Below are positions 1 through 64,000 of a stretch of DNA of 64,000 nucleotides, in pieces. A program made the position numbers and the translations under genes. Source of the stretch: Nitrospira sp. (GTDB lineage: Bacteria; Nitrospirota; Nitrospiria; Nitrospirales; Nitrospiraceae). The notes below the pieces were generated by a model. It worked only from the letters and a program-made list of their open reading frames with translations. It was not told the DNA's origin and did no database searches. How positions within the stretch are numbered: position 1 is the first letter of the stretch; every line of letters begins with the position of its first letter. The stretch covers positions 2,680,800 through 2,744,799 of the forward strand of contig CP126122.1 of NCBI GenBank assembly GCA_030123565.1. The letters are read 5' to 3'.

Positions 1-725
1 CCGATGCCGTCGCCGTGGACCAGTGGGCCGTGGAGAGAATGGGAGGGCCGGAGGTCATCAAGATCGGTACGGTCTTCGAACTCAACGACAAGCTGGCCCG
101 CGTCGTGGCCATCGCGAAGATTCAGAAGACCTTCACCAATATCCCGGTGGTCTACACCACCTACGAACGCGCCTTGCGTTATGTGCCGAGGGAACGGCGG
201 ACCCTCTCCTACGTCCTTGCCAAGGCCAAGGACGATGCGCCGATCGAGGAGGTCATTCAGCGCATCCGCAACCAGACCGGGCTCGGGGCCTTCACCAGCG
301 AAGCCTTCGGTTGGAAAACCATCGGTTGGGTGCTCAAGAACACAGGGATCGGGATCAACTTCGGCACCACGATCCTGCTCGGTTTCGTCGTCGGCATGGC
401 CATCGCGGGGCAAACGTTCTACCTCTTCACGGTCGAGAACCTCAGGCAGTTCGGCGCGTTGAAGGCGATGGGGGCCTCCACGGCGACATTGGCGCGCATG
501 ATTCTGCTGCAGGCCTTCACCGTGGGCCTCACAGGCTATGGGGTGGGCATCGGCCTGGCCACAGGCTTCGGACTGTTGACCGCCCAGGAAGGCCAGCTGC
601 CGTTCGTCGAAACCTGGCCGTTGCTCCTGCTGGTCCTGGTCGCCCTGCTCATGATCTGTAGCCTGTCCGCCCTGATCAGCATCATTAAACTGGCCCGGCT
701 TGAACCGGCCATCGTCTTTCGCTGA
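1..725 (+). CDS. ABC exporter permease, FtsX/MacB (DevC-like) type, 5' truncated by window edge
   Basis: Only the C-terminal part is present; the reading frame is already open at base 3 and stops with TGA at 723-725. The visible residues hold a periplasmic stretch followed by hydrophobic segments near residues 115-140, 160-190 and 200-225 of the visible part. This matches the FtsX-type end of MacB/DevC permeases, including the short 'LKAMGAS' cytoplasmic turn typical of that fold. It sits directly upstream of an ATPase, a membrane-fusion protein and an outer-membrane factor, so it is probably the inner-membrane channel of a tripartite exporter. The substrate cannot be told; DevBCA relatives export glycolipids and MacB relatives export peptides or antibiotics. 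Confidence 0.85.
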   Translation, partial: DAVAVDQWAVERMGGPEVIKIGTVFELNDKLARVVAIAKIQKTFTNIPVVYTTYERALRYVPRERRTLSYVLAKAKDDAPIEEVIQRIRNQTGLGAFTSEAFGWKTIGWVLKNTGIGINFGTTILLGFVVGMAIAGQTFYLFTVENLRQFGALKAMGASTATLARMILLQAFTVGLTGYGVGIGLATGFGLLTAQEGQLPFVETWPLLLLVLVALLMICSLSALISIIKLARLEPAIVFR

Positions 726-730
726 GGCCT

Positions 731-1489
731 ATGAACGGTCCTTCACAGCCACAGGATCATGCGCAGGAGCCAGGCCTGCAGCAAGTCTCCGTCGCCGTCC
801 AGGTCCGGGGGCTCGTGAAGTCGTTCGGCAGCGGCGACACTGCGGTGACGGTCCTCAAGGGCATCGACCTCGACGTCTATTTCGGCGAGTTGTTGCTCCT
901 CGTCGGGGAGTCGGGAGGAGGAAAGACCACGTTGTTGTCCGCGATCGCCGGTATCCTGGATGTCGATGCGGGCGACCTCGCGGTCTTGGGAGCGTCCCTC
1001 ACGACGATGTCGACCGGCACGAGGACCAGCTTCCGTGGACGAACGATGGGATTCATCTACCAACAGTTCAACCTTCTACCCGCCCTGACTGCCGCGGAGA
1101 ATGTCGCCATTCCGCTGCTGATCCAGGGGATGGGCAAAAACGAAGCCCTCGCCAGGGCACGACGGATGCTCGAACGGGTCGGTCTGACCGATCGGACGGA
1201 GTTTCTCCCGAAGAACCTTTCCGGCGGCCAACAGCAACGGGTGGCCGTCGCCCGGGCGCTGGTCAATGAACCGCAACTCCTCGTGTGCGACGAACCGACC
1301 GCCGCCCTCGACGGACCCAACGGCCAAAAGATCATGGAGCTGATTCGAGACGTGGGACGGGCCTCCGACCGTTGCGTGATCGTCGTCACCCACGACAGTC
1401 GCATTTTCAAGTTCGGCGACCGGATGGCGGAGTTGACCGACGGGCGCATCGTCGGCATTCACCCGATTCAGAAAGAGGCCAACGCATGA
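731..1489 (+). CDS. ABC exporter ATP-binding protein (LolD/MacB/DevA-like)
   Basis: A 252-residue ATPase that would energise the permease encoded just upstream. Walker A is GESGGGKTT at about residues 59-67, a slight variant of the usual GxSGSGKST. The signature LSGGQQQR lies near 163-170, Walker B with CDEPT near 186-190, and the H-loop histidine near 221. The YQQFNLLP Q-loop context is typical of the LolD/MacB/DevA branch. The first 20 or so residues before the ATPase fold are an unusual polar extension. The gene starts 5 bases after the permease stop, and its stop overlaps the next start as ATGA, so the four genes look co-translated. Confidence 0.93.
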   Translation: MNGPSQPQDHAQEPGLQQVSVAVQVRGLVKSFGSGDTAVTVLKGIDLDVYFGELLLLVGESGGGKTTLLSAIAGILDVDAGDLAVLGASLTTMSTGTRTSFRGRTMGFIYQQFNLLPALTAAENVAIPLLIQGMGKNEALARARRMLERVGLTDRTEFLPKNLSGGQQQRVAVARALVNEPQLLVCDEPTAALDGPNGQKIMELIRDVGRASDRCVIVVTHDSRIFKFGDRMAELTDGRIVGIHPIQKEANA

Positions 1490-2478
1490 CGATTCTCAAT
1501 CGGGTCAGCGTCTGGCTCGCCGTTGCCGGAGCGGCGCTGGCCACCTGGACGGTCCTGACCGCCGGCAAGGATACACCCATGCCGACGCCGCTGGTGGAAC
1601 CGCCTCGTTCTCCCTATGACAACACCGTCGCCGCCACCGGCATCATCGAAGCCGTCAACGAAAACGTCCGCATCGGTCCCCCGACGGCGGGACTCGTGAC
1701 GAAAGTCTTCGTCTCGGTCGGCGACCAGGTCCGTGAAGGCGACCCGCTCCTCCAGTTGGATGATCGAGATTTGCGCGCGCAATTGATCGCCCGCCAGGCG
1801 GCGATTCCACCGGCCCAGGCCCAAGTCGAAGAACAGAAATACCGGATCGGTGATCTCGACACCCAACTCAAACGGCTGCAGGCCGTGCGCGACAGCCGGG
1901 CCGTCAGTGAGGACGACGTCAAACGCACCTGGTATGCCTCGGAGATGGCCAAGCGCGCCTTGGGCCGTTTCGAAGCGGCGCTGAAACAGGTCACGGCTCA
2001 GCGCGATGAAACGCAATTGCTCCTGGACCGGCTGACGGTCCGGGCGCCGCGCGCCGGCACCATCCTGCAGGTCAACGTGAGGGCCGGCGAGTATGCCCTG
2101 ACGACCGGCGCAAGCGAACCCCTCATGTTGCTGGGAGACATGCAACAGCTGCAAGTACGGGCGGACGTGGATGAGGTCAATGCCCCCTTGGTGACTCCCA
2201 ACCGGCCCGGCGTCGCCTACCTGAAAGGCAACACGACCCAGGCCATTCCGCTGACCTTCGTCCGCATCGAGCCCTACATCGTGCCGAAGAAATCCCTCAC
2301 AGGAGACAACAGCGAGCGGGTGGACACGCGCGTCCTCCAAATCATCTACCGGTTCGAACCGCCGCCCTTTCCTCTCTATGCCGGGCAGCAGGTCGACGTG
2401 TTCATCGATCGGATGCCGCCGCAGAAACCTACCCGCCCGTCCGCCGGAGAGCACCCCGCCGAGGGACCGGTGAAATGA
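1486..2478 (+). CDS. HlyD-family membrane-fusion protein (DevB-like)
   Basis: A 330-residue periplasmic adaptor linking the inner-membrane ABC pump to the outer-membrane factor. It has an N-terminal membrane anchor (about residues 5-24), a lipoyl/barrel-sandwich half at 45-90, a coiled-coil hairpin at about 95-190, and the second lipoyl half beginning near 'VRAPRAGTI'. I chose the ATG at 1486 because it overlaps the ATPase stop as ATGA; the open frame extends further upstream only inside the ATPase gene. Its own stop overlaps the next start in the same way. Family assignment is secure, substrate unknown. Confidence 0.9.
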   Translation: MTILNRVSVWLAVAGAALATWTVLTAGKDTPMPTPLVEPPRSPYDNTVAATGIIEAVNENVRIGPPTAGLVTKVFVSVGDQVREGDPLLQLDDRDLRAQLIARQAAIPPAQAQVEEQKYRIGDLDTQLKRLQAVRDSRAVSEDDVKRTWYASEMAKRALGRFEAALKQVTAQRDETQLLLDRLTVRAPRAGTILQVNVRAGEYALTTGASEPLMLLGDMQQLQVRADVDEVNAPLVTPNRPGVAYLKGNTTQAIPLTFVRIEPYIVPKKSLTGDNSERVDTRVLQIIYRFEPPPFPLYAGQQVDVFIDRMPPQKPTRPSAGEHPAEGPVK

Positions 2479-3989
2479 ACCGGCATGTCTCCGTTTCAAG
2501 CAAGGTGGTTTCCGCCTTACTCGGTATCCTGACGTTCGCATCGACCGGTTGCCTGCAAGGTCCCGACTACCGTCGGCCGCCGGTCGAGACCCCGGCAGAC
2601 TGGAGCCGCATGACCGCGGGACAGCCGGCCGCCTCCGACAAGATGCCGGAGGCCGATTGGTGGCGGTCGTTCCACAATCAGGAGTTGACTCAATTCATCG
2701 AACGGGCGCTCGTCCAGAACCACGACGTGCGCCGCGCCGTATCCCGCGTGTTGGAAGGACGGGCCTCGGTCACGACGGCCGGCGCCGGACTCTATCCCCA
2801 GCTCAATGTGCAAGGCAGCTATACCAACCTCGCGATTTCGAAAAACACGTTGGCCGGACTGGGCTTGGCCACCGGCAAACAGCCGGGGCCTCAGGTCTTC
2901 GCGGCCCCCGGCAGCGGGTTCGACCTCTGGAACGGGGCCGCTGATCTCCGCTGGGAATTGGACGTTTGGGGGCGCATTCGGCGCGGGCTGGAGGCAGCCT
3001 CGGCGGAAGCTCAGGCCATCGAACAGGACGCCCGCGCGATTGCGCTGACGTTGATCGGCGACGTCGGACAATCCTACTTTCGCATCCGCGAACTGGACGA
3101 GCAGATCGAGATCGCCCAACGCGCCCTCACGTTGCGGCGGGACTCGCTCGATATCATCACCAAGCGGGCCTCGGTGGGGTTAGCCTCCGACCTGGACGTG
3201 AAACGGACGGAAGTGCTGGTCGCAGAGAGTGCCGGACAAATTCCCGACCTCACCCGCCTCCGCGCCGTCGAGTTGCACCGTCTGGAAGTCTTGACGGGAT
3301 CGCCCCCCGGCAGCCTGACCTTGCAACCGAAATCGTTGCGCCAGGTGATCGTACAGCCGGAGATTCCCGTGGGCCTGCCGTCGCAGCTGTTGGAACGGCG
3401 ACCGGATATCCTGCAGGCGGAAGCCACGTTGGTCGCCGCCAACGCCAGGATCGGTCAGGCCCGCGCCTATTTCTTTCCCACCCTCTCCATCACCGGACAG
3501 GGCGGCTTGCAAAGCGTCGAGTTTGCCAATTGGTTTTCAGGGAACAGCACCAACTATAGCATCGGCCCCTCGGTCACCCTGCCCATTTTCCTGGGCGGCA
3601 CCAACGTCGCCAGACTGGATGCGGCAGAGTCACGCTATCAACAAATGTTGGAGAGCTACCAGCAAACCATCCTGCTCGCCTTTCGAGAGGTGGCGGACCT
3701 CCTGGTGTCGATCCAGGCGCGCACGGAACAACTGGCGCGCCAACGTGAACAGGCCACCGCAGCCGGCGCCGCCGTCGGGCTGGCGGAGGTGCGGTACCGC
3801 AAGGGATTGGTGAATTATCTCGATGTCCTCGACGCTCAGCGCACGATGCTCGCGGCGGAAACACAACTCGCCCAGACGGAACGGGCCCGTCTTACCGACA
3901 TGGTGAGCCTCTACAAGGCCCTCGGGGGCGGGTGGAACGTGAAGACCGGCGCCACCGCCGCAGCCACCGGCGGTTCGGCGGCACGCTGA
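2475..3989 (+). CDS. Outer-membrane efflux lipoprotein, TolC/NodT family
   Basis: A 504-residue outer-membrane factor forming the exit duct of the exporter. The N-terminus is a lipoprotein signal with the lipobox ending in Cys26 (ASTGC), followed by the 'GPDYRRPPVETP' start typical of NodT/OprM proteins. Two OEP repeats follow, each with long amphipathic helices; 'ERRPDILQAEATLVAANARI' is the characteristic repeat-2 motif. The start overlaps the adaptor stop (ATGA). It closes the operon: a 229-base gap with no obvious gene separates it from the TPR gene. The Ala/Gly-rich C-terminal tail is probably disordered. Confidence 0.93.
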   Translation: MNRHVSVSSKVVSALLGILTFASTGCLQGPDYRRPPVETPADWSRMTAGQPAASDKMPEADWWRSFHNQELTQFIERALVQNHDVRRAVSRVLEGRASVTTAGAGLYPQLNVQGSYTNLAISKNTLAGLGLATGKQPGPQVFAAPGSGFDLWNGAADLRWELDVWGRIRRGLEAASAEAQAIEQDARAIALTLIGDVGQSYFRIRELDEQIEIAQRALTLRRDSLDIITKRASVGLASDLDVKRTEVLVAESAGQIPDLTRLRAVELHRLEVLTGSPPGSLTLQPKSLRQVIVQPEIPVGLPSQLLERRPDILQAEATLVAANARIGQARAYFFPTLSITGQGGLQSVEFANWFSGNSTNYSIGPSVTLPIFLGGTNVARLDAAESRYQQMLESYQQTILLAFREVADLLVSIQARTEQLARQREQATAAGAAVGLAEVRYRKGLVNYLDVLDAQRTMLAAETQLAQTERARLTDMVSLYKALGGGWNVKTGATAAATGGSAAR

Positions 3990-4218
3990 GCGGCTGGTCT
4001 CACCTCCTGTTCCCCTGCATGGTCTGCATGGACTTTAAGGCGTTCGCTGGCCTACGTCAGGTGAACGCGCCTCGGCGCAACGGACTTTCAACTTGAATTT
4101 TCAGCGCGGATCGGGCTATCTGGCATGACGCGATCCAGCGGTACCTACGAGCGACGGACCAGACCACGGTCACGCCGGCTTGCGTCATTGCCCCGGAGTC
4201 TTTGCAAAAGGAGTGTGC

Positions 4219-5115
4219 ATGTCGGACGGTGTCAGCGACCGCAACAGGGTCCGTCGGATCGACCGTCTGTTCATCTTCCTTGCACTGATGCTCGCGCCGC
4301 CCTTCACGGTCCACTCGCTTGCCGCGCCCCAGGACAAGCGGACGCCGCAGCCTGTCCCGATCGAAACCAGTCCGTTGGCGGAAGAACTGATTGTCTCGCC
4401 CACCGACAAGATCACCAAACCGCTCGACGCCGACGCGGAAGCGATGCGCCATAACGATCTCGGTGTGGCCTTTGTCTTCAAGGGAGATCTGGGGCAAGCC
4501 ATCGACGAATTCCGGCATGCCCTTCGACTCCAGACAAATTATTTCGCCGCGCACCTCAATTTAGCGAATACCCTCTTGGACGTCGGGAAACATGACGAGG
4601 CGATCGCTGAATTCAAGGAAGCCCTGCGGCTCAAGCCGGACGACCTGAAGGCCCACAACGACCTGGGTGTCGCCCTCAAGGAAATGGGAGACCTGGGAGG
4701 CGCCATTGCGGAGTTCAAGACGGTCCTGCATCACCGCCCCCACGATGTGCACGCCCATAACAATCTCGGCGTGGCCCTCAAGGCAATGGGCGACCTCGAT
4801 GGAGCCATTGCAGAATATCGAACGGCCGCCAGCCTCCAGCCGAATGATGTCAACGCGCACTTCAACCTGGGCCTGGCCTTGATAGAAAAAAAGAATCCGG
4901 AAGCGGCGGTCGGCGAGTTCCGCACGGCTCTGCATCTGCGTCCGAACGACGCGAAAATCCGCTTCAACCTCGGGAACGCCCTGGCCGGCATGGGGCGGCG
5001 CACGGAGGCGGCCCAGGAGCTGAGACAATACCTCCGCCTGGAACTCGACACCCCTGCCAATCGACGGTGGCTTGAACAGGCCGAGGCGAAGCTCCGCGAA
5101 CTGGAGATGCCTTAG
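4219..5115 (+). CDS. Exported or membrane-anchored TPR protein
   Basis: A protein of about 298 residues with a single hydrophobic segment near residues 15-35, serving as signal peptide or anchor. Six consecutive 34-residue tetratricopeptide repeats follow, from about residue 75 to 280, with the canonical pattern 'AHxNLGxAL...GDLxxAIAEF..AL.L.P'. TPRs make protein-binding scaffolds, so a role in an envelope complex is likely, but no partner is evident. I chose the ATG at 4219 over one 39 bases upstream because AAAAGGAG sits 6 bases before it. The repeats are close to one another in sequence, suggesting recent internal duplication. Confidence 0.8.
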   Translation: MSDGVSDRNRVRRIDRLFIFLALMLAPPFTVHSLAAPQDKRTPQPVPIETSPLAEELIVSPTDKITKPLDADAEAMRHNDLGVAFVFKGDLGQAIDEFRHALRLQTNYFAAHLNLANTLLDVGKHDEAIAEFKEALRLKPDDLKAHNDLGVALKEMGDLGGAIAEFKTVLHHRPHDVHAHNNLGVALKAMGDLDGAIAEYRTAASLQPNDVNAHFNLGLALIEKKNPEAAVGEFRTALHLRPNDAKIRFNLGNALAGMGRRTEAAQELRQYLRLELDTPANRRWLEQAEAKLRELEMP

Positions 5116-5239
5116 GAGTCTGTCGACTTCCGCCGATCACCGTCGCCGATCCGGCTCGATTTCCTCGAACTCACTCGCCGACCGCACCCAGTTTAGTGTA
5201 CAGTCCTCAACGCTCCCGACTGGACTGGGAACCTCGACG

Positions 5240-5950
5240 ATGACGATCCCGGGAACCTTTGCGGCACCCAAGACCTTCATCTGCCTCGGAAGCGTGGTGC
5301 TGACCGTTCTCTGTGCGACAGATCTCCTGGGCAGCCCATCCCTGCCGGCCGAGCCGGAAACAACCCCCGGACGTCAATGGAACTTCGACAACGCAGCACC
5401 TGGTTCGCTGCCAGGCTCATTCATCGTCGGGACCTTGTTCGACGGCCGGCCGGCCGGCGAGTGGAAAATCCTGATCACCGATCGAGCCCAGAGCGCGTCG
5501 CAAGTGCTCGCACAGGTGTTGCCCAAGGGAACGGACCAGGCGCACAAACTCCTCCTGGTGGAGGGAACCGAGAGTAGCAACGTCGATGTGACCGTGTCCT
5601 ACTTAGCCGTGGCGGGGAAGGCCGATCTCGGCGGTGGGCTGGTCTGGCATGCGGCGGATGACCGTAACTACTACCTGTTGCGGGCCAGCCTCGTCGAACA
5701 AAAAATTCGTCTCTATCGGGTCGTGAAAGGCGTGCAGCAGGTCGTGAAACAGATTGACCACCCGCTCTCGGCAGCCGGCTGGCACAGGCTGCGCATCATG
5801 CAACGTGGCTGCGAGATCAAGGCCCAGTACGACGAGGCCCTGCTCTTTCGCGTCTGCGACAACACCTTCTCCGTCGGCAGGATCGGGCTCTGGACGAAGG
5901 CCGACGCCGTGACCTATTTCGACGACCTTGGGCTCCGTCTCCTTGAGTAA
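5240..5950 (+). CDS. Secreted protein with LamG/DUF1080-like beta-sandwich
   Basis: About 236 residues. An N-terminal hydrophobic stretch (about residues 11-34) looks like a signal peptide. The rest resembles the jelly-roll of DUF1080 and LamG proteins, with 'GGGLVWHAADDRNYYLLRAS', 'GWHRLRIMQRG' and 'GRIGLWTKADAVTYFDDL' marking the characteristic strands. Such domains usually bind sugars or act on glycosides; nothing here fixes a substrate. The ATG at 5240 was chosen because it immediately precedes the signal peptide. The following MFS gene begins 7 bases after the stop, so the two may be co-expressed. Confidence 0.65.
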   Translation: MTIPGTFAAPKTFICLGSVVLTVLCATDLLGSPSLPAEPETTPGRQWNFDNAAPGSLPGSFIVGTLFDGRPAGEWKILITDRAQSASQVLAQVLPKGTDQAHKLLLVEGTESSNVDVTVSYLAVAGKADLGGGLVWHAADDRNYYLLRASLVEQKIRLYRVVKGVQQVVKQIDHPLSAAGWHRLRIMQRGCEIKAQYDEALLFRVCDNTFSVGRIGLWTKADAVTYFDDLGLRLLE

Positions 5951-5957
5951 GCACCGG

Positions 5958-7334
5958 ATGGCGATTCTTCCCCACCAGCATCAGCAGACGCCCGCCCCCA
6001 TACCGGCCACCGGCTCACCTTCCCCAGCTCCTCCTATCGGACGTCGCTTCTTGGCCTGGATCGACCAAGACCTCACCGGCGATCAACTCGGCATCTTGCT
6101 CGTCACCTGGGTGAGTTGGACCCTCGGCGCGATGGATACCATGATCTACTCGCTGGTCCTGACGCCGGCACTGAAGGAGTTGCTCCAAGCCGCCAATCCT
6201 GCCGGAGCCGTTTCGACCGGACTCATCGGGTGGTACGGAGGCGTGATCTTCTCGACATTCTTGATGGGATGGGCCGTAGGCGGGGTCTTGCTCGGCAGCC
6301 TCGCCGACTATGTCGGACGGCGGCGCATCCTGATCCTCGGCATCGTCCTCGTGGCAAGCTCGACCGGTCTGGCTGCGTTCTCCCAATCCTGGTGGCACCT
6401 GGCAGGCCTACGGTTCCTGACCGGCGTGGGAATCGGCGGGCTCTGGGCGGCGGGAGCGGCGCTGGTGGCGGAGGTCTGGCCGGAACGGAGCCGATCGCGA
6501 GCTGCGGGCTTTCTCCAGTCGGCCTGGGGTTTCGGCTTCTTTTTGGCGGCGGCCCTCAATCTCCTGGTCAAGGATTTCGGCTGGCGCGGCTTCTTCGCCA
6601 TCGGGATCCTGACGCTGGGTTCAGCATGGCTGATCGCCCGCCGTACGCATGACTCCAGTCGCTGGAACAGGCTCCACGCCGCGGAGCAACGTGCCCACTC
6701 CTCGCCCCACGTCCGCATCGGACAACTCTTCGGCGATCGATATCGACGCGCGACCTGGACCGGAACGGCCCTGGCGTTCGTCGCCGTCTTCGGTCTCTGG
6801 GGCGCCACCAACTGGACCCCCAGCCTCATTCAAGCCCTGCCGGATCTCGCCGATCTGGAACCGGCAATGACCGCGACCTATGTCTCGTACGCCGTGATGC
6901 TGCTGAACGTCGGGGCGTTGGCCGGCTACTTCAGCTTCGGGCTGTTGGCGGATCGCCTCGGCCGGAAACCGACGTTCGCCCTGATGTGCGGAGGCAGCCT
7001 CCTCATGATTCCGACCACCTTCTCCGTTCCCCATTCTTACGGCATTGCGCTGGTGCTGCTGCCGGTCTTGGGGTTCTTCACCAAGGGGCTGTTCGGAGGA
7101 TTTCCCCTCTATTTTCCGGAACTGTATCCGACCAACCTGCGCTCGACCGGCGCGGGGTTCTGTTACAACGCCGGCCGCATCGTGGCCTCCGCCAGTCCCT
7201 TCCTCACGGGCACCCTGGTCTCAGCCTTTGGAAGTTTCGGTTTGGCTGCTTCTGCGGTGGGCATGGTCTACATGGTCGGACTGGCCGTTCTCCCCTTCGC
7301 CATCGAGACCAAGAACCGCCCCTTGCCGGATTAG
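5958..7334 (+). CDS. Major facilitator superfamily transporter (metabolite:H+ symporter type)
   Basis: About 458 residues with twelve predicted membrane helices. Motif A variants appear in both halves: 'LADYVGRRRILILG' after helix 2 and 'LLADRLGRKPTF' after helix 8, the sugar-porter/MHS pattern. 'PELYPTNLRSTGAGFCYNAGRI' before the last helices is typical of the aromatic-acid and general substrate symporter group. The start at 5958 follows the upstream stop by 7 bases; a TTG 30 bases upstream is the alternative. An 85-residue or so cytoplasmic loop between the halves contains a charged stretch. Substrate cannot be assigned. Confidence 0.9.
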   Translation: MAILPHQHQQTPAPIPATGSPSPAPPIGRRFLAWIDQDLTGDQLGILLVTWVSWTLGAMDTMIYSLVLTPALKELLQAANPAGAVSTGLIGWYGGVIFSTFLMGWAVGGVLLGSLADYVGRRRILILGIVLVASSTGLAAFSQSWWHLAGLRFLTGVGIGGLWAAGAALVAEVWPERSRSRAAGFLQSAWGFGFFLAAALNLLVKDFGWRGFFAIGILTLGSAWLIARRTHDSSRWNRLHAAEQRAHSSPHVRIGQLFGDRYRRATWTGTALAFVAVFGLWGATNWTPSLIQALPDLADLEPAMTATYVSYAVMLLNVGALAGYFSFGLLADRLGRKPTFALMCGGSLLMIPTTFSVPHSYGIALVLLPVLGFFTKGLFGGFPLYFPELYPTNLRSTGAGFCYNAGRIVASASPFLTGTLVSAFGSFGLAASAVGMVYMVGLAVLPFAIETKNRPLPD

Positions 7335-7651
7335 CAGCCGGTACGAATTCCCGGGCCCTGATTCCTCGCCATCGCAGACCACCGTCACCTAGTGTAGTGT
7401 CCCACAAATTCTTTAAGTGAACTCGGCGCATGAGCAGGCGACCGACGACGTCACCAGAGGCGTGGGGCATCCACCGTGGCCTTGCGGGGAAGGAAAGCGG
7501 GAACTGACCGAGTCTGCGAGGGAATTCCCGAAGGAGTTCCGCCCAGCAAGGCCTGGAAGGGTCGCGCCGGGAGGTGAGAGTCGGATGACTGTTCAGGTGC
7601 CGACTTCTGTGTCGAACTTCAGGGACGCAACACTTGCTACCCATATAAAAA
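7335..7651. other. Intergenic stretch with no supported gene
   Basis: This 317-base gap lies between the convergent MFS and RRM genes. Open frames run through it on both strands, but none has a ribosome-binding site or a recognisable protein. The right-hand end merges into the RRM terminator. A 'tagtgtcccacaaattctt' stretch near 7393-7412 and the surrounding sequence look like decayed or repeat-derived DNA, without proof. Confidence 0.4.
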
Positions 7652-7679
7652 GGGGCAGCCACCACGGGATGGCTGCCCC
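7652..7679 (-). terminator. Rho-independent terminator of the RRM gene
   Basis: A perfect 10-bp inverted repeat (GGGGCAGCCA / TGGCTGCCCC) with an 8-base loop. On the minus strand it is followed directly by TTTTTATAT, the expected U-tract. It lies 23 bases past the stop of the minus-strand RRM gene, so it should end that transcript. Confidence 0.88.
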
Positions 7680-7702
7680 ATTCATATATTCAGACGTAGC
7701 GA

Positions 7703-8032
7703 TTACCAGCGATCGCGCTTGCCCCCACGACCGTTGAATCCCCCGCCTCCTCCGCTCCGTCCCGGTCCGCCGCCGGTTCGAGGCTCCTGAGGACGCGCTT
7801 CATTGACCGTCAATGTCCGGCCACCCATGTCCGTCCCATTGAGAGCGGCAATCGCCTTCTGCGCCTCTTCGGAAGAGGCCATTTCGACGAATCCGAATCC
7901 TCTCGATTGGCCGGTAAACTTGTCCGTGATGACGCGGGCCGATTCAACCGCCCCATGCACCGCGAACAGATCGCTCAACTGCTGCTCGGTCGCCGCATAG
8001 GGCAACCCGCCAACATAAATTTTAGAACCCAT
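7703..8032 (-). CDS. Single-RRM glycine-rich RNA-binding protein
   Basis: A 109-residue protein with one RNA-recognition motif and a glycine/arginine-rich tail. RNP2 is KIYVGGLP (about residues 4-11) and RNP1 is RGFGFVEM (about 44-51); the aromatic residues that stack on RNA are present. The tail (from about residue 85) is Gly/Arg-rich and probably disordered. Bacterial members are often cold- or stress-induced and may act as RNA chaperones. I chose the ATG at 8032 because AGAGGAGG lies just upstream and it leads straight into the fold; an upstream ATG would add nine residues. It is monocistronic with its own terminator. Confidence 0.93.
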   Translation of the reverse strand: MGSKIYVGGLPYAATEQQLSDLFAVHGAVESARVITDKFTGQSRGFGFVEMASSEEAQKAIAALNGTDMGGRTLTVNEARPQEPRTGGGPGRSGGGGGFNGRGGKRDRW

Positions 8033-8568
8033 GTGGGTCCTCCTCTTGGGTAGTGACATTGTCTTGAACGAAGGAAAGAAAGGGAAAGGACGGGCCGAAG
8101 ACGCGACATGGTGGAGCGGCTTGGGTCTGGCTTTCGATTAGATTCCCGGGCAAGGCAACATCGAGATCAGGCCTGAACCATTTCAACGAATCCCTCACCA
8201 GGCCCCAGCGAGAGACGGGGAATAGTACCATGGGTCCCCTTACCATACAAGCCATCAAATACCGCGTCACTCGGACCTTTGATCCCATGTAACGCGGTAA
8301 GATCGCGCTCGGCGAACGCGTTGCCTGGACAGCCACAGCATGCTTGAGACCGGCCGGGACAATGTCTACATGAATCGACGTGGAATTCGAGGTGGTGAAG
8401 CCTGGGCATGTTTTTGTCCGGTGTTCAATCTCTATAACGAGGAAGCCAACCGTCCGCTGTTGGAGTGGAGAACCAGGTACGATTCCGCCTGAAGACGACC
8501 CGCAATAGCTACAAGCCTCATAGGGACCGACTCGAACCGGTACCGCCGTCCATCCGGCGATTCAACCC
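8033..8568. other. Intergenic stretch, no confident gene
   Basis: A 536-base gap between the RRM gene and the oxygenase gene, both on the minus strand. It should contain the RRM promoter and 5' leader. Minus-strand open frames exist (for example 8167-8409, with a Cys-rich start), but none has a ribosome-binding site or a family I recognise. I do not call a gene here. Confidence 0.4.
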
Positions 8569-9243
8569 CTACCGGTGTTCGGTCATGAACCAGCCGGCGA
8601 TCGAAAGGCGTTTGTGGTCCCCCGCCGTCTGATCGACTCGACAGACTCGATGGTACCGCGGCACCGTGAACATGACCAGCGACCCCGGCTTGGGCGCAAT
8701 GCAATGGGTAATGGCCAGGTCCGGCTTTCCATCCTGTTGCCCTCCCACCGCTGAGTAGATCATCAGTTCACCTCCCCAATCACATTCCCATCGTTCATGG
8801 AAGTAGGTGACGAGCGCGAGGCGCCTGAGCGGAGCCGGTTTCCCGCCGACCGGATGGCCCTGGTCCGTATCATCGTGGGTGAGCAGACAGTCGCCGGCGC
8901 CGTACGAATAATAACTGAACCCCAGATGCCGGCGGGTGATGTTGGGGAAGGACTCGACGTACCGCTGGATGCAGGACAACTGCAAGCGGCTCAGGAGCAG
9001 TTGGCCCTGCGGTTGGGCGATTTCGGCCTTCGCCCAGTTGCCGCTGTTCGGGAAGTTCTGCCGCACGGAAGGCATATCCTGCAATTGGTTCCAGTTGGCC
9101 CGTTGCATGGCCTCTCGAAACAGGCTGCGATCGTCGGCGGACCAAAAATTCTCGATGACGAGGACCGGCGTCTGGTGAAATGAGAAGGCGTCGAGATCGG
9201 CCGACGGCTGTGCCGGCCGGACTTGCCCGGATGTGATCTTCAT
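8569..9243 (-). CDS. 2-oxoglutarate/Fe(II)-dependent oxygenase (prolyl 4-hydroxylase-like)
   Basis: About 224 residues forming a double-stranded beta-helix oxygenase. The iron ligands are visible: HxD at His123/Asp125 in 'LTHDDTDQGH', and the distal His198 in 'VPRYHRV', with Arg212 of 'HKRLSIAGWF' placed to bind 2-oxoglutarate. 'WECDWGGEL' at about 152-160 is the strand motif of P4H-type enzymes. The start at 9243 is set by GGGGGGAGG just upstream; an open frame continues 81 bases further without signal. The hydroxylated substrate, probably a protein, is unknown. It is transcribed after the ABC-2 permease with a 37-base gap. Confidence 0.85.
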   Translation of the reverse strand: MKITSGQVRPAQPSADLDAFSFHQTPVLVIENFWSADDRSLFREAMQRANWNQLQDMPSVRQNFPNSGNWAKAEIAQPQGQLLLSRLQLSCIQRYVESFPNITRRHLGFSYYSYGAGDCLLTHDDTDQGHPVGGKPAPLRRLALVTYFHERWECDWGGELMIYSAVGGQQDGKPDLAITHCIAPKPGSLVMFTVPRYHRVCRVDQTAGDHKRLSIAGWFMTEHR

Positions 9244-9280
9244 ACCTCCCCCCTCACCCAACCATGATATTACTGTGATG

Positions 9281-10072
9281 CTACTCGCCCACCCGCACCA
9301 AGGATCCCCGTTCCTTGCACACATTGAAGGTGTGATGAAACCAGGCGATGACGACGCCGAGGGACAGGAGATTCAACCCAGAGGCCCAGCCGAGGCTGGG
9401 CAGGGGAGCAGCGTGACCGGCGAGGAGCCCCCGCATTCCCTCGAACACATGCGCGGCCGGGTTGATCCAGGCCGCCCCTTTCAACCAGGCCGGCAACACC
9501 TCCATGGGATAAAACACACAGGAAATCGGTTGAAACAAAAAGACCATGCTCCAGGCCAACACTTCGGCCTCCTGTCCGAACCGCATGATGAGCGAGGTCG
9601 TCAACACGCCGATGATCCATCCGGTCAAGACCAGGTTCAAGACGAATGGAATGAGCCACAGACCGATGATGAAGACGTTGTAGTCGTAAAACAACCAGGC
9701 GCAGACGGACATCACGATCGACACAGCCGCCACCTTGAACAGGCTCATGACCATGGTGGCGGCCAGGAACTCGCTCGGCGTGAGCGGGCTGGCGAACAGG
9801 TTCATCAAGTTGCGCGCCCAAATTTCCTCCAGAAACGAAATGGTGATGCCCTGTTGCGAGCGAAACAACACGTCCCAAAGAATGAGCGCCCCCAGGAGAA
9901 AGGTCACGACCGCCGGCATCTGCCCTTGAAAGGTCGCCAGGTAGACCGTGATGAATCCCCAGATCACCAGATCCAGGAACGGCCAATAGACGATCTCCAT
10001 CATCCGCGGCAAGCTACGCCGGTAGAGGTAGAGGTGACGGAGCACCAGGGCTGCGATACGGTGATAGGCCAT
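9281..10072 (-). CDS. ABC-2 type transporter permease
   Basis: A 263-residue integral membrane protein with about six helices, typical of ABC-2 permeases. 'ASPLTPSEFLAATM' after the second helix and 'QPISCVFYPMEVLPAWL' near residues 180-200 are the family's conserved loops. It pairs with the ATPase at 10551-11279, from which it is separated by a small membrane protein gene, all in the same direction. The stop of that small gene is 6 bases before this start. The exported substrate is not evident; ABC-2 systems move polysaccharides, drugs or heme-related cargo. Confidence 0.87.
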   Translation of the reverse strand: MAYHRIAALVLRHLYLYRRSLPRMMEIVYWPFLDLVIWGFITVYLATFQGQMPAVVTFLLGALILWDVLFRSQQGITISFLEEIWARNLMNLFASPLTPSEFLAATMVMSLFKVAAVSIVMSVCAWLFYDYNVFIIGLWLIPFVLNLVLTGWIIGVLTTSLIMRFGQEAEVLAWSMVFLFQPISCVFYPMEVLPAWLKGAAWINPAAHVFEGMRGLLAGHAAPLPSLGWASGLNLLSLGVVIAWFHHTFNVCKERGSLVRVGE

Positions 10073-10078
10073 CTTCCG

Positions 10079-10516
10079 CTACGGCTTCTCCTGACAGGGA
10101 CTAGCTTGAGAGGGCTGCTCGTGACAATGCCCGCAGCCCTCCTGATGAACCCCGAGGAGTTGATGCAACATCAACCGGCTGCCTTCGACGAAGGCAGGAC
10201 CGATGCGCCGCCCATCCTCCAATCGGAAGAAGCCCGTCACGAGCAGGGCCAGCGGCACCGTCATGAGTCCGATGTGAAAGGCGAGACCGCTCAACCTGGC
10301 AACATCGACGGCCCAGAGGACCCCCGCTATCGACAGGGCCGCAATGGCGCTGCTGCTGACACTGCTGAGCACAATCGCCCACCCGCAGGTCTGCCTCATC
10401 AACCCGACGGCTCCAACGACCAGCCACAATAGGCCCCAAGCCAGCATGGGGCCGAACCCTCCGATGAGCAGGCCCGCTCCGAACGACCATCCCGCTTCAA
10501 CCATGATTACCTGCAC
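10079..10516 (-). CDS. Small membrane protein with Cys/His tail, inside an ABC operon
   Basis: A 145-residue protein I do not recognise. Four hydrophobic segments span roughly residues 8-35, 42-65, 68-85 and 85-97 of the frame. A soluble C-terminus ends in 'LGVHQEGCGHCHEQPSQASPC', with three Cys and several His that could bind a metal or heme; CGHCH is itself a CxxCH motif. It lies between the ATPase and the permease genes of one transporter, suggesting a dedicated third component. The GTG at 10516 and the ATG at 10504 are both possible starts; neither has a strong ribosome-binding site. Confidence 0.6.
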   Translation of the reverse strand: MQVIMVEAGWSFGAGLLIGGFGPMLAWGLLWLVVGAVGLMRQTCGWAIVLSSVSSSAIAALSIAGVLWAVDVARLSGLAFHIGLMTVPLALLVTGFFRLEDGRRIGPAFVEGSRLMLHQLLGVHQEGCGHCHEQPSQASPCQEKP

Positions 10517-10550
10517 TCCCGTTCCCCATCGAGACGGCCTCCCTCAGTCG

Positions 10551-11279
10551 CTACTGTTCGCGGGCCAACTTCAGAAACACGTCTTCCAGGTCCGCCTGTC
10601 CGAACCGGGCAACGATGTCCTGAGCCCTGCCTTCCGCCACGATCCTGCCCCGCTGCAGAAAGATAATGCGGTCCGACATCGCTTCCATTTCACGCATGTT
10701 GTGGGACGTGTAGAGGATGCTGAGCCCGCTCGCCCGCCGTTCTTCCAGCAGGAGGGCGCGGATTTTGTGCGCGATGTCCGGGTCGAGACTCGCGGTCGGC
10801 TCGTCCAGAAACAGGACCTTCGGTTCCGTGAGAAACGCCTTGGCCAAGGTCAGCCTCGTCATTTGTCCCGAGGAGAGTTTGCGGGTGAGTTTGTGACGCC
10901 ACTCTTCCATCTCCAGTTTTTTGACCATGTCGTCGATCCGCCTGGGGACGTCGGACAGTCCGTACAGGCGGCCGACGACGGTGAGATTCTCCTCCACCGT
11001 CAGGGAATAGGGCATGGAAATGTAGGTGGAGGAAAAATTGACCTGCTGGAGGATCGCCTCCCGATGCTGCTGCAAATCGAGCCCGAACATGTGAATCGAG
11101 CCGGAGGTCGGTGTCACCAACCCCAACATCATCTGAAACGTGGTCGTTTTCCCGGCGCCGTTGGGCCCCAGCAGACCGAGGATCTCTCCATGACGGATGT
11201 CGAACGAGATGCCGTCCACCGCCGTGAACTCCCCGAAGCGTTTGGTCAGATTGCGGACTTCGACCACCGCAGATGACAT
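10551..11279 (-). CDS. ABC-2 transporter ATP-binding protein
   Basis: A 242-residue ATPase. Walker A is GPNGAGKTT (about residues 38-46), Walker B is VLFLDEPTASLD, and the H-loop is in 'YTSHNMREME'. The signature is LSSGQ rather than LSGGQ, a variant seen in CcmA/NatA-like ABC-2 ATPases. It is the first gene of a minus-strand set with a small membrane protein, the permease and an oxygenase. The hexaheme cytochrome lies 20 bases upstream in the same direction, so co-transcription with the metalloenzyme cluster is plausible. Confidence 0.92.
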   Translation of the reverse strand: MSSAVVEVRNLTKRFGEFTAVDGISFDIRHGEILGLLGPNGAGKTTTFQMMLGLVTPTSGSIHMFGLDLQQHREAILQQVNFSSTYISMPYSLTVEENLTVVGRLYGLSDVPRRIDDMVKKLEMEEWRHKLTRKLSSGQMTRLTLAKAFLTEPKVLFLDEPTASLDPDIAHKIRALLLEERRASGLSILYTSHNMREMEAMSDRIIFLQRGRIVAEGRAQDIVARFGQADLEDVFLKLAREQ

Positions 11280-11299
11280 GAGACGCTCTTTCCCGTGGA

Positions 11300-12004
11300 T
11301 TAAAACGACAAGAACTCTGTGATCTTCTCAGGCAGATGGCACGTTTCGCACTTCCGGCTCAGTACCCTGCCGTCGTACTCGGTTCTGTTGTCATGGCAAC
11401 GAAAACAGTCCGACAGCGCACGCTTGTGCAGCACGGACCCCTCAGGATGCTCGGGCTTCCAGGGCTTATTGTCCGCCGCCACGTGCCCGCGGGGAATCAC
11501 GATGGGATAACCCTTGATCGGCCGTTCATGGACGACCGCCGCATGACAGGTCGTACAACCTTCGCCTTGCCCGCGCCGGCCGAACGCCTCCATATGTTTG
11601 CGATGGCTCATGATCAGCCCCACATCCTTCACCGGTGCCGGCAGGTCCCGCGTCGCGATTTCCGACACGCGGAGGATATTGCGATGGCACCCGAGACAGA
11701 TGGCTGAATCGACCTGTGCCTGCAGATTGTGAGGCTCCGTCGGTTTGCCGAACAGATAGATGGCCACATCCCTCGTTCCGTGCCAAGCCTTGTCGTGCAA
11801 CCAACCGACGACGCCGGGCCTGACATGACAGGTCACGCACTCCACCTCTTTGTGGGACGATCGCAGCCAGCTCTCATAGGCCGGTTTGATGGTATGGCAG
11901 GTGGCGCAGAACTTCGGATGGTTGGTGAGCGGAACCGCAACTCCTCCTACAGCCACTGCGCCGGCCACGATCGCTCCGATCACAATGGCCGGAACCTTAC
12001 GCAT
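11300..12004 (-). CDS. Hexaheme c-type cytochrome, NapC/NirT-like N-terminus
   Basis: A 234-residue protein with an N-terminal membrane anchor (about residues 5-25) and six CxxCH heme sites: Cys33-His37, 56-60, 103-107, 150-154, 200-204 and 219-223. The first two sites and the anchor resemble NapC/NirT quinol dehydrogenases, which carry four hemes; this protein has two more. It should sit on the periplasmic face and pass electrons between the quinone pool and a periplasmic partner. Its 5' end overlaps mobB by 8 bases, tying it to molybdenum-cofactor genes. The redox partner is not in the window. Confidence 0.88.
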   Translation of the reverse strand: MRKVPAIVIGAIVAGAVAVGGVAVPLTNHPKFCATCHTIKPAYESWLRSSHKEVECVTCHVRPGVVGWLHDKAWHGTRDVAIYLFGKPTEPHNLQAQVDSAICLGCHRNILRVSEIATRDLPAPVKDVGLIMSHRKHMEAFGRRGQGEGCTTCHAAVVHERPIKGYPIVIPRGHVAADNKPWKPEHPEGSVLHKRALSDCFRCHDNRTEYDGRVLSRKCETCHLPEKITEFLSF

Positions 12005-12506
12005 CGTCCCGTTGGACTTTGGGGAAATGCCGGATGATCAAGGCCGCCACTGCGGACACATCATCCGGATCGATCAGCGGAACCGACGTCTCGACCGGCT
12101 TGTTGGACACGACGGCCAGGAGGCCGTCCTGGGACACCGGAACCTCGCCGATCTGGTCGCGCACGACCACGACCTTGGGATACCCTTCACTGCGCCAGCC
12201 TTCGGCAAGGATCAAATCATAGGAAGCATCCAGGTACCGTTCGCGCACATCCTCGACGTTCATGTGGTCCGACACGTCGGCGAACATCGCCAGACTGCTC
12301 TTCGAGATGATGACGACCGCGCTCGCCCCCGCTTGCTTATGGCGCCAACTGTCTTTCCCCTCCGTATCCAAATCGAATCCATGGCCGGCATGTTTGACGG
12401 TCGCCACCTTATACCCGGCCCGCACCAATTCGGGAATCACGCGCTCGATCAGCGTCGTCTTGCCGCTGTTCGATCGTCCGACGAAACAGAGAATGGGGAC
12501 GGCCAT
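11997..12506 (-). CDS. mobB: Molybdopterin-guanine dinucleotide biosynthesis adaptor MobB
   Basis: A 169-residue GTP-binding protein assisting attachment of GMP to molybdenum cofactor. The P-loop GRSNSGKTT is at about residues 10-18, and 'VKHAGHGFDLDTEGKDSWRHKQAGA' is the family's signature region. Length is normal for MobB. It is transcribed after moeA with a 19-base gap and overlaps the hexaheme cytochrome by 8 bases. Together with moeA this indicates that the cell uses the bis-MGD form of molybdenum cofactor, as nitrate or nitrite oxidoreductases do. Confidence 0.92.
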   Translation of the reverse strand: MAVPILCFVGRSNSGKTTLIERVIPELVRAGYKVATVKHAGHGFDLDTEGKDSWRHKQAGASAVVIISKSSLAMFADVSDHMNVEDVRERYLDASYDLILAEGWRSEGYPKVVVVRDQIGEVPVSQDGLLAVVSNKPVETSVPLIDPDDVSAVAALIIRHFPKVQRDDA

Positions 12507-12525
12507 GGAGAGGTCCTTTCGCGGT

Positions 12526-13824
12526 TCAACAGCAGGATTGACGATGGCCTGTTGACGGAAGCGGAGCCGCCTGCTCCATCCATGCGGAGCCGCTCAACAA
12601 TTGCACCGTCACCGGATCGCCGGGATTCACGCGCTCGACTTCGACCGGAATGTCGATCAGGCAGTTGGCCTTCACCATGGAGGTCAAGATGCCCGACCCC
12701 TGGTCACCGGTCGTCCGCACTTTGAAGATGCCGCCTTCCCGCCACAGGACACCGCGGAGAAAATGGCGGCGATCGGTCCGTTTGGAAAATTTCTCCTGAA
12801 ACAACGCCTGCACGAGCGGCCGGCCGTAGCCTCGTGCCCCGGACAACTTCAGCATGGCGGGCCTCACCAATTGTTCGAAGGTCACCATGGATGAAACGGG
12901 ATTGCCCGGCAGGCCGAACGCCAGCTTGCCCTGGATCTTGCCGAAGGCGAGCGGTTGCCCGGGCCGGATGGCCAGCTTCCAAAAATTCATTTCGGCCCCC
13001 AGGTCCCGGAACACCGCCTTCGTGAAATCGTAGTCGCCCATCGATACTCCGCCTGACAACACGAGGATGTCGGCGTTCAACCCATGTGAAATTTTTTCTT
13101 TCAACGCGGCGGGATTGTCGCGCGCGATTCCCAGCAGGATCGGCACGCCGCCTGCCTCTTGGACGGCCGCTGCGATGCCGTAGCTGTTCGAATTGATGAT
13201 CTTCTCGTCGCTGAACCGTTCGTCGAGATCCGCGAGTTCGTCGCCGGTCGACAAGATCGCGACCCTGGGCCGTTGATAGACCAGCACGAACGATTTTGCC
13301 AAGATCGCCAGCATCCCCGCTTCGCCGGAACGGATCGGCGTTCCCTTGGAAATGATGCAATCGCCCTTCTTCACGTCCTCACCCTGCGGCCTGATATTGG
13401 ACCCGCGAGGTTCCGGTTTGAAGATGCGCACCGAATCGGGAGTATGTTCGGTATCCTCGACCTTGACGACGGTGTCGGCGCCGTTGGGAATCGGCGCGCC
13501 CGTCATGATCCGGATGGCCTGCCCCGGTCCGACGGACTTGGTCGGCATCTTTCCGGCCGGCACATCCTCGATGATCGCCAACGTGACCGGTTTCGAAATC
13601 GCATGGTCCTGCTTGATATCCTCGGCCCGAACCGCAAAGCCGTCCATCGCGGAATTGTCCCAGGGCGGGTTGTGACGTTCCGCCACGATGTCCTCGCCGA
13701 GCACGCGGCCGAGGGTATCCAGAATCGAGACCTTCTCCAGTCCCAAAGGAGCAGCCGCTTCCAACACGATGCGCTGCGCCTCGTGAAGGGGAGTCAACCC
13801 GGTTGTCGCATCAGCGGCTTTCAC
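12526..13824 (-). CDS. moeA: Molybdopterin molybdenumtransferase MoeA
   Basis: A 432-residue enzyme that inserts molybdenum into adenylylated molybdopterin. Family markers are 'PPWDNSAMDGFAV' near residues 53-65, 'IMTGAPIPNGADTVV' near 108-122, the MoCF-fold 'VLSGGVSMGDYDF' near 255-268, and 'FGLPGNPVSSMVTFE' near 308-322. It starts with GTG, preceded by GGGAG at 8 bases; length fits MoeA. It is co-oriented with mobB downstream and the Mrp-type ATPase 14 bases upstream. Confidence 0.94.
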   Translation of the reverse strand: MKAADATTGLTPLHEAQRIVLEAAAPLGLEKVSILDTLGRVLGEDIVAERHNPPWDNSAMDGFAVRAEDIKQDHAISKPVTLAIIEDVPAGKMPTKSVGPGQAIRIMTGAPIPNGADTVVKVEDTEHTPDSVRIFKPEPRGSNIRPQGEDVKKGDCIISKGTPIRSGEAGMLAILAKSFVLVYQRPRVAILSTGDELADLDERFSDEKIINSNSYGIAAAVQEAGGVPILLGIARDNPAALKEKISHGLNADILVLSGGVSMGDYDFTKAVFRDLGAEMNFWKLAIRPGQPLAFGKIQGKLAFGLPGNPVSSMVTFEQLVRPAMLKLSGARGYGRPLVQALFQEKFSKRTDRRHFLRGVLWREGGIFKVRTTGDQGSGILTSMVKANCLIDIPVEVERVNPGDPVTVQLLSGSAWMEQAAPLPSTGHRQSCC

Positions 13825-13838
13825 CGATCACACTCCCA

Positions 13839-14795
13839 TCAATGTTGTTGGCGCGGCGCCAGCTTGACCAGCGATCCGCTCTTCTTGCAGAAAATTTCAA
13901 CCTGGTTGGCGATGTCGTGGTAGGCCTGGGCCGTCGCCGTATCGGAATTGAAGAGGGCGAATGGCTCACCCGCATCGCTTTGCGTCACCACGTCGGGATC
14001 CAGCGGAATCCGGCCCAGGAACGGGACGCCCATATCAGCCGCCGAGGCCTCACCGCCGCCCTTGCGGAACACATCCACGTGTTTGTGGCAATGGGGACAT
14101 TCCAAGCCGCTCATATTTTCGACGATCCCGACGATCGGCACTTCGCTGTCCTTGCAAAAGGTGACGGACTTGCGCGAATCGAGCAGGGCCACTTCCTGCG
14201 GCGTCGTGATGATCACCGCGCCGCTGACATTGCCCAGGAGATCGATGGTCGTGACCGACTCGTTCCCGGTCCCGGGCGGCAGGTCGATCAGCAGGAAATT
14301 CAGATCCTGCCATTCCACCCCGCCGAGCAACTGGTTGATGAATTCATACTTGTAGGCGTCCCGCCAAATGATCGGATCGTCGGAATTCTGCAACAGGAAC
14401 GACATCGAGGCGATCTTCATATTGTAGGCCTGAAACGGAATGATCCCGCCCGACGTGCTGATCTTCAGTTTCTGCCCTTCCGCCCCCACCATCTTCGGGA
14501 TATTGGGGCCATGGATATCCATGTCGCAAATCCCCACATGCCACCCCTTGAGCGCCAGGCTCACCGCCAGATTGGTGGTGCAGGTGCTCTTGCCCACGCC
14601 GCCCTTGTTGCTCATCACCAGCACTTTGTATTCGATCCGTTCCATACGTTTCGCGACGAGCCACCGGCTGTGGCCTTCCTTGTCTTTCTGACAGGTTTCA
14701 TTTTCGTCGCAAATGGCGCAGGCCCACATGTAGATACAGGCATCTCCGCCGCTGCTGGAACCGGGCTGTGAAATCACATTTAACTCGCGTGGCAT
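13839..14795 (-). CDS. Mrp/Nbp35-type Fe-S cluster carrier ATPase
   Basis: A 318-residue deviant-Walker P-loop ATPase. The P-loop NKGGVGKST is at about residues 63-71, followed by 'CDMDIHGPNIPKM' and 'IDLPPGTGNE', all Mrp/Nbp35 hallmarks. Near the C-terminus 'LECPHCHKH' supplies the CxxC that binds the bridging cluster. The N-terminus adds Cys20, 26, 29 and 35, giving a C-x2-C-x5-C element like that of eukaryotic and archaeal Nbp35, which most bacterial Mrp proteins lack. AGGAG lies 8 bases before the start. Its place between moeA and tatC suggests cluster delivery to exported metalloenzymes. Confidence 0.9.
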   Translation of the reverse strand: MPRELNVISQPGSSSGGDACIYMWACAICDENETCQKDKEGHSRWLVAKRMERIEYKVLVMSNKGGVGKSTCTTNLAVSLALKGWHVGICDMDIHGPNIPKMVGAEGQKLKISTSGGIIPFQAYNMKIASMSFLLQNSDDPIIWRDAYKYEFINQLLGGVEWQDLNFLLIDLPPGTGNESVTTIDLLGNVSGAVIITTPQEVALLDSRKSVTFCKDSEVPIVGIVENMSGLECPHCHKHVDVFRKGGGEASAADMGVPFLGRIPLDPDVVTQSDAGEPFALFNSDTATAQAYHDIANQVEIFCKKSGSLVKLAPRQQH

Positions 14796-14876
14796 CTTGG
14801 ACTCCTGGTGAAACGTCAGTTGTGATGCGTGAAACGGACAACTCCTCTCGCCCCACGCTCGTGAACCGGCAATGCG

Positions 14877-15824
14877 TTATCTTCGACGCCCTCCCATCGG
14901 CACACCGACATATTCACCCTCACCGGCACCGGACGACACGGAAGGGGCGACCTTGGCGACCGCCGGTCCCGTCGCGGCCGCGACCGGGACGAGCGCCACC
15001 TCGGAAGCCTCGGCTTTCTTCTTGTTGAAGATCCCGGCGCTCACGATCCCGACTTCGTAAAAAATATACATGGGCAGCGCCATCAAACATTGATTGAAGG
15101 GATCCGGAGTCGGCGTCAGAATGGCCGCGAAGATGAAGGCCGCAAGGAAGGCCCACTTCCGATACCGTTTCAGCAGCGGAGCATCCACCCAACCCAGTTT
15201 GGCCAGGAGGGTAATCGCCAAGGGTACTTCAAAAATGAGGCCGAAGACCAGCAGGAACCACAGGGCGAACCCGACATACTGCGCGATCGACAGTTGCGGG
15301 ATGAACCCCGCGTTTACGCCGTACGAGATCAAGAAGTTCAACGCAAAGGGCAGGACGAAGAAGAATGAGAACAACAATCCGAGATAAAAGGCCAGGGTAC
15401 TCAACAGCACGAACGGACCGACGAACCTCCGTTCCTGGGCATGGAGTCCCGGCACCACGAAGTGCCAGAATTCCACCAGGATGTAGGGAGTTCCCAGGAC
15501 CAAGGCGAACAGCCCCGAGACCTTGACGTTTTGCCACAGGGCTTCGGCCGGCGCGAGAAAGACGAAGGGGACCGTCGGGAGATCCGTCGGTATCCAGGAA
15601 AGGGATCCGGGCACGAACATGTTCTGCAGCGGCACCCGGATCCACTTCACCAGCGTATCGGCATAAAAGAACGTGCCGACGAAGATCACGGCCGTCACGA
15701 TGACGGCCCTGGTCAGCCGGACCTGGAGCTCCACCAGATGCTCCATGACCGGCATTTTCTTATCTTCAAGCGGCTTGAAGATCGTGTCTTGCAGCCACTC
15801 TTGAAACTTGAACCCGTCAGCCAT
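14877..15824 (-). CDS. tatC: Sec-independent protein translocase TatC
   Basis: A 315-residue six-helix membrane protein, the twin-arginine signal receptor of the Tat translocon. 'MPVMEHLVELQVRLTRAV' near residues 24-41 is the TatC N-terminal signature, and 'GLHAQERRFVGPFV' and 'LTPTPDPFNQCLMALPMYIFYE' are further conserved segments. Relative to the usual 240-260 residues it has about 20 extra at the N-terminus and a C-terminal tail of about 45, Ala/Pro/Gly-rich. No tatA gene lies next to it. Tat exports folded molybdenum and Fe-S proteins, which fits the neighbouring cofactor genes. Confidence 0.94.
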   Translation of the reverse strand: MADGFKFQEWLQDTIFKPLEDKKMPVMEHLVELQVRLTRAVIVTAVIFVGTFFYADTLVKWIRVPLQNMFVPGSLSWIPTDLPTVPFVFLAPAEALWQNVKVSGLFALVLGTPYILVEFWHFVVPGLHAQERRFVGPFVLLSTLAFYLGLLFSFFFVLPFALNFLISYGVNAGFIPQLSIAQYVGFALWFLLVFGLIFEVPLAITLLAKLGWVDAPLLKRYRKWAFLAAFIFAAILTPTPDPFNQCLMALPMYIFYEVGIVSAGIFNKKKAEASEVALVPVAAATGPAVAKVAPSVSSGAGEGEYVGVPMGGRRR

Positions 15825-15827
15825 TCA

Positions 15828-15902
15828 GAATCGCCTTCAGCCGTCGGCCTTCAGCCGTCAGCCGCAATGCAGGCTGATAGCTGAACGCTGTCCGCTGGTT
15901 GC
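15828..15902. repeat. Short GC-rich intergenic repeat with internal tandem units
   Basis: Almost the whole gap between tatC and the DegP-like gene is repetitive. CCTTCAGCCGTCGG is followed at once by CCTTCAGCCGTCAG, then a related 'gctgatagctgaacgct' segment. This looks like a small dispersed intergenic element rather than a promoter; other genomic copies cannot be checked here. Confidence 0.5.
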
Positions 15903-15905
15903 TGC

Positions 15906-17432
15906 CTATTTGGGGTTGACGGCGACGAACAGATTGTTCCCTTGCCGACTGAGCAAGAGCACCACCATTTCGTCCTTCTTCACCTTGGCTGACGCCTTCT
16001 GGTAATCCTCCAGGCTCTTGATCACCTCGTGGTTGACCTCCTGGATCACGTCGCCGCGCTGCAGCCCCGCCGACTCCGCCGCACTGCCGGCCTCGACGGA
16101 ACTGACGACCACCCCGCTGGTCTTCGCGGGAATATTGAGCTGGCTCTGCATCGCCGCATCCAGCATCTGCACGCGCAATGACGCCAGGACATTGTCGGGC
16201 GGCTTCACCGTCTCGGCCGGGGCGCTGGCAGGACCGGGCTCTCGTTTTGCAAGTATTTCGTCGGACGGCCGTTCGGCGACCTTGACCTTCAAAATCTGCT
16301 CTTTTCCATCACGCAAAATCTTGATGTCGGCGTCCTTCCCAACCGCCGTACGGGCCACCAGGTTCCGCAACTGGCTGACGCTCTGCACCTCTTTGCCGTT
16401 GAACGCGACGACCACATCGCCGCGTTTCATCCCCGCCGTGTGGGACGGGCCGTTTTCGTTCACATCGCTGATCAGGACCCCCTTGCGCTGCTCCGGCAGC
16501 TTGAACGACTTGGCCAGGGCCGGGGTGATTTCTTGAATCGCCACGCCCATCCACCCACGCACCACCTTGCCGGTCTTCGTCAAACTCTCGACGATGTCCG
16601 TTGCGATGCTGCTCGGAATCGCAAAACCGATCCCTTCGGACCCGCCGGTACGGGAGAAGATGGCCGTGTTGATGCCGATCAGCTTCCCCTGCATGTTGAC
16701 CAGGGCGCCGCCTGAATTGCCGGGATTGATGGCGGCATCGGTCTGGATGAAGTCTTCATAATCGGCGATGCCCACATTGCCTCTCCCTAACGCACTGATG
16801 ATGCCGAGGGTGACGGTCGAGCTGAGCCCGAACGGACTCCCCACCGCCAGTACCAGGTCACCGACCTGTAACTCATCGTAATCCGCCCACTTGAGGGAAC
16901 TGAGGTCCTTCGCTTCAATCTTGATGATGGCTAAATCCGTCTTGGGATCCGTTCCGATGATCTTCGCAGGAAATTCACGACGATCCGACAAGGTCACCGT
17001 GATTTGGGTGGCCCCTTCGACAACATGGTTGTTGGTGACGATGTAGCCGTTGGGATCGAGGATCACCCCGGATCCGGCACTCTGGTCAGGCCGATGGGGG
17101 CCTCCACCCGGAGGACCAGGCGGTGCGCCAGGAGGTCCCGGAGGTTCCATGCCTGGTGGTTCTTCGCCCGGAGGTGGTCCGCCGAAGGGACCGGGAGGAA
17201 GCTGGCGACGGCCCTCGCGACGGCCTTCTCCTCCGCCGGTCACCGCAATATTGACGACCGCGGGCGTGACCGATTTGACGATTTCCGCGAACCCCTGAGC
17301 AAACGCCGGGGGCACACCGGCCGCCTCAGCTTGATAGCCCGTCTGCAACCCGCCGATTAAGAACACGGCAGCAACCATCGTGATCACTGCGAGCACGGAC
17401 AGTACCTTCCTGCGCTGATGTCGATACACCAT
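15906..17432 (-). CDS. DegP/HtrA-type periplasmic serine protease with two PDZ domains
   Basis: A 508-residue envelope quality-control protease. An N-terminal hydrophobic anchor spans about residues 10-30. The catalytic triad is His136 ('NNHVV'), Asp166 ('TDLAI') and Ser240 ('PGNSGG'). Two PDZ domains follow, at about 290-385 and 425-500, the Do-family arrangement. Between the signal region and the protease lies a striking Pro/Gly-rich stretch (about 78-114) built of PPG-like units, longer than usual. GGAGGAG immediately before the ATG at 17432 decides the start. A promoter candidate sits at 17493-17522. The neighbouring Tat and cofactor genes suggest a role in managing exported proteins. Confidence 0.93.
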   Translation of the reverse strand: MVYRHQRRKVLSVLAVITMVAAVFLIGGLQTGYQAEAAGVPPAFAQGFAEIVKSVTPAVVNIAVTGGGEGRREGRRQLPPGPFGGPPPGEEPPGMEPPGPPGAPPGPPGGGPHRPDQSAGSGVILDPNGYIVTNNHVVEGATQITVTLSDRREFPAKIIGTDPKTDLAIIKIEAKDLSSLKWADYDELQVGDLVLAVGSPFGLSSTVTLGIISALGRGNVGIADYEDFIQTDAAINPGNSGGALVNMQGKLIGINTAIFSRTGGSEGIGFAIPSSIATDIVESLTKTGKVVRGWMGVAIQEITPALAKSFKLPEQRKGVLISDVNENGPSHTAGMKRGDVVVAFNGKEVQSVSQLRNLVARTAVGKDADIKILRDGKEQILKVKVAERPSDEILAKREPGPASAPAETVKPPDNVLASLRVQMLDAAMQSQLNIPAKTSGVVVSSVEAGSAAESAGLQRGDVIQEVNHEVIKSLEDYQKASAKVKKDEMVVLLLSRQGNNLFVAVNPK

Positions 17433-17492
17433 GTGTACTCCTCCGGAAGCCTGAAATGAGGGAACTGACTCTCCGTCGATGATGAACAAATC

Positions 17493-17522
17493 ATTCTACA
17501 CTATTCGCAGAATCGCCTTCAA
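17493..17522 (-). promoter_or_regulatory. Sigma-70-type promoter candidate for the DegP-like gene
   Basis: On the minus strand, TTGAAG and TAGAAT are separated by 18 bases, about 60 bases upstream of the DegP-like start. Each hexamer matches the consensus in at least four positions. Confidence 0.55.
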
Positions 17523-17547
17523 AGAGGAAAAACAGGGCGGGCAGAAA

Positions 17548-18321
17548 TCAGGGCATCGTCATCGATGCCAGTTCGAGATCACGCTGTTCGACCCAGGCTC
17601 GTTGCAGATTCCCTGCCAGTCGCTTGGCGGCCTGGTCCATCGAGACGACACGGAGGGTGGTGGGAGCCGCTTCGTAGGATGGCGGCCAGATGCGACGCTC
17701 CGGATCTTGCGGCCGCAGATAAATCACCGGGTACCACTGAGAGATCCCCGGCGCTGTGGGGCTGTTCAACGTCGCCATGGCTCGCCCCTCGGCACGAAGG
17801 AGCGGCGCGCCAGTCTGTCCCTCGATCAGGGCCGCCTCGGCCAGAGACCAGTTATCGCGTTGGAATCCCGGTTGTCGGTGAGTCGTCCATCCCAGGAACA
17901 ACGACACAGGATATTCTTGTTCGGTGCTCGACAGGACGACCACCAGCACATAGTCCACCCCCTGCTGCCTGGCGACCTCGGTCCAATTCGGTGCCGCCGC
18001 CCCTGCCGGCACCTCGCCCAGATTCACCACGCGCTCGATGAGGATGGGAAACCCTCGGTTGATCTGCTCACGAAGGGTTTCGGCCAATCGCTCCTGTGCT
18101 TCCTCAGGCAGACCAGGTGCCGCGTCCGAAGCAGACCGATCGGCCAAGACAACCAGGGCCGTTCGCACGGGACGCCGGCTCGGAAGCCCGGGACCTGTCG
18201 ATTCAGCAGAAGGCGGCAACGCGACAAATTGACTCAACCGGCTCGGGGGAGCAGCCGTCGCACACCCCATCAACAGCAGTCCACCGACCAACAGTACGGC
18301 CCCGATTCCCCTCCCTCGCAT
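17548..18321 (-). CDS. Lipoprotein of unknown function
   Basis: A 257-residue protein with a lipoprotein signal: an N-terminal RGR stretch, a hydrophobic core and a lipobox LLMGC with the Cys near residue 19. The mature part is mixed alpha/beta, with segments such as 'VRTALVVLADRSA' and 'GVDYVLVVVLSSTEQEY' that suggest a Rossmann-like or CsgG-like fold, but I do not recognise a family. The start at 18321 is supported by GGGAGG about 10 bases upstream. It is divergent from the GT2 gene and follows the DegP-like promoter region. Confidence 0.65.
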   Translation of the reverse strand: MRGRGIGAVLLVGGLLLMGCATAAPPSRLSQFVALPPSAESTGPGLPSRRPVRTALVVLADRSASDAAPGLPEEAQERLAETLREQINRGFPILIERVVNLGEVPAGAAAPNWTEVARQQGVDYVLVVVLSSTEQEYPVSLFLGWTTHRQPGFQRDNWSLAEAALIEGQTGAPLLRAEGRAMATLNSPTAPGISQWYPVIYLRPQDPERRIWPPSYEAAPTTLRVVSMDQAAKRLAGNLQRAWVEQRDLELASMTMP

Positions 18322-18520
18322 CACAACACAAACCTCCCGCTCACGGACAGGACATGGAAACCGAACGTCCCTCACCATACGATCGCCTCCACTCGCAGGT
18401 CCTGTCAAGGTCCGGCACCGAATGCTTGCATTTCGTCCGCGGCTCAGCTACCGTTACGCACCGATCGTCATCGGCATGAGTCATCGGCAGCGTCTCACCC
18501 CGATCCGAGGCTGTCTCAAC

Positions 18521-19336
18521 GTGACAACGCCCTCGACCCAGACGCCCTATCTTTCGATCATCGTTCCTGCGTACAACGAGGCCCTCCGTCTCCCCCCCTT
18601 CTTACAGCACATGGTGGCCTATCTGGAACGGCGTCGCACGTCGTATGAAATCCTCATCGTGGACGACGGCAGTCACGATCGGACCGTGCAGGCAGTCGAG
18701 GCGGCGGCACAACAGTCGCTCCACGTACGACTCATTCGATTGACTTGCAACATGGGGAAAGGGGCGGCGATCCGCCGCGGCATGCAAGCAGCGCGGGGAA
18801 CGCTGCAATTGTTCACGGATGCGGACGGCGCGACGCCGATCGAGGAACTGGCGCGTTTGGAGTCCGCACTTGCGACCGGAGCGGATCTCGCCATCGGATC
18901 ACGGGCCCTCGCCTCTCAACATCCCGACTATACCGTCCGTGCGCGGTGGCATCGGAGCGCTCTGGGCACCATCTTCAACGCCCTGGTGCAACGCCTGGGT
19001 GTTCGACATATCGCCGATACCCAGTGCGGGTTCAAACTGTTCCGCCGGTCCGTCGCTCAGGACCTGTTTTCGGTCGCCTGCGTCGACGGCTATGCGTTCG
19101 ACCTTGAGTTGCTCTACATCGCCCGGCAACGCGGCTATCGCATCACCGAGGTTCCCGTCAATTGGACCGATCAACCCGGCTCGAAAGTCCGTCCCTGGCG
19201 CGACGGCGCCGTCATGCTGCGCGAACTCCTGGCCATCCGCAAACGTGAAGCCGAGGGGCTGTATAGGCCCCGCTGCAGACTTGTGCCCAACACGATCGAG
19301 CCAGCCCTCGCCTCCGTAGAACCCTCCCATTTCTAG
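18521..19336 (+). CDS. GT2-family glycosyltransferase (dolichol-phosphate-sugar synthase type)
   Basis: About 271 residues in a GT-A fold. 'LSIIVPAYNEALRLP' opens the domain, 'ILIVDDGSHDRT' supplies the nucleotide-sugar binding part, and 'FTDADGATP' is the DxD metal motif. 'DTQCGFKLFRR' and 'GYAFDLELLYIARQRGYRI' are typical of DPM1/ALG5-like enzymes that charge a polyprenyl phosphate. I chose the GTG at 18521 because GAGG lies 10 bases upstream and the fold begins eight residues later; ATGs at 18422 and 18476 are alternatives. It faces the polytopic membrane protein, and both could act on lipid-linked sugars. Confidence 0.87.
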   Translation: MTTPSTQTPYLSIIVPAYNEALRLPPFLQHMVAYLERRRTSYEILIVDDGSHDRTVQAVEAAAQQSLHVRLIRLTCNMGKGAAIRRGMQAARGTLQLFTDADGATPIEELARLESALATGADLAIGSRALASQHPDYTVRARWHRSALGTIFNALVQRLGVRHIADTQCGFKLFRRSVAQDLFSVACVDGYAFDLELLYIARQRGYRITEVPVNWTDQPGSKVRPWRDGAVMLRELLAIRKREAEGLYRPRCRLVPNTIEPALASVEPSHF

Positions 19337-19354
19337 CGGCCGCAGTCAGACCGC

Positions 19355-20899
19355 TCACGATTGCCGGCGCAGGATCAACACCTTGGCATCGCCATAGAGG
19401 GTTCTCCATCCCGGTCGGCCTTCAAGCGCCTGGGCCAATGCACTCCCCTTTTGAATCACCGCCCAATCGACCCGATAGCGATCCAACACCTCCAACGCCG
19501 GCGACTCCTCGCGATTCAGTTCCACATAGTCCTGAAAAATGCGGCGATGCCCGATCCGCCAGGCCGGCATCCGGCCGTCGATGAAAATTTTCTCGCCGGG
19601 GAGTTGCCACAGCAGAAATCCGCCGTAGCCATAATCATTGTAGAGCCTGGTTCCCACTTCGTCGCGATGGCCACGGATCCAGCGCACCGCTTCGATCGGA
19701 TATTCCGTCTGCTCGAAATAGTCCTCGGAGGCGGTGCCTGATCGCCACACATGCAGCAGATGGTCCGTCCCTAAGTCATAGAGGGTACCGGCCGCCGCAA
19801 CTGCGAGCATCAAAAGACCGGCACCCCCATAGGCCCTCAACACCGGCACCCATTGCAGACAGGACGCCGTCGCAAGCGCGAGCAACTCCGCCGCCGGCGC
19901 AAGGCTGACGATCAGAAACAACGAGACATTGCGCCAATGCAGGAGCGACAACAGCAGCACGATGACGAGCACCATCCAACGGACCGGCTCCACCCGCCGA
20001 TACCATCCGGCCACAAGGCACAAGAAGCCTGCGAGGTACAGACCGTAGGCCCTGCCGGCCCACCCTTGAAAGGACACAGGCTGCCATTCCCGCAGGGTCT
20101 CGATCATGAAGCGGTCGGTGAGGGATTCATAGATCTCGACGTAGAGTCGCCAGCCGTATGGATTGAGACAGGTCACCGCCGCGGCGATCCCGAGCGCGAA
20201 CATACAACGACGAAGATCCTCCCAACTCAGGACCGGCTCGTCCAGCCACGTTGCAAGGGCCGGCCGCCGATCCACACCAATCCTCACGAGGAGAGACAGG
20301 CAGAGCAGCAGAGCGAACAGAAAGAGCCCCGCTGTAAACCCTCCGTGCAGGTTGGCCCATAACAAGAATAACGGCGGCAACGTCCACAACCATCGACGAC
20401 GGCCCTGCTGAATACGGCTCCACAGCTGTAACAGGACCGCCACGCCGAGGAGACTGACCAGTTGCGTGCGGGCGCCGAGAAAGGGCAACGCGACCCACAG
20501 GCTCGCCACCATGGCTACCAGTCGATAGGTCCGGCGCACCGGAGCAAGTCCCGCCGCCAGCCACCAGCCCAGGGCCGTCACCCCTCCAAAAAACAGGATC
20601 AACCCCAGCCCGCCGAATAGCCCCAGCCCACGATATAGAAGCGCCAACAGTCCGTCGGTCAACCAGGCATGTTCGACCCAACGCCAATCAGGCATCGTGT
20701 GGGAATAGGGATCGGTCTCCGGTAAGGTCCATCCCTGGGCAATCAGATCCAGTCCGGCACGGAGATGCCAGCCCAAATCCGGCTCCACGAGCGGCTGGAG
20801 CGTCAGGTTCATCACGAAGCCGAACAGGAGCATGTCCAGCAATAGGCCGATGAACTGCTGAGAGCGGGGGACAGAGAACCGGACAGGCTCAGTGTTCAT
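19355..20899 (-). CDS. Polytopic membrane protein, possible lipid-linked glycosyltransferase
   Basis: A 514-residue protein with roughly eleven membrane helices and a soluble C-terminal domain of about 120 residues. The early loop 'LVEPDLGWHLRAGLDLIAQG' followed by 'DPYSHTMPDWRWVEHAWL' resembles the acidic, catalytic first loop of GT-C and PMT-like enzymes. The C-terminal part 'YNDYGYGGFLLWQLPGEKIFIDGRMP' is a conserved segment seen in uncharacterised bacterial homologues. It overlaps the carbamoyltransferase by 11 bases in the same direction, so it is translated from the same transcript. Function is inferred, not shown. Confidence 0.7.
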   Translation of the reverse strand: MNTEPVRFSVPRSQQFIGLLLDMLLFGFVMNLTLQPLVEPDLGWHLRAGLDLIAQGWTLPETDPYSHTMPDWRWVEHAWLTDGLLALLYRGLGLFGGLGLILFFGGVTALGWWLAAGLAPVRRTYRLVAMVASLWVALPFLGARTQLVSLLGVAVLLQLWSRIQQGRRRWLWTLPPLFLLWANLHGGFTAGLFLFALLLCLSLLVRIGVDRRPALATWLDEPVLSWEDLRRCMFALGIAAAVTCLNPYGWRLYVEIYESLTDRFMIETLREWQPVSFQGWAGRAYGLYLAGFLCLVAGWYRRVEPVRWMVLVIVLLLSLLHWRNVSLFLIVSLAPAAELLALATASCLQWVPVLRAYGGAGLLMLAVAAAGTLYDLGTDHLLHVWRSGTASEDYFEQTEYPIEAVRWIRGHRDEVGTRLYNDYGYGGFLLWQLPGEKIFIDGRMPAWRIGHRRIFQDYVELNREESPALEVLDRYRVDWAVIQKGSALAQALEGRPGWRTLYGDAKVLILRRQS

Positions 20900-22622
20900 G
20901 GGTCGGGACAGTCCCTTGGGATGGCCGCCTCACCAGCAGATTACCGAGGACCAACCAATCGACCTGGGTCCGTAGAAAACAGCGCACCGCGTCGTCGGGA
21001 CTACAGACGATCGGCTCTTGCACATTGAAGGAGGTGTTGAGCAGGACCGGAACTCCGGTGAGGTTCCCGAAGGCGGCCAGGAGATCATAGAACCGCGGAT
21101 TCACGTCGCGCGTGACGGTCTGGACGCGCGCCGTCCCATCGACATGGATGACGGCCGGGATGATTCCCTTGGCGGACGCCTTCACCCGCACCGTAAATTG
21201 CATGAAGGGTGAGGCAGCCGGCAGGTCGAAAAACTCCTTGGCCCGGTCGTCGAGCACCGACGGCGCGAAGGGCCGAAAGGGCTCCCGATGTTTCACCTTG
21301 CTGTTGATCAACTCCCGCATGTCTTCCCGTCGCGGATCCGCCAGAAGGCTGCGGTTGCCCAAGGCGCGAGGCCCCCACTCCATCCGGCCTTGATACCAAA
21401 ACACCAGACGGCCCCGCGCCAATTCTGCCGCGACCAACTCGTACAACTGCGCGTCGGTGACCGGCTCGGCAGTCAACCCTTCACGCGCCAACGCTGTTCG
21501 ACACACCTGCTCGTCGAACTGAGGCCCCAAATAGGCGGACGGCATTGGTGGCCTTGAGGCGAACCCTCCACGCCTGGCAGTCCACCATAGGGCTGCCCCG
21601 AGCGCGGCGCCGGAATCTCCCGCAGCAGGCGGCACATAGACATGTTGAAATCCGAGTTCGGCTCGCAGCCGGCTGTTGGCCACACAGTTGTACGCGACCC
21701 CTCCCGCCAGGCAGAGCACCTCCACATCCGTCAGGGATCGCAGCCGGCGGCCGAGATGCAACAGGACCTCCTCTAAAACCAATTGAGCACTCGCCGCCAG
21801 ATCCCGATGACGCTGCGTCAGCTCGTCCGCCGAACGCCGTGGAGGGCCGAACAGGCGAACGAACTCCTCTCCGAACAGCCCGACCCTGGCGAGATGAAAA
21901 TCCAGCAGGCCGGTGTTCATCTCGAAGCGGCCCTGCGGGAGCAGCCGCAGGACCTCTCGACGCAAGGTTGCCGCAACGGTCGGCTCACCGGAAGCCGCCA
22001 ACCCCATCACGATGTATTCGTCCTGATCCGGCCGAAACCCGAGAAAGGCCGTCATCGCCGCATAGAACTGGCCGAGCGAATGGGGGAGCGGAGTACGGTC
22101 GAGGGGGGTGATTTGCTGACCTTCGCCCATCGCCATCAACGTCGTATCCGCTTCCGACGCGCCATCCACGACCAGGATGGCCGACCGCTCGAAGGGCGAG
22201 ACCAGAAACGAACTGGCGGCGTGGCATAAGTGGTGATCGAGAAACATCGGGCGGCTACCGACCGAACCGACCCGTTGCGTCAATTCCCGGCGGAGCCGGA
22301 ACAATTCTTTCCACTCCCCTCCGACCCGTTCGAGCGACCGCGTGCCCTTCACTCGAAACAATTGCGGGGACCGCGCCATCGCCGTCAGGGCAAGCCGGGC
22401 GCGCCGACCGACCAGCCAATACTTCCACGGCACCGCAATGGCCTCGACGTCGCGAAGGGTGGCTCCCGCCTCGCGCAGGCAATAACGGATCGCGTGGACC
22501 GGCAACGCCGTCACATGTTTCTGCCGCACGAATCGTTCCTCCTCGGCCGCCGCCACGATTCGACCGTCTGAGACGAGCGCCGCCGCCGCATCCCGCATAT
22601 TGGAAAGGCCCAGCACCAACAC
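20889..22622 (-). CDS. Carbamoyltransferase, NodU/CmcH family
   Basis: A 577-residue two-domain enzyme that transfers a carbamoyl group, via carbamoyl-adenylate, to a sugar or other hydroxyl. The Kae1-like N-terminal domain carries the metal-binding histidines in 'DHHLCHAAS' (His130, 131 and 134). The C-terminal YrdC-like domain shows 'GRMEWGPRALGNRSLLADPR' and 'LNTSFNVQEPIV', both strong family marks. It begins with GTG; AGGAGG lies upstream but at a long spacing. Paired with the membrane protein downstream and the GT2 gene, it probably decorates a cell-surface glycan or lipid-linked sugar. Confidence 0.92.
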   Translation of the reverse strand: MLVLGLSNMRDAAAALVSDGRIVAAAEEERFVRQKHVTALPVHAIRYCLREAGATLRDVEAIAVPWKYWLVGRRARLALTAMARSPQLFRVKGTRSLERVGGEWKELFRLRRELTQRVGSVGSRPMFLDHHLCHAASSFLVSPFERSAILVVDGASEADTTLMAMGEGQQITPLDRTPLPHSLGQFYAAMTAFLGFRPDQDEYIVMGLAASGEPTVAATLRREVLRLLPQGRFEMNTGLLDFHLARVGLFGEEFVRLFGPPRRSADELTQRHRDLAASAQLVLEEVLLHLGRRLRSLTDVEVLCLAGGVAYNCVANSRLRAELGFQHVYVPPAAGDSGAALGAALWWTARRGGFASRPPMPSAYLGPQFDEQVCRTALAREGLTAEPVTDAQLYELVAAELARGRLVFWYQGRMEWGPRALGNRSLLADPRREDMRELINSKVKHREPFRPFAPSVLDDRAKEFFDLPAASPFMQFTVRVKASAKGIIPAVIHVDGTARVQTVTRDVNPRFYDLLAAFGNLTGVPVLLNTSFNVQEPIVCSPDDAVRCFLRTQVDWLVLGNLLVRRPSQGTVPTHEH

Positions 22623-22785
22623 GATGGTTCAGCAGCCTCCTTGTTCATCATCACAACAGGACCATGCAGCGGGTAGAATAAACGAGCCCCCTGAGGGTCG
22701 CAAGCCGCCAAGGCAGTCGGTTGCAATGCCCCTTCCTTTCCTGTACGGTTCCTCTTCCGACGTACGCCGTAGAGGAGGCCTCTGC

Positions 22786-24648
22786 TTGAAGACGCACCAT
22801 CTACTCATCCTCGGAGTGCTGCTGGTCCACGCGCTGACCTCCACAGGATGCGAAAGCATCAAATCACGCTTTGCCCGCCCGACATTGCCGGACCTCGGCC
22901 CGCCGGTTCCCCTCACCGTCCAAATGGATCTCGACCCGTCGCTGTCCCAGGCCAAGACCCAGTACCTCGACAGTTGCAGCCGCTTCCAACCGCTCTCGAT
23001 CGGTCCGACGGTCGAAGACCTGTTGGTTCAAGCCGCCCATCAAACCTTCCGCACCGTCGTGATTCAAGGCGGTCATGTCACCGGTGCGAAACCGGACGTG
23101 ACCGTGCGGATACGCCTATTGGATCCCAGGCTGAAAATTCAAGCTGACAGCCTCTACGATCGCGCCCCCGCGGAACTGAGTTTGGACGCCATCGCAGAAT
23201 TTTTCGATCCATCGGGCAAACTGCTGGCCGAGCGGCCGTTGCAAGCCACGCGGAAAGAGCGGCTGCATGTAGAACTGACCCAGCAGCGATGCGACTATGT
23301 CATCGATCCCTTCGTCCAGGACACCTCGGCCATGCTGGCCGCACAGTTCATGCAAGAGGCGCGAGTGCTCCTCGACCCGACCGCCAAGACATCGACCGGT
23401 GAACCACTCGTTGCCGCTGCCGGAGCCGCTTCGAAACCGGCGGTACCGCAGACTGCGCCGCAAGCCCCACCGGCTCAAGCCTTATCCTTTAAGGCCACGC
23501 TGTTGGACGAGAACAGCAACATGATTCTGGAAGGCGGCGAACGCCTGCGCGTGCGGGTCGATGTCGTCAACGCCGGTCCTCAGGCCTTACAAGACGTGGT
23601 CGTTGAACTGGCGGGTCCGCCGACGTTGATGACCCAGTTTCCGGCGACGAAACTGTCCGTCGGCGGCATCGAGGCGGGCGGCTCCAAGTCCCTCGAATTC
23701 ATCGCCACCCTGCCCCCATCGCTGCCTCCGCAACAAGCCGAATTTCAGGTGTCTGTCACTAGCGGACTCGGCCAAGGCGCCCCCCCTCCACAGACGTTGC
23801 TCGCCTCGGTACGGCCGGCCGGCATGAAGGCTGACGATGTAGACCAGATTCCCATCGTGCCCCCGGGGATTCAGCGACCGGGAGACTATCTGCTCTCGAT
23901 CGGCCTCAGCAGTTACCGGGAACAGCATATTCCGGCGCGCAAATATGCGGCCCTCGATGCAGAAATGGTCGCGGCCTATTTTCAATCGCTGGGTGGATTG
24001 CCGCGGAGCAACGTTCGATTGATGCAAGACCGGAGCGCGTTACGCCCCGATATTGAAGAAGCCTTGCTCGATTGGCTGCCGTCAAAAATCACGAAGGACT
24101 CGCTCGTCGTCGTCTATTTCGCCGGCCAGGCGATGGTTTCATCGACCGGCGACACCTTTCTGATTCCCTATGACGGTTCCCTGGGAGCGACCACACGCCT
24201 CTATCCGCTCAAAGACCTGGAGACAGCCTTGAGCAGACTCAAGGCCAAACAGGTTCTGTTCCTGTTCGACGGAACCGTGCTCAAAAACGGAGCCGACGGA
24301 CGGACGAAAACTCCGTCACCGAAATGGACGGGAACAGGCGGGTCGATCCTCCAGTTGATCTCCACCACCGGCTTCGGGAAAAGCTTGGAATCGGACACGT
24401 GGCGCCACGGATTGTTCACCTATTACTTATTGCGAGGCCTTCGCGGTGACGCCGACCTCAACCGTAACGGGGAGGTGACGATCGGGGAGGTGACCACCTA
24501 TGTCAATCAGAAGGTGCCGGCGGCTGCGCGCGGCGACTTCAAGCAGGAACAACAACCGCAAGCTCTGCCTGCGTTGCGCTCCTCGGATAGGGGCCTGGAC
24601 ATGATGCTTACCAAGGCCGCCATCGTCCCGATCATCGCACAACCGTAG
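22786..24648 (+). CDS. Caspase-fold (C14-like) lipoprotein, catalytically degenerate
   Basis: About 620 residues. A lipoprotein signal ends in Cys22 (TSTGC). A beta-rich region of about 230 residues follows, then an immunoglobulin-like 'VDVVNAGPQALQDVVVEL' domain, then a caspase-like domain from about residue 405. Sequence around the catalytic sites is well conserved ('VVVYFAG', 'GDTFLIPYDG', 'KQVLFLFD'), but the catalytic His is Gln448 and the Cys is Thr497, so it should not cleave. A calcium-loop-like 'DADLNRNGEVT' lies near residues 565-580. TTG at 22786 is chosen because AGAGGAGG lies 7 bases upstream and a perfect lipoprotein signal begins there. It is divergent from the carbamoyltransferase. 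Confidence 0.82.
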   Translation: MKTHHLLILGVLLVHALTSTGCESIKSRFARPTLPDLGPPVPLTVQMDLDPSLSQAKTQYLDSCSRFQPLSIGPTVEDLLVQAAHQTFRTVVIQGGHVTGAKPDVTVRIRLLDPRLKIQADSLYDRAPAELSLDAIAEFFDPSGKLLAERPLQATRKERLHVELTQQRCDYVIDPFVQDTSAMLAAQFMQEARVLLDPTAKTSTGEPLVAAAGAASKPAVPQTAPQAPPAQALSFKATLLDENSNMILEGGERLRVRVDVVNAGPQALQDVVVELAGPPTLMTQFPATKLSVGGIEAGGSKSLEFIATLPPSLPPQQAEFQVSVTSGLGQGAPPPQTLLASVRPAGMKADDVDQIPIVPPGIQRPGDYLLSIGLSSYREQHIPARKYAALDAEMVAAYFQSLGGLPRSNVRLMQDRSALRPDIEEALLDWLPSKITKDSLVVVYFAGQAMVSSTGDTFLIPYDGSLGATTRLYPLKDLETALSRLKAKQVLFLFDGTVLKNGADGRTKTPSPKWTGTGGSILQLISTTGFGKSLESDTWRHGLFTYYLLRGLRGDADLNRNGEVTIGEVTTYVNQKVPAAARGDFKQEQQPQALPALRSSDRGLDMMLTKAAIVPIIAQP

Positions 24649-24750
24649 CAGTGCAGGGCTCGTTCTGCCGGCGCAGATAGGTGCAGCCTCCGCGCGGAAG
24701 ACTTCATTTCCCCCAGGCCTCGCACGCCGAAACCGCGGCATAAAAGAAAA

Positions 24751-24778
24751 GGGGCGGCGAGGAACCCCTCGCCGCCCC
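24751..24778 (-). terminator. Rho-independent terminator of the cytochrome c gene
   Basis: A perfect 12-bp stem (GGGGCGGCGAGG with its complement) and a 4-base loop. On the minus strand it runs into TTTTCTTTTAT. It lies about 33 bases past the cytochrome c stop and ends that monocistronic transcript. Confidence 0.88.
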
Positions 24779-24783
24779 TTCTG

Positions 24784-24803
24784 GTTCAGCCTGCAGGCTG
24801 AAC
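24784..24803. repeat. Perfect 20-bp palindrome next to the terminator
   Basis: GTTCAGCCTG is followed directly by its reverse complement with no loop. It lies between the cytochrome c stop and the terminator hairpin. It could be a protein-binding site or a repeat-element end; no function is evident. Confidence 0.6.
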
Positions 24804-24811
24804 GAAACCGT

Positions 24812-25264
24812 CTACTCTTCCCCGCCCTTGCAGAAGCTGCGCTCGTAATTGATGATGGTCCAGGCTTCTTCTTCCGTGATCGCCGCAGGGACCAAGGACA
24901 CCATGCCGGTGCCGGGGCTGCCGTTCTTGATCACCCAGAACAGCTCGCCGTCTTTCCGCTTCTTGTGGAATTTGCAGTTGGTGAAATTTCGCGGGCTCGG
25001 ATTCAGGATCGCGCCGGCAGGACCGTCGCCCTTCCCTTCCTTCCCATGGCAATTGAAACAGGTGCCCTTCCCCTCGAACAGTGCCTTGCCCTTTGCAATG
25101 CTCTCTGGATTCGAGGCCACCGGATTCTTCATCGCCTTGGCATCCGCCATCTGATCCGGCGGAACGCGCGGCTTCAACGGGTCCTTTTCTTCCGCTCCCA
25201 CCACCGTCACGGACAACAAGGTGACGGCCGCACACACTCCCAAAAACTTAGAAAGATACCCCAT
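24812..25264 (-). CDS. Periplasmic monoheme cytochrome c
   Basis: A 150-residue class-I-like cytochrome. A signal peptide covers about residues 1-23 (ending near VVGA). The single heme site CFNCH is near residues 67-71 in 'GKGTCFNCHGKEGKGDGPAG'. 'GSPGTGMVSLVPAAITEEE' carries a Met suited to be the sixth ligand. Two further Cys ('NCKFHKK' and 'SFCKGG') may form a disulfide. AAGGAGGAG precedes the ATG at 25264; an upstream in-frame ATG is not needed. A near-consensus promoter and a strong terminator frame it as a single, probably well-expressed gene. Likely a periplasmic electron shuttle. Confidence 0.9.
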   Translation of the reverse strand: MGYLSKFLGVCAAVTLLSVTVVGAEEKDPLKPRVPPDQMADAKAMKNPVASNPESIAKGKALFEGKGTCFNCHGKEGKGDGPAGAILNPSPRNFTNCKFHKKRKDGELFWVIKNGSPGTGMVSLVPAAITEEEAWTIINYERSFCKGGEE

Positions 25265-25365
25265 CACAACTCCTCCTTTGTGTTGAATCCACTGCGCGAA
25301 CAACCACTCTGTTGTACGAGACCGCTCCGGAAATAAATCGAACACCAGGCCGATAAAGCAGGCGA

Positions 25366-25395
25366 ACTATAGCAACGCATTTTCCGTCTTGTCAA
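25366..25395 (-). promoter_or_regulatory. Near-consensus sigma-70 promoter of the cytochrome c gene
   Basis: On the minus strand, a perfect TTGACA and a TATAGT are separated by 18 bases. Transcription would start near 25359, giving a leader of about 95 bases before the cytochrome c start at 25264. Few promoters in this window are as clear, which suggests high expression. Confidence 0.8.
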
Positions 25396-25706
25396 GGGAA
25401 CGGCCGGCCTTTACGTTCCCCTTTTCGCTCCTGCCGTATCAGCGAGAACTCAAAGGTCGTGCCAGGAAATGGAAAGAGGGAACGGCGCGATTTCGAGCGG
25501 TTCCGAGGCCGTTTCCACGAGGCAACTACGTAATCGTCTGCGACCGTGACACCTTTGCGCCTCAGGCGTTGTCCCGTTCGCCTCAGACAAGCCTGAACAT
25601 GGGATACTCGCCTCTTGACTACAGGTGCGCTGGAAGGGATGAGAGGAACTCGACTCGGCAGGAACACACATCGAGGCTTGCTGAGGAATACACTTCCGCA
25701 AACGGA
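25396..25706. other. Intergenic stretch, no gene seen
   Basis: This gap between the cytochrome promoter and the rodZ stop contains overlapping open frames on both strands, all without ribosome-binding sites or recognisable domains. I see no RNA gene or repeat. Confidence 0.4.
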
Positions 25707-26642
25707 TCAGCGCTTAAGGACGACGTCGCGGACGACCTTTCCGCTCGGACCGAACGGCTTTTGCGGCTTGCCGTTCAATTCGGCACGGACTCCCCCCGCA
25801 TTACCCAGCGTCACCGTGAACTGATCCTGGGCTTTCCACTGGGCCTTTTCACCAGGGCGCAGCAAGGCTTCCTGCGGACTTCCCCCGTCGACCTGAACCA
25901 CCACCCAACTCAACTCAGTCGCATCGAGATCCAGGACCAGCGGACCATCGGACCCGACCGGACCGTCAACCGACAGCCCTGCCAAGGGGCCATCAGATCC
26001 GAGTGAAGGAACGGATTGAGCGGGGACCGGTTCCGTTTGTACCGGCACCTTGGCGACCGTCGCCGGTGCGGAAACGGTCGCTTTTTCTTGCAAGGTCTTC
26101 GGAGGAGTCGCCATCGGCTCGGCTGGTTTCGCAACCGGTGCAATGGGAGGCGGAAGTTCCAATTCCTGGCGCGGCGCCGGTTCGCGCGCATCTTTAGCAA
26201 ACGGCGCGCTTTTCTTACTGGGCGGCGGGGCATCCGAACCGGATCGACGCACGAGCGTCGAGGACTGTTCCCGGCTCAGCAGGAAGATCAGCGTGACGAT
26301 GGCGACGGCAATGGCGATCCCTACCGCCTTGCGGTTGGCCTTGCGGCGCCGCTCCTCTTCCACCTGCCGCTGTCTCAGCCGTTCCCGTTCGCCCTGCTTT
26401 TCATAAAAGGCCCCGGCGGACTGAATGAATCGGTGAATCGCATCTTCCTCATCCAGACCCAGTGAGCGCGCATAGGACCGCACAAACCCACGCGCGAACA
26501 CTTGATCGGGCAGTTTGGCGAAATTCCCCTCTTCGAGCGCCTTGACAAAATCCGTCCGGATGCGGGTCTTGGAGGCGACCTCATCGACCGTCAGGCCTTT
26601 CGTCTCGCGAACCTGCCGAAAAAATTCACCCACTGATTCCAT
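25707..26642 (-). CDS. rodZ: RodZ-like cytoskeletal membrane protein
   Basis: A 311-residue protein. The N-terminal 75 residues form a Cro/XRE-type helix-turn-helix ('LTVDEVASKTRIRTDFVKALEEG'), the part that binds MreB in RodZ. A basic coiled stretch (about 80-105) leads into one membrane helix (about 106-122). A Pro/Ala-rich linker and a C-terminal beta domain (DUF4115-like, about 225-311) lie in the periplasm. This is the classic RodZ layout, linking cell-shape cytoskeleton to the wall. It is the last gene of the long minus-strand run, 9 bases after the TPR lipoprotein stop. Confidence 0.85.
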   Translation of the reverse strand: MESVGEFFRQVRETKGLTVDEVASKTRIRTDFVKALEEGNFAKLPDQVFARGFVRSYARSLGLDEEDAIHRFIQSAGAFYEKQGERERLRQRQVEEERRRKANRKAVGIAIAVAIVTLIFLLSREQSSTLVRRSGSDAPPPSKKSAPFAKDAREPAPRQELELPPPIAPVAKPAEPMATPPKTLQEKATVSAPATVAKVPVQTEPVPAQSVPSLGSDGPLAGLSVDGPVGSDGPLVLDLDATELSWVVVQVDGGSPQEALLRPGEKAQWKAQDQFTVTLGNAGGVRAELNGKPQKPFGPSGKVVRDVVLKR

Positions 26643-26651
26643 GGTCTCCGC

Positions 26652-27353
26652 CTATGGTTTGAGCTTGCCGAGCAGTTCCTGTGCCGCAGCCGCCTGTTCG
26701 CCGCCCTTATCCGCCGCCGAGACCTTGGAAAGGGCCTCGCGCGCCCGCACGTCGAACCCAAGTTTGTGGTAGACACGCCCCAATTCCAATTGCAGCATCG
26801 CCGGAGGCACATTCGGAGGCGTCACCGTCGCGGCATCTTCCAAGGCTTCCATCGCCCCTTGCAGATCCCCTTCATGCATCAAGGCTCTCCCCAGATGAAA
26901 CCGGGCCAGGTCGGGTGTCGGGTACAAGGGATTGCTGAGGGCTTGGCGGTACGCCGCAATCGCCTCTTGCCAACGGTCCTGGCTTGCCAGCACTTGGCCG
27001 AGATAGGTATGCGCCTCCGCATAGTCATTGTCGATGCGGATGGCTTCGCGGAGGGATTCTTCAGCCAATTTGAACCGCCCCTGCGACGCATAGATATGGC
27101 CCAACCCATACTGCGCTTCCTTGTTGTCGGGATTCAACTTCACGGCCTTTTGAAACGAGACGAAGGCCTGCTGTTGATCGGAATTCAACCGAGCGACCCC
27201 TTCCTGGTAGAATCCCTTCGACTTCCGCAGGTTCTCTTCGTCGGCGCAGCCCGAAAGCACACAGAGGCCCACCAGCAGGACCATGCAGCGGTCACCCGCA
27301 GTTCGGCACACCGTTCGTTTCGATCGACTCCGATCTCGATGACTCACCGTCAT
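26652..27353 (-). CDS. TPR lipoprotein
   Basis: A 233-residue protein with a basic N-terminus, a hydrophobic core and a lipobox ending in Cys36 (VLSGC). About five tetratricopeptide repeats follow, for example 'EAQYGLGHIYASQGRFKLAEESLREAIRID'. This resembles PilW/PilF- and NlpI-type outer-membrane pilotins or scaffolds, but no pilus genes are nearby. The ATG overlaps the PfkB stop (ATGA), so it is translationally coupled; an ATG at 27284 would give a shorter signal. Context with rodZ hints at an envelope role. Confidence 0.8.
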   Translation of the reverse strand: MTVSHRDRSRSKRTVCRTAGDRCMVLLVGLCVLSGCADEENLRKSKGFYQEGVARLNSDQQQAFVSFQKAVKLNPDNKEAQYGLGHIYASQGRFKLAEESLREAIRIDNDYAEAHTYLGQVLASQDRWQEAIAAYRQALSNPLYPTPDLARFHLGRALMHEGDLQGAMEALEDAATVTPPNVPPAMLQLELGRVYHKLGFDVRAREALSKVSAADKGGEQAAAAQELLGKLKP

Positions 27354-28267
27354 GAACCGATGTCCTCAAAGTGGGTCAACCGCTTGAACTCTTTGAAGCG
27401 TGCCTCAATCTCTTTGTAATCCAGGATCCGCAATCGGTCAAGGCTAAAGGCTTCTACGGTAAAGGAGGCCATGACGCTGCCGAAGATGATGGCTTGCCGC
27501 ATCGCCTCCGGCGACCGGTTTCCCGTCGCCGCCAAATAGCCCAGGAATCCTCCGGCGAACGTATCGCCGGCACCCGTCGGATCGCGCACTTCATCCAGCG
27601 GGAAGGCCGGCGCCCCGAACACCTGCTTCTCGTTGAACATCAAGACGCCGTATTCGCCGCGCTTGACGATCAGATGTTTTGGCCCTCGCGAGAGAATCCT
27701 CTTGGCCACCTTCACGAGGTTCGGGTCCTCGCCCAAGGCCCGCGCTTCGCCGTCGTTGATGATGAGAATGTCGATGTGTTCCAGCACCTTCCACAGCGCT
27801 TCCCGCTTGCCGTTGATCCAGAAATTCATCGTGTCGCAGGCCACCAGGGCCGGCCGTTTCACCTGCTGCAGCACATCGAGCTGCAACCCCGGATCGATGT
27901 TCCCCAGGAAGAGCACCTCCGGCGAGCCGTACTGGGCGGGAATCTTCGGGCGAAAGGTCTCGAACACGTTCAGCCTTGTGTCGAGCGTCTGCGCCTCGTT
28001 CAGTTGATGTGAGTAGGCCCCCTTCCAGCGAAAGGTGGCGCCGGGCCGACGTTCGAGTCCGGTCAAGTCGATCTTCCGACTCTTGAGAAAGGCCACATGT
28101 TGGTCGGGGAAATCTTCCCCGACGACCGCAATGAGATCGACCGTGGTGAAATAGCTGGCCGCCGTCGAGAAGTAGGTCGCCGACCCCCCCAGCACCTCCG
28201 TCACCTCGCCGAAGGGTGTGTTCACCGTATCCAACGCCACCGATCCGACCACCAACAACTTACCCAT
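27350..28267 (-). CDS. PfkB-family carbohydrate/nucleoside kinase
   Basis: A 305-residue ribokinase-like enzyme. 'GGSATYFSTAASYF' near residues 27-40 is the substrate-side signature, and 'DPTGAGDTFAGGFLG' near 228-242 holds the catalytic Asp and the anion hole. The substrate is not clear from sequence; family members phosphorylate adenosine, ribose, fructose derivatives and others. It lies 3 bases downstream of a methylthioadenosine phosphorylase gene and may act on a product of that route, such as adenosine or a pentose. It overlaps the TPR lipoprotein gene by 4 bases. Confidence 0.88.
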   Translation of the reverse strand: MGKLLVVGSVALDTVNTPFGEVTEVLGGSATYFSTAASYFTTVDLIAVVGEDFPDQHVAFLKSRKIDLTGLERRPGATFRWKGAYSHQLNEAQTLDTRLNVFETFRPKIPAQYGSPEVLFLGNIDPGLQLDVLQQVKRPALVACDTMNFWINGKREALWKVLEHIDILIINDGEARALGEDPNLVKVAKRILSRGPKHLIVKRGEYGVLMFNEKQVFGAPAFPLDEVRDPTGAGDTFAGGFLGYLAATGNRSPEAMRQAIIFGSVMASFTVEAFSLDRLRILDYKEIEARFKEFKRLTHFEDIGS

Positions 28268-28270
28268 GCC

Positions 28271-29170
28271 TCACCGTTTTCCTTTCCGCATCGCCACAGA
28301 GGGAGCGATCAAGAGATTCAACCGCCGTTTCGCCGAAGCCGGAATGCGATCCGGTGCGGTGACGATGGCGTTTCGCAGCGCCTGGCGGCACTCGCAGGAG
28401 CGATCGGGCTTCAGCCCCGGCACCGCAGTCTTCAACAATTGTTTGGCAAGCGCGACGTTCTTGTGAAGGGTCGCCAGAATAGCCTCGACGGTCACGGCCT
28501 CTTCCGTCTCATGCCAGCAATCGTAGTCCGTGACCAGCGCGACCGTGGCATAGCAGAGCTCGGCTTCACGGGCCAACTTGGCTTCCGGCATGTTGGTCAT
28601 GCCGATCACGTCCACCCCCCACTGACGATACAGTCGCGACTCGGCCTTGGTCGAAAACTGCGGCCCTTCCATACAGACATAGGTCCCGCCCCGCTGGAGA
28701 CTCGCCCCCACAGAACGCCCCGCTTGCTCCAATGCATCGGCCAAGGACCGGCAGACCGGTTCCCCGAACCCCACATGCGCCACGATGCCTTCATCGAAAA
28801 ACGTCGACGCGCGTCGCTTGGTGAGATCGATGAACTGATCCGGCAATACCACGGCTCCGGGATGGATCGATTCCTTCATGCTGCCGACGGCACTGACGGA
28901 AATCACTTGCGTGACGCCCAACGACTTCAGCGCGTAGATATTGGCACGATAGTTGATGCTGCCGGGATTGATCCGATGGCCTCGACCGTGCCGAGAGAGA
29001 AACGCCACCCGGACTCCGCCGAGAACACCGACGACGACGGCATCAGAAGGAGCGCCGAACGGCGTGCGGACGCGCGCCTCGCGAATCTTCTCCAACCCTT
29101 CGATGTCGTACAACCCGCTGCCGCCGATAATGCCGATGGCGGTCTGGCCCGCCTTTTTCGATCCTGTCAT
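28271..29170 (-). CDS. mtnP: S-methyl-5'-thioadenosine phosphorylase
   Basis: A 299-residue phosphorylase splitting methylthioadenosine into adenine and methylthioribose-1-phosphate in methionine salvage. 'IGIIGGSGLYD' opens the fold, 'LSRHGRGHRINP' is the phosphate-binding stretch, and 'MEGPQFSTKAESRLYRQWGVDVIGMTNMPEAKLARE' is the MTAP signature. The start at 29170 overlaps the miaA stop (ATGA); the open frame continues upstream only as a shadow of miaA. The extra C-terminal tail of about 25 residues is basic. A purine-nucleoside phosphorylase activity cannot be excluded. Confidence 0.92.
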   Translation of the reverse strand: MTGSKKAGQTAIGIIGGSGLYDIEGLEKIREARVRTPFGAPSDAVVVGVLGGVRVAFLSRHGRGHRINPGSINYRANIYALKSLGVTQVISVSAVGSMKESIHPGAVVLPDQFIDLTKRRASTFFDEGIVAHVGFGEPVCRSLADALEQAGRSVGASLQRGGTYVCMEGPQFSTKAESRLYRQWGVDVIGMTNMPEAKLAREAELCYATVALVTDYDCWHETEEAVTVEAILATLHKNVALAKQLLKTAVPGLKPDRSCECRQALRNAIVTAPDRIPASAKRRLNLLIAPSVAMRKGKR

Positions 29171-30195
29171 AGAGTCGATTCCGTTTCCATGGTGCGGGGC
29201 GTTCGCGACGCCACCGCCGGTTGTCGATTGTCCATATGCTGCACGAAAGTCTGAATGGTTTCGAACAGACGTTCGGCCACTTCCGGACCGTCTTGCGCAT
29301 CGAGGGACCACCAGCGAAGCTCCGATTCCTTCCGAAACCAGGTCAGCTGGCGCTTCGCGAAGTGCCTGGTATCGCGCTTGACCAAACGGATCGCCTCCGC
29401 CTGGTCGTATTCGCCCGCCAGATAACCGGCAACCTGCCGATACCCCAACCCCTTCATCGCACCCAACCCCCGCCCATACCCCCCGGCGAGAAGGCGTTCG
29501 GTTTCTTGCACCAATCCCCCGGCAAACATCGCGTCCACCCGCCGGTCGATGCGGCGATAGAGCTGTTCGCGATCGCGATTCAAACCGATCATCAAGACCG
29601 AAAAGGGTTGCTCGGAACAATGATGTTGCCGGTGGAGCTCCGAAAGACGACGTCCCGACAAATGATGCACTTCGAGCGCCCGCACGATCTTGACCTCGTC
29701 ATGGGGATGGAGCTGCCCGGCCAATTCGGGATCGATACGTGTCAGCTCCTCGTGAAGAACCTGTCGTCCCTCTGCACGGGCCACCTGCGCCAAGGCCGAA
29801 CGGAACGCCTGATCTGCCGGCGGAGCATCGCAAAGGCCGTGGATCAGCGTCCTGACATACAACCCCGTGCCGCCGACCACCAGCGGAAGCCGTCGTTCTC
29901 CATAGAGCCGCTCGATTTCCTGCATCGCCTGCTTGCGATATTGTCCGGCGTTGAAGGACTCGTGGGGATCGACCAGATCGATGAGCCGGTGCGGCACCCC
30001 TCGTCGCTGCTCGACCGTGGGTTTGTCGGTCGCGATGTCCATCCCCCGGTAGACCTGGCGAGAATCTGCCGTCAAGACTTCCGTGTCCAGCGCCTGCGCC
30101 AATTGCACCGCGATCTCGCTTTTTCCCACCGCCGTCGGCCCGACCAGCACCGCCAGCGGCCGCGACCGTAAAACCGATTCCGACAGCCGCCACAT
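29167..30195 (-). CDS. miaA: tRNA dimethylallyltransferase MiaA
   Basis: A 342-residue enzyme adding a dimethylallyl group to A37 of tRNAs that read UNN codons. The P-loop GPTAVGKS is at about residues 19-26, followed by 'DSRQVYRGMDIATDKPT', the substrate-recognition motif, and 'VVGGTGLYVRTLIHGL'. Length is slightly above the family's usual 300-320. AAAGGGG lies just before the ATG at 30195. It sits 10 bases after the mutL stop, the same mutL-miaA order found in many bacteria. Confidence 0.95.
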   Translation of the reverse strand: MWRLSESVLRSRPLAVLVGPTAVGKSEIAVQLAQALDTEVLTADSRQVYRGMDIATDKPTVEQRRGVPHRLIDLVDPHESFNAGQYRKQAMQEIERLYGERRLPLVVGGTGLYVRTLIHGLCDAPPADQAFRSALAQVARAEGRQVLHEELTRIDPELAGQLHPHDEVKIVRALEVHHLSGRRLSELHRQHHCSEQPFSVLMIGLNRDREQLYRRIDRRVDAMFAGGLVQETERLLAGGYGRGLGAMKGLGYRQVAGYLAGEYDQAEAIRLVKRDTRHFAKRQLTWFRKESELRWWSLDAQDGPEVAERLFETIQTFVQHMDNRQPAVASRTPRTMETESTL

Positions 30196-30205
30196 GCATC
30201 CCCTT

Positions 30206-32011
30206 TCACGACGCGCGGTCGAACAGACGGGCCAGTTCATCGGCCGATAGACGGAACGCGACCCGGCGGCCGTGCGGACAGGTCATGATCAGCCCCTCCG
30301 CCACCCAGTCCTGCACCAATTGCTTGATCTCGGGAAGCGCCATGGCCCGACCTGCACGCACCGCCCCATGACAGGCCAACGATGCCAGGATGGGCTTCAC
30401 TTTCGTTTCCAGCGAGGAAATCGACTCCCACTGTTCGAGGTCCTCGATCAGATCTTGCACGAGCGCGGCCAGATCAGTATGGCCCAGCAGCACCGGTAGG
30501 CTGCGGATCAGAAACGATGAAGGCCCGAAGGGCTCGATCAGCAATCCGAGCCGTTCCAATTCCGGCAGCCGGCGTTGGAGCATGAGGGCCTGTTGAAGCG
30601 GCAACTCCAATGGCTCCGGCAACAACAGCGGTTGTGACGGCAGGCTGTTGCCTTGCCAGGCTCGCCACAAGCGCTCGAACAAGACCCGCTCATGCGCCGT
30701 ATGTTGATCGATCACCTGGAGTTCGGTTCCCACCTGTACGATCAGAAACGTGCGGCTCATCTGGCCCAGCGGAAGAATGTCCGGCGGTTCGGTCGAGTCA
30801 TATGTGGTCACCCCTTCCCCGACAAAGGAAGTTTGGCCGACCGCCGGTACGGCAGACGCAAGGGGCTCCTTCGACCCTGCCATGGCCCGACCGTGGTCCG
30901 ATCCTGATTCGAACGCGGTGCGACCCTCGATGCGAGAAGGAACGATCGATGAAACAGGGTCGCTGACATGAGCATGGGCGGCACCGGCCATCGATGCCTC
31001 GACCTGAGCGCGCCCGAGTGCATGACGCACCGCCGAACGGACCAGTTGATGCACGGATTCCGTCTCGGCGAATCGCACCTCCCGCTTGGTCGGATGCACG
31101 TTGACGTCGACCAGTTGGGGCTCGACGTCGAGAAAGAGAACGAACAGGGGAGTATGGCCCTTCGCGAGGAACGAGCTGTAGCCGTCGATGACGGCATGGT
31201 GCACGGTGCCGTTCTTGACCGGCCGGCGGTTCACGAACAATTCCTGCGGGGTTCGTCCGGCGCGCGCCCGCACCGGATCGATGATGAACCCCTTGACGTA
31301 GAGGCCATTTCGCTCCGCCTCCACGGCCAACGCCCGGTCGCTGAACAACGCACGATAGATCTGCAGGACACGATCGCGATGGGAGGACACGGCGGGAAGG
31401 TTGAATACCTCGTATCCGTTGTGGACCAAGCGCACATGCACCTGCGGCCAAGCCAACCCGGCCTGCTGCACCGCATGGCTGATGTGGGAAAATTCGGTTG
31501 TCGCGGACTTGAGAAACTTTTTGCGGGCCGGTGTATTGTAGAAGAGGTCGGCAACCTCTATGGAGGTCCCGGGAACGGCGGCGGCATCGTCCACCCGATC
31601 GATCACTCCGCCTGTCAGCCGGAGTTGCGTCCCCACCTGCTCGTTCCGAGCCACCGTCGTCAGCCGGACTTTCGATACGGCCGCGATGCTCGGCAGCGCC
31701 TCCCCGCGAAAGCCCATCGTGCGAATGGCGCTGAGCTGCCGGTCGGATTGCAATTTGCTCGTGGCATGCCGCTCAAAGGCCAGGCCGGCATCGGCCCGCG
31801 ACATGCCTTCGCCGTCGTCCGTGACGCGGATCAGTCCGAGGCCCCCGTCCTTGATTTCAACTGTAATGGTGCTGCTGCCGGCGTCCAGGCTGTTTTCGAT
31901 CAATTCCTTCACCACTGCGGCCGGGCGTTCCACCACTTCGCCTGCCGCAATCCGGCCGATCACATCGTTCGGCAATACCTGGATCTTTCCCGGGCTACTG
32001 GCTATGGTCAT
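30206..32011 (-). CDS. mutL: DNA mismatch repair protein MutL
   Basis: A 601-residue GHKL ATPase coordinating mismatch repair. Motifs seen are 'ELIENSLDAGSS' (metal-binding Asn), 'VTDDGEGM', and 'TMGFRGEALPSI' (ATP lid). The C-terminal domain carries 'DQHTAHERVLFE', a variant of the DQHA(x)2E(x)4E endonuclease motif with Thr for Ala. 'ACHGAVRAG' and 'CPHGRRV' complete the nuclease metal site. It should therefore be a nicking MutL, as in bacteria without MutH. Between the domains is an Ala/Ser/Val-rich linker. A 72-base gap separates it from the cpoB-like gene upstream. Confidence 0.95.
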   Translation of the reverse strand: MTIASSPGKIQVLPNDVIGRIAAGEVVERPAAVVKELIENSLDAGSSTITVEIKDGGLGLIRVTDDGEGMSRADAGLAFERHATSKLQSDRQLSAIRTMGFRGEALPSIAAVSKVRLTTVARNEQVGTQLRLTGGVIDRVDDAAAVPGTSIEVADLFYNTPARKKFLKSATTEFSHISHAVQQAGLAWPQVHVRLVHNGYEVFNLPAVSSHRDRVLQIYRALFSDRALAVEAERNGLYVKGFIIDPVRARAGRTPQELFVNRRPVKNGTVHHAVIDGYSSFLAKGHTPLFVLFLDVEPQLVDVNVHPTKREVRFAETESVHQLVRSAVRHALGRAQVEASMAGAAHAHVSDPVSSIVPSRIEGRTAFESGSDHGRAMAGSKEPLASAVPAVGQTSFVGEGVTTYDSTEPPDILPLGQMSRTFLIVQVGTELQVIDQHTAHERVLFERLWRAWQGNSLPSQPLLLPEPLELPLQQALMLQRRLPELERLGLLIEPFGPSSFLIRSLPVLLGHTDLAALVQDLIEDLEQWESISSLETKVKPILASLACHGAVRAGRAMALPEIKQLVQDWVAEGLIMTCPHGRRVAFRLSADELARLFDRAS

Positions 32012-32083
32012 GGGAGGAGACGCCCCCTGAGGTTCGGATCGAGGAAGGAGTGGTGGAGAGGAGATCGTGCAGCCGACCAGAGA

Positions 32084-32863
32084 TCATCGAATCTCGGCCA
32101 TCTTCGCCTTCGCAAGCTTCGCTTCATCAGACGTGGAATATTCCTCGATGACCCGCTTGAGATATTTGCGCGATTTGGCCGTATCCCCGGTTTCTGCCGC
32201 CGACAGGCCCAGCTTGAAGAGGGAGGCAGGCACCTTTTCATTCCCCGCATACTCGTTCACCACATGCTCGAAAGACTGTATCGCCCGGATATAGTCCTTC
32301 TGACCGTAATAGGACTCCCCGAGCCAATAATGTGCGTTGGGGGTCAGTGAGGTCGAAGGAAAGTCCTTGATGAAACGCTGGAAGCCGCTCACCGCCAGAT
32401 CGAACTTGCCGTTGAGGTAATCATTGTAGGCCAGGTTGAAGGCCGAGGTCGGCGTAATGGAGGGCACCCCGGGTACGATCGACGGTGGATCGAGCGGCCC
32501 GGACGGCTTCGCCACGCGCGCCTGACGAGTGGCTTCGGCCAGCGCCAAGTCCGATCTGATGGAGGCTGCCTGGGCCAGTTGCGTCTCTTCGATTTTCGCC
32601 AATCGCCCCTCTATTTTTTGGAGCCGGGCCAACGCGTCATCGAGCCGCAATTTTCCTCCCTCCGGCTCACGAACCCGTTCGAGCGATTCCAGTCTCCGCT
32701 GCATCGCCTCGAAACGCTTCTGCTCCTGATCTTGGGTCTTGGCGATGATCGTCACTTGCTCCCGGATCTCCAAAAAGTCGGCATGCTTCGCACAGCCCAC
32801 CAAGAAAAGACTGCAGACGAACCCTGCCCCCACCTGCAATGGCACCATGAGTCGGCCGCTCAT
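32084..32863 (-). CDS. Tol-Pal-associated CpoB/YbgF-like lipoprotein (short copy)
   Basis: A 259-residue protein ending the tol-pal gene set. The N-terminus is a lipoprotein signal with Cys24 (LVGC), whereas typical CpoB is a soluble periplasmic protein. A coiled-coil of about 80 residues follows and then TPR-like repeats from residue 140 ('YNDYLNGKFDLAVSGFQRFIKDFP', 'NAHYWLGESYYGQKDY'), the YbgF hallmark. In E. coli CpoB couples Tol to peptidoglycan synthesis. It overlaps the longer paralogue by 4 bases (ATGA), and their C-terminal halves are clearly related. Confidence 0.88.
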   Translation of the reverse strand: MSGRLMVPLQVGAGFVCSLFLVGCAKHADFLEIREQVTIIAKTQDQEQKRFEAMQRRLESLERVREPEGGKLRLDDALARLQKIEGRLAKIEETQLAQAASIRSDLALAEATRQARVAKPSGPLDPPSIVPGVPSITPTSAFNLAYNDYLNGKFDLAVSGFQRFIKDFPSTSLTPNAHYWLGESYYGQKDYIRAIQSFEHVVNEYAGNEKVPASLFKLGLSAAETGDTAKSRKYLKRVIEEYSTSDEAKLAKAKMAEIR

Positions 32864-34536
32864 CGTTCGTGCAACTCCTTTAGTTGGTTCAGCTTGTCGA
32901 CGGCTTTATTGGCTTCCGGCGACCTCGGATAGAGATCGATGACCTGCTTCAACGCCGAAGCGGCACGTTTCCGGTCCTTCAGCGCCAGATAGGCGTATCC
33001 CTTTTTCAACAAGGCAGCCGGCACCTTTTCACTTGATGGATGGTTCAACTGCACCTGATCGTAGGCATCGATCGCGCGCGTATAATCCTTCTTGCCGTAA
33101 TAGGATTCGCCCAACCAAAACCGGGCGTTGGGCGCGAGGTCGGAATGCGGATAATGGACAAGAAACTCCGCAAACCCTTGTCGGGCTCCGTCCAAATCTC
33201 CATCTTTGAAGCGGGTGAGGGTCCGCTCATAGGATTCCCGATCCGCCACCAAAGCGGCGCTTCGGTTTTCCGAATGGGCGGCAGAGCCGTTGGACTGAGC
33301 CGGCGGTGCGACTTCCGGTGCCGGCATCGCCTGCGCTTGCGGAAGCGGCGTCACTTCTGCGACGGCCGACGCCTGCTCGGCCCGTTGGGAGGCAATCGTA
33401 CGCAACACCGACAGATGCTGTTCGACCTGCTTCAAAAACGCATGTTGACTTTCCAGATTCTTGTCCAGAGTTTGGATCTGAGCTTGAACATGCGCCAAGC
33501 CGCGCGCCGTCTCTTCGATGCGGCGTTCCTGCTCGTCTCCGCGCGACACGAACTTTCCACCGGCATTTTCCAAGGCTTTCGCCACCGACGCCACGCTCCG
33601 GTTGACTTCGTTCAAATGGTCCGCCGTGACCTTGTTGTCCGCATCGATTTTTCCCGCGAGCGCGTCCGTCCGTTTGCTCAATGCAGCCGCCTCCTGCTCC
33701 ACCGACGCAGTCGATGCGGCGAGATGCTTCACCGCCTGGTCCTGCTGCACGACACGTTCGCCCAAGCCGCTCAACGCTTGCTTGAACTCGACCAGCGCTT
33801 GGTTGAACTTCGATACCTGGTCCGCCAAAACCTTGTTCTGGGCGTCGAGCTGCGTCACATTGTGCGACCGGCCCTCAAGGGCCTGCAACAATTTCTGCTG
33901 TTCGTCCAACCGCGAATCGACTTTCTGTGCAAGCGCCGTCGTGGTCTTCTGAACGGCATCGAGCATGTTTTTCTGAATCGCGTCGATATGGGCCGCGACT
34001 TGATCCACCCGCGCCGTCGCAGCCGCGAGTTCAGACCGACTCCGGTCCCGCTCTCCTTTGAGCGAGGCATCCTGATCCACCAACTGCTTTTCGACCCACC
34101 CCAATCGTTTGCTCTCCTCGGCGAAGCGTTTTTCACTCTCACTCAACCGCTGGTTGACCCGCGAGTCCTGAGAAGCCAGTTTGGCCAACAAATCGTCTTG
34201 CCGCGCTTCCAATGTCTGGGCGCGGTGAATGGCCTTATCGACGTCGCCCCGCAAGGAGGGAATGTCCTGCTCGCGCAACGACACGATCTCCTGGTTTTGG
34301 CGGGCCCTGGTCTGGGCCTGTTCTTCCGTCGTCTGTTTGATCCGACGTTGAAGTTCCCGTTCGGTCTGCTTGAGATCGGCCTGTTGCGCCACACATCCGG
34401 ACAACAGGGAAAACCCCGCAGCCACGAGTACACAGACCCCAAGCCCGCACTGTTCACCCCGACGACCAGAAACACCCAAGCCCGCGGCTGATCGTCCGTT
34501 CACCATCTCATTTCGATGAAGCCATCCACCATCCAT
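32860..34536 (-). CDS. CpoB/YbgF-like lipoprotein with very long coiled-coil
   Basis: A 558-residue protein, about twice the usual CpoB length. The lipobox Cys is residue 48 (LLSGC), after an unusually long basic N-region. Residues 55-390 are one continuous coiled-coil, rich in Gln, Lys, Glu and Ala heptads. After a Pro/Ala/Gln linker the C-terminus carries the same TPR repeats as the short copy downstream ('NARFWLGESYYGKKDYTRAIDAYDQV'). AAGGGAG precedes the ATG at 34536. The coiled-coil could reach across the periplasm from the outer membrane. It lies between pal and the short copy. Confidence 0.87.
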   Translation of the reverse strand: MDGGWLHRNEMVNGRSAAGLGVSGRRGEQCGLGVCVLVAAGFSLLSGCVAQQADLKQTERELQRRIKQTTEEQAQTRARQNQEIVSLREQDIPSLRGDVDKAIHRAQTLEARQDDLLAKLASQDSRVNQRLSESEKRFAEESKRLGWVEKQLVDQDASLKGERDRSRSELAAATARVDQVAAHIDAIQKNMLDAVQKTTTALAQKVDSRLDEQQKLLQALEGRSHNVTQLDAQNKVLADQVSKFNQALVEFKQALSGLGERVVQQDQAVKHLAASTASVEQEAAALSKRTDALAGKIDADNKVTADHLNEVNRSVASVAKALENAGGKFVSRGDEQERRIEETARGLAHVQAQIQTLDKNLESQHAFLKQVEQHLSVLRTIASQRAEQASAVAEVTPLPQAQAMPAPEVAPPAQSNGSAAHSENRSAALVADRESYERTLTRFKDGDLDGARQGFAEFLVHYPHSDLAPNARFWLGESYYGKKDYTRAIDAYDQVQLNHPSSEKVPAALLKKGYAYLALKDRKRAASALKQVIDLYPRSPEANKAVDKLNQLKELHER

Positions 34537-34601
34537 GACAAGTCTCCCTTGACCGGCGCCTGTTCCGGAGAATCATGTCACATCGTCCATGATCCGAACA
34601 G

Positions 34602-35390
34602 TTATTTCGACCGGACCACCACGTGGCCGCGTCGGTTCTGCTGGTAGCAGGTTTCGCTCCGTTCGTTGCAGAAGGGGCGCTCCTTTCCATAAGAAACCAC
34701 GGCCAACCGGTTGGCCCCCACGCCGAGTTCCACCAGATAGTTCCGCACGGCCTTGGCGCGCTTTTCTCCCAGCACCAGATTGTAGGCCAACGTGCCGCGC
34801 TCGTCACAGTGCCCCTCGATCTTGACCAGAGCCGAGGGATTGCCCTTGATCCACTGGGCATCCTGCATCAACGATTGCCGGCCTTCCTCGGTAATCGTCC
34901 AGCTATCGTAGCCGAAAAACACGTCTCGCAATCCTGCCTCCGCCGACGCAGCCTGTTCCTTGGCCTGCTCACGACGGATGTCTTCGATCTGGCGCGCCGT
35001 GCTCTCCGACGGCTCCACCTTGGCCAACATGGTGCCGCCGCCGCCCAACCGCTCTTCGGACGGGGCCTTGCCGCCGGACACCGACTCGAATCCACGCAAC
35101 CCGCCGCTTTCGGGCTCGTCCTGCGGCTTGCTCGACAGGGACAAATCCGGGAACGTGGAACCGGCACTATCAAACCCACCGGCTGATCCACCCGTCGAAC
35201 CGCCCTGCGACCCCATTGATCCCATGGAACCCATTGCACTCGGCGCAGGACCTCCCGACTTCGCCATACCGCGTTCCGAAGATTGCGCATCGCCACCGGA
35301 CTGAATCGACTTTTTCGAACAGCCCCCTTGAATGACTAACAACATCCCGACTGCTACCGTCAGGCCCATTGTCGCTACCCGTATCGTCAT
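34602..35390 (-). CDS. pal: Peptidoglycan-associated lipoprotein Pal
   Basis: A 262-residue lipoprotein. The lipobox Cys is residue 24 (IQGGC). A low-complexity Gly/Ser/Met region (about residues 40-75) leads to the OmpA-like C-terminal domain from about residue 150: 'DVFFGYDSW', 'VKIEGHCDERGTLAYNLVLGEKRAKAVRNYL' and 'ERSETCYQQNRRGHVVV', which bind diaminopimelate in peptidoglycan. At 262 residues it is longer than typical Pal (about 170) because of the linker. The start at 35390 follows GAGGAG at 7 bases. It follows tolB with a 70-base gap. Confidence 0.94.
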   Translation of the reverse strand: MTIRVATMGLTVAVGMLLVIQGGCSKKSIQSGGDAQSSERGMAKSGGPAPSAMGSMGSMGSQGGSTGGSAGGFDSAGSTFPDLSLSSKPQDEPESGGLRGFESVSGGKAPSEERLGGGGTMLAKVEPSESTARQIEDIRREQAKEQAASAEAGLRDVFFGYDSWTITEEGRQSLMQDAQWIKGNPSALVKIEGHCDERGTLAYNLVLGEKRAKAVRNYLVELGVGANRLAVVSYGKERPFCNERSETCYQQNRRGHVVVRSK

Positions 35391-35460
35391 ATCGTTACTC
35401 CTCATGGCTGGTGAAATGGTTAATGCGTCGTATACAGAGTCAATTATGTGCCGGTCATCC

Positions 35461-36792
35461 CTACAGCGCGGGAGACCATGACGGCGAACTGTTGTGAGTC
35501 CCGCCGAACGTGATGCGTTCCAAATCCTTTCCGTCCGTATTCACCATGTAAATATGGCTCTTCCCATCGACGGTCGAACTGAAGGTGATATGCCGACCGT
35601 CGGGGGACCAGGAAGGCGAGTCGTCGATCCCGTTCCCATTCGTGATCTGGACCCGCTTCTGCCCGTCCGGTGATATGAGACAGAGTTTGTACAAACGCTG
35701 CGCCGTCCGGCAGACATAGGCGATCCAATTTCCGCGCGGCGACCAGGCAGGGGCGGCATTGTAATCACCATCATAGGTCAACCGACGGACGTTGGACCCG
35801 TCCGCGCTCATGATGAACACCTGCGGGGCGCCGCCGCGGTCGGACGTAAAGGCGATTTCACGGCCCGTGGGCGACCAGGTCGGCGAGAGGTCGCCGCCCT
35901 GATTCACCGTCAATCGATGCGACGCTTTGGTCCTGGTATCGAGCTTATAAATCTCCGAGTTGCCGTCCTGGCTGCTGGCGAAGGCCAAGAAGTTCCCGTC
36001 CGGCGACAAGGCGGGAGTGATGTTCAATCCCCCCATCGAAACCAAGGTCCACCGTTTGCCCGTCGCAAGCTCCAGAATGTCGATGTCCTGCGCGTTCCGA
36101 CTCCGATAGGCCGTGAACACGATGAAGCGGCGATCGGGCGACCAGCGCGGCATCAGATTGAGAAACCCGTCCGCCGTGATCTGTTTGGGCTCATACCCGT
36201 CGTAGTCCATCACGAACAGTTCGCGCGCGTTGCCGTGCTCGGCCACATAGACGATCTTCGTTCTGGCGATACCGGGCTCGCCCGTATAGCGAAACACCAA
36301 CTCGTCGGCAAACCGATGCGCCATCAAACGCACGACGGAGGTCGATCCGACATAACGCTTTCCACCGACGACTTCCTCGCTGCCGCTGTCGTAGACGAAG
36401 CCGTCCATCAACAATTCACTGTCGCTGCTGCCGTTTTTCGGACCGGATTTTCCCCACACCAACACCGAGACGCCGTTTTCCGAGGCCTGCTTGAAGACGG
36501 CCTTGTCGGCGGTCGTCACCTCGCGCACCTTCACCCCGATTCCGGGCAAATCCACAAGCGAAAAGACCAGCGACCGTTGGAGATCGGCCTTCAACACTTC
36601 CTCGATGCGACCGCCCAACCACTCGGGGCCGCCGCCGTTCTGAAAACCGAAAACCCCGATGGGAATTTTCTGAAAGTCCGGCCTGGTCGCTTCAAGGAAC
36701 ACATCGGTGGCGCGGGAATCCAGAATCCCGAACAGCCCGGCCCCCACGACGACACAGAGCGCAACCATGAAACCGATGATCGTCCGATTCAT
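35461..36792 (-). CDS. tolB: Tol-Pal system beta-propeller protein TolB
   Basis: A 443-residue periplasmic protein binding Pal. An N-terminal hydrophobic signal covers about residues 7-27. An N-terminal alpha/beta domain precedes six PD40-type propeller blades, each with the 'SPDGR.IAF.S.R.G' pattern (for example 'PTWSPTGREIAFTSDRGG'). Length is normal for TolB. It overlaps the TolA/TonB-like gene by 4 bases (ATGA). Confidence 0.95.
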   Translation of the reverse strand: MNRTIIGFMVALCVVVGAGLFGILDSRATDVFLEATRPDFQKIPIGVFGFQNGGGPEWLGGRIEEVLKADLQRSLVFSLVDLPGIGVKVREVTTADKAVFKQASENGVSVLVWGKSGPKNGSSDSELLMDGFVYDSGSEEVVGGKRYVGSTSVVRLMAHRFADELVFRYTGEPGIARTKIVYVAEHGNARELFVMDYDGYEPKQITADGFLNLMPRWSPDRRFIVFTAYRSRNAQDIDILELATGKRWTLVSMGGLNITPALSPDGNFLAFASSQDGNSEIYKLDTRTKASHRLTVNQGGDLSPTWSPTGREIAFTSDRGGAPQVFIMSADGSNVRRLTYDGDYNAAPAWSPRGNWIAYVCRTAQRLYKLCLISPDGQKRVQITNGNGIDDSPSWSPDGRHITFSSTVDGKSHIYMVNTDGKDLERITFGGTHNSSPSWSPAL

Positions 36793-38069
36793 CCTGCTGC
36801 CTCGCCTACGGCAAAAGTAAAGTGGGCATCGAAATAGGAGTCCGTCAGATCGGGAGGAAAGGGCGGCAACGGCACCGCGCTTTGTACGGCCCGCTGCGCA
36901 GACAGGTCATAGTAGTCGTTCCCTGAAGACTGTTCGATGACTACCGTGCCGACTCGACCGTCTCGCTCCAAACGAAACCGCACCACGACCGTCATGGCTT
37001 TCCCCGACAGATCGACCGGCGGCGCAGTCCAAAAGCCGCTGATCCTCGCTTGAACACGAGCCAGGTACGGATTCGACCCGGCCACCCCCGCCACTTTCAA
37101 TTTGGTGTCGGGCTTCGTCCGCGTGACGGCGGCAGGAGCCGGCGGCGCGCTCGCGATCGGCTGCGGTTCACGGAACATGGGCTTGACCTCCCGCACCGGT
37201 TCCGAAACCTTCACCGGCGGAGGCGTTTGCAACTTTTTCAGATCCTGCAATTCGCGATCAAGATCGCTGTTGATCTCTTCCGACAGGGACGCCCGTTTCG
37301 GCGGAGCGACCGCCGGCCTCGGCGGCTCTTTCGGTGCATCGGCCGGAGCAGAGGCCATCTCAGGAACCTTCAACTTACTCAACATGGCGTCCACGTCGGA
37401 TCGCTCGGGAGCCCGTTCGGGTTTCGGCTGAACGGCCTTTTTCACCTCTGCCGGCTTCGCGGGAGCGAGATCGCCGTACTTCGGTGCGTTCGGCGGCAAC
37501 TCGATATCCTTCATGACATCCCGCAGTACATCCGTCCGGTTCGTGAGGGGGGCGGATGAGGGTGACTTCGCCGCCTGCGGAATCGGCTGTGGCGCAGTCA
37601 AGGTCGGAACGGGCAACCGAGGCACAGGAACCGGGACAGGCGCGGGGGCTGGAGCCACCGCAGGGGTCGGAGCGGGCGGTGTCGGTGCCGGCGGAGTCGC
37701 TTTGACGACCGGAGCAACCTGAACCGGAGGCGGAGTCGGCGCCGGCGCCGGTTTGGGAGGAACGGGAATGGGAGCAGACTGGACCGGCTTGGGTGTCGGC
37801 CGCGGAGTCGGCTTCTCAACCTTCTCGACTTTCTCCACCTTGGGCTCAGGCTTCGTCTCCACGGTCGGCAGACTGACCAGGGCGACTTCCATCGCCGACA
37901 GCGGACGTTCCGTTTTCTTGAACAACTTGGCGCCCATGATCACCGCCAGCAGACAGAGATGCAGCAACAGGGACAGGACCACCGTCTTGCGCAGACGGCT
38001 GCCCCCGGTTTCACCGAAATCCCCGATCAGAATCAGCGAGGGATGTCTTGGCAGGGTATGGAACGTCAT
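36789..38069 (-). CDS. TolA/TonB-like energy transducer
   Basis: A 426-residue protein anchored by one helix at about residues 29-48. A very long Pro-rich stretch follows (about 75-180, with alternating PAPxP and KP/EK runs), then a charged coiled region. The C-terminal TonB-like domain (about 335-420) is marked by 'NPYLARVQARISGFWTAP' and 'VVRFRLERDGRVGTVVIEQSSG'. Because it lies between tolR and tolB, it most likely serves as TolA, despite the TonB-like C-terminus and Pro-rich linker. TonB and TolA cannot be separated from sequence alone here. Confidence 0.88.
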   Translation of the reverse strand: MTFHTLPRHPSLILIGDFGETGGSRLRKTVVLSLLLHLCLLAVIMGAKLFKKTERPLSAMEVALVSLPTVETKPEPKVEKVEKVEKPTPRPTPKPVQSAPIPVPPKPAPAPTPPPVQVAPVVKATPPAPTPPAPTPAVAPAPAPVPVPVPRLPVPTLTAPQPIPQAAKSPSSAPLTNRTDVLRDVMKDIELPPNAPKYGDLAPAKPAEVKKAVQPKPERAPERSDVDAMLSKLKVPEMASAPADAPKEPPRPAVAPPKRASLSEEINSDLDRELQDLKKLQTPPPVKVSEPVREVKPMFREPQPIASAPPAPAAVTRTKPDTKLKVAGVAGSNPYLARVQARISGFWTAPPVDLSGKAMTVVVRFRLERDGRVGTVVIEQSSGNDYYDLSAQRAVQSAVPLPPFPPDLTDSYFDAHFTFAVGEAAG

Positions 38070-38110
38070 GACTTGCGATACGACCCTGCGGCGCGCGAGT
38101 TGCGGCGCCG

Positions 38111-38563
38111 CTACTTCTTGCGTGGTTGCGCGAGGGACATGACCGACTCACTCACGCGCTCGGCACCCGTGGGCTCCGTCACCATGCCGAGCTTTTCGAT
38201 CCCGGCTTTCTTCACACTATCCATCACCTGCACCACGATGCCGTAGGGTACGTCCCGATCCGCTCGCAGGTAGAGCGACACCTCCGGGCTCTGATCTTTC
38301 AACGCCCGGAGTTTCCGTTCGAGTTGAACGACACTCACCTGATCCTTATCCAAATACAATCGTTGATCGCGCTCAATGGACAAAACCGCTCTCGCTTCCG
38401 GCTTAATCGTATTACTGGCGGATTTGGGGAGGTTGATATCCATCCCTCGATACAACATGGGCGCGGTCACCATGAAAATGACGAGCAGCACCAGGACCAC
38501 GTCCACCAGCGGAATCACATTGATCTCCGCCATGAACCGCCGGTGGCGGGTTTCCGACATCAT
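38111..38563 (-). CDS. tolR: TolR/ExbD-family biopolymer transport protein
   Basis: A 150-residue protein with one N-terminal membrane helix (about residues 12-36) containing 'INVIPLVDVVLVLLVIFMV'. The Asp in this helix is the proton-path residue of TolR/ExbD. The periplasmic part has the usual short alpha/beta fold. It begins 2 bases after tolQ stops and precedes the TolA-like gene. The gene set points to TolR rather than ExbD. Confidence 0.93.
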   Translation of the reverse strand: MMSETRHRRFMAEINVIPLVDVVLVLLVIFMVTAPMLYRGMDINLPKSASNTIKPEARAVLSIERDQRLYLDKDQVSVVQLERKLRALKDQSPEVSLYLRADRDVPYGIVVQVMDSVKKAGIEKLGMVTEPTGAERVSESVMSLAQPRKK

Positions 38564-38565
38564 CT

Positions 38566-39282
38566 CTACACCCCGACCGCCGTCTGCTTCAGCCTGGTCT
38601 GCAACGAGCGCATGGCCTCGACCGTGAATGATTCAATTCGAAACACGGTTTTCCTGATACGTGTTAGATAATAATTATAGAAGATGACGGCGGGAATCGC
38701 GGTGAACAGGCCGGCCGCCGTCGCCACCAACGCTTCCGAGACACCAGGCGCCACAGCTGCGATGCTGGCGGTCCCTTGCAGCCCGATCTCGCGGAATGAG
38801 TCGATGATGCCCAGCACGGTGCCCAATAGTCCGATGAAGGGGGTGATGTTTCCCGTGGTGGCCAGGATCGGCAAATAGGATTCCAGTTGCGAGATTTGGT
38901 TTTGTACCAGATAGGCGACGGTCTTATCCATATAGTGGTGATCGATGGGAGCCGCCGTCTCTTTCGATGCCCCGATCGACTGATGCGAACTCAGCGCGCC
39001 GTCCCCCGACACAGTCCAGACGCGATCCATGATGCCTTGAAAGACTTTCGCGCTCGGGCTGCCTTCGGCCCGTTTCGATTGCCGGTACAATTCATCGAGA
39101 TCGCGGATCTTCGTAAAGGCGTTGAAGAACCGCTGATCCTCGCGGTCGGCCGCCTTGAAACTTCGCCACTTGTAGAGGATCACACCCCACGAGATGATCG
39201 AGGCGATAAAGAGCAGCAGCAGCACGATCTTCGAGACCGCTCCCAGCGATCCCACCAACCCCATCACTCCTGATTGGAACAT
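38566..39282 (-). CDS. tolQ: TolQ/ExbB-family proton channel
   Basis: A 238-residue inner-membrane protein with three helices (about residues 15-35, 135-160 and 165-190). 'LPILATTGNITPFIGLLGTVLGIIDSF' and 'ALVATAAGLFTAIPAVIFYNYY' are the channel helices of TolQ/ExbB/MotA. It forms the stator with TolR and powers the TolA-like protein. It starts 74 bases downstream of tRNA-Asp; no terminator is seen between them. Confidence 0.94.
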   Translation of the reverse strand: MFQSGVMGLVGSLGAVSKIVLLLLFIASIISWGVILYKWRSFKAADREDQRFFNAFTKIRDLDELYRQSKRAEGSPSAKVFQGIMDRVWTVSGDGALSSHQSIGASKETAAPIDHHYMDKTVAYLVQNQISQLESYLPILATTGNITPFIGLLGTVLGIIDSFREIGLQGTASIAAVAPGVSEALVATAAGLFTAIPAVIFYNYYLTRIRKTVFRIESFTVEAMRSLQTRLKQTAVGV

Positions 39283-39356
39283 GAGCTAGACCCGTCCTTT
39301 CACATGGCGTCGCATGGAAACGGTAGCATGGATTGTACCAAACGCTGGGGGAATGG

Positions 39357-39432
39357 CGGGGCCGACGGGATTTGAACCCGCGACCTCCAGATTGACAATC
39401 TGGCGTCCTAAACCAGGCTGAACGACGGCCCC
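39357..39432 (-). tRNA. tRNA-Asp (GTC anticodon)
   Basis: A 76-base cloverleaf on the minus strand: acceptor GGGGCCG/CGGCCCC, D-stem GTTC/GGAC, anticodon stem CCAGA/TCTGG with loop TTGTCAA (anticodon GTC), and T-loop TTCAAAT. The discriminator base is G and the 3' CCA is encoded at 39354-39356. It lies 137 bases after tRNA-Val and 74 bases before tolQ. Confidence 0.97.
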
Positions 39433-39569
39433 ACACAACCCATAGATGGCGGAAGAAGATCCGGCTTTCAAGAATCTAACCGGCTAAATACAGTAGAGTG
39501 CTCTCTTGTACATCACTACTAATGGTAATGGCAAATGGTTTAGGCGCAATTCTCGGTCTTTCTCGTTGG

Positions 39570-39642
39570 TAGGCGGAACAGGGATCGAACCTGTGACCTC
39601 TGCCTTGTAAGGGCAGCGCTCTCCCGATTGAGCTATCCGCCC
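39570..39642 (-). tRNA. tRNA-Val (TAC anticodon)
   Basis: A 73-base cloverleaf on the minus strand: acceptor GGGCGGA/TCCGCCT (first pair G-U), D-stem GCTC/GAGC with a short 8-base loop, anticodon stem CTGCC/GGCAG with loop CTTACAA (anticodon TAC, reading GTA), and T-arm ACAGG/CCTGT. The discriminator is A and the 3' CCA is encoded at 39567-39569. A good promoter lies just upstream. Confidence 0.97.
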
Positions 39643-39672
39643 GATTTTTCTCGTTCCCGGCAGATTTTCGGG

Positions 39673-39701
39673 ATGCTATCAACTCCATAAACCCGTGTCA
39701 A
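39673..39701 (-). promoter_or_regulatory. Sigma-70 promoter upstream of tRNA-Val
   Basis: On the minus strand, a perfect TTGACA and TAGCAT are 17 bases apart. Transcription would begin about 25 bases before the mature 5' end of tRNA-Val. Without a terminator after tRNA-Asp, this promoter could also feed the tol genes. Confidence 0.7.
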
Positions 39702-39798
39702 CACAGAATCTTGCATTGTTCTTGCAGGATTCCCACATTTTTTTGAATTACGGCGAGCGGGCCGCAGGCCGCATCGGTCATGCACAATGGATCGTCGT

Positions 39799-40749
39799 TC
39801 AACGGCGGGATCTGTTGCGCGGGAAACACGTATTGTGGATTTTTTTCAACTGCGAAGAATCCACATGCGTATAAATTTGTGTCGTCGCAATGTCCGCATG
39901 GCCCAGCATCGCCTGCACGGATCGCAAGTCAGCTCCCCCCTGCAATAAGTGCGTGGCGAACGAATGGCGGAGCATGTGGGGCGATGGAAGCCTGGCGATC
40001 CCGGCCCGTTGTGCGCGGATGCGGAGCAGTTTCCAAAAGGCCTGGCGGGTGAGCGGCGTCCCGCGACGGGTGACGAAGACGAAGGGTGAAGACCGCTGCT
40101 TCAGCAATGCCGGTCGCGCGGCCAGTACATACTCCTGCAGTCGTTCGACCGCCGGACGTCCGATCGGCACCACCCGCTGCTTGTCGCCCTTGCCGGTCAC
40201 GCCGACATACCCCACGTCCAGATTGCACTGGTCGACCCGCAATGCGACCAACTCGGACACCCGCAGGCCGGCGGCGTAGAGCACTTCCACCATCGCGCGA
40301 TCACGGCGATCTTCCGGAGACAAGCGGCTCGGGAGGTCCAAGAGACGCGTCACCTCTTCGAGACTGAGCGTCTTCGGCAGCCGTCTGGCGCGCGTGGTAC
40401 TGCGCAGACTCACCGTCGGGTCGGCGGGGACCAGGCCTTCCTGCTTCAGGAAGCGGAAGAAACTGCGAACCGCGGCGAGCGATCTGGCGCGTGACGAAGG
40501 GGCGAGTCCCGATCGATGCAAATGTTCCAGAAATCCGGAGAGAAATGGCGGAGACACCTGGCGAGCGTCATATATGCCTTCGTCGCGAAGGTACCGCTGA
40601 AAGGTGCCGACATCCCGCCGGTAGGCCGACAGGGTGTTGCGCGACAAACCTCGTACGATCCGTCCATGGTCCCAATACCGCTCGACGAGCGGATCCAGCG
40701 GAAGCCGGTCCGATCCATGCGGAGCCGATCCCGCGCGATCACCATTCAT
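39799..40749 (-). CDS. Tyrosine recombinase, XerC/XerD family
   Basis: A 316-residue site-specific recombinase, of the kind that resolves chromosome dimers at dif. An N-terminal SAM-like core-binding domain ('SRNTLSAYRRDVGTFQRYL') is followed by the catalytic domain. The active-site set is complete: Arg163 (GLRVSEL), Lys187 (GKGDKQR), His258 and Arg261 (HMLRHSFATHLL), His284 (LGHADIATTQIY) and Tyr293. AAGGA lies 4 bases before the ATG. It has the length and motifs of a chromosomal Xer rather than a phage integrase. Which of XerC or XerD it is cannot be settled. Confidence 0.92.
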   Translation of the reverse strand: MNGDRAGSAPHGSDRLPLDPLVERYWDHGRIVRGLSRNTLSAYRRDVGTFQRYLRDEGIYDARQVSPPFLSGFLEHLHRSGLAPSSRARSLAAVRSFFRFLKQEGLVPADPTVSLRSTTRARRLPKTLSLEEVTRLLDLPSRLSPEDRRDRAMVEVLYAAGLRVSELVALRVDQCNLDVGYVGVTGKGDKQRVVPIGRPAVERLQEYVLAARPALLKQRSSPFVFVTRRGTPLTRQAFWKLLRIRAQRAGIARLPSPHMLRHSFATHLLQGGADLRSVQAMLGHADIATTQIYTHVDSSQLKKIHNTCFPRNRSRR

Positions 40750-40847
40750 CCTTACACCTTACACCTTCGCTGTCCGCAGCCGTCGCCGTGCGGACTCGAC
40801 TATAGCCAAGCTTCCATCTCAACACAACGCATCGTCCCCGACTTACC

Positions 40848-40876
40848 TTGACACCCCTGCACCTGTTTCCTATAGT
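40848..40876 (+). promoter_or_regulatory. Near-consensus sigma-70 promoter for the LpoA-like gene
   Basis: TTGACA and TATAGT are separated by exactly 17 bases. Transcription would start near 40883, leaving a 36-base leader with AGGAG before the ATG at 40919. It closely resembles the cytochrome c promoter at 25366-25395. Confidence 0.82.
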
Positions 40877-40918
40877 AGTTTCGATCGCGGCGAGAGCGTT
40901 CGCCATGCACAGGAGTCA

Positions 40919-42913
40919 ATGGTTTCTCGATCAGTATCCCGCGCCCCGCATCTCCGCGCATGCAGCGTCACCTTCGCGGTGGCGTTCCTCGCAGGCCTCG
41001 TCACGTTCGTCGAAGCGGCCCCCACACCCAAGGCACCTGCGGCGCCCCGCGCAAAAGAATCGAAATCGCCGACCGGCACCGGCCAATCCACCTTAGACCA
41101 GGCCAAACGGCTGATCGACTCGGAACAACCGGAAGCCGCGGCGGTTACGTTGCGTCGTTTCATTGAAAGCAACCCCGGTCCTGACCTCCTCGACGACGCC
41201 TATCTCCTGATGGCCGCCGCCATGTTCGGCATGAAGGAACAGGCGGAAACGATCCGCTACGTGAATCAACTGCTCGGTGAATTCCCGACTTCAGAGTTGG
41301 TCGATCGAGCCAAGCTCTTGCTCGCCAAAACCCATGCCAGAGCCGGCAATCTCGACCTGGCCCTCCCGTTGCTGTCCGAAGTCCGCAGCCTCTCCACCGA
41401 TCCCAATACGAAACGGGATGCGCTGCGGCTCATCGGTGAATTCCAGGCGCAGAAGAAAGATTACCTGCGGGCCATTCAGGCCTGGCTCGATGAGATGCCG
41501 CTGGATGTCGGGGACCAGGCGCATGAAACCGAAGGGCAGATCAGAGAGCTGGTCAACGACAAGTTGGACATCCCGGCGCTCGTGCGGGTGCGTGACGCCT
41601 ATCCCAAAACATTCCCAGGCGACTTGGCTTCCATCAAACTCATCGACCTCCATACGGCGGCCGGAGACGACCATTTGGTGGAGCGGGACCTTCGACTGTT
41701 TTTGAGCCGTTTTCCCCACCATCCCTACGCCGCGAAGGCAACCGAACTGCAGACGGCCGTGCGGACGAAATTCAAATCGCACCCCTACTCCATCGCCGCC
41801 ATCTTTCCCATGTCCGGCAAGCTGGCCCCCTTCGGCACCGAAGTCTTGAACGGCATTCAACTCGCGCTGGAGCAAGCGAAGGACGGCACCGACGCGACGT
41901 CGATCGGCTTGATCGTGAAGGATACGGAGGCGGACCGCGCGGCCTTTCTCGACGAACTGTCCAACGTGTTGGCGGACGATCACCCCCTCGCCGTCATCGG
42001 CCCGCTGCTCTCGAAAAATCTCCCGGTCATGGCCGAGATGGCCGAACGGACGCGCATTCCGCTGATCACGCCCAGCGCGACCGTGACGAATCTTCGCCGG
42101 CTCGGCACGTACGTCTTCAGCACGGCGCTCACCTACGGGCACCAGGCCAAACGAGTGGCGGACTATGCGATCCGTGACCAGCATTACAAGCGGCTGGCGA
42201 TTCTCTACCCCGACACCGTCTACGGGCGTGAACTGGCGCACCTGTTCGCGCAAGAAATCCGACAGCAAGAAGGGGAACTCATCGCGAGCGAAGCCTACAA
42301 GGAAGGCGAGACGGACTTCCGGGCGGTGATCGCCAAGCTTAAGGCGGAAGACCTCAAGAAATACGGCCTCGAAGTGCCGATCGAGAACGATCCCGCGAAA
42401 GCAGCCGCCAAACCGAACGGGAAAAAGAACAAGCGCATCCTCTATTCGCCGGGGTTCGACGCCGTCTTCATCCCGGGACGTTCGCTCGACGTCGGACTCT
42501 TGGCGGCCCAGTTGGCCTTTCACGATATCGCCGTCCCGTTGCTCGGCACCAATGGATGGAACACCCCCGACTTCGCACGCGTGGCGGATCGCAGCGTCGA
42601 GGGCAGCGTGTTCGTCGACGGGTTCTTTGCCGACAGCAGCAGTCCGGTGGTGCAGGATTTCGTCGAGCGGTATCGCAAGCGATTTCAAAGTACCCCCTCG
42701 CTGTTCGCCGCCCAGGGGTACGATGCCGCGCGGTTGGCCGTGGAAGCGGTCAAGCGAGGAGCGACGACTGGAGAAGCCGTCCGCGACTACCTGTTGATGC
42801 AGCATGATCTCCCGACCTTGAGCGGCCCCAGCGGGTTCAGCCCCGACGGCACGCTCAATCGCCATGTGTTTCTCATTCAGGTGAAACAAGGTAAATTCGT
42901 CCCACTGGACTGA
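40919..42913 (+). CDS. LpoA/LppC-like protein: TPR domain plus periplasmic-binding domain
   Basis: About 664 residues. A signal peptide spans about residues 1-33. Residues 50-280 form helical TPR-like repeats, and residues 285-660 a type-1 periplasmic-binding fold ('IAAIFPMSGKLAPFGTEVLNGIQLALEQAKDG', 'PLITPSATVTNL', 'RLAILYPDTVYGRELAHLF'). TPR plus this fold is the architecture of LpoA, the outer-membrane activator of penicillin-binding protein 1A. No lipobox Cys follows the signal, so it is probably soluble or differently anchored. The branched-chain amino-acid binding proteins are the nearest alternative. AGGAG precedes the chosen ATG. Confidence 0.8.
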   Translation: MVSRSVSRAPHLRACSVTFAVAFLAGLVTFVEAAPTPKAPAAPRAKESKSPTGTGQSTLDQAKRLIDSEQPEAAAVTLRRFIESNPGPDLLDDAYLLMAAAMFGMKEQAETIRYVNQLLGEFPTSELVDRAKLLLAKTHARAGNLDLALPLLSEVRSLSTDPNTKRDALRLIGEFQAQKKDYLRAIQAWLDEMPLDVGDQAHETEGQIRELVNDKLDIPALVRVRDAYPKTFPGDLASIKLIDLHTAAGDDHLVERDLRLFLSRFPHHPYAAKATELQTAVRTKFKSHPYSIAAIFPMSGKLAPFGTEVLNGIQLALEQAKDGTDATSIGLIVKDTEADRAAFLDELSNVLADDHPLAVIGPLLSKNLPVMAEMAERTRIPLITPSATVTNLRRLGTYVFSTALTYGHQAKRVADYAIRDQHYKRLAILYPDTVYGRELAHLFAQEIRQQEGELIASEAYKEGETDFRAVIAKLKAEDLKKYGLEVPIENDPAKAAAKPNGKKNKRILYSPGFDAVFIPGRSLDVGLLAAQLAFHDIAVPLLGTNGWNTPDFARVADRSVEGSVFVDGFFADSSSPVVQDFVERYRKRFQSTPSLFAAQGYDAARLAVEAVKRGATTGEAVRDYLLMQHDLPTLSGPSGFSPDGTLNRHVFLIQVKQGKFVPLD

Positions 42914-42995
42914 TGCTGATGATACAGGCAGGCAGAAAACCGACTCACGATGGCCCCGGACAGCGAGGTCGTCTTGATGAAGCAGGAGTGATCGC

Positions 42996-43985
42996 ATGAC
43001 GACGGGCCGAAAGCGGGTACTCAGCGGAATGCAGCCGAGCGGCTTGCTCCATCTCGGCAATTGGCTGGGCGCGCTGGACAACTGGAAGGCGCTGCAGGAG
43101 CACTATGACTGTTTCTTCTTCGTGGCGGATTGGCATGCGCTCTCGACCAACTATGCCGATACCAGCCGCATCCGTGAATTCGTGCGGGAATTGCTCATCG
43201 ATTGGCTGGCGGTCGGCATCGACCCCGAGCGCGCCACCGTCTTCGTCCAGTCGCAGGTGCCGGACCATGCCATCCTCCACCTATTGTTTTCCATGATCAT
43301 TCCGGTGTCCTGGCTGGAACGCAATCCGACCTACAAGGAAAAACAGGAGGAGATCAAGGAACGGGACCTCAGTACCTACGGCTTTCTCGGCTACCCGGTC
43401 CTGCAGGCGGCGGACATCCTCATTTACAAACCGGACTTCGTGCCGGTCGGCAAGGATCAATTGCCGCACCTCGAACTCACCCGGGAACTTGCGCGCCGCT
43501 TCAACAGCCTCTATCGCCCCGTGTTCCCGGAACCGCAGGAGCACCTCACCAAGTTCCCGAAAGTCCTGGGCACTGACGGGCGCAAGATGAGCAAGAGTTA
43601 CGGCAACGCCATCAACCTGTCCGACTCGGAACCGGTCGTCCGGCAAAAGCTAAAGACCATGATCACGGATCCGGCCCGCGCGCGCCGCACCGATCCCGGC
43701 AATCCCGACGTCTGCCCCGTCTACGACTTTCACAAAATCTTTTCGCCGCTCCCGGTGATTCAACAGATCGATCGGGACTGCCGGACCGCGGCCATCGGCT
43801 GCATCGACTGCAAGAAACTGGTGGCCGACCGGGTGGTCGAACGCCTTGCGCCCATCTGGGAAGGCCGCGCCTCACTCACCCGGCACCCGGGCCAGTTGGA
43901 CGAGATCGTCGAAGACGGCCGCCGCAGGGCCACCGCCGTCACATCCCGCACGATGGACGAAGTACGGGACGCCATGAACATCTAA
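42996..43985 (+). CDS. trpS: Tryptophanyl-tRNA synthetase
   Basis: A 329-residue class Ic aminoacyl-tRNA synthetase charging tRNA-Trp. The HIGH-equivalent is in 'PSGLLHLGN' (about residues 14-22) and the KMSKS loop is Lys197-Ser201. 'PVGKDQLPHLELTRELARRFN' is the typical TrpRS segment. Length is normal for a bacterial TrpRS. AGGAG lies 8 bases before the ATG. A 33-base gap separates it from the next lipoprotein gene. Confidence 0.96.
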   Translation: MTTGRKRVLSGMQPSGLLHLGNWLGALDNWKALQEHYDCFFFVADWHALSTNYADTSRIREFVRELLIDWLAVGIDPERATVFVQSQVPDHAILHLLFSMIIPVSWLERNPTYKEKQEEIKERDLSTYGFLGYPVLQAADILIYKPDFVPVGKDQLPHLELTRELARRFNSLYRPVFPEPQEHLTKFPKVLGTDGRKMSKSYGNAINLSDSEPVVRQKLKTMITDPARARRTDPGNPDVCPVYDFHKIFSPLPVIQQIDRDCRTAAIGCIDCKKLVADRVVERLAPIWEGRASLTRHPGQLDEIVEDGRRRATAVTSRTMDEVRDAMNI

Positions 43986-44018
43986 CTCCGGCAGCGCGGA
44001 CAGCCGAAGGAGTCGCCC

Positions 44019-44435
44019 ATGAAAACCTTGTCGCAACGGAGGTGGTTGGCAGTCCTGGCAGCGATGTCCTGGTTGTCCGGGTGCGGCACCAACATGCATT
44101 CCGACAAGCAATCCGTCACGATCTTCTCACTCCCGCCCGGCGCGAAGGTCACGGTCGACAGCTACCTGCACGTGACCGCCCCCGGCACCGTCTCGCTGAG
44201 CCGAAAATCCGACCACGTCGCCGTGGCTTACAAGGAAGGCTACGAACCAACCGAGCTGAAGATCCAGCGCTCCTGGTCCTGGTGGGTGCTGGGCGATGTC
44301 TTCGGTTGCTTCATCGTGTTCTCACCGTTCTGCCTCTACAAGGATGTCCACGACGGCGGGTTCTACACCTTCGACGATGAGGTCTATCTGTCGATGGATC
44401 AGCGTGTCGCGGCGGACTCCGCCCCTCCCAAATAA
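44019..44435 (+). CDS. Small lipoprotein with PEGA-like domain
   Basis: A 138-residue lipoprotein with lipobox Cys22 (WLSGC). Residues 30-80 resemble a PEGA domain ('VTIFSLPPGAKVTVDSYLHVTAPGTVSLSRKS'), a small beta unit found in surface proteins. A hydrophobic Trp/Phe-rich stretch near residues 84-105 ('WSWWVLGDVFGCFIVFSPF') may be a membrane hairpin. AAGGAG precedes the ATG. Such 'PEGA plus hydrophobic' lipoproteins are widespread and uncharacterised. It is convergent with the PilZ gene. Confidence 0.75.
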   Translation: MKTLSQRRWLAVLAAMSWLSGCGTNMHSDKQSVTIFSLPPGAKVTVDSYLHVTAPGTVSLSRKSDHVAVAYKEGYEPTELKIQRSWSWWVLGDVFGCFIVFSPFCLYKDVHDGGFYTFDDEVYLSMDQRVAADSAPPK

Positions 44436-44521
44436 CCGATCGAACTCGTCCGCTGAGAGCGGGATTCGGGAAGACGGAACGATCGCGCAAACGAGAACGG
44501 CGGCAATCGAATCGAAAGAGA

Positions 44522-44845
44522 TCAGGCAGGCGTGGCGAGTTTGCGCCAGACATCGGTCAGGCGGCGTAGGACCGGCGTGCGGATCTTGGTGAACGAGAGG
44601 CCGAATGCATTGGGTTGGCACCAACGCACCGTGGCGACATCGATCAGAATCGGGTTGGCTTCGTCGCCGGGGAAAATACACAGTTCCAATTCAGCTCCGG
44701 CCAGGACCGAGACCGAGCTGAGGATGCGGCAGCCGCCCGGAGACAAGTCGGTCAGATCCCCGTCGCCGGCCAGCATTTTGCCTTTCATGGAGAAATGGCT
44801 GCGAAACTGCACGCGGACCCGTTCATGTTTACGTTTATTCATCAT
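44522..44845 (-). CDS. PilZ-domain protein (c-di-GMP receptor candidate)
   Basis: A 107-residue single-domain protein. The c-di-GMP binding RxxxR is Arg5-Arg9 in 'NKRKHERVRV', and the second motif DxSxxG is Asp34-Gly39 in 'DLTDLSPGG'. Both are intact, so binding is expected. The C-terminus is short and basic. No diguanylate cyclase gene is in the window. A second in-frame ATG one codon later is an equally good start. Confidence 0.85.
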   Translation of the reverse strand: MMNKRKHERVRVQFRSHFSMKGKMLAGDGDLTDLSPGGCRILSSVSVLAGAELELCIFPGDEANPILIDVATVRWCQPNAFGLSFTKIRTPVLRRLTDVWRKLATPA

Positions 44846-45013
44846 CTAACCGATCTCTGTCATGGCCGATGTCCCGCTCCTGCCGATCATTCGTACGATA
44901 GGCCAGAACCCTTCAAAACACCAGCAATCGCTGTTTCTCGGCAAGCCTGAACCCTGGACAACAGGAAGGGGGCGGAGTTCCGCCGCTGGACGGGCGCGCC
45001 GCTGCAGCGCCCT

Positions 45014-45529
45014 CTACAGGGTCTCCGGTTTGGATTCGGGAAAGGGCTTGCCGACCGCATCCAGCAAATCCCGGCCCACAAGGATGGGCGCCTTGAAATG
45101 AACCGCTAAGGCAATGGAGTCCGAGGAACGGCTGTCGAAGACCTTTTCCTGCCCCTGAACCACGACCGTCAACGACCCGTAGTAGGTCCCCGCTTTGAGC
45201 GTGATCACCGTTTTCACGACACGACCACCGAAGGCCTCGAGAATCGTATGCATCAAGTCATGCGTGAGGGGACGAGGCAGTTTCTCGCCGGTCAAGGCGC
45301 CTTGAATCGATCCGGCCACCGTATGGTCGACAAAGATGGGAATGGTTTTGCCCTCCGCCGAGAGCAACACCACCGGACCATGGTCGGAGAGCCGGACACG
45401 CACCTCGCCGATCGTCACCTGAGGCGAGGTCCCGGCCTCGTCGGCCAGGGCTTGAGGCCCGGACGCGGACAGCGCCAGCACGAGTGAGAAGAGCGGAAGC
45501 ACCGACCAGCACCTTGTCGTCACGCTCAT
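45014..45529 (-). CDS. Bifunctional-nuclease (DUF151) domain protein with signal peptide
   Basis: A 171-residue protein. Residues 1-29 form a clear signal peptide ending near 'ALA'. The rest is a BFN/DUF151 domain: 'GPVVLLSAEGKTIPIFVDHTVAGSIQGAL', 'RPLTHDLMHTILEAFGGRVVKTVI' and 'FDSRSSDSIALAVHFKAPILV' are the family's three conserved segments. Family members are usually cytosolic, so an exported form is unusual. AGGAGG lies upstream of the ATG at good spacing. It follows the MBL-fold gene region by 47 bases in the same direction. Confidence 0.85.
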   Translation of the reverse strand: MSVTTRCWSVLPLFSLVLALSASGPQALADEAGTSPQVTIGEVRVRLSDHGPVVLLSAEGKTIPIFVDHTVAGSIQGALTGEKLPRPLTHDLMHTILEAFGGRVVKTVITLKAGTYYGSLTVVVQGQEKVFDSRSSDSIALAVHFKAPILVGRDLLDAVGKPFPESKPETL

Positions 45530-45576
45530 GGTTCCCTCCTGTGATTGGCATCAAGGCCCGCCTTCAGGCCGCTCGA

Positions 45577-46206
45577 CTACGCCCGCACAAAGGAATTCGT
45601 CGTTCGTTCCCTGCCGATCTCGGTTTCCGGTCCATGCCCGGTCACCACGGCGGTCCGTTCGTCCAGCTTGTAGAGACGCTCTCGGATGGATCGCTCGATC
45701 GCGTCGAAATCGCCGCCCCAGAGGTCGGTGCGGCCGATCCCTCCGCGAAACAGCGTGTCCCCCGCCAGCACCACCTTCGCGGCAGGAAAATGGAAACACA
45801 TGGAACCAGGTGTGTGGCCCGGCGTGTGTAATGCGACCCCTTCCACTTCGCCGATCGACAACGACTCTTCGTCCTTCAGCCAATGGTCAGGCGGCGGCAC
45901 CGGCACGTAGGGCACGTCGAACAGGCGACATTGCGTTTCCAGCATGTCCCAGAGGGGTCGGTCATCCGGATGCAGGCAGAGCGTGGCACCGGTCGCCTGT
46001 TGCATCGCTCCCGATGCGAGAAAATGGTCGAAGTGCGCATGGGTGTGGAGGATGCTGACGACCGTGAGGCCCAACGTCCGCACTTCGTGCAGAATACGTT
46101 CCGGCGCACCGCCCGGATCGACCACGATCGCCTGTTTGGTGACCGGATCGCCGATGATCGAACAGTTGCACCCGAGCGGAGGAACCGAAAAGGTTTTGCG
46201 AATCAT
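45577..46206 (-). CDS. Metallo-beta-lactamase-fold hydrolase (glyoxalase II-like)
   Basis: About 209 residues. The dinuclear metal motif HTHAHFDH is at residues 54-61; further ligands are the His of 'TPGHTPGS', the Asp of 'AGDTLF' and the His of 'TGHGPET'. This set matches glyoxalase II / YcbL-type hydrolases, which act on thioesters such as S-lactoylglutathione. The short length argues for the YcbL group, whose substrates vary. The ATG at 46206 is chosen over one 39 bases upstream because GGGGAG lies before it. Confidence 0.87.
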   Translation of the reverse strand: MIRKTFSVPPLGCNCSIIGDPVTKQAIVVDPGGAPERILHEVRTLGLTVVSILHTHAHFDHFLASGAMQQATGATLCLHPDDRPLWDMLETQCRLFDVPYVPVPPPDHWLKDEESLSIGEVEGVALHTPGHTPGSMCFHFPAAKVVLAGDTLFRGGIGRTDLWGGDFDAIERSIRERLYKLDERTAVVTGHGPETEIGRERTTNSFVRA

Positions 46207-46260
46207 CCAGGCTCCCCAAATGGAATGAACAGGACCGACACCCACGAAACAACCAACGCC

Positions 46261-46911
46261 TTACGGGCCATCCGCTGCTCCACGATCGATTTTCGCCACC
46301 CATATGACTTCGGTATCGTATAGCTCCCAGGTCCCTTGGCGACGCACGAACCAGATGAGAAAACCGGCGCCGGTATTATCGGGACGATTGTTGGCGACAT
46401 ACAGCAATGCCTGATCACCGCGCAAGGTCAGCCCCACGCGGGAGAATGCCAGCCGATCGATCGTGTCGAGATCGAGGTCCTGCACCGGCCAGGCGGCGGG
46501 GACGGCCGGAACAGCGGTCTCGTTCTCCGGCTCGCCGGCGCCGGACACGAAACGGTAACGAACCCCGAAGGCAAAACGGGCCTCCAACCGCGCGGGACGT
46601 TGGTTTTTTGCGACGAAATCCCGGATCAAATCCTGCGGCAACCGGCCATCGAACAACGGCTGTTCGGCAAACCAGGCAACCGTCGGCGGCTGCGGCTTGT
46701 CCGGATCGAGTTGCGCGGTCGTCATCCGTTCGAGGACGACCAGCCTCGTCTGCGAGGTGAGGAACTTCGCATCGACCGCCAGATCGTAGAATGGATACTC
46801 GTCGGCCGGCACGGACTCCGACTGCTCCGGCAACGCGACGGCATGCACCGTCGCCGCCGGTTGAAGCAGCATCAGGCACAACAGCAACAGCCCTTCACCC
46901 CACACAGGCAT
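46261..46911 (-). CDS. Exported protein of unknown function
   Basis: About 216 residues with a signal peptide (about 1-26, rich in Leu, ending in VHA). The mature part has no family I recognise; it is mixed alpha/beta with 'RLVVLERMTTAQ' and 'GDQALLYVANNRPDNTGAGFLIWFVRRQGTWELYDT', which may be strands of a small periplasmic domain. No ribosome-binding site is obvious before the ATG at 46911, and the frame stays open 66 bases upstream. It ends 54 bases before the MBL-fold gene in the same direction. Confidence 0.65.
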   Translation of the reverse strand: MPVWGEGLLLLCLMLLQPAATVHAVALPEQSESVPADEYPFYDLAVDAKFLTSQTRLVVLERMTTAQLDPDKPQPPTVAWFAEQPLFDGRLPQDLIRDFVAKNQRPARLEARFAFGVRYRFVSGAGEPENETAVPAVPAAWPVQDLDLDTIDRLAFSRVGLTLRGDQALLYVANNRPDNTGAGFLIWFVRRQGTWELYDTEVIWVAKIDRGAADGP

Positions 46912-47021
46912 GGAAACAGAATAGCCGCTTGATTCACTGCCGGTCAAACCGTCTGTAACGCGAATGAAGATGGACAAGGGGGGCCCGACTCTGGTAATGG
47001 TCTGATTGTGTCACCCAAACT

Positions 47022-47777
47022 ATGATCAAGGTCCCCCAGCGATCGCTTGCTCCCCTCTTCAGCCTCGCCGTACTCTCGTGTTCTGTCGGATGCGCACCGG
47101 ACGAGTCTCCCTTTCGACAGGAAAACGAAAATCTGCGCAAGCAACTGGCCAAGCAGGAATCGGTCATGAACTCGTTGCAGGACGGCAACAGGGTGATGCA
47201 ACAGCAGATCGACCTGCTCAATCAAGAATTGCGGGACGCCAGGAAACAGACCGAGCAGGCCCAGGCCGAGGCGAAAACGTTGCAGGCGGAGGCCAAGGCG
47301 TTGGGGACGAAACTGGATTCCCAACTGGCCGAATCGAAAAAATTGTCGGGAGAAATTCAACGGACCGCCGCGAAGATGGCCCAGGCCACGGACAATATCC
47401 GTGTCGAGGAGAAGGGCTCGCAGGTGGAGGATCTCCCGCGTCCCCTGGCCCTGGTCGGGAAAGCCGCCGAGGAAGCCTTGGCCCGCAACGGCTACCACGT
47501 GAAGGTCAGCGTGAAGACCGACCAGAAGGCGATCTACGTCACCGAACGCAAGGTGTCCACCCCGGCCTCGCTGGAGATGTCGGGGTTCCGCAACCAGTAT
47601 GTACTGTCCCTCCAGGCCTTACCGTCCAACGTGACCAGATTGAGCGTGAAGGCCGACTTCGAGAAGTTGGTCCAGGGTGGCCGTGTCCTGGCGGTGAATG
47701 CCGAAGAAACGGCCGAAATCGAGCGGCGGCTCATCGCCGAAATCGGGAAAGCCGTCTCTTCGCCGAGTAAACTGTGA
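47022..47777 (+). CDS. Coiled-coil lipoprotein
   Basis: A 251-residue protein with lipobox Cys24 (CSVGC). Residues 30-125 form a coiled-coil (NENLRKQLAKQESVMNSL and on). The C-terminal part, from about residue 140, is alpha/beta with 'AEEALARNGYHVKVSVKTDQKAIYVTERKVS'. The pattern resembles envelope stalk proteins, but I do not recognise the family. Its stop overlaps the start of the next gene (GTGA), so the two are probably translated together. Confidence 0.72.
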   Translation: MIKVPQRSLAPLFSLAVLSCSVGCAPDESPFRQENENLRKQLAKQESVMNSLQDGNRVMQQQIDLLNQELRDARKQTEQAQAEAKTLQAEAKALGTKLDSQLAESKKLSGEIQRTAAKMAQATDNIRVEEKGSQVEDLPRPLALVGKAAEEALARNGYHVKVSVKTDQKAIYVTERKVSTPASLEMSGFRNQYVLSLQALPSNVTRLSVKADFEKLVQGGRVLAVNAEETAEIERRLIAEIGKAVSSPSKL

Positions 47778-48721
47778 TACCCCTCCGCCCGGCTCCATCG
47801 GGAATGGCGTCCATTCCACGCTTCGCACGTCTCGCGATTCTGTTCCTGGCCTGCGCCTGGTACAGCCCGACCCTCTCGACGGCCGCTCGAACACAGGCTC
47901 CCACGCCGACTCCGGAGCTGGCCACACACTTGGCGTCGATCACAAAACTCGCCGCAGGTTCGCCGACCATCCTTATTCCCGAAGGACCGTTCTTACTCGG
48001 CAGCCTCCGGGTGGACGACGATCCCTACGGCATGGGGACGCAATACGACGACACCGAGCTGCCCCAACACAAGGTCTGGCTCGATCCCTTCGAGATCGAC
48101 CGCGACGAAGTAAGTCTGGGTGAATATCTGGCCTATCTCCAGGCGCGCAAACTCCATCCGTCGGCGGACTTGCAGCATCTCATTTGGCACGTCATCACCG
48201 TGCATGCCGTCACCGATGCCACGCTGGCCCAATGGCCGGCCCTCTATGTGACCTGGACGGAAGCCGACGGCCTCTGCCGCTCACAGGGCAAACGACTGCC
48301 GACGGAGGCGGAGTGGGAAAAGGCCGCCCGCGGCCCCGACGGCAATCTGTTCCCCTGGGGGCAGGCCTCGCCGGACAGCACCCTGGCGATGTTCGGGCAA
48401 CACCACGTACACGAAATCCCGATCCTGGCGGCAGTGAGCAGCGGAAAAGAGGGAAAGAGTTATTACGGACTGCACCACATGGCGGGCAACGTCGCCGAAT
48501 GGGTCAATGACTGGTTCGGCTTCGACTATTACGCCTACATGCCGGAACGGAATCCGCCCGGTCCCACCAGCGGGCGCTACAAGGGCGTGCGAGGCGGCTC
48601 GTGGAAAAGCAAACCCAATATGCTCCGCACCGCCACCCGCGGCGGCTCACCGGCCGATCAGCGCTCTCCGACCGTCGGTTTCCGCTGTGCGAAATCCGCA
48701 CCAACTTCGAGCCCACGATAA
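47774..48721 (+). CDS. Formylglycine-generating-enzyme-family protein without the catalytic cysteines
   Basis: About 315 residues. A hydrophobic N-terminus suggests export. The FGE/SUMF1 fold is clear: 'IPEGPFLLGS', 'PQHKVWLDPFEIDRDEVSLGEYLAYL', 'RLPTEAEWEKAARGPDGNLFPWG', 'HMAGNVAEWVNDWF' and the closing 'GFRCAKS'. In true formylglycine-generating enzymes two Cys lie in the segment after 'RGGSW'; here it reads 'KSKPNMLRTATRGG' with none. It is therefore unlikely to make formylglycine and may be a binding or structural variant. The GTG overlaps the upstream stop. Its 3' end overlaps the convergent membrane protein gene by 64 bases. Confidence 0.85.
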   Translation: MIPLRPAPSGMASIPRFARLAILFLACAWYSPTLSTAARTQAPTPTPELATHLASITKLAAGSPTILIPEGPFLLGSLRVDDDPYGMGTQYDDTELPQHKVWLDPFEIDRDEVSLGEYLAYLQARKLHPSADLQHLIWHVITVHAVTDATLAQWPALYVTWTEADGLCRSQGKRLPTEAEWEKAARGPDGNLFPWGQASPDSTLAMFGQHHVHEIPILAAVSSGKEGKSYYGLHHMAGNVAEWVNDWFGFDYYAYMPERNPPGPTSGRYKGVRGGSWKSKPNMLRTATRGGSPADQRSPTVGFRCAKSAPTSSPR

Positions 48722-49923
48722 TAGGCGACCCCTCCCGAAAATTTCCTCGCGAGGCACAGATCGGCGACGGCCAAACATTCCAGCCCGAACGGCAGATAGC
48801 CCGCATACCCCAGCAACGGCATCTGAAACAATTCGAACCGCTGCACGAACGGCACGACATATTCCCAATGGGCCAGGCTGTACTGGTTCCACAATTCCCA
48901 GAAGAAGCCGCAGATCAGCGCCGCGACGGCCGCCGACCACAGTGTCCGCCAATCACCCCTGACCGTCCCGTCGAAGATCGTCGGTTCACCACGAATCAAT
49001 TGCAGCGCCGTGATCGACAGCAGCGGCGCTACCCAGACCAACGAAAATAGGTAGTCGGGCCAGAGGCCGATGCCCAACAGGCCGGCCGCAGCCGCGCCCA
49101 AGAGTCCCCAGCCCCACTTCGCAGGTCGTCCGAAGTCGATCCTCACGAACTGCTCCAGTCCCGCCGAGAATCGGGGATAGGCCGTCAGCAGTTCAGCCGT
49201 GCCGAGCACGGCAGGAAGCACGGTCGAGAAGGGCAGCGTGGCCTGCCACAGATAGTCCCAGGCAGTCAGTTCCCGACCGCCCAGGTAATACCAGTTTTGC
49301 ACGAAGCGATTCAGGTATTCGAACAACCACCAGAAGGCGGCGCTCAGCGGAAAGAGCGACAGGAAGTAGCGGGGCCGATGCAGCAACATGCAACGGCCGG
49401 CGCGCCGGAACGTCAATGCGTTCACCAACACGATGTAGCCCAGCCACAGCGGCGTAAACGTGAAGGTTTGAAACGGGCGCATCCATTCGAACCTGGTCCA
49501 GGCCAACGACCAGGCGGCAAGGGTCCAGAGAACAGCGAGCCGGCCCCACCAGGGAAAGACGCCCACCGTGGGGCGTCTCTCGTGAAGCGTGAAACGTGAA
49601 GCGTTCGGATCAGCCGTTGCTCGTGAATCGGAAACCGTCGTTCGCGAAATACGAGATACGAATGGCGAGATACGAGCGGCCAAAGGCGCCGCCGTGCCGA
49701 CAATCAAAATCGCGAGTCCGATGAATACCGGCCAGGAGAACGGCTCATGCACGACGTAGCGGGTGGTGGGCGGGAATTCAAGATAGGCCCGCACATCGAG
49801 ACCTGCGAGCGCGATACCGATTAACGGAAGCAAGACGAGGGCCGCCAACACCAGTGCGATCGTGAGCCAAGCGCCGCCCCACCGAGGCTGTACTTCATTC
49901 TGGGACAGAGCTGTATTTCTCAT
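48658..49923 (-). CDS. Polytopic membrane protein with a repeat-derived insertion
   Basis: A 421-residue protein with about ten membrane helices and no family I recognise. Conserved-looking segments are 'FWWLFEYLNRFVQNWYYLGGRELTAWDY' and 'FFWELWNQYSLAHWEYVVPFVQRFELFQMPLLGYAGYLPFGLECLA', the latter suggesting a carotenoid-cyclase-like or heme-less oxidase-like helix bundle. Residues around 85-117 are encoded by a short genomic repeat and look like a tolerated insertion in a loop. The ATG at 49923 is chosen; an upstream ATG adds 16 residues. Its 3' end overlaps the convergent FGE-like gene. Confidence 0.7.
   Translation of the reverse strand: MRNTALSQNEVQPRWGGAWLTIALVLAALVLLPLIGIALAGLDVRAYLEFPPTTRYVVHEPFSWPVFIGLAILIVGTAAPLAARISPFVSRISRTTVSDSRATADPNASRFTLHERRPTVGVFPWWGRLAVLWTLAAWSLAWTRFEWMRPFQTFTFTPLWLGYIVLVNALTFRRAGRCMLLHRPRYFLSLFPLSAAFWWLFEYLNRFVQNWYYLGGRELTAWDYLWQATLPFSTVLPAVLGTAELLTAYPRFSAGLEQFVRIDFGRPAKWGWGLLGAAAAGLLGIGLWPDYLFSLVWVAPLLSITALQLIRGEPTIFDGTVRGDWRTLWSAAVAALICGFFWELWNQYSLAHWEYVVPFVQRFELFQMPLLGYAGYLPFGLECLAVADLCLARKFSGGVAYYRGLEVGADFAQRKPTVGER
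49574..49679. repeat. Short dispersed repeat inside the membrane-protein gene
   Basis: The stretch contains 'cgtgaagcgtgaaacgtgaag' words and 'acgagatacgaatggcgaga' words. A related run, in inverted orientation, fills the gltD-gltB gap at 55632-55684; 17 of 18 bases match over the best segment. Here it lies in frame in a coding region and adds about 35 Arg/Ser-rich residues. Confidence 0.6.
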
Positions 49924-50149
49924 CACAATGACCCATTCTGTCCGACACAGATCCTGCTGCGGAGAAACCATGCGCCTCGGACTGCGAGCGATACCGTGTC
50001 ATTGTTCGACACCTTCACCACCTGCTTCGTCCTGTCCGCCTAGGATTGTCGAAGGATGACACATGCCAACTGGAAATCAACCTCCAGGACCTATGATCAA
50101 AATTATAACGGTTGACTCAGCCTCCCCGTACGCGCGATTCTGGTTTTTT

Positions 50150-50169
50150 CGATCAGAATGGTCTGATCG
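50150..50169. promoter_or_regulatory. Inverted repeat before the FKBP gene
   Basis: CGATCAGA and TCTGATCG flank a 4-base spacer, ending 22 bases before the FKBP start. It lacks a T-tract on the plus strand and is too close to the gene to be a terminator, so an operator or leader hairpin is more likely. No known regulator site is recognised. Confidence 0.4.
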
Positions 50170-50191
50170 AGACTTCTTGTGGAGGTACGCC

Positions 50192-50686
50192 ATGCCAAGA
50201 TTCTCTTTCACTTATCTGACCGCTGCCTTTGCGGCATGCATCATTGCGACCGGTCCGCTTTACGCGCAGACCAGCCGGCCATCGATAGAGGACGGATCCA
50301 AGGTCACGCTCGAACTGACCATCAGCGTGCCCACTGACCATGTCATGATCCCGCCGCGTACGAGCGAATATACTCACGGGACGAAGCAGTTGATACCAGG
50401 GCTCGAACAGGCCCTGACCGGTATGCATGCGGGGGAAAAGAAACGAGTTGAACTCGATGCCGACCATGCATTCGGCCAATATGACGCTCAAAAGAAGATG
50501 ACCGTGCCACGCGCGCAATTACCGCCCACCATTACCGTGGGGGAAATCTCTGCCACGAAGGAAGGCCAACCCTTTACAGTCATCGCGCTGGAGCAGGATT
50601 CCGCAGTGATCGATTTCAATCATCCCCTTGCCGGAAAACAAATCGTCCTGGATGTGGTCGTGCTCACTGTGAAACCGAAAGCCTAG
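50192..50686 (+). CDS. Exported FKBP-type peptidyl-prolyl isomerase, SlyD-like
   Basis: A 164-residue protein. A signal peptide covers about residues 1-26 (ending GPLYAQ). The rest is a SlyD-like FKBP: 'GSKVTLELTI', 'LIPGLEQALTGMHAGEKKRVELDADHAFGQYD', then the insert-in-flap chaperone domain and 'VIDFNHPLAGKQIVLDVVVL'. It catalyses proline isomerisation, here probably in the periplasm; typical SlyD is cytosolic with a His-rich tail, which is absent. GGAGG lies before the chosen ATG at 50192. It is followed by a strong hairpin. Confidence 0.88.
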   Translation: MPRFSFTYLTAAFAACIIATGPLYAQTSRPSIEDGSKVTLELTISVPTDHVMIPPRTSEYTHGTKQLIPGLEQALTGMHAGEKKRVELDADHAFGQYDAQKKMTVPRAQLPPTITVGEISATKEGQPFTVIALEQDSAVIDFNHPLAGKQIVLDVVVLTVKPKA

Positions 50687-50705
50687 CCGCATGGAACACT
50701 CGACA

Positions 50706-50736
50706 GGGCAGAGCCATCGTCGCTATGGCTCTGCCC
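50706..50736 (+). terminator. Hairpin after the FKBP gene, possible terminator
   Basis: A perfect 12-bp stem (GGGCAGAGCCAT and its complement) with a 7-base loop, 20 bases past the stop. It is followed by a C/T-rich run rather than a true T-tract, so termination efficiency is uncertain. Confidence 0.6.
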
Positions 50737-50787
50737 CTCCCTGACACCCCTGTCCCACTCCGTTCCTTATCTCGCTCTCCTCTCTCA

Positions 50788-50812
50788 CAGGCTGTTCGAA
50801 AACCCTGGCCAA
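50788..50812. repeat. Fragment related to the repeat at 52972-53098
   Basis: The word 'caggctgttcgaaaaccct' and what follows closely match the left end of the larger repeat at 52972 ('caggccattcaaaaagcct'). Only the terminal part is present. Confidence 0.45.
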
Positions 50813-50870
50813 CCTTCGCTGAGAGGTTCTGCTGTGATAGGGTGACGCAGTCTATCGGCGAAGGATCTGC

Positions 50871-51509
50871 ATGCTTCGATCAATGATGACATGGTTGTTT
50901 GCCATCATGGCATGGGCCGCGAGCCTATTGTGGGGACTCGCCCCGGCGCGGAGCCAAGGGAGCGCTCAGGTGACCGTCACGATCACCGCCGGCAAACTCA
51001 TTGCCTGGTCGGCCGCAGGTGGCGGCGTCGAGGAGTCTCTCGAACCGGGCGAGTCCGTCATCACGTCCGGCGCACGAGGCCATACGGGGTTCGTGCAGAC
51101 CACGACCAGACTGTTAGGATTTTCGGCAGGCCTTCGCCAATGGCGGGAAGTACGTCTTGGGGTGGAGGAACGGATCGAACGGCACCACCTCCTGCCGTTT
51201 CTGATTCTTGCGCACAGCAACCAGGAAGTGCATGGCTTTCAAGAAAGCCGCGGACACTGGACCAGCATTGCGCTCGGCCCACAGGAGAAGGTCTCGCAAC
51301 TGCGCGCTTCCGGCCATGTGGCAGTGGCCATCACCAATGAGCGCGCGTTGGGGTTCTCAACCTATACCGGCGGCTTCTTCACCATCGACTGGTCCCCGGA
51401 CGAACAGGTGCTCTCCGTGGACGGCAGCCAAAACGGCATGGTCGTGCGCACGTCCGCCCGCACCGTCATTTTCAAATCGCAATCGACTGGTTGGAACGAG
51501 ATGCGATAG
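50871..51509 (+). CDS. Exported protein of unknown function
   Basis: A 212-residue protein with a signal peptide (about 1-29, ending ARSQG). The mature part is all-beta with repeated 'LLGFSAG', 'HGFQES' and 'LGFSTYTGGF' units that suggest a small propeller or beta-roll of about four blades. I recognise no family. A second ATG 15 bases later is an alternative start. It stands between the FKBP gene and the convergent DUF5069 gene, 28 bases from the latter. Confidence 0.65.
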   Translation: MLRSMMTWLFAIMAWAASLLWGLAPARSQGSAQVTVTITAGKLIAWSAAGGGVEESLEPGESVITSGARGHTGFVQTTTRLLGFSAGLRQWREVRLGVEERIERHHLLPFLILAHSNQEVHGFQESRGHWTSIALGPQEKVSQLRASGHVAVAITNERALGFSTYTGGFFTIDWSPDEQVLSVDGSQNGMVVRTSARTVIFKSQSTGWNEMR

Positions 51510-51537
51510 CAGTTCGCCACACACTCCGGGCCCAACC

Positions 51538-51975
51538 TTACATCCGACCTTCGTCGAGTTCGATCACATCGGCCCAGGTGCTCACAGGGGGCAGAGCAGC
51601 GACAGGCACGCCACGCTTGATCGCGATATCCTGCACCCGCCCCTGAAAACGCTGCCGCGCCGCATCGTCCTTCGGACCTCCGGTCAAAAGTCCCTGTGAC
51701 CACTGCGCGATCTCCTGATCGGAACGTGTGCGGCCGTTAGCCTTTACCCAATTCAGCAACTCGTCATCGCTCCCGCCCGCCAGTACTCGTTGTTCGAAGG
51801 CCTTCGCATCGATCTGCAGGAAATCGATCAGGTACTTATCGAACCCGACCGTGATGTAGTTGTAGTCCTGAATCTTGCCTGCATGCCGCAAGCGAATCTT
51901 GTCGATAAACCGCCCCAAGTGGGCGATGCCGCCGATGAGCACTTTGGGACTGCGGGGATAGGTTTGCTGAGTCAT
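51538..51975 (-). CDS. DUF5069-family protein
   Basis: A 145-residue soluble protein. 'LGGIAHLGRFIDKIRLRHAGKIQDYNY' style opening (here 'IGGIAHLGRFIDKIRL'), then 'FDKYLIDFLQIDAKAFEQRVL' and 'SDDELLNWVKANG', match DUF5069. Members are small, helical and uncharacterised. No operon partner is obvious; the next gene upstream on this strand lies 70 bases away in a base-composition region unlike this one. Confidence 0.8.
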   Translation of the reverse strand: MTQQTYPRSPKVLIGGIAHLGRFIDKIRLRHAGKIQDYNYITVGFDKYLIDFLQIDAKAFEQRVLAGGSDDELLNWVKANGRTRSDQEIAQWSQGLLTGGPKDDAARQRFQGRVQDIAIKRGVPVAALPPVSTWADVIELDEGRM

Positions 51976-52045
51976 AGTTACTTCATTCCTTTTTTATCGA
52001 GAGCGTCATCATCGGGGAACGAGGCACTCCACATTTTTCCAGTGG

Positions 52046-52684
52046 TTAGGGGTTAGGCTCATCTTTGGAGTCAACAATTTCTATTTTGATCGTTTTAGAT
52101 CCTGACGAAACTTCCTCCAACACACCGGCAATCCTCTTTAGGGCTTCCGCAGTTTTCTTATCCCAGTTATGATCAGATGCATCTGTATCTTCAAACGATT
52201 TTGCATCCACAATACACATGTTCACATATTTCTTTGGGCCAAGAAACTTAAACCTCCTATCAGCTTCAAATGAAACCTCAATCTCAATCGCCCCTTCTTG
52301 TAACCTCTTACTCAGCCCACCATACTGTCCCCAAGAAATAATACGCTTGGCACCTGGCCCCAAAGCTGGAATACCATTGATCAAGGGACCACTAACCATT
52401 TTCCCTGGTACCGGGGCATCACCGAAACCATATGCCTTAACGGGAATGTCCCTGGAGGATCTAAACCTTATGTTCTTTGCCATGCTCTTGCCTACATTCT
52501 CGATCGTCAGAACAATAATGGTCGGGCGGCGTTCGTCGTGAGAAGCAGAAACAAGAACATCGGGATCTATTTGGGTTCTATAGAAGAGATAGTTAACAAC
52601 GGTTGCAGCAACTGTAATAAGAGCAACACCGATTGTTGCCCAGAACATTCCAACTTCTGTCCACGGAATTAGATTTGCAGACAT
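52046..52684 (-). CDS. Membrane-anchored protein of unknown function, AT-richer than neighbours
   Basis: A 212-residue protein with an N-terminal helix (about 12-35) and a soluble, largely beta region ('RPTIIVLTIENVGKSMAKNIRFRSSRDI', 'GAIEIEVSFEAD'), with no family I can name. The layout resembles small phage- or island-borne proteins with a COG-like 'conserved anchored domain'. Base composition is visibly lower in GC than the surrounding genes, suggesting horizontal origin. A weak TTGACA with a poor -10 lies upstream on the minus strand. Confidence 0.65.
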   Translation of the reverse strand: MSANLIPWTEVGMFWATIGVALITVAATVVNYLFYRTQIDPDVLVSASHDERRPTIIVLTIENVGKSMAKNIRFRSSRDIPVKAYGFGDAPVPGKMVSGPLINGIPALGPGAKRIISWGQYGGLSKRLQEGAIEIEVSFEADRRFKFLGPKKYVNMCIVDAKSFEDTDASDHNWDKKTAEALKRIAGVLEEVSSGSKTIKIEIVDSKDEPNP

Positions 52685-52775
52685 GCGCAGCCTGATCGAC
52701 CTGGGAATAGGAATGTGACGAGGCTACTTTGTAGCGCAGTCTGTGTCAATGTCTTACACCTAAGAGGAGGCCCTC

Positions 52776-52949
52776 ATGAAATTCAGAGACTTTATGAGTC
52801 AGTCTCTTAAGGAATTTGAGGAACACCTGAAAAATCAGAAAATGGCTGACACTACAATAAGAGAAAGGATGAAGGGGGCTAGAGAGTTTGCAAGATTTCT
52901 GGTTGATGAACCCCATCTGTATGGGGAACGGACCAAAGACACAATTTAG
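52776..52949 (+). CDS. Small protein resembling an integrase SAM-like domain
   Basis: A 57-residue open frame with AGAGGAGG 5 bases before its ATG, the best ribosome-binding site in this region. The stretch 'FEEHLKNQKMADTTIRERM' followed by 'REFARFL' has the spacing of the core-binding domain of tyrosine recombinases ('L.EFL.HL...KG.S..TI..Y...L..F..FL'). No catalytic domain follows, so it is either a remnant or a stand-alone small protein. Codon use is AT-richer than the flanking core genes. Confidence 0.5.
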   Translation: MKFRDFMSQSLKEFEEHLKNQKMADTTIRERMKGAREFARFLVDEPHLYGERTKDTI

Positions 52950-52971
52950 CCAGTCCACTCCCACATGAATT

Positions 52972-53098
52972 CCAGGCCATTCAAAAAGCCTGGCCAGCTA
53001 GGCCGCAACGAGTGAAATCCCGAGGCGTACGCTTTTGGGTACGTTGAGGGTTTGAGCGAAGCGAGAACGACGCTGGGAGGATTTTCAGCGGCCTGGTT
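52972..53098. repeat. Intergenic repeat element with internal hairpin
   Basis: About 127 bases running from 'ccattcaaaaagcctggcc' to 'gattttcagcggcctgg', with near-complementary ends and an internal CGTAC-8-GTACG hairpin at 53026-53043. A partial relative is at 50788-50812. It has no coding capacity I can support and looks like a small miniature element. Confidence 0.5.
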
Positions 53099-53125
53099 TT
53101 GCAGCCTTGTCTGTTGGGAGGTACC

Positions 53126-53196
53126 TATCGACGCCCGCGGCTATCTTCGGCCTTCGGCCATGGCCTATACGATCAGCGGGGCGTTGAGCGTGTCAC
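53126..53196 (-). pseudogene. Degenerate copy of the gltD 3'-coding region
   Basis: Over about 72 positions this matches the 3' part of the intact gltD gene (54240-54315) at roughly 80%, on the same strand. The translated remains keep 'APLIV' and 'AMAEGR' in place of the GltD 'ASLIVWAIAEGR', but with a stop codon at the Trp, a one-base deletion and a second stop. The rest of gltD is absent here. It is a fragment, not a gene. Confidence 0.65.
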
Positions 53197-53537
53197 TTCC
53201 CACTCCCATTTTTCGATCGGCTTGCTGGGTTTCAATGCACCACTTGCGTAGGCGAGATGAAGCGCCTCTTCCTGCCAAGCCGGACCGTTGGGTCGGCGTG
53301 GCAGAGAGTATCGCCGCGAGTTGCGAGTGCCCATTTGAGGGAAAGGACGATCCATCGCTCATCTTAGTGGAGTCCTTTTCGATGCCAGATAGCGTTCATC
53401 GTAGCCAAATGGCCATCCTAGAAAGTGCTAGCCTGGTTGATTCCCCAACTTCGCTCGTCAATCACACACGTCCTCCCAGCGTGCCGCGTGAAGCCTCTCA
53501 CCCAGGCAAGGACTTCACGCGCTTCCCTTCCATTTCG

Positions 53538-53659
53538 GGCGAGGTGGCCGGTATGGTCTCCATTGCGCGCATGGAGCGAGCACCGCCCTTGATGCGAAAC
53601 TTCTAATTTGATCCTGGTGCGCGGTCTGCGAGCACAGAGACCATACCGGCCACCTCGCC
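53538..53659. repeat. Long inverted repeat, 23-bp perfect arms
   Basis: The arm at 53538-53560 (around GAGGTGGCCGGTATGGTCTC) recurs as its reverse complement at 53637-53659, 76 bases away. The right arm continues into short imperfect direct repeats of 'gcgagcacag' near 53628 and 53687. It lies in a region without genes and could be the end of a decayed mobile or repetitive element. Confidence 0.6.
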
Positions 53660-53726
53660 ACTCCCCCTTCCGAGGCCGCGCGTTGCGCGAGCACAGGGAG
53701 TGACCAGGCCCGGCTGCTGCATTTCT

Positions 53727-53928
53727 TCACCGCAGTGGAATTTCGACAACAGATCCGGACTTGATTGCTCGAATCGTTTCCTCAACTGTCAGTAAAAGAC
53801 CGACCATTGCGAGAACTTGGTTGGTAGGGATGACGATGATCACCAATTTCCGCCCTCAGAGATTCTGTTGGTGGCGGAGGTTCTGATCGGCGGTGACGTG
53901 AAACCGACTCGTCGAGCAGGATCTTCAA
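53727..53928 (-). pseudogene. Decayed DUF5615 (PIN-like) toxin gene
   Basis: The start 'MKILLDESV' (TTG start overlapping the antitoxin stop) is the canonical opening of DUF5615 PIN-like toxins. The C-terminal part 'VTADQNLRHQQNL' ... 'GRKLVIIVIPTNQ' ... 'IKSGSVVEIPLR' is also unmistakable, but lies in another frame, and a TGA replaces the codon after 'QQNL'. About 50 residues of the middle are missing. An internal deletion with a frameshift, plus a nonsense change, has destroyed the gene. Confidence 0.72.
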
Positions 53929-54180
53929 GCAAACTGTGCCAACTTCAAGAGAGTGGACTTGGAAAACTCAAGGACTTGGATCGCTTGTTGGCGGGTGACG
54001 CTGGGAAAGTTATCCAGAAACTCATCAAGGGATAGGCCTGCTTCCACGCGCGTCCCCTTGAACACCGGAGCCCCACTCACAATTTCTGGATCGATGGTAA
54101 TCGGAAGGAACCCGAGCTCTTTCTCGTCGATGATCAGTCGGAAGGAACCCGAGCTCTTTCTCGTCGATGATCAGGCTCAT
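53925..54180 (-). pseudogene. DUF433 antitoxin gene frameshifted by a 37-bp tandem duplication
   Basis: Removing one copy of the tandem unit at 54101-54174 restores a 72-residue DUF433 protein: 'MSLIIDEKELGFLP', then 'ITIDPEIVSGAPVFKGTR', then 'DEFLDNFPSVTRQQAIQVLEF'. As it stands, the extra 37 bases shift the frame after residue 14 and a stop follows. No usable ATG, GTG or TTG lies before the conserved region in the second copy. DUF433 proteins are antitoxins of DUF5615 toxins, whose remnant lies just downstream. AAGGAG is present upstream. Confidence 0.75.
54101..54174. repeat. Perfect tandem duplication, 2 x 37 bp
   Basis: The 37-base unit at 54101-54137 is repeated without a mismatch at 54138-54174. 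Because 37 is not a multiple of three it shifts the frame of the DUF433 gene. Perfect identity suggests a recent slippage event, or an assembly artefact. Confidence 0.9.
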
Positions 54181-54194
54181 AAAACCCGTTCTCC

Positions 54195-55631
54195 TTACGA
54201 GAGGGTTTTCTTCGCCGACTTGCCCGCCTGCAGATACTTATCGATGCCCGCCGCCATCTTGCGGCCTTCGGCAATGGCCCAGACGATGAGGGAGGCGCCG
54301 CGCTTGGTGTCGCCGCCGGCAAAGACACCGTCGAGGTTGGTCATGAAGTTGTCATCGACGGTCACACAGCCGCGCGCATCGTAGGCGACGCCGAGGCTGT
54401 CGAGGAGACCGTTTCGCACCGGGCCGGTGAAGCCCATGGCGAGGAGCACGAGATCCGCCGCCAGTTCGAACTCCGTGTCCGGGACCGGCATGAACTTGCC
54501 GCCTTCGAACTTCACGCGCTGCGCGTGCAGCTTGGTGACATGGCCGTTGTGACCGGTGAACTTGGTGGTGGACACGCTCCACTGGCGGTCGCACCCTTCT
54601 TCATGCGCGTGCGAGGTGCGGAGCTGGAGCGGCCAAAGCGGCCATGGCGTGGAATCCGCGCGCGCGAGCGGGGGCTCCGGCAGCACCTCGAACTGATAGG
54701 CTTCGGTGCAGCCCTGGCGATGCGCGGTCCCCAGACAATCCGACCCGGTATCGCCGCCTCCGATGATGACCACCCGCTTCCCCTTGGCGGTGATCGGTTC
54801 GTCGGCCACAGAGATACCGGCCGTCCGCTTGTTCTGCTGCGTCAGATACTCCATGGCGAAGTGAATGCCCTTGAGGTCGCGACCTGGTATCGGTAGATCG
54901 CGCGCCTGTTCGGCCCCCATGGTCAGCCCGACCGCATCGAACTGCCGACGCAGTTGCTCGCCCGTGATGTCCGTCCCTACGGCGACGCCGGTCTTGAACT
55001 CGACTCCCTCGGCCTTCATCTGTTCGAGCCGCCGATCGATGACCCACTTTTCCATTTTGAAATCCGGGATGCCGTAACGCAGGAGCCCGCCGATGCGGTC
55101 CGCCTTTTCAAGCACCGTCACCGTGTGGCCTGCCCGCGCCAACTGTTGCGCGGCAGCAAGGCCTGCCGGGCCGGAACCGACGATCGCGACCGTCTTCCCG
55201 GTCTTCCTGACCGGGAGGGCCGGTTCGACCAGGCCCTCGTTGAAGCCGCGATCGATGATGTTCCATTCGATAATGCGGATCGACACCGGATCGCTGTTGA
55301 TCCCCAGCACGCAGGCCCCTTCACAGGGGGCCGGGCAGAGGCGGCCGGTGAACTCGGGAAAATTGTTGGTGGTATGCAGGGCCTTGAGTGCATCTTTCCA
55401 GCGCCCGCGGTAGACGAGATCGTTCCACTCGGGAATCAGGTTCACGACGGGACAGCCGGTATTGCCCTGACAGAAGGGTACGCCGCAGTCCATGCAGCGC
55501 GCGCCCTGGATCTTGAGCTTATCCTCGGAAATGGGCTCATACATTTCCTTCCAATCGAGCACGCGCAACTCGACCGGTTTCCGCTTCGGCCCTTCACGGG
55601 CATATTTCAAAAAGCCCTTTGGATCACCCAT
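54195..55631 (-). CDS. gltD: Glutamate synthase small subunit / FAD-NAD(P) oxidoreductase
   Basis: A 478-residue flavoprotein that passes electrons from NAD(P)H to the large subunit. The N-terminal Cys motifs 'CMDCGVPFCQGNTGCP' and 'RLCPAPCEGAC' bind two 4Fe-4S clusters. The FAD site is 'GSGPAGLAAAQQLA' and the pyridine-nucleotide site 'GGGDTGSDC'. 'GDTKRGASLIVWAIAEGRKMA' near the C-terminus is the family's FAD closing motif. Length is normal for GltD. It follows gltB by a 53-base gap filled by a repeat. Immediately downstream lies the decayed TA pair. Confidence 0.95.
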   Translation of the reverse strand: MGDPKGFLKYAREGPKRKPVELRVLDWKEMYEPISEDKLKIQGARCMDCGVPFCQGNTGCPVVNLIPEWNDLVYRGRWKDALKALHTTNNFPEFTGRLCPAPCEGACVLGINSDPVSIRIIEWNIIDRGFNEGLVEPALPVRKTGKTVAIVGSGPAGLAAAQQLARAGHTVTVLEKADRIGGLLRYGIPDFKMEKWVIDRRLEQMKAEGVEFKTGVAVGTDITGEQLRRQFDAVGLTMGAEQARDLPIPGRDLKGIHFAMEYLTQQNKRTAGISVADEPITAKGKRVVIIGGGDTGSDCLGTAHRQGCTEAYQFEVLPEPPLARADSTPWPLWPLQLRTSHAHEEGCDRQWSVSTTKFTGHNGHVTKLHAQRVKFEGGKFMPVPDTEFELAADLVLLAMGFTGPVRNGLLDSLGVAYDARGCVTVDDNFMTNLDGVFAGGDTKRGASLIVWAIAEGRKMAAGIDKYLQAGKSAKKTLS

Positions 55632-55684
55632 TTCCTACTCGTCGCTCGTATCTCGTCATTCGTCTCTCGCCTGACGCTTCATGT
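55632..55684. repeat. Short dispersed repeat filling the gltB-gltD gap
   Basis: The whole space between the gltB stop and the gltD start is made of words such as 'ctcgtatctcgtcattcg' and 'tctctcgcctgacgcttc'. The same words occur in inverted orientation inside the membrane-protein gene at 49574-49679. No ribosome-binding site of the usual kind is visible for gltD. Confidence 0.6.
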
Positions 55685-60205
<4,521 letters not shown>

Positions 60206-60423
60206 GGCACGTATTCTCGTCGAACAGGCAGGTAATTACCTGAAGAACAGACTCCCCTCGCGGGGACGTTGAAGCCGTCGAACGACTACTGTGACTGCTC
60301 GCATCTTTTCGGGGACACACTATAGGTCGAGGACACAAAAATGAGAAGTCACCTTACTGGATGAAACGGGAAACTGTCAAGAGAACGGCGGTGCGATCCG
60401 GCGGCAAACCGATCGGCTGAAGC

Positions 60424-60453
60424 TTGACTTAAGGGAGTTTCCTGCCCTACTAT
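60424..60453 (+). promoter_or_regulatory. Sigma-70 promoter for the polyprenyl synthase gene
   Basis: TTGACT and TACTAT are separated by 18 bases. The predicted start of transcription is about base 60460, immediately before the first ATG of the gene at 60461. That would make a nearly leaderless message, or a 36-base leader if the ATG at 60497 is used. Confidence 0.6.
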
Positions 60454-60460
60454 CCGCCCC

Positions 60461-61465
60461 ATGCCGAACGGACCGACCACCCTCACACTCCACAGCATGG
60501 CTGATGTGTGGGATGTGTACCGCGAGGAGCTTGAGGGGGTCGAGGACCAGATTCGAAAAAACCTCGATTCCAGCGTGGCCCTCGTCAACACGGTGGCCGC
60601 CCACATCCTCAACAGCGGCGGCAAACGCATCCGGCCGCTCTTCGTCCTGCTCAGCGCCAGACTCTGCGAATATGCCGGCCGCGACCATCACGCGCTCGGC
60701 AGCCTGGTCGAATTCATCCACACCGCGACCCTGTTGCACGACGACGTCGTGGATGACGCCGACCTGCGCCGGGGCCGCCGGACCGCGAGCAAGGTCTGGG
60801 GCAACCAAATCAGCATTCTCGTCGGCGACTATCTCTACTCGCGCGCGATCTGCCAGATCGTCGATTTCCGCAATCAAGGCATCAACGAAGCCATGGCCGA
60901 GGCCTGCCGGAAGATGGCCGAGGGCGAGGTCTTGCAGCTCTATTACAACGGCAATCCGCTGATGCCGGAACCGGAGTATCTCCGCATCATCGAGCACAAG
61001 ACGGCCGGTCTCATTGCAGCATCGTGCAAGATCGGCGCGATCATCGGCGGGGCCACGGAAGAATTACAGGAGGCGCTGTTCCGGTTCGGACAGCGGCTGG
61101 GCATTGCGTTCCAACTGGCGGACGATACGCTGGACTATACCGCCAACGGCGAACAACTGGGCAAGACGCTCGGGCAGGACCTTCGGCAAGGCAAAGCGAC
61201 CCTGCCGCTGTTGCATCTCTTGCAGCATTGCTCGGAGCAAGATCGGGAGTTGATCAAGGATCGGATGGAGACGCGGACCTTGACGGATGAGGAGCTCCGC
61301 CGCATCGTGGCCTTGATGCAGGAGTATGGGTCCATCGCCTATGCCGTGGAGCGGGCACGGGCCTTCGTCGCCGCCGCCAAGCGCGATCTCGACCTGTTCC
61401 ACGACAACACCGCCAAGCGCGCCCTGTCCATCACCGCCGATTACATGGTGACTCGCGACCGCTGA
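60461..61465 (+). CDS. Polyprenyl (octaprenyl-type) diphosphate synthase
   Basis: A 334-residue trans-prenyltransferase extending a prenyl chain for quinone side chains. The two aspartate-rich motifs are DDVVD at residues 94-98 and DDTLD at 221-225; 'GGKRIRPLFVLLSARL' and 'GQDLRQGKATLPLLHLL' are further signatures. Chain length cannot be read with certainty, but overall it resembles IspB/IdsA-type enzymes making C35-C45 chains. No ribosome-binding site precedes the ATG at 60461 or the one at 60497; the mapped promoter decides little. It is divergent from gltB. Confidence 0.92.
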   Translation: MPNGPTTLTLHSMADVWDVYREELEGVEDQIRKNLDSSVALVNTVAAHILNSGGKRIRPLFVLLSARLCEYAGRDHHALGSLVEFIHTATLLHDDVVDDADLRRGRRTASKVWGNQISILVGDYLYSRAICQIVDFRNQGINEAMAEACRKMAEGEVLQLYYNGNPLMPEPEYLRIIEHKTAGLIAASCKIGAIIGGATEELQEALFRFGQRLGIAFQLADDTLDYTANGEQLGKTLGQDLRQGKATLPLLHLLQHCSEQDRELIKDRMETRTLTDEELRRIVALMQEYGSIAYAVERARAFVAAAKRDLDLFHDNTAKRALSITADYMVTRDR

Positions 61466-61594
61466 ATCGCCGCCGTTCGGCTTCACAATGCCCACGCTCC
61501 GCTGACGCAGCGCATCCGTTCAGGCACCACCCCGGCTCACCGCCGGGCGAGCAGGGTCACACCGCATCAACGAGAGAAAAGGATAGAAACCCGC

Positions 61595-62917
61595 ATGGCA
61601 CACGTCATTCCCTTTCACGGCACGCTCTACGATCCCGCAACCGTCGGCGACGTCCGCCAGGTCGTCGCGCCTCCCTACGATATCATCGACAGTACCTTGC
61701 AGAAGACGTTGCACGACCGCCATCCGCACAACGTCATCCGTCTGGAACTGGGGTACGAACAGCCGGGCGACGGCGCGTCCGACAACAAATACAGCCGCGC
61801 CGCGGCCGCGCTGAAGGACTGGTTGAAAACCGGCGCCCTGCGTCGGGACTCCCAACCGGCCGTCTATTACCATACGATCGAATACCAGCCGCCCTATTCG
61901 GCGCCCGGCACACCGACCAAGCTGTTCAAGGGCTTCCTCTCGACGGTGGAATTGGAAGAGTTCGGGTCGGGGAAAATCTATCCGCACGAGAACACACGCG
62001 CCGCGGCCAAGACGGACCGGCTCAATCTGTTGGAGGCCTGTCGCGCAAACTTCAGCCCGATCATCTCCCTCTACTCGGACCCGCAGAACGAGATCCTCGC
62101 CCTGATCGAACGGGCCGTCGCCTCGGACAAGCCTCGCATCGACTTTCAGGACGACGTGGGTTTTCGGCAACGGCTTTGGAGCGTCACGGATGCGGGCGTG
62201 CTCGACAGGGTCGTCCAGCTCATGAAGACCAAGCTTCTCTTCATCGCCGACGGCCATCATCGCTATGAAACGGCGCTGAACTATCGCCGCGCCCGGCGGC
62301 AGCAGGCCGGCGCACCGGCGACACCCCAGCCCTACGACAATGTCCTGATGCTCTTCGCAAGCCTGGAAGATAAGGGCTTGACCGTGTTGCCGACGCATCG
62401 CGTCCTGACGACACCGGTACCGGCTGTCGCAGACCTGTTGCGCAGGCTCGATCCGGTCTTTGAGGTCACACCCTTTCCCTTCCAGCCGAACAATGAACCG
62501 CAGGTGCGCGGACAATTCATCGAGACCCTGCGCAGCCGCGGGCAGTCCGTGCCGATGTTCGGCCTGGCGTTACAGCATGATCCGCACTATTACCTGCTGG
62601 CCTTGCGGGCGGCGCATCGCCCTTCAGCCTCCGCCTCACCGCGCGATCGGCTTGACGTGTCGCTGTTGCAACAACATGTCGTCACGACCCTCTGCCGGAC
62701 CCAGCAGGAACAGGAAGCGATCCTCTATTCGAAGGACGACCATGAAGCGTTGAACTGGGTGCGCCAAGGCATCGGCACCGCCGCGCTGCTGCTGAATCCG
62801 ACCAAGGTCGCGGAAGTGCAGGCCGTCGCCTCCGCAGGCGAACGGATGCCCCACAAGTCCACGTACTTCTTCCCCAAGCCGTTGACCGGATTGGTCATGA
62901 ATGTGATGGAAGGTTGA
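61595..62917 (+). CDS. DUF1015-family protein
   Basis: A 440-residue soluble protein of the widespread DUF1015 family (SpoU-like or 'HTH'-free, uncharacterised). Conserved stretches are 'ADGHHRYETALNYR' near residues 214-227, 'VAPPYDIID' near 22-30 and 'LFASLEDKGLTVLPTHRVL' near 250-268. Its biochemical role is not known; genome context in other bacteria often links it to serine or phosphoserine metabolism, which I cannot test here. GGATAG lies about 11 bases before the ATG. A two-component regulator gene follows 10 bases after the stop. Confidence 0.85.
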   Translation: MAHVIPFHGTLYDPATVGDVRQVVAPPYDIIDSTLQKTLHDRHPHNVIRLELGYEQPGDGASDNKYSRAAAALKDWLKTGALRRDSQPAVYYHTIEYQPPYSAPGTPTKLFKGFLSTVELEEFGSGKIYPHENTRAAAKTDRLNLLEACRANFSPIISLYSDPQNEILALIERAVASDKPRIDFQDDVGFRQRLWSVTDAGVLDRVVQLMKTKLLFIADGHHRYETALNYRRARRQQAGAPATPQPYDNVLMLFASLEDKGLTVLPTHRVLTTPVPAVADLLRRLDPVFEVTPFPFQPNNEPQVRGQFIETLRSRGQSVPMFGLALQHDPHYYLLALRAAHRPSASASPRDRLDVSLLQQHVVTTLCRTQQEQEAILYSKDDHEALNWVRQGIGTAALLLNPTKVAEVQAVASAGERMPHKSTYFFPKPLTGLVMNVMEG

Positions 62918-62927
62918 GCGGAACTCG

Positions 62928-64000
62928 ATGAAGGCCAAGGTTCTCATCGTCGACGACGATCAGGACATCGTGACGATGTTGCAGGATCGCCTCGACGCCG
63001 GAGGGTACAAGACCCTGACGGCCGGCGACGGCCAGCGCGGGATCGAACTCATCGAGCAGGAATCCCCCAACCTGGTGTTGCTCGACCTCTACCTGCCCCG
63101 CCTCAAGGGCATGGACGTGTTGAAGCGCATGGCCCAGAACCGGCAGATCGACGACATCCCGGTCATCGTCATGACCGCCGCCGGCACGATTCCCGACGCC
63201 GTCGAAGCCATGCGCCAGGGCGCCTACGACTTCCTCACGAAACCGCTCGAAAAAGACCATCTGCTGATCGTGATCCAAAAGGCGCTCGAGCGGGACTCGC
63301 TGAAGCGGCAGGTGGCCGCCCTCAAGTCCGACGTTCAGAACCGCTATGCCACCATCGTGGGAGACAGCCCGAAGATCAAGGCCATCATCGAATCGGCCCA
63401 ACGGGCAGCCAAGTCGGACGCCAGCATTCTTCTGCTCGGAGAAAGCGGGACGGGCAAGGAACTCTTCGCGCGCTCCATCCACCAATGGAGCCCTCGCCAG
63501 GGCATGCCCATGGTCGTCATCAATTGTGTGGCGCTCACGGAGACCCTGCTCGAGAACGAACTCTTCGGCCACGAACGCGGATCTTTCACCGGCGCGGACC
63601 GGATGCAAAAGGGAAAACTCGAAATGGCCGACGGAGGGACGGTGTTTCTCGACGAGATCGGGGACATGTCCTTGCCGCTGCAGGCCAAACTCCTGCGCGT
63701 GCTGCAGGACAAGGAATTCCAACGGGTCGGCGGGACACGCCCCGTCTCCGTCAACATCCGCTTCGTAGCGGCCACCAACAAAGATCTCAAACAGGCCGTG
63801 AAGGCCGGACAGTTCAGGGAAGATCTCTTTTTCCGACTCAACGTCGTGAGCTTTACGCTCCCCCCGTTGCGGGAACGTAGTGAGGATATCCCGATGCTTG
63901 CGGAATTCTTCCTCAAGCGCCATGCCTATGAGACGAAACGCCCGAACATCACCCTGAGCCAGGCGGCCCACGCCGCGCTGACCCATTATCCCTGGCCCGG
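62928..64000 (+). CDS. NtrC-type sigma-54-dependent response regulator, 3' truncated by window edge
   Basis: The open frame starts at the ATG and runs off the window after about 357 codons. A receiver domain (residues 1-120) has the acidic pocket Asp10-Asp11, phosphoacceptor Asp53 and Lys105. A sigma-54 AAA+ domain follows: Walker A GESGTGKE at 171-178, the sigma-54 contact loop GSFTGA near 218-223 (Ser in place of the usual Ala), and Walker B with 'FLDEIGD' near 240-246. The C-terminal DNA-binding domain lies outside. It likely switches on sigma-54 promoters in response to a kinase not seen here. It starts 10 bases after the DUF1015 gene. Confidence 0.93.
   Translation, partial: MKAKVLIVDDDQDIVTMLQDRLDAGGYKTLTAGDGQRGIELIEQESPNLVLLDLYLPRLKGMDVLKRMAQNRQIDDIPVIVMTAAGTIPDAVEAMRQGAYDFLTKPLEKDHLLIVIQKALERDSLKRQVAALKSDVQNRYATIVGDSPKIKAIIESAQRAAKSDASILLLGESGTGKELFARSIHQWSPRQGMPMVVINCVALTETLLENELFGHERGSFTGADRMQKGKLEMADGGTVFLDEIGDMSLPLQAKLLRVLQDKEFQRVGGTRPVSVNIRFVAATNKDLKQAVKAGQFREDLFFRLNVVSFTLPPLRERSEDIPMLAEFFLKRHAYETKRPNITLSQAAHAALTHYPWP

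Follow-up and report, generated by a model that had tools for sequence, protein, structure and literature searches.

What does a bacterium do with a caspase fold whose catalytic residues have been replaced? The question is raised by a lipoprotein gene of Nitrospira sp., found in a 64,000-nucleotide stretch of contig CP126122.1 (hereafter the window), which belongs to a complete, 4.62-Mb genome. Pseudo-orthocaspases are already known in cyanobacteria and alphaproteobacteria (PMC6426788), and one of them, SyOC, has been studied by knock-out (PMC7889975); Nitrospira is unnamed in the former work. In an earlier survey, the share of intact dyads in Nitrospirae was 57%, among the lowest recorded (PMC3501461).

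Gene and domain architecture

The original prediction described the reading frame as a lipoprotein tethered at Cys22, with a caspase-like domain in which both catalytic residues are replaced. Its coordinates and residue numbers were correct, including VVVYFAGQ with Gln448 and KQVLFLFDGT with Thr497. The TTG start was invariant in 27 of 27 close homologues, each time behind a GAGGAGG-type ribosome site. The gene comprises the following features:

22772-22778, plus strand: Shine-Dalgarno sequence GAGGAGG, 7 nt upstream of the start, kept in homologues
22786-24648, plus strand: pseudo-caspase lipoprotein gene, TTG start, 620 aa and stop (coding part 22786-24645)
22786-22851, plus strand: signal peptide and lipobox up to Cys22 (LTSTGC22), from the sequence and its homologues
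22906-23373, plus strand: N-domain, residues 41-196, with a CsgG/LptE/PqiC/PelC-like lipoprotein fold according to the AF2 model and structure matches
23479-23820, plus strand: Ig-like (CARDB-type) domain, residues 232-345, from a CARDB match in 9 of 16 homologues and strands in the model
23506-23541, plus strand: calcium-type loop DENSNMILEGGE, residues 241-252, within the Ig domain, with conserved D241, N243, E249 and E252
23878-24618, plus strand: caspase-fold (C14) pseudo-protease domain, residues 365-611, from Pfam/NCBIfam in part, the AF2 model and a structure match
24454-24489, plus strand: EF-hand-type loop DLNRNGEVTIGE, residues 557-568, within the C14 domain, where all 110 pseudo sequences have D557 and E568

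The lipid anchor was borne out, the lipobox cysteine being detected with a simple pattern script in 75 of 83 sequences of family A, to which the window protein belongs; several of the remaining sequences are truncated. Modelled alone with AF2, the N-domain reached a pLDDT of 85.7, and comparison of this model with solved structures (Z 9-12 overall) assigns it to the CsgG/LptE/PqiC-like fold, with 2iqi (PqiC-type, DUF330; Z 11.9), CsgG (11.3), PelC (10.4) and LptE (10.2) as matches. It thus shares both fold and lipid anchor with these outer-membrane lipoproteins, with no sequence family match to them detectable; to our knowledge, none of them carries a fused Ig or caspase domain. Cys64 and Cys169 of the N-domain hardly vary in families A, B and f4, whereas f2 lacks the second cysteine; a disulphide between them would fit a location in the envelope. 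A variable linker (residues 201-231) precedes the Ig domain.

The C-terminal domain is recognised more readily by structure than by sequence. The window protein alone had no Pfam match at E 1, nor did it reach the curated cut-off of PF00656 (Peptidase_C14), a family matched by 9 of 16 homologues (best 1.3e-8). NCBIfam model NF047832 (caspase, EACC1-associated) matched residues 372-579 at 2.6e-10 and 40.2 bits, under its 140-bit cut-off, and a sequence search of solved structures returned nothing useful, only weak EF-hand matches. The full-length AF2 model was moderately confident (mean pLDDT 70; pTM 0.47, so that domain packing is not to be read from it). Its residues 362-614 aligned onto whole caspase domains, matching caspases, MALT1 and metacaspases at Z 16-18, and the best match was Arabidopsis metacaspase-4 (6w8s; Z 18.0, rmsd 2.8 over 208 residues). 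The caspase fold that had been anticipated (clan CD, C14) is therefore the one predicted.

A calcium-loop-like motif had also been noted; it is present, although as two loops rather than one. The loop in the C14 domain fits the EF-hand-type pattern DxNxNGxVxxxE and may bind calcium. Both loops also occur in active relatives.

Loss of the dyad and selection on the domain

Three positions describe the dead site:

24127-24129, plus strand: Gln448, at the catalytic His position in the alignment
24274-24276, plus strand: Thr497, at the catalytic Cys position in the alignment
24325-24327, plus strand: Trp514, invariant across the pseudo clades (110 of 110 pseudo sequences vs 0 of 10 active ones)

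The protein occurs across nitrite-oxidising Nitrospira and the rest of the order; about 155 of the 175 Nitrospiraceae genomes carry a full-length orthologue (counted at E < 1e-85, with a few split or partial). Among the 83 sequences of family A, Gln occupies the His position in 67, His in 6, Leu in 5, Val in 2, and Met, Ser and Thr in one each; the residues seen at the Cys position are Thr (31), Met (20), Ser (8), Ala (7), Ile (6) and others including Leu, Lys, Gly and Pro. Cysteine at position 497 was found in none of the 83, so the loss of the dyad is neither a sequencing artefact nor chance. The surrounding motifs have changed as well, GHG to GQA and DSCFSG to DG(T/M)V, or DGTVLK over its full length, and hence the oxyanion-hole and pocket loop of the active enzymes is altered. 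With Gln448 and Thr497, the protein lacks the His-Cys dyad of a Peptidase C14 protease and has the make-up of a pseudo-orthocaspase, a class defined by a p20-type domain in which either or both residues of the dyad are replaced. These data support its classification as a pseudo-caspase. The loss is kept across orthologues, as the original prediction expected; orthologues with both His and Cys, which would have spoken against it, were absent, intact homologues appearing only as an outgroup.

A second full-length copy in this genome, the paralogue of family B (40774-42657, L073), has Arg at the His site and Ser at the Cys site; throughout that family, the residues are Arg/Lys and Ser, respectively (14 of 14 for each). 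Further families of the order carry the dead-site pairs Gln/His-Pro (f4) and Asn-Ser (f2). Among proteins with an intact dyad (YYAGHG/LDSCFSG), the nearest are the Ig+C14 proteins found in other Nitrospirota (L212-L219, L230), the sister group. They share the Ig domain with its DxNxN..LEGGE loop, the linker and the C14 domain, but they lack W514 and their N-terminal parts differ, consisting of WD40-like repeats or other lipoprotein regions.

In a tree of 120 rows built without the two dyad columns, all 82 Nitrospirales pseudo sequences formed one clade (100/100) adjoining the intact Ig+C14 proteins. The Cys state requires 2 changes in total on this tree, in this Nitrospirales clade and in unrelated TPR proteins, vs 9 for the His state. 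The simplest reading of these counts is a single early loss of Cys at the base of the Nitrospirales clade, accompanied by the new invariant W514, with the His position drifting later. The ancestor of the pseudo-caspase lipoprotein would then be a protease of the Ig+C14 type, which has kept its dyad in other Nitrospirota.

Selection has continued to act on the domain after the loss, in line with the purifying selection foreseen for it. Pairwise dN/dS of the C14 region was 0.07-0.23 in eleven close pairs, about as low as in the N-domain and the Ig domain, and the linker was mostly looser (0.1-1.3). Near the dead site, G496, A449, W514 and R385 are new invariant residues, G496 and R385 being fixed in family A. 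In family A, the two calcium-type loops hardly change, and acidic pocket positions have also been kept (D391 in 83 of 83; D495 as Asp or Glu in 83 of 83); by motif, these positions probably correspond to the S1 Asp residues of cyanobacterial pseudo-orthocaspases (PMC6426788). D391 is lost in f4.

The domain could nonetheless be an evolutionary leftover, kept for folding or stability while the N-domain and the Ig domain do the work. Both catalytic positions drift among many residues, and genus g37 of f4 (proteins of 368-372 aa) and one g15 clade lack the domain altogether, with N-domain and Ig domain kept. Against this stand the dN/dS values, which are similar to those of the other domains, and the invariance of W514, G496 and R385; new invariant residues near a dead site would not be expected of a mere relic. 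We consider the leftover reading rather improbable. Loss in two lineages suggests a domain that is useful in most lineages, in a role that is not essential everywhere.

The C14-less reading frames of g37 and the g15 clade measure 362-441 aa, some with a stop codon directly after the Ig domain. Homologues L208-L210 and L242-L246 end right after it, which points to at least two losses of the pseudo-caspase domain; L242 and L243 contain, further downstream, a second and shorter Ig copy.

Gene neighbourhood and other C14 proteins

In most genera, the gene order is TatC, HtrA, a small lipoprotein, then GT2, a membrane protein and a carbamoyltransferase, and then the pseudo-caspase gene, beyond which the opposite strand carries cytochrome c, RodZ-like and TPR genes and two that we take, from their sequences, to be PfkB and MTAP. 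Two neighbours recur below:

24812-25345, minus strand: cytochrome c gene (cytochrome-579-like), convergent, the most constant neighbour
17548-18408, minus strand: small lipoprotein gene, divergent from the pseudo-caspase gene with nothing between them in f4 and in some g15 genomes

A connection to the carbamoyltransferase and the adjacent membrane gene, hinted at in the original prediction, found no support: these are not constant neighbours, and the carbamoyltransferase is missing beside many orthologues. In several g15 loci, all three of the GT2, membrane protein and carbamoyltransferase genes are missing between the lipoprotein and pseudo-caspase genes, and a functional link was rejected; since they can be missing, these genes are better regarded as insertions in a stable chromosomal place than as partners. 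The membrane protein adjoining the carbamoyltransferase (window 19355-20899) is multi-pass and had no significant Pfam/NCBIfam match. The small lipoprotein, too, lacked a Pfam match, and several f4 genomes have it in two copies, divergent from their pseudo-caspase homologue; it was rejected as a relative of the N-domain, with a profile comparison probability of 0.6%.

In 37 of the 44 loci, the cytochrome c neighbour falls into the same BLAST cluster, and the one in the window most resembles cytochrome 579 (NF033864, 5.6e-44, below the cut-off). Family B lies after a cluster with a cytochrome bd-like gene and multiple cytochrome c genes; ahead of the paralogue, L196:1483-6698 encodes a cytochrome bd-like subunit, cytochromes c including a diheme c, and an ethylbenzene-dehydrogenase-like (EB_dh) haem protein. 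These surroundings of both paralogues might suggest that the proteins are part of an envelope electron-transport module. However, the cytochrome gene of family A is convergent in nearly all genomes, and so is not co-transcribed with it, and f4 homologues have no cytochrome gene. An opposite-strand UbiA-like gene parts family B from its cluster in many genomes, which also weakens the idea of a single operon there. Membership of such a module is thus unlikely.

With an intact C14 domain as query, the complete genome yielded four C14 proteins: A, B, the TPR protein L002 and L001. L001 alone is intact (YSGHGG, SDSCHSG), and by eye it has no signal peptide. L002 (C1:2220723-2221403, minus strand) is an exported-looking caspase-TPR protein that has kept His (FFAGHA) and has Asn for Cys (FDANVRG), and its homologue L063 has Gly at the Cys position; with L002, this genome holds dead C14 proteins of three kinds. 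With three of the four C14-fold proteins devoid of the catalytic Cys, the low share of intact dyads in the Nitrospirae is partly explained.

Pairs of a pseudo-enzyme and an active caspase are known in animals, and a regulatory partnership with an active caspase-fold protease, like that of c-FLIP with caspase-8, could be imagined here, as one intact C14 protein is available. Pseudo-caspases of the c-FLIP type likewise retain a dead caspase fold for binding, but they are cytosolic and paired with an active caspase, and an exported partner of such a kind was not found in this genome. The genome has just four C14 proteins, L001 appears to lack a signal peptide, and the search detected no exported or envelope C14 protein with an intact dyad. 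A role in regulating a secreted caspase is therefore very unlikely in this organism.

A probable non-cutting caspase fold in the envelope

That the protein is still an enzyme with another nucleophile, Thr497 (Ser in the paralogue) for Cys and Gln448 or Arg for His, is highly improbable: the Ser and Arg/Lys pair is fixed in family B and Thr is the commonest residue in family A, but the Cys site of family A also accepts Met, Ala, Ile, Leu, Lys, Gly and Pro, its His site Leu, Val and Met, and both active-site motifs are rewritten.

Because the catalytic Cys has been lost and the domain is still under selection, the C14 domain most likely serves for binding or as a scaffold, and not as a protease. 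The scaffold or sensor role put forward in the original prediction is still a proposal. The reading we favour, and hold to be probable, is a non-proteolytic, lipid-anchored envelope protein with the pseudo-caspase domain as scaffold or receptor, and the synteny conserved over most genera was counted in its favour. The lipid and the CsgG/LptE/PqiC-like domain would place the protein on the periplasmic side of the outer membrane, and the N-domain may bind partners or oligomerise, as its fold does within outer-membrane assemblies in known proteins. The Ig domain would act as a spacer, calcium may stiffen the pseudo-caspase domain, and the old substrate groove could hold a protein or basic peptide, uncut, as a scaffold or receptor would. 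Asp at +2 in 14 of the 75 detected lipoboxes counts against this siting, since the E. coli rule would give the inner membrane.

A fuller history can be offered only tentatively. In the ancestor of the Nitrospirales, an exported Nitrospirota caspase-fold protease may have become a calcium-stabilised receptor that holds a peptide or protein without cutting it, seated on an oligomeric lipoprotein base in the outer membrane, through one loss of Cys, the gain of W514 and a CsgG/PqiC-like fusion, followed by the A/B duplication with different dead sites.

The lipoprotein family is a new form of the known pseudo-orthocaspases (PMC6426788; PMC7889975), with which it shares a bacterial caspase fold without the His-Cys dyad, lineage conservation and acidic S1 positions. 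Those known pairs are mainly Tyr-Ser, Tyr-Asn and Phe-Ser, whereas here they are Gln-Thr/Met/Ser/Ala (A), Arg-Ser (B), Gln/His-Pro (f4) and Asn-Ser (f2), and, unlike in the known proteins, the C14 domain forms the C-terminal part, behind a lipoprotein domain and an Ig domain. No earlier description of the Nitrospira family was found in the open-licence literature searched. The family offers a natural case in which the death of a protease can be traced to a single branch, with intact living relatives on the other side. A globally important order of nitrifiers keeps the dead domain under selection, and some of its lineages then discard it, so that the use of a dead caspase fold in bacteria becomes a testable question.
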